Assembly: GCA_945867505.1 (NCBI GenBank)
Contig: CAMBIM010000008.1
Location: forward strand, 1-34,942
DNA from: Chitinophaga pinensis
Lineage (GTDB): Bacteria > Bacteroidota > Bacteroidia > Chitinophagales > LD1
Direction: 5' to 3'
DNA: 34,942 nucleotides
The notes under the pieces were generated by a model. It was not told where the DNA came from. It ran no database searches and saw only the letters and a list, made by a program, of their open reading frames with translations. Positions 1-34,942 of the stretch are shown here, in pieces (position 1 is the stretch's first letter; each line of letters begins with the position of its first letter). Both the position numbers and the translations under genes were made by a program.

Positions 1-255
1 CAACATATTTTGGTACTTAGTAGTACTGTATTTAGCAACAATACGAAGCGAGTTTTCAATAGCGCTGTTGTGCCTAGAATAAAAATGCCACTCCGCTAAA
101 CTTTTATTGAGCTCAATATTCAGCACCACTTCTTCATCGGCAACATGCGTGTAATCCTTTTGAAGCATTTGCAAATGCTCAACGGCATGAAGATTATTCC
201 GCTGAATTAACTCGCGGTTGGTATAAAGAAGGTTTAATAATTGAGAGGTATTCAT
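1..255 (-). CDS. Unidentified helical protein, N-terminal part (cut by window edge)
   Basis: An open frame starts at an ATG (255-253) and runs off the left edge, giving 85 residues with no stop. The translation starts MNTSQLLNLLYTNREL and is rich in Leu, Glu, Asn and His, with an amphipathic all-helical look like TPR-type helical hairpins in Bacteroidetes sensor or regulator proteins. No catalytic motif falls in the visible part, so I do not assign a function. It lies downstream of the beta-oxidation operon on the same strand, separated by a hairpin at 314-337, so it is probably a separate unit. A TAAATTCG element (minus strand, 307-300) could be its promoter, but a matching -33 element is not clear. 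Confidence 0.55.
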   Translation of the reverse strand, partial: MNTSQLLNLLYTNRELIQRNNLHAVEHLQMLQKDYTHVADEEVVLNIELNKSLAEWHFYSRHNSAIENSLRIVAKYSTTKYQNML

Positions 256-313
256 AACCGATTACTACAGATATAGTTTGAGCTAAAAAAAATACGTTCC
301 GAATTTACGCAAA

Positions 314-337
314 GCGAGCCGCAAAGTTGCGGCTCGC
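314..337 (-). terminator. GC-rich hairpin after the fad operon
   Basis: An 11-bp perfect inverted repeat (GCGAGCCGCAA / TTGCGGCTCGC) with a 2-base gap lies 44 bp past the stop of the last acyl-CoA dehydrogenase and before the next minus-strand start. It is GC-rich in an AT-rich intergenic region. No clean T-run follows on the minus strand, so termination is inferred from position and stem stability. Confidence 0.55.
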
Positions 338-380
338 CTTATATTTTATATACTTCTACTAATCAGATGTCTAGAAAAAA

Positions 381-2189
381 TTAATCCCAAAAGCAATAGC
401 CATTTTCTGCTACCATTTTATCGGCAACAGTTCTGCGAACTTCTTTGGTATTAATCATTTCGTATTTAGTAAAACGCTTTAAGCCCATTAGCATCATGCG
501 CTGTTCATCGCCTGTGGCAAATGCCGCCAATGCAGATTTACCAGCTATATTAATTCTATCCAAAGCATCGAAGAAATAGCATTTCACCATGTCAACATAA
601 ATTTGTGATGCTTCTTGTCCGTGAAGATTAACTAATTTTTCTGCGCGTAACATTCCGCTTTCCATAGCTAAAATATCAATGAGCATATCCGATGCGTTCA
701 TCAAAATTTCTTGCTCTTTGTCTAAAGCCATCATCAATTTTTGAACGGCAGAACCGGCAACTAACAAGAACGCTTTCTTAGCATTCTTCAACGCTTTCTT
801 TTCCTCACCAAAAATATCTTCAGCATCTGGAGATGAAAAATCAGGAACGCTCATCAATTCTTTTTGAATAGCCATACCTGGTGTCATCAAATCCAATTTG
901 CCTTTCATGGCAAACTTTAACAAAGCATCAATAGAAAGCATACGATTGATTTCATTGGTGCCTTCAAAAATTCTGTTGATGCGAGAATCGCGGTATGAAC
1001 GCGCCATTGGATACTCTTCGCTGAAACCGTAACCGCCATGAACTTGCAATGATTCATCTACCACAAAGTCCAACACTTCGCTTCCTAATACTTTAAGCAA
1101 AGCACATTCAATTTGATATTCTTCTGCTCCACCGGTCAAGTATTCAGTCATTGATTTACCGGCATCTTTCAATTCATGCTCTTTTTGCTGAATCAATCCG
1201 CAAACGCGGTAAGAAGCAGATTCTGCCATCCAAGTGCGAATAGCCATTTCGCCAAGCTTGTGCTTGATAGCACCAAACTGCGAAATGTTTGTTTTGAATT
1301 GCTGACGTTCGTTAGAATATTTTACAGCTACGCTTAACGCGCGTTTAGCACCACCCAATACTCCATTACATAATTTATAACGACCAATGTTCAAAATCTG
1401 GAAAGCAATTTTATGGCCCTTACCTTCTTCGCCCAATAAATTTTCTACCGGTACTTTTACGTTATTGAAAAATACTTGGCGCGTTGATGAAGATTTAATA
1501 CCCATCTTCTTTTCTTCTGCGCCCACACTCAATCCTTCGTAGCTTCTTTCAACAATAAAGCCGGTAAACTTTTTATCGTCACCATCAATTTTTGCGAATA
1601 CTACAAACACATCGGCAAAACCTGCGTTCGTAATCCACATTTTTTGCCCGTTAAGAATGTAATACTTTTTGTCTTCGCTCAACACCGCTTTTGTTTTTGC
1701 ACCCAAGGCATCTGAACCACTCCAAGGTTCTGTCAACGCATAAGCAGCTTTCAATTCACCAGTGGCTAATTTTGGAAGATACTTAGCGCGTTGTGCATCG
1801 TTACCGTAATAAATAATCGGGCAAGTGCCAATACCCGTGTGCGCACCAATAGCTACTGAAACACCATGACCCCAACCAAGAACTTCAGTTACATAAGAAA
1901 AAGAGGTAAGGTCTTTTCCAAGTCCACCATACTCTTCTGGAATATGCAAACCAAGCAAACCGAGTTCACCCGCTTTGTCAATTATTTCCACGCTCTTCAT
2001 GGGGTCTTTATCTAATTCTTCTAAACGCGGGTCAATTTCTTTGCGAATGAAATCTTTAGTCATTTCGCGCATAGCTGTTTGCTCTTCGTCAATCTGCTCG
2101 GGAATATAAACATCCTGCCATTGCGATTCTTTAATAACGAATTCACCGCCCTTAAGTGTGGTTGTTTGGTTGGTTGTAGTAGTAGACAT
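381..2189 (-). CDS. Acyl-CoA dehydrogenase, long (about 600 aa) type, paralogue 1
   Basis: Predicted FAD-dependent acyl-CoA dehydrogenase catalysing the first step of fatty-acid beta-oxidation. At 602 aa it has the roughly 200-residue C-terminal extension of the VLCAD/ACAD9-like group, not the usual 380 aa. Visible motifs: family signature ALTEPWSGSD (residues 151-160), FAD-contact block KMWITNAGFAD (183-193), and the catalytic-base region RIFEGTNEI with Glu409 in the VLCAD/MCAD position. Trp156 replaces the Gly found at the same place in the neighbouring paralogue (EPGSGSD). It is the last gene of the fad operon, 30 bp after its paralogue. The two central domains are very similar by eye, which suggests tandem duplication. 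Chain-length specificity cannot be read from the sequence. Confidence 0.95.
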   Translation of the reverse strand: MSTTTTNQTTTLKGGEFVIKESQWQDVYIPEQIDEEQTAMREMTKDFIRKEIDPRLEELDKDPMKSVEIIDKAGELGLLGLHIPEEYGGLGKDLTSFSYVTEVLGWGHGVSVAIGAHTGIGTCPIIYYGNDAQRAKYLPKLATGELKAAYALTEPWSGSDALGAKTKAVLSEDKKYYILNGQKMWITNAGFADVFVVFAKIDGDDKKFTGFIVERSYEGLSVGAEEKKMGIKSSSTRQVFFNNVKVPVENLLGEEGKGHKIAFQILNIGRYKLCNGVLGGAKRALSVAVKYSNERQQFKTNISQFGAIKHKLGEMAIRTWMAESASYRVCGLIQQKEHELKDAGKSMTEYLTGGAEEYQIECALLKVLGSEVLDFVVDESLQVHGGYGFSEEYPMARSYRDSRINRIFEGTNEINRMLSIDALLKFAMKGKLDLMTPGMAIQKELMSVPDFSSPDAEDIFGEEKKALKNAKKAFLLVAGSAVQKLMMALDKEQEILMNASDMLIDILAMESGMLRAEKLVNLHGQEASQIYVDMVKCYFFDALDRINIAGKSALAAFATGDEQRMMLMGLKRFTKYEMINTKEVRRTVADKMVAENGYCFWD

Positions 2190-2219
2190 GATTTGGTTTT
2201 TTAGAATAATTATTTGAGT

Positions 2220-4016
2220 TTAAAAACAGTATTCATTTTCTTCAATCAACTTATCAGCAACTCTTCTTCTTGCTGCAATAGTGTTGTAAGAATCGTATTT
2301 GGTAAAGCGTTTTAATCCCATTAGCATAATGCGAAGTGTATCACCATCGTTGAAAGATGCGATAGCGTGTTTGCCCGATAGGTTTATTCTTTCCAATGCA
2401 TCGCTGATATATGTTTTGGTCATATCAATTTGCAAAATTGCCGCAGCCTCACCACGAACGCTGATTAGTTTTTCAGTGCGCAACAAAGTAGATTCGCAAA
2501 CAAAAAGTTCAATCAACATATCGGATATGTTCATCATCACCTCTTGTTCTTTATCTAAATTCTGCATGAATTTTTGAACTGCTGCTCCAGCTGTCATCAA
2601 AATTGCCTTCTTGGCATTTTGTAATGCTTTCTTTTCTGCTGCGAAGAAATCATCAGAATCAGCAGTGCTGAAATCCGGCACGCTCATCAATTCCTTTTGC
2701 ACCGCCATGGCAGGAGTAAATAAATCGACTTCGCCTTTCATTGCTTTCTTCACCAACATGCCTACCGCTAACAAACGATTGATTTCGTTAGTGCCTTCAA
2801 AAATACGGCTGATGCGTGCATCGCGATAAGCACGAGCTACCGGATATTCTTCGCTAAATCCTGTGCCTCCAAAAACCTGCACCGCTTCATCAACTACATA
2901 AGCTAAAACTTCCGAACCAAATACTTTTAGTATGGCGCACTCAATAGAATATTCTTCTGCAGCAATCAATTTTGCCTGAACTTTGTCAGTCCCTTTTGCC
3001 GAAAGGTTGGCAATCATATCATCAATTAAACCACCAGTTCGGTAAGTTGCCGATTCGCAAGCATAAGTTCTGATGGCCATTTCTGCCAACTTGTGTTTAA
3101 TAGCACCAAACGAAGAAATAGGAACATTGAACTGAATTCTTTCGTTAGCATATTTAGTTGATACGCTGATTGTTTTTTTAGAGCCACCCAAGTTTAACAC
3201 CGCTAATTTGTAGCGACCGATGTTCAATACATTGAAAGCGATTTTATGACCCTTGCCAATTTCGCCCAATAAATTTTCAACCGGCACTTTTACGTTATTG
3301 AAGAACACCTGACGTGTTGACGAACCTTTAATTCCCAACTTATCTTCTTCGCTTCCTAAAGAAATTCCTTCGCTCTTAGCATCCACAATAAAACCAGTAA
3401 ATTTTTCACCATCAATTTTTGCAAACACCGTAAAGATGTCAGCAAAGCCAGCGTTGGTAATCCACATTTTTTGTCCGTTTAAAATGTAGTGCTTACCATC
3501 TTCGCTCAACACGGCTTTAGCTTTTGCTCCTAATGCATCGCTACCACTTCCCGGTTCGGTTAGGCAGTAAGCAGCTTTAATTTCTCCGCTTGACAAACCG
3601 GCTAAATATTTTTGCTTTTGTTCAGTAGTACCGAAATACAAAATTGGAAGAGTTCCGATACCGGTATGCGCAGCATACGAAGCAGCGAATGAATGAGCCG
3701 TTCCTATTTCTTCATTGATAACCGTGTCGGTGCAAACATCTACACCCATGCCGCCAAACTCTTCCGGCACACTAGCGCCCAACAAACCAAGTTCACCTGA
3801 TTCTAGCATCAATTGCTGTGTTAAGCCAGGCTCTTGCTTTTCAATTTTCTTATCATTTGGCACTATGCGATTAGCAACAAAATCTGATGCTGTTTGTGCA
3901 AACATTTTTTGCTCCTCGCTTATTTCATCTTTAATAAAGACGTTTTGTGAGGAAGTTTCTTTAACTAGAAATTCACCTCCTTTAAGAACTGATTTGGTTT
4001 CGGTTGTTGCGCTCAT
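2220..4016 (-). CDS. Acyl-CoA dehydrogenase, long (about 600 aa) type, paralogue 2
   Basis: Second FAD-dependent acyl-CoA dehydrogenase (598 aa), colinear with its downstream neighbour including the C-terminal extension. It carries signature CLTEPGSGSD (151-160), KMWITNAGFADIF (183-195) and catalytic-base region RIFEGTNEI (Glu407). The start MSATTETKSVLKGGEF parallels the paralogue's MSTTTTNQTTTLKGGEF, supporting both start sites. It sits 31 bp after the thiolase gene. The order fadN-fadA-fadE matches the Bacillus fadN-fadA-fadE operon (established knowledge), so this copy is the more direct FadE counterpart. Retaining two diverged copies suggests different acyl chain lengths or branched substrates; that is inference. 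Confidence 0.95.
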   Translation of the reverse strand: MSATTETKSVLKGGEFLVKETSSQNVFIKDEISEEQKMFAQTASDFVANRIVPNDKKIEKQEPGLTQQLMLESGELGLLGASVPEEFGGMGVDVCTDTVINEEIGTAHSFAASYAAHTGIGTLPILYFGTTEQKQKYLAGLSSGEIKAAYCLTEPGSGSDALGAKAKAVLSEDGKHYILNGQKMWITNAGFADIFTVFAKIDGEKFTGFIVDAKSEGISLGSEEDKLGIKGSSTRQVFFNNVKVPVENLLGEIGKGHKIAFNVLNIGRYKLAVLNLGGSKKTISVSTKYANERIQFNVPISSFGAIKHKLAEMAIRTYACESATYRTGGLIDDMIANLSAKGTDKVQAKLIAAEEYSIECAILKVFGSEVLAYVVDEAVQVFGGTGFSEEYPVARAYRDARISRIFEGTNEINRLLAVGMLVKKAMKGEVDLFTPAMAVQKELMSVPDFSTADSDDFFAAEKKALQNAKKAILMTAGAAVQKFMQNLDKEQEVMMNISDMLIELFVCESTLLRTEKLISVRGEAAAILQIDMTKTYISDALERINLSGKHAIASFNDGDTLRIMLMGLKRFTKYDSYNTIAARRRVADKLIEENEYCF

Positions 4017-4047
4017 GATTATCGTATTAAATATTTAGTATTAAGAA

Positions 4048-5217
4048 TTAAAGTCTTTCAAAAATTCCGGCAATGCCTTGTCCGCCACCAATACAAGCAC
4101 TTACCATTCCGTACTTATTTTTTCTGCGTTGCATTTCGCCAATCAACTTTTGGAAAAGGTAAGTTCCTGATGCACCAAGCGGGTGACCAAGAGCAACCGC
4201 ACCACCGTTTACGTTGATGATGTCTGTATTCAATTTTGCTTCTTGAATTACCGCTAAAGATTGCGCAGCAAATGCTTCGTTCAATTCAATCAATTCAATC
4301 TCATCCAATTTTAACCCTGCTTGTTTCAATGCTTTTGGAATAGCGTTAACCGGTCCAATACCCATAATAGTTGGGTCAACACCAACACTTGCCGCAGTAA
4401 CCATGCGGGCAATTGGTTCAAGATTTAATTCTTTTACTACACGTTCGCTAACAACAAGAACAAATGCAGCCGCATCAGAAGTTTGTGAAGAGTTTCCTGC
4501 AGTTACCTGTCCTCCATTTTTGAAAGCCGGTTTCAGTTTTGCCAAACCTTCCAAAGAGGTATCAGCCCGCGGACCTTCATCTTGCGACACAGTAAACTTG
4601 CGTGTTTTCTTCTTACCACCTTCAAAATATGTTTCTTCAATTTCCACCGGCACAATATCTTGTTTGAATTTATCAGCAGCCAACGCAGCGATTGCTTTCT
4701 TATGACTATTAACAGAAAACTCATCCGCTTGTTCGCGCGTTATGCCATATTTAGTTGCCACATTTTCTGCGGTCAATCCCATGCCTATGTAATACTCCGG
4801 ATGTACTTTCGCAATTTCATAATTCGGAACAGTTTTGTAACCAACGGTTGGCACCAAGCTCATGCTTTCAGTTCCCCCGGCAATAATTACATCGGCCATT
4901 CCTGCTTTAATTTTTGCAGTTGCCATTGCAATACTTTCAATACCGCTACCGCAATAACGGTTGATAGAAACGCCCGGAACTTCAAACGGCAATGCACGAA
5001 CCGCTACCCAACGCGCCATTTGCAAACCTTGCTCGGCTTCCGGCACTGCATTTCCTACAATCAAATCGTCCACGCGACTTGGGTCAAGTTGCGGGACTTT
5101 TTTTAATAAATCGGTAATAGCGTAATACGCCAAATCAACGGGAGTAGTAAATCTGAATCCTCCGCGTTTTGATTTTCCGATGGCGGTTCTTGAACCGGCT
5201 ATGATATATGCTTCCAT
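4048..5217 (-). CDS. fadA: Acetyl-CoA C-acyltransferase (thiolase)
   Basis: Degradative thiolase of 389 aa, the usual family length, predicted to cleave 3-ketoacyl-CoA with CoA to acetyl-CoA and a shortened acyl-CoA. All thiolase motifs are present: nucleophilic Cys89 in INRYCGSGIES, LNEAFAAQ, His345 in ALGHPLGASG, and the acid/base Cys375 in SACIGGGQG. The product is presumably cytosolic and partners the FadN-type protein encoded upstream. The start ATG at 5217 gives MEAYIIAGSRTAIGK, a standard thiolase N-terminus. It lies 19 bp after the small lipoprotein gene and 31 bp before the acyl-CoA dehydrogenases, consistent with one transcript. Confidence 0.96.
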   Translation of the reverse strand: MEAYIIAGSRTAIGKSKRGGFRFTTPVDLAYYAITDLLKKVPQLDPSRVDDLIVGNAVPEAEQGLQMARWVAVRALPFEVPGVSINRYCGSGIESIAMATAKIKAGMADVIIAGGTESMSLVPTVGYKTVPNYEIAKVHPEYYIGMGLTAENVATKYGITREQADEFSVNSHKKAIAALAADKFKQDIVPVEIEETYFEGGKKKTRKFTVSQDEGPRADTSLEGLAKLKPAFKNGGQVTAGNSSQTSDAAAFVLVVSERVVKELNLEPIARMVTAASVGVDPTIMGIGPVNAIPKALKQAGLKLDEIELIELNEAFAAQSLAVIQEAKLNTDIINVNGGAVALGHPLGASGTYLFQKLIGEMQRRKNKYGMVSACIGGGQGIAGIFERL

Positions 5218-5236
5218 AATTTTGTTTTTTTCTGTT

Positions 5237-5443
5237 TTATAAACTATAATTTCTTTTTACTGTATCTTTTGCAATGGCTCTTTCTACTGATGAATCCACC
5301 TTCAAAACAAACTCTCCTTTCTCTACATCGCCTTCGTCAACACTTCTTGCAGGTGCTTCATAGCTGCCTTGTTTTGCAGGCTCGCAAGATGAAGCAATAG
5401 CTGTTGCGCTGATAAGAAACAATATGAAAAAGAAGTTTTTCAT
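5237..5443 (-). CDS. Small predicted lipoprotein inside the fad operon
   Basis: A 68-aa product with a short positively charged N-terminus, a hydrophobic stretch (FFFILFLISATAIA) and a Cys at residue 20 in a permissive lipobox (ASSC), so probably exported and lipidated. The mature part is acidic then basic (EAPARSVDEGDVEKGEFVLK) with no recognised domain. Its start lies 2 bp after the fadN stop and its stop 19 bp before fadA, so it is almost certainly co-transcribed and perhaps translationally coupled. Its role in an otherwise cytosolic pathway is unknown; fatty-acid uptake or envelope sensing is a guess. The main doubt is its short length. Confidence 0.65.
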   Translation of the reverse strand: MKNFFFILFLISATAIASSCEPAKQGSYEAPARSVDEGDVEKGEFVLKVDSSVERAIAKDTVKRNYSL

Positions 5444-5445
5444 GT

Positions 5446-7881
5446 TTAGTTTCTCAATGGTTTACCAGTAGTTAGAATGGATTGAATTCTCTCTAAAGTT
5501 TTCTTTTCACCGCAAAGCGATAAAAAAGCTTCACGCTCTAAATCCAGTAGATATTGTTCGGTAACTTTTGATTCGCTAGATAAATCGCCACCGCAAAGAA
5601 CCCAAGCAATTTTCTGTGCAATTTTAAAATCGTGTTCGCTGGCATAAGCCCCAACTCTGAACGAAGCAGCGCCTGCATATAATGCACTTAGACCTGCTTT
5701 ACCTAACACGGTAATATCATCGCGCTGTGGCTTTTGCACGTAACCATTGTTGTAAAGTTCCAATGCTTTATCTTTTGCTTCGGCAATTAAGCGCGATGGA
5801 TTTACCACCACCACATCTTTCTTTTTATCTAACACACCAACACCAAATGCCTCGTAAGCAGAAGTAGCAACCTTAGCCGTTGCAATAGCTGTAAAGCGCT
5901 CTGCTAATTGCGGAATTTGTGCATCGCCTGCATAGTAAGCATCGCTGGCGCGAAGAGCCATTTCTTTGGTTCCGCCACCACCAGGAATTAAACCCACACC
6001 AACTTCTACTAAACCGATATAAGTTTCAGCACTCGCCACAGCGCTATCGCTATGCATCGAGAATTCGCAACCTCCACCAAGTGTCATTCCATGAGGAGCA
6101 GCTACTACCGGTATAGATGAATAACGGCAACGCATAGTCGCGTTTTGAAAAGCGCGAACAGCAAAATCTAATTCATCATATTCTTGTTCTAAGGCGAACA
6201 TGAAAATCATCGCCAAGTTTGCACCGGCACTAAAGTTTGGGTAATCGTGCCCAAGCACTAAACCTTTCCAGCCTTGTGTTTCAGCAATGTCAATTCCTTT
6301 ATTAATGGCTTCAATTACTTCACCACCAATCGAATTCATTTTTGTTGCCCACGATACGTTCAACACACCATCGCCAATATCATCAATGCGACAAAGTGAA
6401 TTTTTCCAAACCGGTTTCTGGTCTTTGTAATTATCCAAAATGATAAACGCCTCGCGACCCGGAATTGCTTTGTAAGATTTTGAAGGAATGTCGTAATACT
6501 TCTGCACTCCGTTTTCTACTTTGTAAAAAGTTTTGAAACCGCCAGCCAACATTTCGTCTACCCAACCATTCACCTTAAAGCCGGCTTCTTTCATTCCTTT
6601 CAAAACCGCCTCTACACCAATGGCATCCCATTGTTCAAACGGACCAATTTCCCAACCAAAACCTGCGCGCATGGCATCGTCAATTCGGTAAAGTTCATCG
6701 CTAATTTCAGGAATGCGATTGCTTACATAAGCAGAAACGTAGTAAGTAAGTTTGCGTAAAAAATCTCCGTGCTTATCGGTTTGTCTAGCAATAGCCGCTA
6801 AACGTTTTTTTAAACTTTCAATGCTCTTTAATTCTGTGGTTGCAGATTTTGTTTTGCCCGAAGGTTTGTATTCCAATGTTTTCCAATCAAGAGTAGCGAA
6901 CGATTTTTTACCGTTTGCATCTTTCGTTTTTTTGAAAAAGCCTTGACCGGTTTTATCGCCAAACCATTTGTTGGTTTCCATTTGCATAATCCAATCCGGC
7001 ACTTGCAATACATCGCGGTATTCATCGTTCGGCAAACTATCATGCGCGCCTTTCATTACTTTAATCATGGTATCCAGACCAACTACATCGGTAGTTCTGA
7101 AAGTTGCTGACTTCGGCTTGCCAATTAAAGTCCCGGTCAATGCATCTACTTCATCAATAGTAAAATCCATTTCCTGCATCAACTTAATAACTGCTGCAAT
7201 GCTGAACACCCCCACACGATTAGCGATAAACGCAGGAGTATCTTTACACAAAACGGTTTGTTTACCAAGGAACAAATCTCCATAGTTCATCAGGAAGTCA
7301 ATTACTTCTGGATGAGTTTCTGCTGTTGGAATAATTTCCAGCAAACGCAGATAGCGCGGAGGATTAAAATAGTGTGTGCCGCAGAAATGCGCGCGGAAAT
7401 CATCGCTCCTTCCTTCTGCCATTAAGTGTATAGGAATACCCGAAGTGTTAGAAGTAATTAAAGTGCCTGGCTTGCGGAACTGCTCAACTTTTGCAAAAAC
7501 AATTTTCTTAATGTCTAAGCGCTCAACTACTACTTCAATAATCCAGTCGGCATTTTTAACCCAACTTAAATTATCGTCAAAGTTACCGGTGGTAATGCGC
7601 GATGCAAATGCTTTATCGTAAACCGGATTCGGATTACTCTTAAGCGCAAATGCTAATTCATCGTTTACTTTTTTGTTGCGTAGCGCGGGCTTCTTAGCAT
7701 CATCTTCGCTTAAACCGGGAGTTACGATATCGAGCAAAAAAACTTTTAGCCCGATGTTGGCATAATGCAAAGCAATACGCGAACCCATTACACCGGCACC
7801 GAGTACGGCAACGGTTTTAATTTTTCTTGCTTTTGCGGGAGTTACACTCACCGCCTTTTTCTCTGTAGCTGCTGCTTCCAT
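5446..7881 (-). CDS. fadN: Fused 3-hydroxyacyl-CoA dehydrogenase / enoyl-CoA hydratase (FadN type)
   Basis: Bifunctional beta-oxidation enzyme of 811 aa with the dehydrogenase first and hydratase last, the reverse of E. coli FadB and as in Bacillus FadN. The N-terminal Rossmann motif is GAGVMG (28-33). The 3-hydroxyacyl-CoA dehydrogenase His-Glu pair is visible as His170 (CGTHYFNP) and Glu182 (RLLEIIP), with FIANRV at 218-223. The hydratase half (about 480-690) has the oxyanion region FSAGANL and both catalytic glutamates, Glu606 (GGGCEF) and Glu626 (VEVGVG), spaced 20 residues apart as in crotonase. It should hydrate enoyl-CoA and oxidise the hydroxyacyl-CoA with NAD+. It is the first gene of the operon; a predicted promoter and TetR-type operator lie 38-79 bp upstream. 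Confidence 0.95.
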   Translation of the reverse strand: MEAAATEKKAVSVTPAKARKIKTVAVLGAGVMGSRIALHYANIGLKVFLLDIVTPGLSEDDAKKPALRNKKVNDELAFALKSNPNPVYDKAFASRITTGNFDDNLSWVKNADWIIEVVVERLDIKKIVFAKVEQFRKPGTLITSNTSGIPIHLMAEGRSDDFRAHFCGTHYFNPPRYLRLLEIIPTAETHPEVIDFLMNYGDLFLGKQTVLCKDTPAFIANRVGVFSIAAVIKLMQEMDFTIDEVDALTGTLIGKPKSATFRTTDVVGLDTMIKVMKGAHDSLPNDEYRDVLQVPDWIMQMETNKWFGDKTGQGFFKKTKDANGKKSFATLDWKTLEYKPSGKTKSATTELKSIESLKKRLAAIARQTDKHGDFLRKLTYYVSAYVSNRIPEISDELYRIDDAMRAGFGWEIGPFEQWDAIGVEAVLKGMKEAGFKVNGWVDEMLAGGFKTFYKVENGVQKYYDIPSKSYKAIPGREAFIILDNYKDQKPVWKNSLCRIDDIGDGVLNVSWATKMNSIGGEVIEAINKGIDIAETQGWKGLVLGHDYPNFSAGANLAMIFMFALEQEYDELDFAVRAFQNATMRCRYSSIPVVAAPHGMTLGGGCEFSMHSDSAVASAETYIGLVEVGVGLIPGGGGTKEMALRASDAYYAGDAQIPQLAERFTAIATAKVATSAYEAFGVGVLDKKKDVVVVNPSRLIAEAKDKALELYNNGYVQKPQRDDITVLGKAGLSALYAGAASFRVGAYASEHDFKIAQKIAWVLCGGDLSSESKVTEQYLLDLEREAFLSLCGEKKTLERIQSILTTGKPLRN

Positions 7882-7918
7882 TTATTTATTAGTTGTTTGT
7901 ATGTTTTAAATCGGAGTA

Positions 7919-7954
7919 CGAATTTATATGTTTATTTTTTTATCTACCAACCGT
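7919..7954 (-). promoter_or_regulatory. Predicted promoter of the fad operon
   Basis: On the minus strand, TTG within GGTTGG is followed after 21 bp by TAAATTCG (7926-7919). This fits the Bacteroidetes sigma-factor pattern TTG-N19-23-TAnnTTYG. Transcription would start near 7912, giving a leader of about 30 nt before the fadN ATG. The -33 element lies inside the palindrome at 7946-7959, so a bound TetR protein would block RNA polymerase. Prediction from pattern only. Confidence 0.55.
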
Positions 7955-7959
7955 TTGGT
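7946..7959. promoter_or_regulatory. Candidate TetR operator upstream of fadN
   Basis: ACCAACCGTTTGGT is an imperfect palindrome (ACCAAmCGkTTGGT symmetry, extended by T/A to 16 bp). It lies in the gap between the tetR stop and the fadN start. Its sequence matches, at 13 of 14 positions, the reverse complement of the site at 8640-8653; the match continues into the flanking AAA. Two such matches in the two control regions of this locus, and the family's usual 14-16 bp ACC...GGT style of site, support its being the autoregulator's binding site. Confidence 0.65.
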
Positions 7960-7964
7960 AAAAT

Positions 7965-8594
7965 TTATTTTTTAGCCTTTTGAACTGCCCGTTTACCAAC
8001 TGCTTTGCTACTTGCCTTTCCATTTGCCTCTCCGGTTTTCTCCAGACGGTTTAAAACCCGCTTAGTGGTATTGCGCAAATAATTAGGCTCGTTAAACACC
8101 CGGCTAAACATTAAACTTCCTTCAATTTCCGCTACACTTCTTTCAGCTAATTCCGTAGCAACTGCTTCTGAATATTTATCCAGGTAAATAGTTTTTACGG
8201 CATGAAAAAAATCAAGAAAGAAACGCTGAACTAATGAATTGAATTCAGGAGCCATTAAAGCTGTTTCCACTCCCATGTTTCCCAACAGATTTCCCTTTTC
8301 TTCATTTAGGAAAACCTTTTCAGCAGAAAGGAAAAGCCTTTCTAATCTTATTTGCGGTGCAATGCTCTTATCGTAAGCATGACTGAACACATTCGTCTTG
8401 AAAAACTCGTGCACATTCTTAATCACTTTGCGCATCAAATCTTCTTTGCTGGGGAAGTAGTGATAAAGCGAACCTTTCTGCAAGCCACAGGCATCGGCTA
8501 TCTGACTCATAGAGGTATTGAAGTAGCTCTGCTTTCTGAAAAGCTTCAGTGCTTCAATAATGATAATCTGCTCGTCAACCTTTTGTTTAGGCAT
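7965..8594 (-). CDS. TetR-family transcriptional regulator of fatty-acid genes
   Basis: A 209-aa TetR/AcrR protein. The N-terminal helix-turn-helix is typical: MSQIADACGLQKGSLYHYFPSKEDL spans about 29-53 (key residues Gly37, Gly41, Tyr44-Tyr46, Phe47, Lys50). The divergent C-terminal domain (about 60-185) would bind ligand, plausibly acyl-CoA as in other TetR-type FadR regulators (inference). The last 25 residues are rich in Lys and Ala. It lies just upstream of and codirectional with fadN, and divergent from an acyltransferase gene. Matching palindromes lie at both control regions, so I predict autoregulation and repression of the fad operon, relieved by acyl-CoA. Confidence 0.92.
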   Translation of the reverse strand: MPKQKVDEQIIIIEALKLFRKQSYFNTSMSQIADACGLQKGSLYHYFPSKEDLMRKVIKNVHEFFKTNVFSHAYDKSIAPQIRLERLFLSAEKVFLNEEKGNLLGNMGVETALMAPEFNSLVQRFFLDFFHAVKTIYLDKYSEAVATELAERSVAEIEGSLMFSRVFNEPNYLRNTTKRVLNRLEKTGEANGKASSKAVGKRAVQKAKK

Positions 8595-8614
8595 ATCCTT
8601 TAAATAAGGGAATA

Positions 8615-8645
8615 CGAATGTAGAAACAGTTTCTAATTTACCAAA
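8615..8645 (-). promoter_or_regulatory. Predicted promoter of the tetR gene
   Basis: On the minus strand, TTTG at the edge of the palindrome is followed by 19 bp and TACATTCG (8622-8615), a close match to the Bacteroidetes TTTG-N19-TAnnTTTG pattern. Transcription would start about 14 nt before the ATG at 8594. The -33 element again lies inside the candidate operator, as expected for autorepression. Confidence 0.6.
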
Positions 8646-8653
8646 CGGTCGGT
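8640..8653. promoter_or_regulatory. Candidate TetR operator in the tetR/acyltransferase divergent region
   Basis: ACCAAACGGTCGGT; its reverse complement ACCGACCGTTTGGT differs at one position from the site before fadN. It is placed between two divergent genes and overlaps the -33 part of the tetR promoter, about 27 bp before a TAnnTTCG element of the acyltransferase gene. Binding here could control both genes. Confidence 0.65.
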
Positions 8654-8679
8654 TGGGAAAAATATTTTACGCTTTCGTT

Positions 8680-8687
8680 TACATTCG
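8680..8687 (+). promoter_or_regulatory. TAnnTTCG element just before the acyltransferase start
   Basis: TACATTCG lies only 6 bp before the ATG at 8694, mirroring the same octamer used on the other strand for tetR. If it is a -7 element, the mRNA would be leaderless or nearly so. The nearest TTG (8653-8655) is 24 bp upstream, slightly further than usual, so this is a weaker call. Confidence 0.4.
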
Positions 8688-8693
8688 CCCACT

Positions 8694-9272
8694 ATGGGAA
8701 AACTTATTTCAAAATTAATCTTCAAAATTTTTGGCTGGACGTTTAAAGACCATGTAGGTGGAGGCTATAACCGTTGCGTAATGATTGCCGCCCCGCACAC
8801 CAGCAACTGGGATTTACTTTTTGCCCGTGCTGCTTTTTACCTGATGGATATTCCGGTTCGCTACACAGTAAAAAGGGAATGGATGCGCTTTCCGTTCAGT
8901 TTAGTATTTGGTCCATTGGGTGCTATAGCCATTGACCGGAGCCCTAAGAAAGCGGGTGAAGAAAGACAGAGCATGACCGAAGCAATGATTGAGCTTTTTA
9001 GACAAAATGAAAATCTGGCGGTAATGGTAACCCCCGAGGGAACGCGTGCTTTGCGCACCAAATGGAAAACCGGTTTTTATCACGTAGCCGTTGGGGCAAA
9101 AGTGCCCATTGGTTTGGGCTTTTTAGATTACAAAAACAAAGTAGCCGGTGTAGGCAGAATTGTTTACCCAAGTGGCGATATGCAGAAAGACATGAAAGAG
9201 ATAATGGATTTCTATAAGAATATAGAAGGCAAGCATCCCGAAAAATTTTCTGTTGATTTGGATTACAAATAG
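8694..9272 (+). CDS. PlsC-like lysophospholipid acyltransferase
   Basis: A 192-aa member of the glycerol-3-phosphate/lysophosphatidate acyltransferase family. Motif I HxxxxD is seen as His35-TSNW-Asp40 in APHTSNWD and motif III as PEGTRA (114-119). The short N-terminal hydrophobic/amphipathic part (LISKLIFKIFGW) could lie on the membrane face. The protein is shorter than PlsC (about 240 aa) and closest in style to small 1-acyl-glycerol-3-phosphate acyltransferase-like proteins of Bacteroidetes; the exact acceptor is not known. It is divergent from tetR across a shared candidate operator, which suggests that acyl-chain use in lipids and acyl-chain breakdown are controlled together. It converges on the hydrolase gene with a gap of only 3 bp. 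Confidence 0.88.
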   Translation: MGKLISKLIFKIFGWTFKDHVGGGYNRCVMIAAPHTSNWDLLFARAAFYLMDIPVRYTVKREWMRFPFSLVFGPLGAIAIDRSPKKAGEERQSMTEAMIELFRQNENLAVMVTPEGTRALRTKWKTGFYHVAVGAKVPIGLGFLDYKNKVAGVGRIVYPSGDMQKDMKEIMDFYKNIEGKHPEKFSVDLDYK

Positions 9273-9275
9273 CCT

Positions 9276-10121
9276 TTACTCGCTGAAAAACTTCAACAGC
9301 TTCTCATTTACCCAATCAGCATTATCATGCTGTACAAAATGACCGCTGCTGGGGTCATAGATTATTTCACAGGTGTTTTCGCAATGTCTTTGGGTGTTGT
9401 ATGTAAGTTCTTTGCCGAGGGCTGCATCGTGTTCGCCCCATAGCATAAGCACAGGTGCTTTTATTTTAGGAAGATGCACAGCCGAAAAAACACCACGAAA
9501 CATGGCGCGGTAATAGGCGATGATAGATTTAATCATTCTCGGTTGGCGGTATGCTTCTACATATTTCTTTACATCTTCTTCGGTAAAAGCATTTTTGTTC
9601 ATGCTCATCTTTGCAAATGTTTGCCGAAAAAATCTTTCCGTGCCGACTATCTTTTCAGGCAGAAAGGGGATTTGAAAAAAGAAGATGTACCAACTCTTCT
9701 TCCACTGCGAAAAATTGACCTCCATAAACGCGCGTTTCATTTCAGCCGGATGAGGAACGTTAAGAACGGCTAATTTTTTTACCACTTCAGGATATAGTGA
9801 AGCTACAGCCCAAGCCACAGCTGCGCCCCAATCGTGACCAACTACAATGGCCCGTTCTTCACCCAGTGCTTTTATTAGTTCGGCAATATCTTTTGCGAGG
9901 ATTTCAATTCTATAAGCTGAAACATCTTCTGGTTTATCACTCAAATTATAGCCGCGCATGTCGGGCGCTACTACTCTGTATTGTTTTGACAGAACCGGAA
10001 TCTGATTTCGCCAGCCATACCAATACTCTGGAAAGCCGTGTAGCAACACAACTAATTGGCCAGTTCCTTCGTTTATGTAATGTAGTTTAATGCCGTTGGC
10101 TTGAATGAATTTGGATTCCAT
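9276..10121 (-). CDS. Alpha/beta hydrolase, epoxide-hydrolase-like
   Basis: Predicted 281-aa alpha/beta-fold hydrolase. HGFPEYWYGW (29-38) is the HGxP oxyanion motif; the nucleophile is Asp97 in VGHDWGA, typical of soluble epoxide hydrolases and haloacid/fluoroacetate dehalogenases, not of Ser esterases. Asp232 (GEHDAAL) and His261 (SGHFVQHD) complete the triad. The cap region contains AYYRAMFR, resembling the lid-tyrosine motif of epoxide hydrolases. I chose the ATG at 10121 (MESKFIQANG); an upstream in-frame TTG at 10139 would add six residues without homology value. No signal peptide is present. Substrate unknown; epoxy fatty acids would suit the context, but this is inference. Confidence 0.9.
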   Translation of the reverse strand: MESKFIQANGIKLHYINEGTGQLVVLLHGFPEYWYGWRNQIPVLSKQYRVVAPDMRGYNLSDKPEDVSAYRIEILAKDIAELIKALGEERAIVVGHDWGAAVAWAVASLYPEVVKKLAVLNVPHPAEMKRAFMEVNFSQWKKSWYIFFFQIPFLPEKIVGTERFFRQTFAKMSMNKNAFTEEDVKKYVEAYRQPRMIKSIIAYYRAMFRGVFSAVHLPKIKAPVLMLWGEHDAALGKELTYNTQRHCENTCEIIYDPSSGHFVQHDNADWVNEKLLKFFSE

Positions 10122-10231
10122 ATAGAAATGAAAATACAAAAACCTGTTTCACACGCTTTAACTTTTAAGAATGAACTTGTGACAGAAAATAATTTACTTT
10201 CGATTCCGTTAATTCATTTCAAATTTCTGCT

Positions 10232-10948
10232 TTGAAAAAACTGTTGCTTCTTTTTTCTCTTTTTGTTTTTGCCTCCAATTTAGCTTGGGCGCAAGATGAT
10301 GAATTGCCGCCACCCAGCAGCAAGCCTAACCAGCAAACCGAAGAAAAGAAAAATGACCAAAAGCCACCCGATGCCAAAGACTTTAAGGGTTTCAGCAAGC
10401 CTAAGAAGTTTGATATGTCTAAATTATTGATTGAGCCAATTATCAATCTTTCCATCAGCCAACAACGAATAGATATTGGCTTTTCTCCTTCTGTAGCGTA
10501 TCGTGTATGGCAACCTGAAAAGGCAAAAGCTAAATCGGGCAATGTGGGTTTATTTATTGGCGGTGGGGTTACATATTCTTATACGCAGATTAACGAAGGC
10601 AATGGGTTGAAGTATAATATACAAACGTATGGCGCTGGTCCGCTTATTCATTACACTATTTGGCGCGGTTTGTTTGCCCGGGTAAAATTGGAATTGTTGG
10701 GTAGAAAAATTCCTCTACGTTACACGCAAACTATCTTCCCAAACGGATCTAGTAAGTTTGATGTCATATATACTCAAAAATTCATTCCCGCTTGTTTAGT
10801 GGGTGCTGGTTACAACCTTCTTCAAAGCAAGAATATTTTTATTCCGCTGGTAGTATCTTACAATGTGCTACATTCTGTAGTAGATAGGCAATATTCTATT
10901 TACCCACGCGGGTTTACCGTGCAGTTAGGGTTTATTACTGTTTTTTAA
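10232..10948 (+). CDS. Predicted outer-membrane beta-barrel protein
   Basis: 238 aa beginning at a TTG codon: the signal peptide KKLLLLFSLFVFASNLAWA ends at AWA/QD, and no ATG fits. A Pro/Lys/Asp-rich linker (about 22-60) is followed by alternating polar and aromatic strands with Tyr/Gly-rich ends (SVAYRVWQ, GLFIGGGVTYSY, GFTVQLGFITVF), typical of small Bacteroidetes barrels. The C-terminal residue is Phe, as for BAM-recognised barrels. No enzymatic motif is seen. A TACTTTCG element at 10195-10202 (TTG 15 bp upstream) is a possible promoter. It is separated from the next, similar gene by a strong hairpin, so the two are probably transcribed separately. Confidence 0.75.
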   Translation: MKKLLLLFSLFVFASNLAWAQDDELPPPSSKPNQQTEEKKNDQKPPDAKDFKGFSKPKKFDMSKLLIEPIINLSISQQRIDIGFSPSVAYRVWQPEKAKAKSGNVGLFIGGGVTYSYTQINEGNGLKYNIQTYGAGPLIHYTIWRGLFARVKLELLGRKIPLRYTQTIFPNGSSKFDVIYTQKFIPACLVGAGYNLLQSKNIFIPLVVSYNVLHSVVDRQYSIYPRGFTVQLGFITVF

Positions 10949-10963
10949 TGGGTCTTGGGATGT

Positions 10964-11006
10964 AAGCGTGCCACGGTTTTAAACTGTGGCACGCTTATTC
11001 TTTTTA
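10964..11006 (+). terminator. Rho-independent terminator
   Basis: A 16-bp stem (AAGCGTGCCACGGTTT paired with AAACTGTGGCACGCTT, one G-T pair) starts 15 bp after the stop at 10948 and is followed by ATTCTTTTTT. A T-tract immediately after a stable GC-rich stem makes this the most classical terminator in the window. Confidence 0.85.
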
Positions 11007-11049
11007 ACCAAAATTCTTTTTGTAATATAGTGGACTCAAAAAAACTGCT

Positions 11050-12087
11050 ATGCAAAAAAAACTACCCATTGCTTTGCTTCTGATTGGCGCATTTTTTCAA
11101 ATTACAGTGGCGCAAACGCCCGAAAAAAAAACTAAACAGAAAGGCTTTTTTACTTTGCGCCTAGCCGGTGGCTATGCCTGGCCCGGCATACAAACCAGCG
11201 AAGGAATTATGGGGCCAAAGATTGACCCTTTCTCTCCAGAAAAAGATGGACTGCTGCCCATGGCTAACATTAGCGATACGCTTCCTTTGTACCAACCCGT
11301 TAAAGGCTCTTACGGCAACGGAATGAATTTTACACTTGGCTTAGGCTATATGATAAACCCTTATATAGGTTTTGAAATGGGCATTTCAGTTTTAAAGAGC
11401 AAAACATTTAGTTGCCAGCAAACCCGTGGTTTAACACAACGTTTGGTAGAAGGTCCGCCACCGCAATACCAAGCATTGGGTTATTACTTTATGCAGGCAA
11501 ATATCTCTACCAGTGCGCTGGGTATTTCACTCATGCCTTCGCTTATTATACAAGGCGCTAAACCGGGTTGGAAAGTTTATCCGTATGGTCGCTTAGGTAT
11601 TTCGCTTCCTATATATGGCGCGTTAGAGCATAAAGTTTCTATTGATGTAGATACCATTGTTTTAGGTTTAATAAAAGACGAACCTTACTACCTTGGCAAA
11701 CACGTAGATGTAAAACTGAAAACCGAAGGTACGGTTTCTATTGGCATGAACGGTGCGCTGGGTGTGGCATATCGCCCGCTTCCGTATTTAATGGTAACCG
11801 CAGAAATGAATGGACAATATTTAGTAACTAGGGCTAAGTCATCTAAAATTACGCAATGGGAAACGGATGGTAAAGACCGCATTGCCGACAGAGGCGTTTA
11901 CCGCACCGAGTTCAATTTCGTAGATAAGCTGGACGGAAGTTCGAACAATGCAGATTATAATCCAAACTACGATAAAACAAAACCCAAGGACGATATTCGC
12001 CCTACTGGACCTTTTAGCAATATTGGTTTTAATGTAGGTATTTCGGTTTTGCTGAGTAAAGAAACGGTTAAGAAAAAGGAAAAGTAG
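11050..12087 (+). CDS. Predicted outer-membrane beta-barrel protein
   Basis: 345 aa starting with a clear signal peptide (MQKKLPIALLLIGAFFQITVAQ, cleavage likely after TVA). The mature protein begins with a Lys-rich stretch, then alternates short strands such as GFFTLRLAGGYAWPG, NFTLGLGYMINPYIGFEMG and LMVTAEMNGQYLV, with Gly/aromatic turns. The end, NIGFNVGISVLLS followed by a Lys-rich tail, resembles a last barrel strand with an extension. Length and layout fit porin-like or OmpW/PorT-like barrels; I cannot name a family. It has its own ATG after a terminator, so it is probably monocistronic. Confidence 0.75.
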   Translation: MQKKLPIALLLIGAFFQITVAQTPEKKTKQKGFFTLRLAGGYAWPGIQTSEGIMGPKIDPFSPEKDGLLPMANISDTLPLYQPVKGSYGNGMNFTLGLGYMINPYIGFEMGISVLKSKTFSCQQTRGLTQRLVEGPPPQYQALGYYFMQANISTSALGISLMPSLIIQGAKPGWKVYPYGRLGISLPIYGALEHKVSIDVDTIVLGLIKDEPYYLGKHVDVKLKTEGTVSIGMNGALGVAYRPLPYLMVTAEMNGQYLVTRAKSSKITQWETDGKDRIADRGVYRTEFNFVDKLDGSSNNADYNPNYDKTKPKDDIRPTGPFSNIGFNVGISVLLSKETVKKKEK

Positions 12088-12409
12088 GAGAGAGGATAAG
12101 TCTTACAATAGAAAGCTGTTAAAATTCGATTTTATTTTTTTTAAAAAATGTGCTGTTAGGGCATGGTAATCTAGTGTTATTGCTCGCTAATATACTGTTG
12201 GGTCTTGGTAACATGCTGCCTTCCATTGATTCACTTCTGTTTTCGCATGGTTGCTTTCAATATTTCCTTGGGTAATCTTTTGTTTTAAAGGGGAGTTTTC
12301 GAGTCTGCAAAATTATGTAAAAAGGCTTAATCGCTACGTAATTTTCGCCCGTAACATTCTCAGTTTACCTCTTCACTTTTCGGTTTATACGCCTATTTTC
12401 GCCACCCCG
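12088..12409 (+). other. Intergenic region before the phosphatase/sulfatase-like gene
   Basis: About 320 bp without a supported gene. It is AT-rich with a T/A run near 12130-12150. An in-frame extension of the next gene reaches back to 12251, but the encoded residues look like untranslated sequence. A TATTTTCG element at 12394-12401, 8 bp before the ATG at 12410, is a candidate -7 promoter box without a clear -33 partner. I see no RNA gene or repeat. Confidence 0.5.
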
Positions 12410-13771
12410 ATGGCAAAACCACGCAATGTAATTTTAATAGTAGCCGATAGCCTGCGATACGATGCCGTTTACCGCGATGGTGGTCCCGGTATTCCGTATC
12501 TGGAAAACAACGGAACGCAGTTTACCAATGCCCGTTCGGCTGCATGCTGGACTCTGCCAGCTACCACCAGTATGTTTACGGGGATGATGCCGCACGAACA
12601 CGGCACTACTTCGCAAAGCCGTTGGTTTCGGGACGATGTGCCTTCGCTGGCCGCCAAACTGAAGCGCTCTAACTATAAGCCTATTATGGTTACTGCTAAC
12701 AGCGTGACCACGGATATTTTTAATGTGAGTAAGGATTTTGATGAGGTGCACAAGACTTGGCAGTTTACGCCTACCAAGCATAAATGGCTTTTGCAAACGG
12801 TGCTGGCGCTTAACCGGCCGCGCGTGCGCAAAATGATTTTGAAACCAAAGGACCAGTTTTTTGATAAGGCGAGTGAAGATTTGCGCCAGGGAATTATTTG
12901 GGCGCAGAAAACTTCGCACGATTCGTTTGCAAAGGCAAAGCAGTTGATTGAGGAGAACAATGCTAAAGGACAGGGGGCATTTGTGTTTATCAATTTGATG
13001 GAAACGCATTACCCGTATCACATTGCCGATACGTTTACTATGATGAATAAATCGTTGCTTGGGAAGATTCATGAGTGGCAGGTGTTGTTTCATTTTCTAT
13101 CGCAAAGCTTTTTGAAGAAGGATAACAGTTTTATAAAGCAGCCCGATTTGGATTTGTTGAGAAAGAAGCAGCAACTTGCGTGGAAACTTATTCGCGATGA
13201 CATCAACAACTTTTGTCGCGAGATGCACGAGGATAAAGACAACCTGATTGTGTTTTGCAGCGACCATGGGGACAACTTTGGAGACCAGGGCTGGCAGTAT
13301 CACTTTAGCAACGTAACCGATGGAGGAAATAAGGTGCCTTTGTTTTGGCTGGACCACGAAAACAAAAAGGCAGAAACGAAAACATACAATGTGAGTTCGC
13401 GGTTCATGCACCACGAAATATTAAACAGTTGTGGTTTGGATAACGAAGGCGGAACCCTGCTGCGCGAAAGCGAAAACAACTTACCGGTAATGCAAAGCTA
13501 TTGGTATAACAACGAAGAGCAGACGATGGATAAGTATAAATACAATCAGTTAGCGTTTATAGAAGGTGACAAGCGCTTTGTGAAGCGCGCGGGTAACTGG
13601 ATGTTTGCCCCTGTAGGTAATAACGGCAGCGAGCCCACGTTTGAATTTGTAGATAAGAACTTTAATCCGCTGGAGGAGTTGAATTTGCAGGGAGAAAGGA
13701 AGAAGTATCTCGAAAAATCGTTAAAAGATTTCTCATCTTTCTCCGACAAAATAATGAATAAAGGGAAATGA
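12410..13771 (+). CDS. Alkaline-phosphatase/sulfatase superfamily hydrolase or phosphotransferase
   Basis: 453 aa from the ATG at 12410 (MAKPRNVILIVADSLRYDAV), a textbook superfamily N-terminus with metal ligand Asp13. The nucleophile region is SAACWTLPATTSMFTG: aligned to the sulfatase CxPSR signature, the formylglycine Cys position is occupied by Thr48 (TLPAT), and the nearby Cys46 is two residues too early. A Thr nucleophile is typical of phosphodiesterase/phosphotransferase members, so a true sulfatase is unlikely. A second metal site is visible as FCSDHGDNFG (about 280-290), and LMETHYPYH is another conserved-type block. No signal peptide is present from this start. It overlaps the next gene by 4 bp (ATGA). 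Substrate unknown. Confidence 0.82.
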   Translation: MAKPRNVILIVADSLRYDAVYRDGGPGIPYLENNGTQFTNARSAACWTLPATTSMFTGMMPHEHGTTSQSRWFRDDVPSLAAKLKRSNYKPIMVTANSVTTDIFNVSKDFDEVHKTWQFTPTKHKWLLQTVLALNRPRVRKMILKPKDQFFDKASEDLRQGIIWAQKTSHDSFAKAKQLIEENNAKGQGAFVFINLMETHYPYHIADTFTMMNKSLLGKIHEWQVLFHFLSQSFLKKDNSFIKQPDLDLLRKKQQLAWKLIRDDINNFCREMHEDKDNLIVFCSDHGDNFGDQGWQYHFSNVTDGGNKVPLFWLDHENKKAETKTYNVSSRFMHHEILNSCGLDNEGGTLLRESENNLPVMQSYWYNNEEQTMDKYKYNQLAFIEGDKRFVKRAGNWMFAPVGNNGSEPTFEFVDKNFNPLEELNLQGERKKYLEKSLKDFSSFSDKIMNKGK

Positions 13772-14130
13772 ACGTTGAAGAGGTAAGGGACTATTGCCTT
13801 GCTAAAGAGGGAGTAACCGAGGGGTTTCCGTTTGGTGAAGAGGTGTTGGTGTTCAAGGTAATGGAGAAGATTTTTCTGCTGACGAGTTTAGATGCGAATC
13901 CTTTTCGCATTAACTTAAAAATGAATCCGGAGTTGGCAGAGGAGTATCGCGAGAAGTATGAAGATGTAATGCCCGGTTACCACATGAACAAAAAGATGTG
14001 GAATAGTGTTTACTTTGACACCGGAAACATTCCCCGCAAAGAATTACTCTGGATGATTGACCACAGTTACGATGAAGTAGTGCGCGGATTGCCAAAGAAA
14101 ATTCAACAAGAACTAAAAGACATTTTATGA
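13768..14130 (+). CDS. MmcQ/YjbR family protein
   Basis: 120 aa that match the MmcQ/YjbR (DUF419) fold across their length: N-terminal MNVEEVRDYCLAKEGVTEGF, the central strand block VLVFKVMEKIFLLTSL, FRINLKMNPELAEEYRE, and the C-terminal PGYHMNKKMWNSVYF...LLWMIDHSYDEVV. The family has a double-wing DNA-binding-like fold, but its function is not settled. Translational coupling is likely at both ends: ATGA overlaps with the hydrolase gene upstream and the membrane-protein gene downstream. Confidence 0.9.
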   Translation: MNVEEVRDYCLAKEGVTEGFPFGEEVLVFKVMEKIFLLTSLDANPFRINLKMNPELAEEYREKYEDVMPGYHMNKKMWNSVYFDTGNIPRKELLWMIDHSYDEVVRGLPKKIQQELKDIL

Positions 14131-14480
14131 TAGACTTAATACTAGTGATTATTTTCTGCTACCAGCTAAACCGCATGGCGCGCGAGCGCGGTGTTTCGCC
14201 TTGGCCTTATTTGCTGAATTACTTGGCGGCATTCTTCGTAATGATATTTATGTTCGGCTACATTTTCTTGAGCGTATTTGGAGTAGATGCCTTGAAAGAC
14301 GAACAAGCAGTGAAAAGCGCGATGATGTTTGAACCATTCGCTATTATGTTTGAAGTTTTCCTTTTCATTTATTTTAGAAAGAGAATTCAGAAAGCAGTTG
14401 CATCGCCAGATGATAACAACGATTTTATTCCACCACCGCCACCAACAAAAGAGAAAAAGGATTTGTCTTATTTCAGATAG
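14127..14480 (+). CDS. Small integral membrane protein of unknown function
   Basis: 117 aa starting in a 4-bp ATGA overlap with the yjbR-like gene. Three hydrophobic segments are visible: about 2-13 (IDLILVIIFCYQ), 29-50 (LLNYLAAFFVMIFMFGYIFLSV) and 66-83 (MMFEPFAIMFEVFLFIYF). The tail is cytosolic-looking, with a charged RKRIQK stretch and a run of six prolines (IPPPPPP) before a Lys-rich end. I recognise no family. The tight operon with the phosphatase-like enzyme suggests a shared role. Confidence 0.75.
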   Translation: MIDLILVIIFCYQLNRMARERGVSPWPYLLNYLAAFFVMIFMFGYIFLSVFGVDALKDEQAVKSAMMFEPFAIMFEVFLFIYFRKRIQKAVASPDDNNDFIPPPPPTKEKKDLSYFR

Positions 14481-14516
14481 AATGCTTGCTCTACACAGAA
14501 CATTTATTTTAGATCC

Positions 14517-15563
14517 GTGTACGATTATATAGTAGTCGGTCAGGGTATTGCCGGTTCTATGCTTTCTTGGTTTTTGATGAAAGCCAACAAGAAAGTTCTG
14601 GTGATTGATAAGTTGAATCTATCATCTGCCAGCAATGTTGCTTCGGGCATTTCAAATCCTATTACCGGAAGAAAATTTGTAAAAACTTGGTTAGTTGATG
14701 AGATGTTTCCGTTTGCGGAACAAACATATCGTGAGTTTGAAGAGTTGTTTAAAGCAGAGCTTTATCATTCTACGCCCATCATCAAACTTTTTGATTCTGT
14801 AAAAGCGCAGAACGATTGGAGTGCTCGTTGTGCATTGCCTGAATATCTTCCTTATTTAAAGAATGAAAACATCATTCATTTAGATAACCAAAAAGTGAAA
14901 AACGATTTTGGAGGATTTGAAATAAACGGAGGAAGTCAGTTAGATGCGGATAAGTTTTTGTTGAATTACAGGAATCTGTTGCAGCAGAAAGATGCTTTAC
15001 TGGAAGAAGAGTTTGCGTTTGCTGAATTGAAAGTGGAACAGGATTCCCTTTCTTATAAAGGCACACAGGCACGCAAGATTATTTTTTGCGAAGGTGCGAA
15101 TGCTATACACAATCCATACTTCAACTTCCTTCCCTTTCAATTGGCAAAAGGCGAATGTTTGATAGTAAGAATTGAAAACTTCTACCCCGACAAAGTAATT
15201 AACGGAGAGGTTTTCATTATGCCCATGCAGAAAGAGAATCTTTACTACATCGGCTCTACTCATGAATGGAATTATGAAGATGAACAGCCAAGCGAAAATG
15301 GAAAGAATGAATTGGTTGGAAATCTTACCACCGTTTTGACTGCGCCTTTTGAGATTGTTGAGCACAAAGCAGCCATTCGCCCAACGGTAAAAGACAGGAG
15401 ACCTTTTGTTGGTTTTAACCCCGAGCATCCGAACGTTGGAATTTTCAATGGCATGGGAACCAAAGGAATTTCATTGGCTCCGTTTTTTGCTAATCACTTT
15501 ACGAATCACTTATTGAACAAAGAAAGTTTAATGAACGAAGTGAACGTTGAACGCTTTTTATAA
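14517..15563 (+). CDS. FAD-dependent oxidoreductase (DAO family)
   Basis: 348-aa flavoprotein of the D-amino-acid oxidase/glycine oxidase superfamily. The N-terminus YDYIVVGQGIAGS holds the dinucleotide motif GxGxxG (8-13), followed by the acidic strand end VLVIDK. The C-terminal block AAIRPTVKDRRPFVGF ... GIFNGMGTKGISLAPF is the family's second FAD-contact region. The start is a GTG at 14517, because the FAD-binding strand begins directly after it and no ATG fits. Its substrate is unknown; small bacteroidete members of this group are usually annotated only as NAD(P)/FAD-dependent oxidoreductases. It starts 36 bp after the membrane-protein gene and may belong to that operon. Confidence 0.88.
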   Translation: MYDYIVVGQGIAGSMLSWFLMKANKKVLVIDKLNLSSASNVASGISNPITGRKFVKTWLVDEMFPFAEQTYREFEELFKAELYHSTPIIKLFDSVKAQNDWSARCALPEYLPYLKNENIIHLDNQKVKNDFGGFEINGGSQLDADKFLLNYRNLLQQKDALLEEEFAFAELKVEQDSLSYKGTQARKIIFCEGANAIHNPYFNFLPFQLAKGECLIVRIENFYPDKVINGEVFIMPMQKENLYYIGSTHEWNYEDEQPSENGKNELVGNLTTVLTAPFEIVEHKAAIRPTVKDRRPFVGFNPEHPNVGIFNGMGTKGISLAPFFANHFTNHLLNKESLMNEVNVERFL

Positions 15564-15570
15564 AGAGATA

Positions 15571-15624
15571 CCACTAATTGCACGAATTGAGTTTGAGGAA
15601 ATTTTTAATTCGTGAAATTAGTGG
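15571..15624. repeat. 18-bp inverted repeat in the oxidoreductase/BCCP gap
   Basis: Arms CCACTAATTGCACGAATT (15571-15588) and AATTCGTGAAATTAGTGG (15607-15624) pair at 17 of 18 positions around an 18-base spacer. It starts 7 bp after the oxidoreductase stop. It may end that transcript, but no T-run follows. The CACGAATT / ATTAGTGG words resemble a dispersed intergenic element I associate with Bacteroidetes genomes; that link is from memory and not checked. Confidence 0.65.
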
Positions 15625-15665
15625 CTAAAAATGTATTTGAATTATTTCTTTTCTAAACTTGCTAC

Positions 15666-16154
15666 ATGATAAAAGCGACCATCAACGGCAAAAAAGAATT
15701 TACAGTAGAAGGCACTAACCTCAACGGAACTGCGGTTGACTGGGATTTGATTGAAGTGCGTGAGAACACATTTCACATTATTAAAGACAGCAAAAGCTAT
15801 AACGCTACGCTCATTAGTTTTAATGCTGAAGAAAAAACAATGGTGCTGAACGTAACCGGCAACGATTACGAAATCAGTATTAAAGACAAAAACGATTTGC
15901 TTTTGCAGCAACTTGGTATCAGTGCCAAAACGTCTTCGGCTGTTCAGTTTATTAAAGCACCAATGCCGGGGCTTATTATTAACGTATCAGTAAACGTTGG
16001 CGATGAAGTAAAGAAAGGCGATACCCTTTTAATCCTCGAAGCCATGAAAATGGAAAACGTTATCAAGTCGCCCCGAGATGGCAAAATTAAAAAGGTGAGC
16101 GTAGAGCTACGTAAAGCGGTAGAGAAGAACCAAGTGATGTTGGAGTTTGAGTAA
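15666..16154 (+). CDS. Biotin/lipoyl-binding protein (biotin carboxyl carrier protein type)
   Basis: 162 aa. The C-terminal 70 residues form a biotinyl domain: APMPGLIINVSVNVGDEVKKG, then ILEAMKMENVI with the biotin-accepting Lys128, and the closing strand QVMLEFE. The N-terminal 80 residues form the beta-rich domain seen in carrier subunits of acyl-CoA (propionyl/acetyl-CoA) carboxylases of Bacteroidetes, rather than the Pro/Ala linker of AccB. It would shuttle carboxybiotin between a biotin carboxylase and a carboxyltransferase. Neither partner gene is in this window, which is unusual for this type. It converges on the ECF sigma gene. TAAACTTG 4 bp before the ATG is a possible -7 box. Confidence 0.92.
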   Translation: MIKATINGKKEFTVEGTNLNGTAVDWDLIEVRENTFHIIKDSKSYNATLISFNAEEKTMVLNVTGNDYEISIKDKNDLLLQQLGISAKTSSAVQFIKAPMPGLIINVSVNVGDEVKKGDTLLILEAMKMENVIKSPRDGKIKKVSVELRKAVEKNQVMLEFE

Positions 16155-16160
16155 ATAAAA

Positions 16161-16188
16161 AGTCCACCCCGAAATTTCGAGACGGACT
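16161..16188. terminator. Weak bidirectional hairpin between convergent genes
   Basis: AGTCC ... GGACT bracket a central palindrome CGAAATTTCG, with interior mismatches. It fills the 57-bp space between the convergent BCCP and ECF sigma genes, where a shared terminator is expected. An A-run precedes it on the plus strand (T-run for the minus-strand gene). Confidence 0.45.
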
Positions 16189-16211
16189 ACCAACAACATA
16201 AGTTTAGTGGT

Positions 16212-16793
16212 TTATCTAACCGCTACTTGATTTTCTTCCATCAACTTACGCAGGTTAATCAGCGCGTAGCGCATTCTTCCTAGGCAAGTATTCATTGGAG
16301 ATTTAGTGTAATCTGAAACTTCTTTAAAACTGAAATTGAAGAAGTGACGAAGTATCACTACCTCTTTTTGCTCTTCGGGCAGTTGTTCAATCAACTCTTT
16401 CAGTTTAGTTTCAAATTTTTGAAGATGAACATGCTCCTCCAACGGAGTTTCCTCAAACTTCATGTATTTGAAAATATCATCGCCTTCGCTGGTAACAATT
16501 CCCGGAGTGCGTTTCAGCTTACGGAAATGGTCAATGCACAAATTGTAAGCAATACGCGCGACCCAAGGGGCAAATTTGCCTTCCTCGTTATACTTGCCTC
16601 TGCGCAAGTAGTCAATGGCTTTAATGTAAGTCTCCTGAAAAATGTCTTCAGCGAGAAATTCATCCTTTACCATTAAGTAGATGGATGTGTAAATCTTGTC
16701 CTTGTGACGGATTATTAATCTTTCAAGGGCAAGTTCGTTGCCTGCGAGGTATTGGTCTACCAATTCCTGATCGCTCATTAGTTGAGTGCGCAT
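16212..16793 (-). CDS. RNA polymerase sigma factor, ECF subfamily
   Basis: 193-aa extracytoplasmic-function sigma factor. Region 2 spans about 20-93, with LAEDIFQETYIKAIDYL (48-63) and the -10-melting/recognition part APWVARIAYNLCIDHFRK (75-92). Region 4 spans about 133-185: LPEEQKEVVILRHFFNFSFKEVS then SPMNTCLGRMRYALINLRK, the recognition helix-turn-helix. No region 1 or 3 is present, as expected. No anti-sigma gene is adjacent: the downstream gene converges and the upstream gene (uvrA) diverges, so control may be transcriptional or by an unlinked partner. The target stimulus is unknown. Confidence 0.95.
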   Translation of the reverse strand: MRTQLMSDQELVDQYLAGNELALERLIIRHKDKIYTSIYLMVKDEFLAEDIFQETYIKAIDYLRRGKYNEEGKFAPWVARIAYNLCIDHFRKLKRTPGIVTSEGDDIFKYMKFEETPLEEHVHLQKFETKLKELIEQLPEEQKEVVILRHFFNFSFKEVSDYTKSPMNTCLGRMRYALINLRKLMEENQVAVR

Positions 16794-17121
16794 ATGGTTA
16801 CGTTTTGAGTGAATAAAAAACGTAGAGGTGGCTTATAGGCTAACTATTTAAAATTTTAGATTTTGGATTTTAGATTGACCTGCAAAAAGAAAATTCAATC
16901 GTTTGTCTGAATCTTTAAATTGGTTAATAAATAATTTATAAAACTGAACGATGATTGTATTGTTGCCTATTGCAGTAACATTGCGTTTGCAGCAGAAAAA
17001 AACAATTTACAACCTAAAGTAGAGGAGAGTTCGATACTTAAAATTTACTTGAATAAAAAGCCCTAAAAATTAACTTTGCAAATCTTAGAAAATATGAGGT
17101 AGAATTAGATTGCTATAGGAC
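16794..17121. other. Divergent intergenic region between sigma factor and uvrA
   Basis: About 330 bp. Next to the sigma-factor start, 16854-16876 holds a short A/T direct repeat (GATTTTGGATTTTAGATT pattern). The right half holds the uvrA promoter. Elsewhere I see no RNA gene and no ORF of worth. Confidence 0.5.
17049..17078 (+). promoter_or_regulatory. Predicted uvrA promoter
   Basis: TTG (17049-17051), 19 bp, then TAACTTTG (17071-17078): a full match to the Bacteroidetes consensus TTG-N19-21-TAnnTTTG. Transcription would start near 17085, about 40-75 nt before the possible TTG starts of uvrA. I see no LexA-type box next to it that I could defend. Confidence 0.7.
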
Positions 17122-19956
17122 TTGTTTTTGATTTATGTTACCGAAGATAAACTAATAAAATTGAAATTACCAAATAAATTTTCTGCCAGCGAAAAAAAAA
17201 TCTTTATCAAAGGCGCGCGCGTTCATAATTTGAAGAACGTAGATGTTGAATTGCCGAAGAACAAATTTATTGTTATTACCGGTGTTTCCGGCTCGGGCAA
17301 ATCATCGCTTACCATTGATACACTTTATGCCGAAGGACAAAGAAGATATGTTGAATCGCTTTCTTCTTATGCCCGACAGTTCCTCAATCGTATGGACAAA
17401 CCCGATGTAGATTATATCAAAGGATTGTGTCCGGCTATTGCTATTGAACAAAAAGTATCTACACGAACCACACGTTCAACCGTTGGATCGCTTACCGAGA
17501 TATACGATTATCTACGCCTTTTGTTCGCGCGCGTGGGTAAAACCTATTCGCCTAAAACGGGAGAATTGGTTACTAAGCATGAAGTAATGGACGTAGTGAA
17601 CTTTATTTTCAAGCAGAACGAGAGCGATAAAATCTTCATTTTCTTTGAAGATAAAGTGCGCGAGAAGTTTGCGGACGATTTGAAACTTCTTCTACAAAAA
17701 GGATTTACCAGAATAAAATTTGGTGATGAAATAGCAAAGATTGAAGAGTTGTTAGAGAATAAAGAGGCGTTGAAGAAGAAGCAAACTTCTATAAAAATAC
17801 TGGTAGATAGATTGGTGGTAAAACACGATGATGAAGATTTGAAATCACGCGCAGCAGATTCAGTTCAAACTGCTTTTAGCGAAGGGCATGGTGATTGTAT
17901 AATTGAATTTGGCGAAGGGAAAGCGAAATCGTTCTCCAATAAATTTGAAGCCGATGGCATTTCGTTTGAAGAACCGAATCCGAATTTCTTCAACTTCAAT
18001 AATCCTTATGGGGCTTGTAAAACCTGCGAAGGTTTTGGAACAGTAATGGGTATTGATGAAGATTTGATTGTTCCCGATAAGGAATTGTCGATTTACGAAG
18101 GTGCAATTTCTCCTTGGAAGGGTGATAAGATGAGCGAGTGGGCAGAGCCGTTGATTAAAAAAGGCGTGTTGTTCGATTTCCCAATTCATCGGTCATATAA
18201 AGACCTGGATGAAGAACACAAACAACTGCTTTGGAACGGCAACGAGTATTTTAAAGGCTTGCACGATTTCTTCCGTTACTTAGAAACACAGAGCTATAAA
18301 ATTCAATACCGCGTAATGCTTTCGCGCTTTCGCGGTAAAACAACTTGTCCCGATTGCAAAGGTTCGCGCATTCGCAAAGACTCGCAGTATGTGAAAATTC
18401 AGGGGATGAATATTTCTGAATTAACTTTGCTGCCTATTAAAGAGATGCACAAGTTCTTTAAAGATTTATCGCTCACCGAATCTGAGAACATTATTGCCAA
18501 ACGAATTTTGCTGGAAGTAAAGAGCCGTCTGCAAACTATGATGGACGTGGGCTTGGGTTATCTTACCCTCAATCGTTTATCGAATACACTTTCGGGTGGT
18601 GAAACACAACGTATAAACTTGACGCGCTCTATCGGGAGTAACCTCACTTCTTCGCTTTATATTTTAGACGAACCGAGTATCGGTTTGCACCAACGCGATA
18701 CAGAGCGCTTGATAACAGTGCTAAAAAATTTGCGCGATTTAGGTAACACGGTGGTGATAGTGGAACACGATGAAGACATTATGAAAACCAGCGACCATAT
18801 TGTTGATATGGGGCCTGAAGCCGGAATTTTTGGAGGGGAAGTATTATATAACGGCAGCCCGAAAGATATGCTGAAAGCAAAGACCCTAACCGCTAAATAT
18901 TTGAATGGCGATTTGGAAATTGCTTATACTGTTAACAGAAGAAAGCCATCTAATTGGATTGAGATAATTGGGGCCACGCAACATAACTTGAAAAACATCA
19001 GCGCTAAGTTTCCGCTTGGTGCGTTAACGGTGGTAAGCGGTGTAAGCGGCTCGGGCAAAACTACTTTGATAAAGAAAATTCTTTACCCTGCCTTAATGCG
19101 CATGTTTGATGGTGCGGGTGAGAAGCCCGGAACTTTCCGAGAGATGAAAGGCGATATGCAACGAATTACTGCTGTAGAAATGATTGACCAAAATCCGTTG
19201 GGAAGAAGTTCGCGCTCTAATCCGGTAACCTATGTAAAGGCGTATGATGGTATTCGCGATTTATATGCGCGTATGCAGCTTTCAAAACTCCGGGGTTATC
19301 AACCAAAAGATTTTTCCTTTAACGTAGAGGGCGGCAGATGCGAAACCTGCAAGGGTGAAGGCGAAGTAGTGGTGGAAATGCAATTCCTTGCCGATGTGCA
19401 TTTGAAATGTGAAATCTGCAATGGAAAAAAGTTTAAAGAAGAAGTTCTTGAAGTTCAATACAAAGGCAAGAATATTTATGAAATTCTTGAACTGAGTGTA
19501 GACGAAGCAGTCGAGTTTTTTCAAGAAGACAGAGACATAACCTCCAGACTTCTCCCTTTGCAGAAGGTTGGTTTGGGTTATGTAAAGTTGGGTCAATCCA
19601 GTTCAACATTAAGCGGTGGTGAAGCACAGCGGGTTAAGCTGGCTTCGTTCTTAAATAAAGGCGCAGCACCAAATCCAATCCTTTTCATTTTCGATGAACC
19701 TACTACCGGTTTGCACTTTCACGACATCAATAAGCTCATGTCAAGTTTCAATCAATTGATAGAAGCGGGACACTCTGTAATTGTAATTGAGCATAACATG
19801 GATGTGATAAAATGTGCCGATTGGCTGATTGATTTAGGCCCTGAAGGGGGCGATGAGGGCGGGCAACTTGTCTACCAGGGTATACCCGAGGGAATCATTG
19901 GTGTAAAAACTTCGTATACAGCTAAGTATTTGCAACCTAAATTGCACTTGAATTAA
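17122..19956 (+). CDS. uvrA: Excinuclease ABC subunit A (UvrA)
   Basis: DNA damage-recognition ATPase of nucleotide-excision repair; 944 aa, normal length. First Walker A is GVSGSGKS (54-61), followed by RRYVESLSSYARQFL; ABC signatures are LSGGETQRI and LSGGEAQRV, with D-loops LDEPSIGLHQRD and FDEPTTGLHFHD; second Walker A is GVSGSGKTT. The UvrB-binding region (about 130-260) is present, so this is not the shorter UvrA2. Zinc residues: CETCKGEGE ... CEICNGKKF and CPDCKGSRI are kept, but the first CxxC of the insertion-domain finger is missing (KFEADGISFEEP precedes CKTCEGFG). No ATG fits the frame; start is a TTG at 17122 or, as likely, at 17161 (LKLPNKF). Confidence 0.96.
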   Translation: MFLIYVTEDKLIKLKLPNKFSASEKKIFIKGARVHNLKNVDVELPKNKFIVITGVSGSGKSSLTIDTLYAEGQRRYVESLSSYARQFLNRMDKPDVDYIKGLCPAIAIEQKVSTRTTRSTVGSLTEIYDYLRLLFARVGKTYSPKTGELVTKHEVMDVVNFIFKQNESDKIFIFFEDKVREKFADDLKLLLQKGFTRIKFGDEIAKIEELLENKEALKKKQTSIKILVDRLVVKHDDEDLKSRAADSVQTAFSEGHGDCIIEFGEGKAKSFSNKFEADGISFEEPNPNFFNFNNPYGACKTCEGFGTVMGIDEDLIVPDKELSIYEGAISPWKGDKMSEWAEPLIKKGVLFDFPIHRSYKDLDEEHKQLLWNGNEYFKGLHDFFRYLETQSYKIQYRVMLSRFRGKTTCPDCKGSRIRKDSQYVKIQGMNISELTLLPIKEMHKFFKDLSLTESENIIAKRILLEVKSRLQTMMDVGLGYLTLNRLSNTLSGGETQRINLTRSIGSNLTSSLYILDEPSIGLHQRDTERLITVLKNLRDLGNTVVIVEHDEDIMKTSDHIVDMGPEAGIFGGEVLYNGSPKDMLKAKTLTAKYLNGDLEIAYTVNRRKPSNWIEIIGATQHNLKNISAKFPLGALTVVSGVSGSGKTTLIKKILYPALMRMFDGAGEKPGTFREMKGDMQRITAVEMIDQNPLGRSSRSNPVTYVKAYDGIRDLYARMQLSKLRGYQPKDFSFNVEGGRCETCKGEGEVVVEMQFLADVHLKCEICNGKKFKEEVLEVQYKGKNIYEILELSVDEAVEFFQEDRDITSRLLPLQKVGLGYVKLGQSSSTLSGGEAQRVKLASFLNKGAAPNPILFIFDEPTTGLHFHDINKLMSSFNQLIEAGHSVIVIEHNMDVIKCADWLIDLGPEGGDEGGQLVYQGIPEGIIGVKTSYTAKYLQPKLHLN

Positions 19957-19986
19957 AATTCAGTGTTACCCAGATTGACATTAACT

Positions 19987-22900
19987 TTGAAGCAGAAAAT
20001 ATTTACGCTGTTATTTATTGCTTTTGCCTGCTCGCAAGCTTTTGCGCAGGATTTTTATGGCTTTGTAAGAAAGGCAGACAGCACTTCCTCGACCATCTAT
20101 CAGGCAACGGTTGAAGTAACCGAAAACTATAAGCCGTTTAAAACCATCAAAACTTATTTTGATGGGGCGTTCAAATTTACTCCGGCTAAGGACCAACTAT
20201 ATACGCTCAAAATTTCTTACAGCGGGTATAAGGACACGGTATACACCATTACTACAGATAAGAAAGGAATACCATCGGCACAAAACGTAACTGTAAAGCT
20301 GAAGAAAGACGGTATGCGGTTAATGGGTATAATTAAAAGCGCTGATCAAGATTTTCCGATAAAGGACGCGACCATTATTTTGAAGAACGTAATGACGCGC
20401 CAGGAAAACAGACTGACCACTGATATTGACGGGCGTTACAATTTTAAAATGGAATACGAAACCAACTATCGTGTTTCTATTGATAAACGTTCCGAAGGAG
20501 TTTTTAATAAATACAAAGACACCACTTTCTACATTTCTACCATTGGTTTTAATCAGCCGCTAGATTACAAGTTGGATATTGTTTTAGATGCGATGCTTTA
20601 TCCCACTACGACAGCGCGCGAAGGATATGATGCAAACAAACCGATTGCTTCTAATGTAAAACCGGTAATTGATGTAACAAAGTCTTCTATTGCTGAAAAG
20701 CAACCATTTGTAGCAGAAGATAAAAAGCTGAAAAGCGTGCAGGATGTAAACGCTAAACTTCAGGCAGAGCTAGAAGAAGCAAAAAAGGAAATTGACGATT
20801 TAAAGAAAAAAGAAGCTGAGCAGAAGAAAGCTACCGCTGGAGGAATTACGGTAAGTAAGAAGCAAAGAGTAAAGGAAGACCCGAATTTAGAAGTAGTAGT
20901 AATTCGCGATGAACCGGTGGCGAATAGAAAAATGGGTGATTCTGTTTTGGCCAACATTGCGAAGCAGAAAGAAGATGCAGAGCAACGCAGGAAATTATTG
21001 GAAGCAGAAATTGCTAAACAGAAAACGGAAGAAGCCAACAGAAGAGCGCAGGATTTAGCAGCACAACAAAAAGCAAAAGAAGATTCTATTGCCGCAGCTA
21101 AAGAAGAAGCCGATATACGCATGGTGGCTTTAGCTATGCAAAAGCAAAAAGAGAAAGATGATTCAATAGCACAAGAAAAAGTAAGACTTGAAAAGCTTGC
21201 ACAGGAAGCCGCTGTAAAAAAACTGCAGGACGATTTATTAGCGAAGACAGCTCAAGAAAAAGCTGCCAACGAACTAGCGCTAAAGAAGGCTAAGGAAGAT
21301 TCTGTTACGCAAGTAAAAACGGAGCAGGCAAGAGAGGCTAAAGAACTTGCGTTAAAGAAAGCCTATCAGGATTCAGTTAGCAAAGCCGTGGCTGCTATAC
21401 ACGCTAGATTTGTTCAGGATTCTGTTGCCCGTACAAAGGCAGAACAGGACAGAGCAGCAAAAGAATTGGCTTCAAGGAAAACTTACGAAGATTCTATCAA
21501 TAGAGTATTTGCAACGGCTAGAGTGCGTGAAAAATTTGTTTTGGATTCGTTAGCTAAAGCAAGTGCAGCACTACAAAAGGCAGCAAAAGAACTGGCACTT
21601 AAAAAGGCAACAGAAGATTCTGTTACCAGAGTTCAGTTTGCCCTACGCACTAAATTTGTTGCCGACTCTATTAGTAAAGTAGCACAGTTGCGCGTAGCCA
21701 AAGAACAAGCAGATAAAAAAGACTTGAGCGATTCATTGGCTAAAGTCCGGTTGGCGGTGCGAAAAAAATTTACCGAAGATTCTATTGCACTTGTAACTGC
21801 ACAAAAAGAAAAAGCAGCTAAAGAATTTGCTGTGCTTAAAGCGTATGAAGATTCTGTAAGCAAAGTAGTTGCCTCTATGCGTGCAAAGGCTGTTCAGGAT
21901 TCTGTATTAAAAGTAAAAGCAGAAGTGGCGGCAAAAGAAAAAGCTAAACAGGATGCTATTGCACAAGCAAAAGCAGAGCAAACGAGAATTGCGAGCGAGG
22001 CGGCATTAAAAAAAGCGTATCAGGATTCTACGGCTAAAGCATTGGCGGACGTTCGAGTTAAGTTTGTAGCAGATTCTATAGCTAGAGCCCAGGCAGAACA
22101 AGCAAAAGTTGAAAAAGAACTTGCAGCACTCAAAGCGTATGAAGATTCAGTAAGCAAAATTGTTGCATTCATGCGTGCAAAATCTGTTCAGGATTCTGTA
22201 TTGAAAGTAAAAGCTGAAGTAGCGGCAAAAGGAAAAGCTAAACAGGATTCTATAGCACAAGCAAAAGCAGAGCAGGCAAGAGTGGCGAGCGAACTGGCAT
22301 TGAAAAAAGCCTACCAAGATTCTACTGCTAAAACATTGGCTGCAGTTCGCTCTAAGTTTGTGGAAGATTCATTGGCAAGAACCCAAGCTGAACAAGCAAG
22401 AGTGGCGAAAGAACTTATTGCGCGCAAAGCGTATGAAGATTCAGTAAGCAAAGTTGTTATTTCTATGCGTGCAAAATCTGTTCTGGATTCTTTAGCAAAA
22501 GCAAAAGCAGAGCAGGCAAGAATTGCCAGCGAATTGGCTTTAAAGAAAGCTTATCAGGATTCTACGGCTAAAACATTGGCTGCTGTTCGTTCTAAGTTTG
22601 TAGCAGATTCTTTAGCCAGAACAAAAGCTGAACAGGATAGAGTTGCTAAAGAATTGGCTTCAAGAAAAACCTACGAAGATTCTATAAACAAAGTACTTGC
22701 TGCTGCCAACGCGCACGAAAAATTACTGGTAGATTCTCTAACCAAAGTAAAAGTGGCTGAACTAAAAGCTGCCAAAGATTTGGCGTTGAAAAACGCGAAA
22801 GAAGATTCGGTGGCAAGAGTTCAGTTAGCGGTGCGCACCAAGTTTATTGCTGATTCTATTAGCACAGCAGCACAGTTGCGCCTGGCCAAAGAGCAAGCCG

Positions 22901-24318
22901 ATAAAAAGGTCTTGAATGATTCTATAACCAAGGTGCAATTGGCAGAGCGCAAAAAATTTACCGAAGATTCTATTGTGCTGGTAAGTGCACAAAAAGCAAA
23001 AGCGGCTAAAGAGTTGGTTGTGCGTAAAGCGTATGAAGATTCGCTGAACAAAGCTGTAGCGGCTGCTCACGCTAAGTTTGTTCGGGATTCAGTCACCAAT
23101 GCAAAAGCTACTGTAGTTGCCCGCCAAAAAGCGCGACAAGATTCCCTGGAGCGCGTAAAGGCAGAACTGGGAAGAGATGCCGCGCTTAAAAAAGCCTATG
23201 AAGATTCGCTGGGTAAGGCAAGTTTGCATACTGAGGCAAAAGAGTTGCAGGAATCGCTGCGCCAGTTGCGGGATGAAAAGGAAAAAATTGCGCGCGAAAT
23301 GGAAGAGCGCGAAAAACTGGAAACCACCAAGGCCATGCAGGATTCTATACTTCGCGCTAAAGCCGAAAGCGAACACAGGGCATTAGTAGAATCGCTAAGT
23401 CGCACAAAAGCGGAATTGCAAAAAGCAGAACAGGAATTACTAGCGCAGAAAAAGAATGAAGAAGCACAGACCTCTGCCCGCCAAAAAACAATGGATGATT
23501 TAAAGGCAGAAAAAGATCGTATAACATGGGAAGTAAACGAGCTAAAGAATAAAGAAGCCGCAGAACAAAAAATTCGCCAGGAAAATCTGCGCAACCAGCA
23601 AGCTAAAGAAGCAGTAGAAAAAATACAAGCGGCAGAAGAGCAACTAAAAGTTGAAGCCCGAATTAAAGAAGAAGCTAAACAAAAAGCCGAAGCGGAAACA
23701 AAAGCTCGTGAAGAAAATATTAGCCAGCAAAAGGCGCAGGAAGCAGCAGCTAAATTAGCTGCAGAACAACTGGCACAAGTCGAAGCAAAAGCAGCGGTAG
23801 AAAAAATAAAAGCAGCAGATGAGCAGGCAAAAGTTAAACAAGATGCAAGGCAAAATGTGGAGGAAAAAGCGGCAGAAAATCAGCAAGCCGATGAACGGAT
23901 AAAAGTAGTGCAGAAACAGGTGGATACTATTACCAATAGCACAGATATAGCCAACACAGAACCCAAAACGGATTTTGGAACCTTACCCGCAGTATTATTT
24001 GACAAGAACGAATATCTATTGAGTGCTACTGCCAAAGCAGAACTAAAATTGGTAGCGCAAAAACTTATAAAAGTGCCGCAGCTTACAGTGAATATTTACG
24101 CTTTTGCTTCGCAGGATGAAAGCAATTCGCGTCAAGTTTCATTACGCAGAAGCGATGCGGTGCTTCGCTTTTTTATAGATAATGGCGTGGCTATTGAGCA
24201 GGTAAAATCTTTCTACTACGGCACTACTGTTTCTCGTAACGGCTGTGTAAACCCCAACTGCCCTGAAGGATTGCAACAGCAAAATCGCTCGGTAGCGTAT
24301 CAGATGGGAATGCATTAA
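19987..24318 (+). CDS. Giant repeat-built exported protein with C-terminal OmpA-like domain
   Basis: About 1,443 aa. I place the start at TTG 19987, giving signal peptide KQKIFTLLFIAFACSQAFA/Q; a GTG at 19963 would add eight residues. Order: two CNA-B/carboxypeptidase-regulatory-like domains (about 20-95 and 105-190), a linker, a first charged helix (about 245-280), then from about 365 to 1120 a Lys/Ala/Glu-rich region with about 35 'DS' dipeptides spaced alternately 16 and 24 residues, a 40-residue (120-bp) repeat. A non-repeated coiled coil (about 1125-1305) precedes an OmpA-like domain (about 1325-1443; QDESNSRQVSLRRSDAVLRF), predicted to hold peptidoglycan. The OmpA-like domain ends with a Cys pair (GCVNPNCPEG). 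Likely periplasmic or outer-membrane anchored; role perhaps structural or motility-linked. It follows uvrA by 30 bp. Confidence 0.85.
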   Translation: MKQKIFTLLFIAFACSQAFAQDFYGFVRKADSTSSTIYQATVEVTENYKPFKTIKTYFDGAFKFTPAKDQLYTLKISYSGYKDTVYTITTDKKGIPSAQNVTVKLKKDGMRLMGIIKSADQDFPIKDATIILKNVMTRQENRLTTDIDGRYNFKMEYETNYRVSIDKRSEGVFNKYKDTTFYISTIGFNQPLDYKLDIVLDAMLYPTTTAREGYDANKPIASNVKPVIDVTKSSIAEKQPFVAEDKKLKSVQDVNAKLQAELEEAKKEIDDLKKKEAEQKKATAGGITVSKKQRVKEDPNLEVVVIRDEPVANRKMGDSVLANIAKQKEDAEQRRKLLEAEIAKQKTEEANRRAQDLAAQQKAKEDSIAAAKEEADIRMVALAMQKQKEKDDSIAQEKVRLEKLAQEAAVKKLQDDLLAKTAQEKAANELALKKAKEDSVTQVKTEQAREAKELALKKAYQDSVSKAVAAIHARFVQDSVARTKAEQDRAAKELASRKTYEDSINRVFATARVREKFVLDSLAKASAALQKAAKELALKKATEDSVTRVQFALRTKFVADSISKVAQLRVAKEQADKKDLSDSLAKVRLAVRKKFTEDSIALVTAQKEKAAKEFAVLKAYEDSVSKVVASMRAKAVQDSVLKVKAEVAAKEKAKQDAIAQAKAEQTRIASEAALKKAYQDSTAKALADVRVKFVADSIARAQAEQAKVEKELAALKAYEDSVSKIVAFMRAKSVQDSVLKVKAEVAAKGKAKQDSIAQAKAEQARVASELALKKAYQDSTAKTLAAVRSKFVEDSLARTQAEQARVAKELIARKAYEDSVSKVVISMRAKSVLDSLAKAKAEQARIASELALKKAYQDSTAKTLAAVRSKFVADSLARTKAEQDRVAKELASRKTYEDSINKVLAAANAHEKLLVDSLTKVKVAELKAAKDLALKNAKEDSVARVQLAVRTKFIADSISTAAQLRLAKEQADKKVLNDSITKVQLAERKKFTEDSIVLVSAQKAKAAKELVVRKAYEDSLNKAVAAAHAKFVRDSVTNAKATVVARQKARQDSLERVKAELGRDAALKKAYEDSLGKASLHTEAKELQESLRQLRDEKEKIAREMEEREKLETTKAMQDSILRAKAESEHRALVESLSRTKAELQKAEQELLAQKKNEEAQTSARQKTMDDLKAEKDRITWEVNELKNKEAAEQKIRQENLRNQQAKEAVEKIQAAEEQLKVEARIKEEAKQKAEAETKAREENISQQKAQEAAAKLAAEQLAQVEAKAAVEKIKAADEQAKVKQDARQNVEEKAAENQQADERIKVVQKQVDTITNSTDIANTEPKTDFGTLPAVLFDKNEYLLSATAKAELKLVAQKLIKVPQLTVNIYAFASQDESNSRQVSLRRSDAVLRFFIDNGVAIEQVKSFYYGTTVSRNGCVNPNCPEGLQQQNRSVAYQMGMH
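21085..23350 (+). repeat. 120-bp (40-aa) tandem repeat array inside the giant gene
   Basis: In-frame diverged repeats, each with the pattern (E/Q)DS-N14-(x)DS-N22. The best-preserved neighbours are around 22261-22380 and 22501-22620, where units 240 bp apart agree at most bases (for example GCAAAAGCAGAGCAGGCAAG in both). A second level of duplication relates about 21433-21900 to about 22621-23090, offset about 1,188 bp. Confidence 0.85.
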
Positions 24319-24648
24319 TTACCATCTTTTCCTTTGTACAGCCCTCCTAAAACAGGATGGGAAAGTGAAGTCTTTCAAATTTGAGACGAAATATCTTTTG
24401 ATAAATTCTCCTTCTGTTTTAAGTGGAGATAACAAAGGGCATAGGTTGTAGTTAACCTAACCTGTATAAATCCACCATTGATTTCTGTATTAACTTCCAC
24501 CAACTTACTTTGACAAAACACTTACGCATTGTACAATAGTGTTTGTGTGCCAGACAGTAATTCCGGGTTTTCACCCCATCGGGGGATTCCATTCCACTCA
24601 TCATCTTGCATCTTTGCATCATCAAATCACAAACAAAAACAAACTAAC
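24319..24648 (+). other. Intergenic region and structured leader of the Asn/Gln-rich protein gene
   Basis: 330 bp without a supported gene. TTACTTTG at 24505-24512 could be a -7 box. It is followed by an imperfect hairpin at 24516-24544 (AAACACT ... AGTGTTT around ATTGTACAAT) and a small GC hairpin CCCCATCGGGG at 24574-24584. A second possible -7 box, CATCTTTG, lies close to 24610. The ORF frame stays open back to 24529, but the residues encoded there have no signal-peptide or family character, so I treat it as leader. Confidence 0.45.
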
Positions 24649-25320
24649 ATGACAACTACAATCAAAACATTCCTGACGTCACACAAAACAACTATTATGA
24701 TTGCCTGTACAGCTTTAGTAATTGGAGCTAAATCATTTTCTACTTCGGGTTACAACAACCAACAGCAAATGCCAGCACCGCAACAACAAACTATGCCGCA
24801 GCAGGAACAAAGTGCACAAGTTCCCCAAGGCTACAACCAACAAATTCCAAAGCAAAACATCAATAACGAAAAAGAAAGTTTTTATGATTCTTGGTTTGAT
24901 GAGGATAACCAACAAGAAAACTCCAATGGCTATAACAACCAAGGAAACCCAAACTATAGCGGCTATACCACTAGCGGCAATGCATCAACCAATTACAATA
25001 GCGCTTCGGCTAACAATACTTACAGCACGGCAAACAATCAGGCAGATTACACCTCTGGCTGGAAAGAGCAACAAGCCCTCCAAGACGGACAACACGAGCG
25101 CTTCAACGACTACATTCGAGATGAAACCAAATACAACGATGCCGAAGGCAACACCTACAAGCTGGCCAGCGGTTACGATAACAACTATGTAAACACAACC
25201 AACAATACTTACATACAAACCAACGATGCAAGTTTTGACCCTAACGTCAATAGTACCTCTAGCTACACAGCCGTTACACCAACAGATTACACTCCAGCAA
25301 CTACCACTGGTATCGAGTAA
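24649..25320 (+). CDS. Exported Asn/Gln/Tyr-rich low-complexity protein
   Basis: 223 aa from the ATG at 24649 (MTTTIKTFLTSHKTT). Residues 16-30 (IMIACTALVIGAKSF) form a hydrophobic export signal or single membrane anchor. The rest is low complexity: QQQ/PQQ runs at 38-75 (QQMPAPQQQTMPQQEQ), then Asn, Tyr, Ser, Thr and Gly repeats (YNNQGNPNYSGYTTSGNAS). A short charged block in the middle (KESFYDSWFDEDNQ and DGQHERFNDYIRDETKYND) may be the only folded part. No family is recognised. Composition resembles prion-like or surface-adhesive proteins. It is followed by a perfect terminator hairpin, so it is probably the last or only gene of its transcript. Confidence 0.7.
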   Translation: MTTTIKTFLTSHKTTIMIACTALVIGAKSFSTSGYNNQQQMPAPQQQTMPQQEQSAQVPQGYNQQIPKQNINNEKESFYDSWFDEDNQQENSNGYNNQGNPNYSGYTTSGNASTNYNSASANNTYSTANNQADYTSGWKEQQALQDGQHERFNDYIRDETKYNDAEGNTYKLASGYDNNYVNTTNNTYIQTNDASFDPNVNSTSSYTAVTPTDYTPATTTGIE

Positions 25321-25341
25321 AAGCATTTAACTTCTCATGTA

Positions 25342-25383
25342 AAATCAAAAGAGGTCAACAGTTGTGTTGACCTCTTTTGATTT
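25342..25383. terminator. Bidirectional terminator (19-bp perfect stem)
   Basis: AAATCAAAAGAGGTCAACA and TGTTGACCTCTTTTGATTT pair perfectly around loop GTTG. It sits midway between two convergent genes (stops at 25320 and 25402). T-rich sequence at the far end of each arm suits both directions. Confidence 0.85.
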
Positions 25384-25401
25384 ACCCGCAATTACTTTTA
25401 C

Positions 25402-25770
25402 TTAAAGAAATTTACTTAGAAAGAAGCCTCCCATTACTGCAAGATAACACAGCAACAAATTGGCAAACACGTTAGTAATTGCTACTTGAAAATTACCGGC
25501 AAAAGCCAACGAAAAAGTTTCGTAGCTAAAGGTAGAGAAGGTAGAAAAACCTCCACAAAAACCAGTGGAAATCAGCAGCCGAACATTATCGTTATCTATT
25601 TGCTTATGAAAAAAATAACCAAGTAGTAAGCCCAGAATAAAACTGCTAATAGTGTTTGATAGAAAAGTAGCTATTGGAAAAATACTTGTAACAGAAGCAA
25701 GATATTTTGATAAAGAAAACCGAACAACACTACCTAATCCACCACCAATAAAAACTAAAACAAAGTTCAT
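25402..25770 (-). CDS. crcB: Fluoride channel CrcB/Fluc
   Basis: 122 aa with four hydrophobic segments, the length of a single-domain Fluc channel that exports fluoride as an antiparallel dimer. Motifs: GGGLGSVVRF (9-18), LSNTISSFILGLLLGY with the conserved Asn (37-52), and GFCGGFSTFSTFSYE (71-85), which supplies the Phe-box and central Na+ site. Its ATG overlaps the stop of the WecA-like gene (ATGA), so translation is coupled to the exopolysaccharide operon. No fluoride riboswitch is visible at its start, which lies within the upstream coding sequence. Confidence 0.94.
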   Translation of the reverse strand: MNFVLVFIGGGLGSVVRFSLSKYLASVTSIFPIATFLSNTISSFILGLLLGYFFHKQIDNDNVRLLISTGFCGGFSTFSTFSYETFSLAFAGNFQVAITNVFANLLLCYLAVMGGFFLSKFL

Positions 25771-26879
25771 GGTAATTTGCTTTTGGCTTGGTGCTTCTTA
25801 TTGCCAACGTTATACAAAACCTGAAATAGCAAGAACATTATACCAAAGTAGGCAAAGGCTACAAAAGTTGTTACCCAAGTCCATTCAACAATATGCTCTA
25901 CTATAAAAAGTACAGCCGGTAAAGACATCAGCGAAACAGCAATTAAGGTAAGTGCCACCAATTTATCCGATAAGCCTAAGTAGGCTAAGTGATGTGTAAT
26001 ATGGTCTTTCCCCCCCACAAAAGGGGATTGCTTTCGCATCAATCTACGAATAGTAACAGTCATTGTATCAATCAATGGCACTATAAAGAATAGCATAGGC
26101 ACCACAAACTGTTTTAGCTGAATAAACTCGGTAGACCCTTCGTCTCTAAACCCCCAAAAAAATAAAATGCTGGTAGAGGCCAGAAAAACACCTAGGAATT
26201 GACTGCCGGTATCGCCCATATAAATTTTAGAAGGATTCCAATTGAAATATAAAAAGCCTGTCAATGTACCAAACACACCTACCAACATAACCAAGTAAAA
26301 AACACTTAGTGTATGTCCGCTAATAGCAACTACTGAAATTAAACCGAGGATTATACTCATAGAAATAGTCGTGGTAATGGCATCCATATTGTCCAGCATG
26401 TTAATGGAATTCATTAAGCCAATTACCCATATAGTAGTAATAGCAAAGTCGAAAGCTGGATTGCCTGATACTTTTATGTATACATCGGAGATGATTAAAA
26501 TAAATGCACAGGATAACTGCGTTATAAATTTTGCAAGCGGATTGGTGTTGTAAGCATCATCAGCCAAACCCAACAAAAAACCTAAACTGGATGAAGCTAT
26601 AATGCCAATAAGGTGTTTATCCAACAAATAACTTGTTTGCCTTGGTAATGTTCCAATAATGGAAATTGAAACTAAGAACACAATAAAGAAAGAGATTCCG
26701 CCAATAGCCGGCTTTACATTAGCCGACCAGCGAACTTGGGTAGTGGTGCCATCAGAATTTCTTGCCCCTAAATTAAACGAGAACTTGAAAAAAAGCCAAT
26801 TAATTAGAAACGAAAAAAACGCACTTATTAAAAAAAATAAGGCTAGAAAGGTGGCTATATACTGATCGTCTGCCATCAT
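25767..26879 (-). CDS. WecA/MraY-type polyprenyl-phosphate sugar-phosphate transferase
   Basis: 370-aa polytopic membrane enzyme that should transfer a sugar-1-phosphate (GlcNAc-like) from UDP-sugar to undecaprenyl phosphate and so start repeat-unit synthesis at the inner membrane. Family motifs: LADDAYNTNPLAKF with the Asp pair 107-108, NSINMLDNMDAIT (157-169; usually NxxDGxDG, here DNMDA), YMGDTGSQFLG (220-230) and the cytoplasmic loop GGKDHITHHLAYLG (289-302). About ten hydrophobic segments are visible. It starts 3 bp after the wzc-type gene and overlaps crcB by 4 bp. The altered Gly positions resemble other Bacteroidetes members and do not imply loss of activity. Confidence 0.9.
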   Translation of the reverse strand: MMADDQYIATFLALFFLISAFFSFLINWLFFKFSFNLGARNSDGTTTQVRWSANVKPAIGGISFFIVFLVSISIIGTLPRQTSYLLDKHLIGIIASSSLGFLLGLADDAYNTNPLAKFITQLSCAFILIISDVYIKVSGNPAFDFAITTIWVIGLMNSINMLDNMDAITTTISMSIILGLISVVAISGHTLSVFYLVMLVGVFGTLTGFLYFNWNPSKIYMGDTGSQFLGVFLASTSILFFWGFRDEGSTEFIQLKQFVVPMLFFIVPLIDTMTVTIRRLMRKQSPFVGGKDHITHHLAYLGLSDKLVALTLIAVSLMSLPAVLFIVEHIVEWTWVTTFVAFAYFGIMFLLFQVLYNVGNKKHQAKSKLP

Positions 26880-26882
26880 TTC

Positions 26883-29345
26883 TTACTCAGATTTACTAAA
26901 AAGTTTTTTCCAAAAACTTTTTTGCTTTGGTTTGGTATCGGTGGTATAATATCCTTCTCCGTATTTCTTACCATAGTAACCGTAACCGTAACCATAACCG
27001 TAGCCATAACTGTAACCATAATTATAGCCATAACTATAACCATAGCCCGATGCTCCTCGGCCGTAATCGTTAATTACCACCGACAAGTTTTTAATTTTAC
27101 TTTCAGTCATAATCTTATTTACGTTCTGAACAAAACCTCTATTGGAGTAAGCTGCTCGGAAAACATACATCGGATAATCAGCGATTTTCAATATTTCCAA
27201 AGCATCTGTTACCAAACCAATAGGTGGAGTATCAATTACAATATAGTCGTACCTCGTTTTTAGATAGTCCAATAACTCATGTAGCTTCGGCAACAAAATT
27301 AACTCTGAAGGGTTTGGCGGCACGGGACCCGATACAATAAAATCTAAATTAGGAATACCGGTTTCCATAATACACTCATCAATCCCTGATTGACTGCTTA
27401 AAATAGTACTTACACCACGATAGGCATCTACGCTAAATATTTTATCTAACCTTGGCTTCCGCATATCAAAATCAAGAATGATAACTTTTTTGTTTAACAG
27501 ACTCAAGATAGCTGCAACATTTAGCGAAACAAAAGTTTTTCCTTCTCCCGGAATGGTAGATGTAGTAGCAATAATTTTTGTACCGGGTGTGCCGCCAATA
27601 AACTGAAGCCCTGAACGAACTGCACGGAATGCTTCCGTGATAGTTGACTTAGGGTCTTGCGTAACTACAATTTGAGAACGAACTAATTCATCTTTATACC
27701 TTGGTATAACACCTAAAAGTGGTGCTCTTGTTTTTTTCTCTACATCATCAATAGAAATAATAGTATTTTGTAATAAGTAACGAATAACAATGATTACCAA
27801 ACCTAGAATCAAACCAGTTAAAACACCTGCAAGTTTTACAAAAGTTTCTCTAGGCGATATAGGTACTTTTGAAACAAAAGCTCTTTGAAGAATAACATAG
27901 TCTGATACAATTCCAGCGCTAGCGATAAGATAATTGGACTTTTCGCTATATAGGTTTAATACAAAATCGTTTTTAATAGCCGCCATTTTATCCAACCGGT
28001 CAAACTTGTGTTGTAAATCAGGAATGGTGAACAATTCAGCCATATATTTATCATGTTCTTCTTTAAGTAGTTTTTGTTTGGTGTGTAAGCCATTTATGGC
28101 ATTGTCAACATTTTTAGAAAGCCTGATTTTTCCTTCTTCTATCTCCTTATCCTTCAACCTAACATTTGGGTGGCCCTGCGTTACTTCTAACATCATCAAA
28201 TTGCGGTCTTTCTGCGTTTTATTTATCTCCGCTACCTCTGCACCAAAAAAGATAGTCTTTTCACGAAAAGTAAATGTGGGCAGTGTAGAATAATCGTTTT
28301 CCTTTTGAACGGCTCTCTTGAAGAGAACCAACAATTGAAGATCATTGTCAATATCACGAAATGCTTCCTCAAAACTAAGCGACTGATCGGCTAACAGACT
28401 AAGATAGTTGCATCCTTTATCCATATATCCCTCAGTAATTTTGAGTGCAGATATAGAATCCTGAAATTTATCGAAAGCGTAACCAAAAGTGTCAATCTGA
28501 GCATCTAAGAAGCGTAAGATGCTTACGAAACTTTCTCTTTTCCGCTCTAAATCATACAAGATAAACTCATCTGATATTTTTTGAACTATATCTTTAGCTC
28601 TTTCTGGGTTTCGGTCTTTAAAAATCAACGCTACGGTTTGCGTTGCAGGGTCAATTGGCATTACTGCTAGTTTATTGGCTATATCCGCTTCAACATCTGC
28701 ACGGGCTAAAAACTTAAAATAGTAAAGACCGTTTACATCTTCAGGTGATATTGGTCGGTAAAAGGAAGTTTGTATGGTGAAAAATGGAGAAGAAAGCACT
28801 TTTCCTGTATCTGCAGAGTACTCATAATCTTTACCATTCATGGTAAAAGAGACATAATATTTTTTACCGCTTAAAATTTTAAGGTAGATTGGTGTGGCGT
28901 AAATACTCTCATCCTTTATTCGCCCCTGCACCCTAAATGGAGATGAGGTATAAAGCTCCGTAAAAATAAATTTTGTTTTCCCTTCTTTATAATACCCAAC
29001 TTCTAATGGAAGTTGATCAATAACTCTATCCAGTAATAGCTTAGAAGTTATGAGTTGCATCTCGCGACTAACTTCGGAGGGATCATGCTCAACTACCAAC
29101 CTTTGCACTGTAGAGCCTAACAACTGTGTTGACTTTTCAGTTTTGAGCATTAAAGTCGTACTTGACTCAAAAATACGTGGTGTGTATCGTAAATATACTA
29201 GCGACAATATAATGCATGTAACTACCACCAGTATAACCCATACAATAGAGGCATTAACCACATAAATCATCAACCCAAGATTAAAATCCTCTACCGGGTT
29301 GCTAAACGATGTTTCTTTAATTTCTGAGTTCGAATTATTTTCCAC
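26883..29345 (-). CDS. Wzc-type polysaccharide co-polymerase / autophosphorylating tyrosine kinase
   Basis: 820 aa. A Wzz-like chain-length domain is bounded by two membrane segments (about 29-51, VVNASIVWVILVVVTCIILSL, and about 505-527, LAGVLTGLILGLVIIVIRYLL) with a periplasmic coiled coil between. The C-terminal BY-kinase domain has Walker A STIPGEGKT (about 593-601), Walker A' VIILDFDMRKPR and Walker B YIVIDTPPIG. The tail has 16 tyrosines in about 34 residues (GYGYSYGYNYGYSYG-type), the expected phosphorylation cluster. It would control export and length of the exopolysaccharide with the Wza-type protein encoded just upstream, whose gene it overlaps by 11 bp. Confidence 0.95.
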   Translation of the reverse strand: MENNSNSEIKETSFSNPVEDFNLGLMIYVVNASIVWVILVVVTCIILSLVYLRYTPRIFESSTTLMLKTEKSTQLLGSTVQRLVVEHDPSEVSREMQLITSKLLLDRVIDQLPLEVGYYKEGKTKFIFTELYTSSPFRVQGRIKDESIYATPIYLKILSGKKYYVSFTMNGKDYEYSADTGKVLSSPFFTIQTSFYRPISPEDVNGLYYFKFLARADVEADIANKLAVMPIDPATQTVALIFKDRNPERAKDIVQKISDEFILYDLERKRESFVSILRFLDAQIDTFGYAFDKFQDSISALKITEGYMDKGCNYLSLLADQSLSFEEAFRDIDNDLQLLVLFKRAVQKENDYSTLPTFTFREKTIFFGAEVAEINKTQKDRNLMMLEVTQGHPNVRLKDKEIEEGKIRLSKNVDNAINGLHTKQKLLKEEHDKYMAELFTIPDLQHKFDRLDKMAAIKNDFVLNLYSEKSNYLIASAGIVSDYVILQRAFVSKVPISPRETFVKLAGVLTGLILGLVIIVIRYLLQNTIISIDDVEKKTRAPLLGVIPRYKDELVRSQIVVTQDPKSTITEAFRAVRSGLQFIGGTPGTKIIATTSTIPGEGKTFVSLNVAAILSLLNKKVIILDFDMRKPRLDKIFSVDAYRGVSTILSSQSGIDECIMETGIPNLDFIVSGPVPPNPSELILLPKLHELLDYLKTRYDYIVIDTPPIGLVTDALEILKIADYPMYVFRAAYSNRGFVQNVNKIMTESKIKNLSVVINDYGRGASGYGYSYGYNYGYSYGYGYGYGYGYYGKKYGEGYYTTDTKPKQKSFWKKLFSKSE
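26970..27050 (-). repeat. Gly-Tyr dipeptide microsatellite in the kinase tail
   Basis: A degenerate 6-bp repeat (plus strand CCATAAC / CCGTAAC) encodes 12 successive xTyr pairs, x being Gly, Ser or Asn. Both Tyr codons and all Gly codons vary, so the array is old or under selection at the protein level. Confidence 0.8.
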
Positions 29346-30117
29346 TAAACGTTTTGATTAATGCAATGGTTGTTAAAATAGTGCTTGCCCAAGCAAATAC
29401 AGGAGCTAATTCTTTTAAAACATCTGATGCAGGTCTTCTTCTTGGCTCAATGTATATAATATCGTTTGACTGAACGATTAAATCTGCATTACGCATTCCT
29501 TCTATGCTCGATAAATCAATAACACTTATTTGAGGATTTTTTAAATCACCCCTTATCACTTTTATTTTGTAAGATTTAAGATCCGTTGCAATGCCGCCTG
29601 ATTTAGCAATTACTTCAAACAAATTAGTAGGTGCTTGATTTAATGTTATTACACTTGCTGTTGATCCTGTATAAACAAATACTCTTCGGTTAGAAACGGT
29701 TAGAACTATATATGGGTCAACAAATAGGTTTGAATATTTTTCAGCTAATATACTTTCCAATTCGGTTTCTGTATAGCCCTTCACATAGAATTCACCTATG
29801 ATAGGCAACTTAGCAAAGCCTTCATTATCCACTAAGTAATTAACGCTAAGGGTACCTTGTGTGGTCCCGCCTGCTCCTGAAACGGAATTTCCATTAGTCC
29901 CACCTAAAACATCAATTAGTCGAAACCCATCTCTTGAAAAAGCCTGTAAAGTAAACTGATCGCCTGTTTGGATGACATACTCATCAATCTGCTTTTTTGC
30001 AAGTTCAAAAAACTGATAGTCTTTTTGCTGAAACATAATGTTTGGATAAAACACTTTGCAAGCCGAAATCGACATCAGCAAAAAAGAAATTACAGAATAG
30101 TAAACGAGTTTTTTCAT
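29335..30117 (-). CDS. Wza-type polysaccharide export lipoprotein
   Basis: 260 aa from the ATG at 30117. The N-terminus KKLVYYSVISFLLMSISAC is a lipoprotein signal with lipidated Cys20. A poly-export domain follows (about 45-130: YVIQTGDQFTLQAF, NYLVDNEGFAKLPIIGEFYVKGYT), then an SLBB-like domain (about 140-215: VFVYTGSTASVITLNQAPTNLFEVIAKSGG). The C-terminal hydrophobic helix (FAWASTILTTIALIKTF) matches the outer-membrane barrel-forming helix of the family. A longer open frame to 30144 lacks an export signal, so I reject that start. The gene overlaps the kinase gene by 11 bp and follows a glycosyltransferase gene by 36 bp. Together these form the export complex. Confidence 0.92.
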   Translation of the reverse strand: MKKLVYYSVISFLLMSISACKVFYPNIMFQQKDYQFFELAKKQIDEYVIQTGDQFTLQAFSRDGFRLIDVLGGTNGNSVSGAGGTTQGTLSVNYLVDNEGFAKLPIIGEFYVKGYTETELESILAEKYSNLFVDPYIVLTVSNRRVFVYTGSTASVITLNQAPTNLFEVIAKSGGIATDLKSYKIKVIRGDLKNPQISVIDLSSIEGMRNADLIVQSNDIIYIEPRRRPASDVLKELAPVFAWASTILTTIALIKTFSGK

Positions 30118-30153
30118 TGCTACAAACTTATTAAAAAAACACAAGGCATTTGT

Positions 30154-31332
30154 TTATAAAAGTGAATAATAGAGTTTCTCCATATCTGCACAAAGCCGCT
30201 GATAACTGAATTTATTTCGCACATAATCGCTGCCTTTTTTTGAGAAGTTAAATCTCATTTCATCATTTTCAATTAAACGCAAAAGGTTTTCTGCAAATGC
30301 TTTTTCGTTACCTACCGATGAAAGCAAAGCGGTCTCATTTTCAAGCACAATATTTTCTATTCCGCCAACGTTGGTGGAAACAATGGGCTTGCCTGAAGCT
30401 TGGGCTTCAATCAAACTAACCGGTGTGCCTTCGTTATTAGAAGTAAGTGCGATGATATCCATACCGGCATTTGAAACATCAATCTCTTTTATCCAACTGG
30501 TGAAGGTTAGAATGTTTTTCTCTTTCAAGTTTTCATTATCGAAACTCAAACCAAGTGACTTCGCCAATTGCTCAATCTTCACTCGCTCTTCGCCATCGCC
30601 AATTATAAAGGCACGCACTTTTTTTGTTGTTCTTTCGGAAACAAGCTTCAAAGCTTTCAAAAATAATTCATGGTTTTTAATTGGAACTAATCTTCCTACA
30701 ATGCCAATAGCAATTTCATCATCATCTAAATTGTATTCTGTTCTGAACTTATTTCGCTTCTCCAGCTGGTTCTCTTCAAATTTTTTCAAATCAAATCCAA
30801 GAGGAATTATTTCAAATTTTCCTAAGGGTGCTATCTTGTATTTTTCGGTTAGTTCTTGCTGTTGAATTTCGCTAAGCGTAATAATTTTTGTGGTGCGCTT
30901 AGCTAAGTAACGTTCAATTTCTAAAAATACCCTGGTTTTAGCTGGGCTGAAATAGGAGTGAAAAACGTGACCATGAAAAGTATGCACAATAGCTTTTACT
31001 CCGCTGTGGGCTGCAGCTAATCTTCCTACCGCTCCAGCTTTTGCGGCATGGGTGTGAACTATATCAGGCTTAAACTCGGCAATTAGTTTTCGGAGTTTGT
31101 AATATGATTTTGTATCGCGCAAAGGATGCAACTCGCGATACATTTCAGGAATGTAAACCGGATGCAAATCCAAATTCTTTACAATAAATTCTGAACTTTC
31201 TTCTGCATCGTCTTTCATACCCGAAACCAATAAGGTTTCAAATTCAGGAGCCATGTATTTACTTAAATACGCAGCGTTGAAAGTGGGTCCGCCTAAGTTT
31301 AAGCGGTTGATGATACGAAGTACGCGAGGCAC
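30154..31332 (-). CDS. GT4-family glycosyltransferase
   Basis: 392-aa GT-B-fold glycosyltransferase. The N-terminal acceptor domain begins VLRIINRLNLGGPTFNA with the Gly-rich loop; DIVHTHAAKAG and TFHGHVFHSYF are typical of the family. The C-terminal nucleotide-sugar domain shows IGIVGRLVPIKNHEL and the E-x7-E pair in NNEGTPVSLIEAQASGKP. It should add a sugar to the lipid-linked repeat unit at the cytoplasmic face. The start is GTG at 31332; the overlapping ATG two bases upstream is out of frame. It is the first gene of the export operon, after a 179-bp gap to asnB. Confidence 0.93.
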   Translation of the reverse strand: MPRVLRIINRLNLGGPTFNAAYLSKYMAPEFETLLVSGMKDDAEESSEFIVKNLDLHPVYIPEMYRELHPLRDTKSYYKLRKLIAEFKPDIVHTHAAKAGAVGRLAAAHSGVKAIVHTFHGHVFHSYFSPAKTRVFLEIERYLAKRTTKIITLSEIQQQELTEKYKIAPLGKFEIIPLGFDLKKFEENQLEKRNKFRTEYNLDDDEIAIGIVGRLVPIKNHELFLKALKLVSERTTKKVRAFIIGDGEERVKIEQLAKSLGLSFDNENLKEKNILTFTSWIKEIDVSNAGMDIIALTSNNEGTPVSLIEAQASGKPIVSTNVGGIENIVLENETALLSSVGNEKAFAENLLRLIENDEMRFNFSKKGSDYVRNKFSYQRLCADMEKLYYSLL

Positions 31333-31472
31333 ATGGGTTGTTTAAATACGAAATATGAATTACCAAATACGAAAGAAATACAAACTACTTCGTTAGCATG
31401 ATAACTGTATTCATAATTTTCAACTAAGCGAGGGTTATTGTTTAGAATTTCGGAATACGCTTCTCGTTTCTT

Positions 31473-31507
31473 TAACTTCTAAAAAGTTTCAAACTTTTTA
31501 GAAGTTA
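31473..31507. terminator. 17-bp perfect inverted repeat after asnB
   Basis: TAACTTCTAAAAAGTTT and AAACTTTTTAGAAGTTA are perfect complements around one base (effective loop about 5). It starts 4 bp after the asnB stop. It is AT-rich with no T-run downstream on the minus strand, so it may slow or end transcription before the export operon. Confidence 0.5.
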
Positions 31508-31511
31508 TGTC

Positions 31512-33413
31512 TTAGGATAGATACTTCTTATACCAATATTGAAACACCAGCAAACCCCACAAAGTTGCATGTACATCTCCGGGGTCATTGGTAAAAAGCT
31601 TCCGTTTTACTTTTTCAATTTCGTTTACATCAAAAATATTTTGTTGTTCAACGAATTTCTTTTCAAGCAATTCATTTTCTATTAATGAGCGCAAACCGGT
31701 TTGCATCCATTTCAGTAATGGAACTTCAAACCCGTGTTTTGAACGATTAAATAATTCATCGGGCAATTCATTTCTAAAAGCATCTTTCAAAATTTTCTTT
31801 CCTATGGTGGAATCAATTTTATAAGATACCGGAAGCGAGAAAGCAAAATCAACTACGGTATAATCAAGCAGCGGCACACGAACTTCTAAACTGTTTGCCA
31901 TGCTCATAAAATCAACTTTAGTAAGCATATCATTAGGTAGAACCATTTGTGTATCGGCAAACAGAATATCGTTTAGCTCCCCCTCATCTTTTACAGCATC
32001 TAACACAAAACGCTTTCTGTTTTCAAGTTCTTGTTCGCTTATAGCGTTTTTATTTTTCAGCAAACCAACTGCTTCGGTTTGCGAACTAAAACTGCACCAA
32101 CGCCAATATCGTTCAGCGGCAGATAGCTGCAAGCCTTCGCTGTAGCGGGTTAGTTGACGAAACAGATTCCCAAACTTGGAATGGCGGGACTTAGGCAGCA
32201 TTTTAAAAAATGGCAACCCTGCCTGCATCAAAAAATTGGTTGCATTTTTTCTGCGCGCACGTAGCTCCGCATTGTGTTTATTGTAACCTGCAAACAATTC
32301 ATCGCCACCATCGCCTGAAAGGGCAACGGTAACTTTCTCTCTAGTCTTCTGGCTTAAAATATAAACCGCAATGGCCGATGAATCGGCAAAGGGTTCATCT
32401 ATATAATCGAGAATGGAAAAAATGTTGGCAAACATTTCATCGTTAGAAACAGAGAACACGGTATGGTTGGTGCCGAACTTCTTTGCCACAAGATTCGCAT
32501 ACTTTGTTTCGTCAAAATACGGTTCATCTTTAAAGCCAATGCTGAATGTATTTAGCTGCGAAAGATTTTTTGCAGCGCACGAGGTGATGATTGACGAATC
32601 AATTCCTCCGCTTAAGAATGAGCCAAGAGGAACATCTGAAACCAATCTTCGCTGTACAGATTCTTCCACCAATTTTCGCAGCGTTGCTTTTGCATCATCA
32701 TAACTAATTTCGTTTTCAGCAATTCTCTTCCCCGGTTCATAAGGGATAGAATAAAATTTTTCTGTGCTGAAATTTCCTTTCGAATTAATTACTGCAAAAC
32801 TTCCTGGTTGTAGTTTTTGAATGTTCTTTAGCATCGAATTTGTACCCGGTACATAATTCAGTTGCAGATAAAGGGCGAGGGTGTTGTAGTCCAATTCCTT
32901 CTTAATTGGGAATTGCAGAATCGCTTTCAGTTCGGAAGCAAAGAGCAATATTTTATCATCGTTGTAAACATGCAATGGTTTAATACCAACCCTATCGCGC
33001 GCAAGAAATATTTCGTCCTTCTGATTATCGAAAACAGCGAAGGCGAAAAAGCCGTTTAAGTGTTGCAAACAATCTTTACCCATCCGGATAAAAAGATTCA
33101 GCAGCACTTCTGTATCGGATGTTGAATTGAATTTTAGATCTTCCAGAAACTTCTCTTTCAGTTCGCGGAAATTGAAAATTTCTCCATTGAAAATAATGGT
33201 GAATCTTCCGCTGTCATCCGTCATGGGTTGATTGGCGATAGAAGAAGTGTCTATAATAGAAAGCCGCGCATGAGCAAAGCCAACTTGTGGGGAAAGTATT
33301 TTTGTTTGTTGCGAATCGGGCCCGCGCTTAGCCAGCGTTTTTATGGCGCTTTGCAAAGTACCTTCAAGTTGATGGTTAAGGTCTTTCGAAAAATATCCCG
33401 CAATTCCACACAT
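31512..33413 (-). CDS. asnB: Asparagine synthase (glutamine-hydrolysing), AsnB-like
   Basis: 633 aa from the ATG at 33413, chosen because it puts the catalytic Cys at position 2 (MCGIAGYF) as needed for the N-terminal glutaminase; an upstream in-frame TTG would add three residues and bury it. The glutaminase part shows KRGPDSQ, FNGEIFNF and STSDTEVLL; the synthetase part shows the PP-loop SGGIDSS (268-274), LSGDGGDELFAGY and LEVRVPLLDY. It should convert aspartate, glutamine and ATP to asparagine. AsnB homologues within polysaccharide loci sometimes amidate sugar acids instead; location beside the export operon leaves that possible (inference). Confidence 0.93.
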   Translation of the reverse strand: MCGIAGYFSKDLNHQLEGTLQSAIKTLAKRGPDSQQTKILSPQVGFAHARLSIIDTSSIANQPMTDDSGRFTIIFNGEIFNFRELKEKFLEDLKFNSTSDTEVLLNLFIRMGKDCLQHLNGFFAFAVFDNQKDEIFLARDRVGIKPLHVYNDDKILLFASELKAILQFPIKKELDYNTLALYLQLNYVPGTNSMLKNIQKLQPGSFAVINSKGNFSTEKFYSIPYEPGKRIAENEISYDDAKATLRKLVEESVQRRLVSDVPLGSFLSGGIDSSIITSCAAKNLSQLNTFSIGFKDEPYFDETKYANLVAKKFGTNHTVFSVSNDEMFANIFSILDYIDEPFADSSAIAVYILSQKTREKVTVALSGDGGDELFAGYNKHNAELRARRKNATNFLMQAGLPFFKMLPKSRHSKFGNLFRQLTRYSEGLQLSAAERYWRWCSFSSQTEAVGLLKNKNAISEQELENRKRFVLDAVKDEGELNDILFADTQMVLPNDMLTKVDFMSMANSLEVRVPLLDYTVVDFAFSLPVSYKIDSTIGKKILKDAFRNELPDELFNRSKHGFEVPLLKWMQTGLRSLIENELLEKKFVEQQNIFDVNEIEKVKRKLFTNDPGDVHATLWGLLVFQYWYKKYLS

Positions 33414-33419
33414 GTATTT

Positions 33420-33446
33420 CAAGTCCCCTTTTAGGGGATTTAGGGG
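33420..33446. repeat. Short hairpin / possible dispersed repeat between rpoN and asnB
   Basis: AGTCCCCT and AGGGGATT flank TTT, forming a compact stem, and are followed by TAGGGG. It occupies most of the 34-bp rpoN-asnB gap. A motif of the type CCCCTAAATCCCCT...AGGGGA is one I associate with repeated intergenic elements in Bacteroidetes; unverified here. Confidence 0.5.
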
Positions 33447-33447
33447 T

Positions 33448-34942
33448 TTATAATTCCTTCCTTAAACGCGCCACAGGAATGTTTAACTGCTCGCGATATT
33501 TTGCTACTGTTCTTCTCGCAATGTTGTAACCGCGTTCATTCAAAATTTTTGTAAGATTCAAATCGCTTATAGGTTTCTTTTTGCTTTCTACCGCAATTAC
33601 ATCGCTCAAAATCTTTTTCACTTCACGGCTCGAAACATCTTCGCCACTATCGGTACTCATAGCTTCGCTGAAAAAGAATTTCAACGGAATAGTTCCAAAT
33701 TCGGTTTGCACATATTTACTGTTGGCCACCCGGCTTACGGTTGAAATATCCAGACCTGTGCGCTCGGCAATGTCTTTTAAAATCATGGGGCGCATTTGGG
33801 TTTCGTCACCGGTGGCTAAATATTCATGCTGAAGATCAAGAATTGTATTCATTACCATTAACATAGTGTGGTAGCGCGACTGAATAGCATCTATAAACCA
33901 TTTAGCCGAATCTATCTTCTGCTTTATAAACATAATGGCATCTTTCTGGCTCTTGGTTTTCTCTTTCGATTTTTTGTAAGTAGAAATCATGTCCTTAAAA
34001 TGATTGCTGATGCGCAGCTCGGGTGCGTTGGCAGAGTTTAGGGAAACAATTAATTCGCCATTGGTGTTGGTGAGAATAAAATCGGGAATAATAGTTAGGC
34101 GCATACCCCCTTCGTTAGAACCATACATGCTGCCTGGTTTCGGATTCAACTTGGTTATTTCATCTAAAACACGTTTCAGTTTTACCGAATCCATATCGAA
34201 GGTGTGTTGCAGTTTTTCGTAATGCTTTTTTGCAAACTGGTCGAAATATTTTTCTAAAATCTGAATAGCAATTTCGGTATAAATGGTTGGCTCTTCTTTA
34301 CGTTTCAATTGCAGCAACAAACATTCTTCTAAGGTGCGCGCGCCAATCCCCGCTGGGTCAAGCTTTTGAATTTGCGCCAGAATTTCGAGCAGCTCCTTTT
34401 CGTTAGAGAAAATATTTTGACGAAAAGCTAAATCATCTACAATAGCATCCAACTCTCTGCGCAAATAACCATCATCATCTAAACTACCTATCAGGTGCAT
34501 GGCAATTTGTTCCTGGCGTTCATCCAAATCCATCATGCCTACTTGCGATTCTAAGTATTCATGAAAAGTAGATGCCACCGTTACCGGTACGGTTTTCTTT
34601 TCGTCATCGGGGTCGGTAAACTCGCTGGGGTCTTTTGTTTTGTAGTCTGCCACACCTTCATCATCCTCATCATAATATTCACTCATGTCCACATCGTCAT
34701 CCAGCTTTATTTCTTCTTCTGCGGCTTCTATTTCGGTTTCGGTTTCAGGGGTTTCTGCCTCGGGGGCAGTTTCTTCAGTTAGTTGCGGAATTTCATCTTC
34801 TGCATCTTCGCTTTCTTCCAAGGCAGGATTGGCCTCTATCTCTTCTTGTATGCGCTGCTCTAATTGCGCAGTAGGCACCTGCAACAATTTCATTAATTGA
34901 ATTTGCTGTGGCGAAAGTTTTAGTAAGAGTTTTTGCGATAAC
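33448..34942 (-). CDS. rpoN: RNA polymerase sigma-54 factor RpoN (5' end outside window)
   Basis: An open frame extends from the stop at 33448 through the right edge. Upstream of the internal Met at 34893 the frame stays open and reads LSQKLLLKLSPQQIQLMKLL, the conserved glutamine/leucine-rich region I that contacts bEBP activators, so the true start is a few residues beyond the window. An acidic region II (EDAEDEIPQLTEETAPEAE) follows, then the core-binding domain (MDLDERQEQIAMHLIGSLDDDGYL, LDPAGIGARTLEECLLLQL), the helix-turn-helix ERTGLDISTVSRVANSKY and the RpoN box ARRTVAKYRE near the C-terminus. It directs transcription from -24/-12 promoters. No hpf/raiA gene follows; asnB lies downstream. 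Confidence 0.97.
   Translation of the reverse strand, partial: LSQKLLLKLSPQQIQLMKLLQVPTAQLEQRIQEEIEANPALEESEDAEDEIPQLTEETAPEAETPETETEIEAAEEEIKLDDDVDMSEYYDEDDEGVADYKTKDPSEFTDPDDEKKTVPVTVASTFHEYLESQVGMMDLDERQEQIAMHLIGSLDDDGYLRRELDAIVDDLAFRQNIFSNEKELLEILAQIQKLDPAGIGARTLEECLLLQLKRKEEPTIYTEIAIQILEKYFDQFAKKHYEKLQHTFDMDSVKLKRVLDEITKLNPKPGSMYGSNEGGMRLTIIPDFILTNTNGELIVSLNSANAPELRISNHFKDMISTYKKSKEKTKSQKDAIMFIKQKIDSAKWFIDAIQSRYHTMLMVMNTILDLQHEYLATGDETQMRPMILKDIAERTGLDISTVSRVANSKYVQTEFGTIPLKFFFSEAMSTDSGEDVSSREVKKILSDVIAVESKKKPISDLNLTKILNERGYNIARRTVAKYREQLNIPVARLRKEL

Follow-up and report, generated by a model that had tools for sequence, protein, structure and literature searches.

We find that the open reading frame at 19963-24318 (+ strand, GTG start) of the 34,942-nucleotide stretch of DNA analysed here (the window) encodes a 1451-aa protein that is probably an exported, peptidoglycan-directed O-glycoprotein, with a spacer predicted from its sequence to form a heavily O-glycosylated helical tether. 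The Asp-Ser (DS) pairs that recur along this spacer look like about 37 O-glycan attachment sites, and conservation rests on the tripeptide D-S-(I/V/L/T/A/M) rather than on a fixed register of the helix. We consider a sugar-coated tether more likely than a molecular ruler because spacer length differs up to eleven-fold between relatives.

The gene lies directly 3′ of uvrA (17122-19956, + strand), with 6 bases between the uvrA stop codon and the start of the open reading frame. The start at 19987 used in the initial annotation is an in-frame TTG, and the signal peptide is retained from either start. The gene order ECF sigma (opposite strand), uvrA, giant-protein gene recurs across the genus. We found no spacer paralogue in the protein's own genome and no plasmid copy of the gene. 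All sequence data are MAG assemblies, in which repeat arrays could be collapsed or broken, and the source organism is uncultured. The window also holds a promoter-like site (11/12) at 24510-24537 and an open reading frame at 24529-25320 that encodes 263 aa, very rich in Tyr, Asn, Gln, Thr and Ser and without a Pfam match. At 25402-33422 are CrcB and then an apparent exopolysaccharide gene set on the - strand, which includes a GT4-type transferase, a Wzz/tyrosine-kinase type ATPase, a polysaccharide export protein, a glycosyltransferase and, judged by eye, an asparagine synthetase.

The initial annotation described a signal peptide, two beta domains, a long helical region and an OmpA-like C-terminus, and this architecture is supported by Pfam, AlphaFold2 and alignments (all parts on the + strand). 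The signal peptide at residues 1-27 (19963-20043) was judged from the sequence and the AQ cleavage site aligned in orthologs, not by a dedicated program. A convincing lipobox is absent: by eye, AFAC has no acceptable -2 residue, and several orthologs have no Cys there. Two CarboxypepD_reg-like beta domains follow, one at about residues 31-113 (20053-20301; Pfam PF13620/PF13715, AlphaFold2 strands with pLDDT of about 90) and the other at about residues 118-208 (20314-20586; second Pfam stretch, ortholog alignment and AlphaFold2), the latter being the best-conserved portion of the family. The CarboxypepD_reg match has a value of 1.3e-12 over its two stretches. A linker of low model confidence, in which AlphaFold2 predicts one helix (about residues 253-290; linker 20587-20937), leads to the sequon array (20938-23349), an Ala/Lys-rich spacer that is predicted to be helical from the model of residues 775-915 and is marked out by its DS counts and by selection on DS. 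The end of the spacer (23350-23976) is K/E/Q/A-rich and has no DS, only one D-T-I. The C-terminal OmpA-like (peptidoglycan-associated) domain, at 23977-24315, has two invariant cysteines and was identified by PF00691, profile matches and ortholog alignment. PF00691 was detected only when the C-terminal piece was searched alone (39.5 bits against a cut-off of 27.2), and among the profile matches to Pal/OmpA/YiaD structures the best was 5wtp (6e-12).

We sought a functional lead for the beta pair with Foldseek of the N-terminal model and rejected what it returned, since these were only generic Ig-like/Cna-B-type matches with low TM-scores; a match to carboxypeptidase D was seen at 2.1 Å over 87 columns. 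A PDB sequence search with the beta pair gave marginal matches only, the best being a piece of a TonB-dependent receptor (0.059). Such beta domains in TonB-dependent receptors have been linked to TonB interaction in work on periplasmic force transducers (PMC12204202), and by analogy a TonB interaction may be taken for this pair as a lead only.

We count 37 DS in the whole protein and 36 in the approximately 1,100-aa spacer, which bears out the roughly 35 marks of the initial annotation. Residues 301-1120 contain 35 DS against 3.7 expected from composition, with a maximum of 12 in 5,000 shuffles. The alternating 16/24 spacing that had been described stands in part: gaps of 16 (12 times) and 24 (11 times) dominate, with 18 (4 times) and 22 (twice) behind them and 40 as the commonest DS-DS distance; however, the alternation is not strict and is interrupted here by gaps of 18, 21, 22 and 42. 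The array is most regular at residues 446-1081 (21298-23205). In the G007 ortholog, the alternation is nearly perfect across about 1,280 residues; other clades of the genus have spacings of 24-13-16-16 or 17/26 instead. Conservation of DS spacing among homologues was not borne out, as the spacing grammar is limited to one genus and varies within it. The exact DS-16-DS-24-DS pattern, searched in DNA, was observed in 10 of 30 family genomes, every one from a single genus, and always on contigs with the giant-protein gene. Within a 395-genome sample of the phylum, it was found only in the source genome and in one 8-base simple repeat elsewhere. The latter, at G416:C15:65318-65445, was rejected as a similar DS array in other Bacteroidota, being an unrelated run of the repeat GATTCGGT. 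Regular 16/24 spacing is not required by a sequon, and repeat ancestry alone may explain it.

The O-glycosylation sequon of Bacteroidota is D-(S/T)-(A/I/L/V/M/T), a rule established by mutating sites in B. fragilis and by glycoproteomic work on several species (PMC12871550, PMC8729774), and in B. fragilis Glu cannot stand in for Asp (PMC12871550). All 36 DS of the spacer precede V, I, L or T, and together with the single D-T-I they bring the spacer to 37 sequons. Across the family spacers, D-S-(AILVMT) accounts for 493 of 504 DS compared with a background of 41.5%. DS outnumbers ES by 505 to 32 even though E is twice as common as D, matching the published no-Glu rule. The ratio of DS to DT, at 18:1, exceeds the slight serine preference of known glycoproteomes and counts against reading the marks as sequons. 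In approximately 720 kb of contigs from two members of the genus (G004 and G008), with signal peptides assigned by a simple heuristic, D-S-(AILVMT) occurs 118 times in predicted exported soluble proteins versus 46 expected (2.56-fold) and 62 times in cytosolic-like proteins versus 70 expected (0.88-fold). The DT form is enriched 1.41-fold in these two genomes, so DS is enriched above DT there in the same direction as the serine preference of the spacers, and the controls gave 0.64 for E-S/T, 1.04 for N-S/T and 1.09 for the reversed motif. At the level of sequence, every feature tested for in a general O-glycosylation substrate (export, sequon and enrichment in the lineage) is present in the giant protein, which makes it a predicted substrate.

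DS pairs are retained between orthologs whose spacers have otherwise diverged. The G005 and G013 spacers (55% identity) keep 41 of 42 DS, whereas of the remaining serines 7 of 29 are kept and of the remaining aspartates 3 of 10. Between G000 and G017 (52%), 26 DS and one DT are retained out of 29. In both comparisons with G005 a single DS is missing, and as part of DSE it does not belong to a sequon. Changes at the third residue fall within the permitted set by 42:3 versus 172:67 at other I/L/V (p = 0.001 over three pairs, p = 2e-5 with five pairs pooled), and retention of DS serines versus other serines gives p = 4e-23, all of these p-values being indicative because the ortholog pairs are partly related by descent and the repeats were copied from each other. 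At about half of the retained DS sites, the serine codons differ synonymously. We conclude from these alignments that the predicted sequons are maintained by purifying selection while the sequence of the spacer diverges.

The giant-protein family is restricted to one Chitinophagales family. A search with the beta pair matched 28 of the 30 genomes of that family at an E of 1e-83 or better, while the best E outside it in a sample of the order was 1e-17; all named matches are uncultured MAGs. The variation in repeat number that the initial annotation had proposed to count is large, with 1 to 67 sequons (the maximum in G007) among orthologs. DS is scarce in other genera; the exception is G024, where 288 residues contain 14 sequons that do not follow the 16/24 order. 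G008 and G009 (L046 and L041; 338 and 349 aa) encode only the pair of beta domains, followed by a short tail, and neither a spacer nor an OmpA domain was found in the next 1.5 kb downstream; since only the beta pair is kept in these two, it is the conserved core. Some orthologs are interrupted in the assemblies. The array is cut by a contig end in G006 and G011. In G013 and G014 (L040 and L034), a frameshift or an assembly error within the array divides the ortholog between two overlapping frames, and in G016 (L038, 6318-7659) the ortholog stops at 447 aa within the array, as a real truncation or on a chimeric contig. The next same-strand genes in G016 resemble mreD and PBP2, judged by eye.

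AlphaFold2 was applied to the first 302 residues of the mature protein and to residues 775-915 of the spacer, a stretch of three units that aligned with in-register G007 segments. The latter was modelled as a monomer and gave a single helix (2-140) running through the DS uninterrupted, with a pLDDT of 84.5 and a pTM of 0.31. Isolated rods commonly give a low pTM, and for such sequences AlphaFold2 is inclined toward helix. Hydrophobicity has no dominant peak at 3.5-3.67 residues per turn, and the harmonics at 4.0, 4.4 and 5.0 are stronger. The helix is thus not amphipathic near 3.6 residues per turn, a coiled-coil rod is unsupported, and we rejected the canonical coiled coil. A serine stripe on one face is ruled out by the phases of the gaps (16, 24, 13 and 18). 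Structure and coiled-coil prediction of consecutive units, as suggested in the initial annotation, therefore returned the continuous helix but no coiled-coil register.

Several other readings of the array can be considered. In the initial annotation, the 40-residue unit was taken to be a molecular ruler or spacer that fixes a distance across the periplasm or to the surface, which would suit the 16/24 regularity seen in some members of the genus, the continuous helix predicted for the modelled spacer, and the position of the beta and OmpA-like domains at opposite ends. This is improbable, as ortholog spacers range from 127 to 1389 aa within one bacterial family, the spacer is lost together with OmpA in G008 and G009, and the spacing itself varies. 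A straight helix of 1,098 aa would measure about 165 nm (1.5 Å per residue), far beyond the width of the periplasm, so that it must bend, lie along the wall or extend outside; periplasm-spanning TolA spacers have just 110-335 aa (PMC12204202). It is also unlikely that DS marks a structural feature of the helix (a cap, a hinge, or the register of a coiled coil or bundle) followed by a hydrophobic core position. The unit is indeed conserved beyond the tripeptide, with I/V/L after DS in 87% and Lys at -4 in 81%, and in-register G000 and G007 segments are 47-60% identical. However, the predicted helix passes straight through DS, hydrophobicity does not peak where such a register would place it, the two DS of a unit differ widely in their angle to the mean direction of hydrophobicity, and D is not replaced by E. 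Additionally, F/Y/W follow DS in 2 of about 504 cases, versus 82 at -3 and 100 at -2, and other, unrelated proteins exported in the genus are also enriched in DS-hydrophobic.

We give very little credence to neutral expansion of a simple coding repeat, by which the array would be duplication debris with no selected role. Tandem duplications are visible in the DNA of the array at 21820-22694 (repeats of 294 and 240 bp, ~80%), copy number is highly variable, and the contig breaks in G006 and G011 would also fit this explanation; against it, DS is retained while neighbouring sequence diverges and codons drift synonymously. A short conserved motif that is regularly repeated could instead be a docking site for a periplasmic partner or ligand and not a glycan acceptor, which we regard as highly improbable: no partner is evident, the only neighbours shared in the genus being uvrA and the ECF sigma genes, and the motif coincides exactly with the sequon of the phylum and is enriched across exported proteins.

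Returning to the O-glycosylated tether, we infer glycan attachment, peptidoglycan binding, localisation, a partner for the beta pair and the tether role along the following lines. The Sec signal peptide would direct the protein to the periplasm. There, the O-glycan of the species would be transferred by the Bacteroidota oligosaccharyltransferase to the serine of each D-S-(V/I/L/T), at about 37 sites. These sites, one per roughly 20-30 residues, would point in all directions around the Ala/Lys-rich helix, and the glycans may keep this K/R-rich helix soluble, extended and protease-resistant, as in a bottle brush. The C-terminal OmpA-like domain would hold the protein at the cell wall, and the N-terminal beta pair may bind a partner, probably an outer-membrane protein. 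The spacer would then serve as a tether or brush; its length would drift as repeats are duplicated and lost, while selection retains the sequons. Docking of the OmpA-like domain on peptidoglycan is uncertain from its sequence. PorE contacts DAP through Asp576, Asn584 and Arg591 (PMC7192894), and wall binding is uncertain here because, of these three, just the Arg sits canonically (invariant in 20 of 20 aligned domains); the Asp and Asn are off canonical spacing. The DAP-binding loop is remodelled family-wide to A-S-A/Q-D-E with an invariant Glu, reading ASADE in most orthologs and ASTGE in three (G005, G010 and G013).

By analogy, the giant protein may act as a PorE/Pal-type tether between outer membrane and wall, with a TolA-like helical spacer. 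PorE, a T9SS lipoprotein (TPR-WD40-CRD-OmpA) proposed to tether the outer membrane to the wall, shares the CarboxypepD_reg and the C-terminal OmpA-like domain; in contrast, the giant protein has no TPR or WD40 by Pfam and no convincing lipobox, and it has two N-terminal CRDs and the approximately 1,100-aa spacer. Separate CRD-matching proteins of PorE-like size (about 740 aa) are present in the same genus. Domain II of TolA, in the gamma-proteobacterial Tol-Pal system, is likewise an Ala/Lys-rich helical spacer with strain-variable repeat number, and in E. coli the tolA repeat number influences stress tolerance (PMC3477136). Unlike TolA, the giant protein has an apparent cleavable signal peptide in place of an N-terminal membrane helix and no TolA C-terminal domain or Pfam match, and its spacer is more than three times the longest reported domain II (335 aa, PMC12204202) and carries sequons. 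SprE/PorW of the T9SS translocon is a helical periplasmic Bacteroidota protein that bears several such O-glycans and depends on them for stability (PMC10994853); it differs in being a TPR lipoprotein and in having about eight sites, and the giant protein shows no homology to it (no Pfam TPR). The known O-glycosylation substrates of B. fragilis, T. forsythia, P. gingivalis and F. johnsoniae resemble the giant protein in export and in the exact tripeptide, whereas the giant protein has about 37 sites (and its G007 ortholog up to 67), placed quasi-periodically along a single predicted helix. Our searches of open-access papers turned up no described counterpart with such a number and quasi-regular order of sites.

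It is possible, though we put it at somewhat under an even chance, that these proteins form a lineage-specific class of periplasmic bottle brush, in which a single helix of up to about 1,400 residues carries O-glycans at 16/24-residue intervals, is tethered to the wall and can be expanded by repeat duplication, as a prokaryotic analogue of mucin or proteoglycan within the envelope. Neither the purpose of O-glycosylation in Bacteroidota nor the enzyme that transfers the oligosaccharide has been established (PMC12871550). With 37-67 predicted sequons under purifying selection, in a family whose spacers cover an approximately eleven-fold range of lengths and hold between 1 and 67 sites, a protein of this kind would offer a natural test case for the role of the glycans in solubility, protease protection or extension, and its 40-residue repeat could be tried as an acceptor in assays for the Bacteroidota oligosaccharyltransferase.
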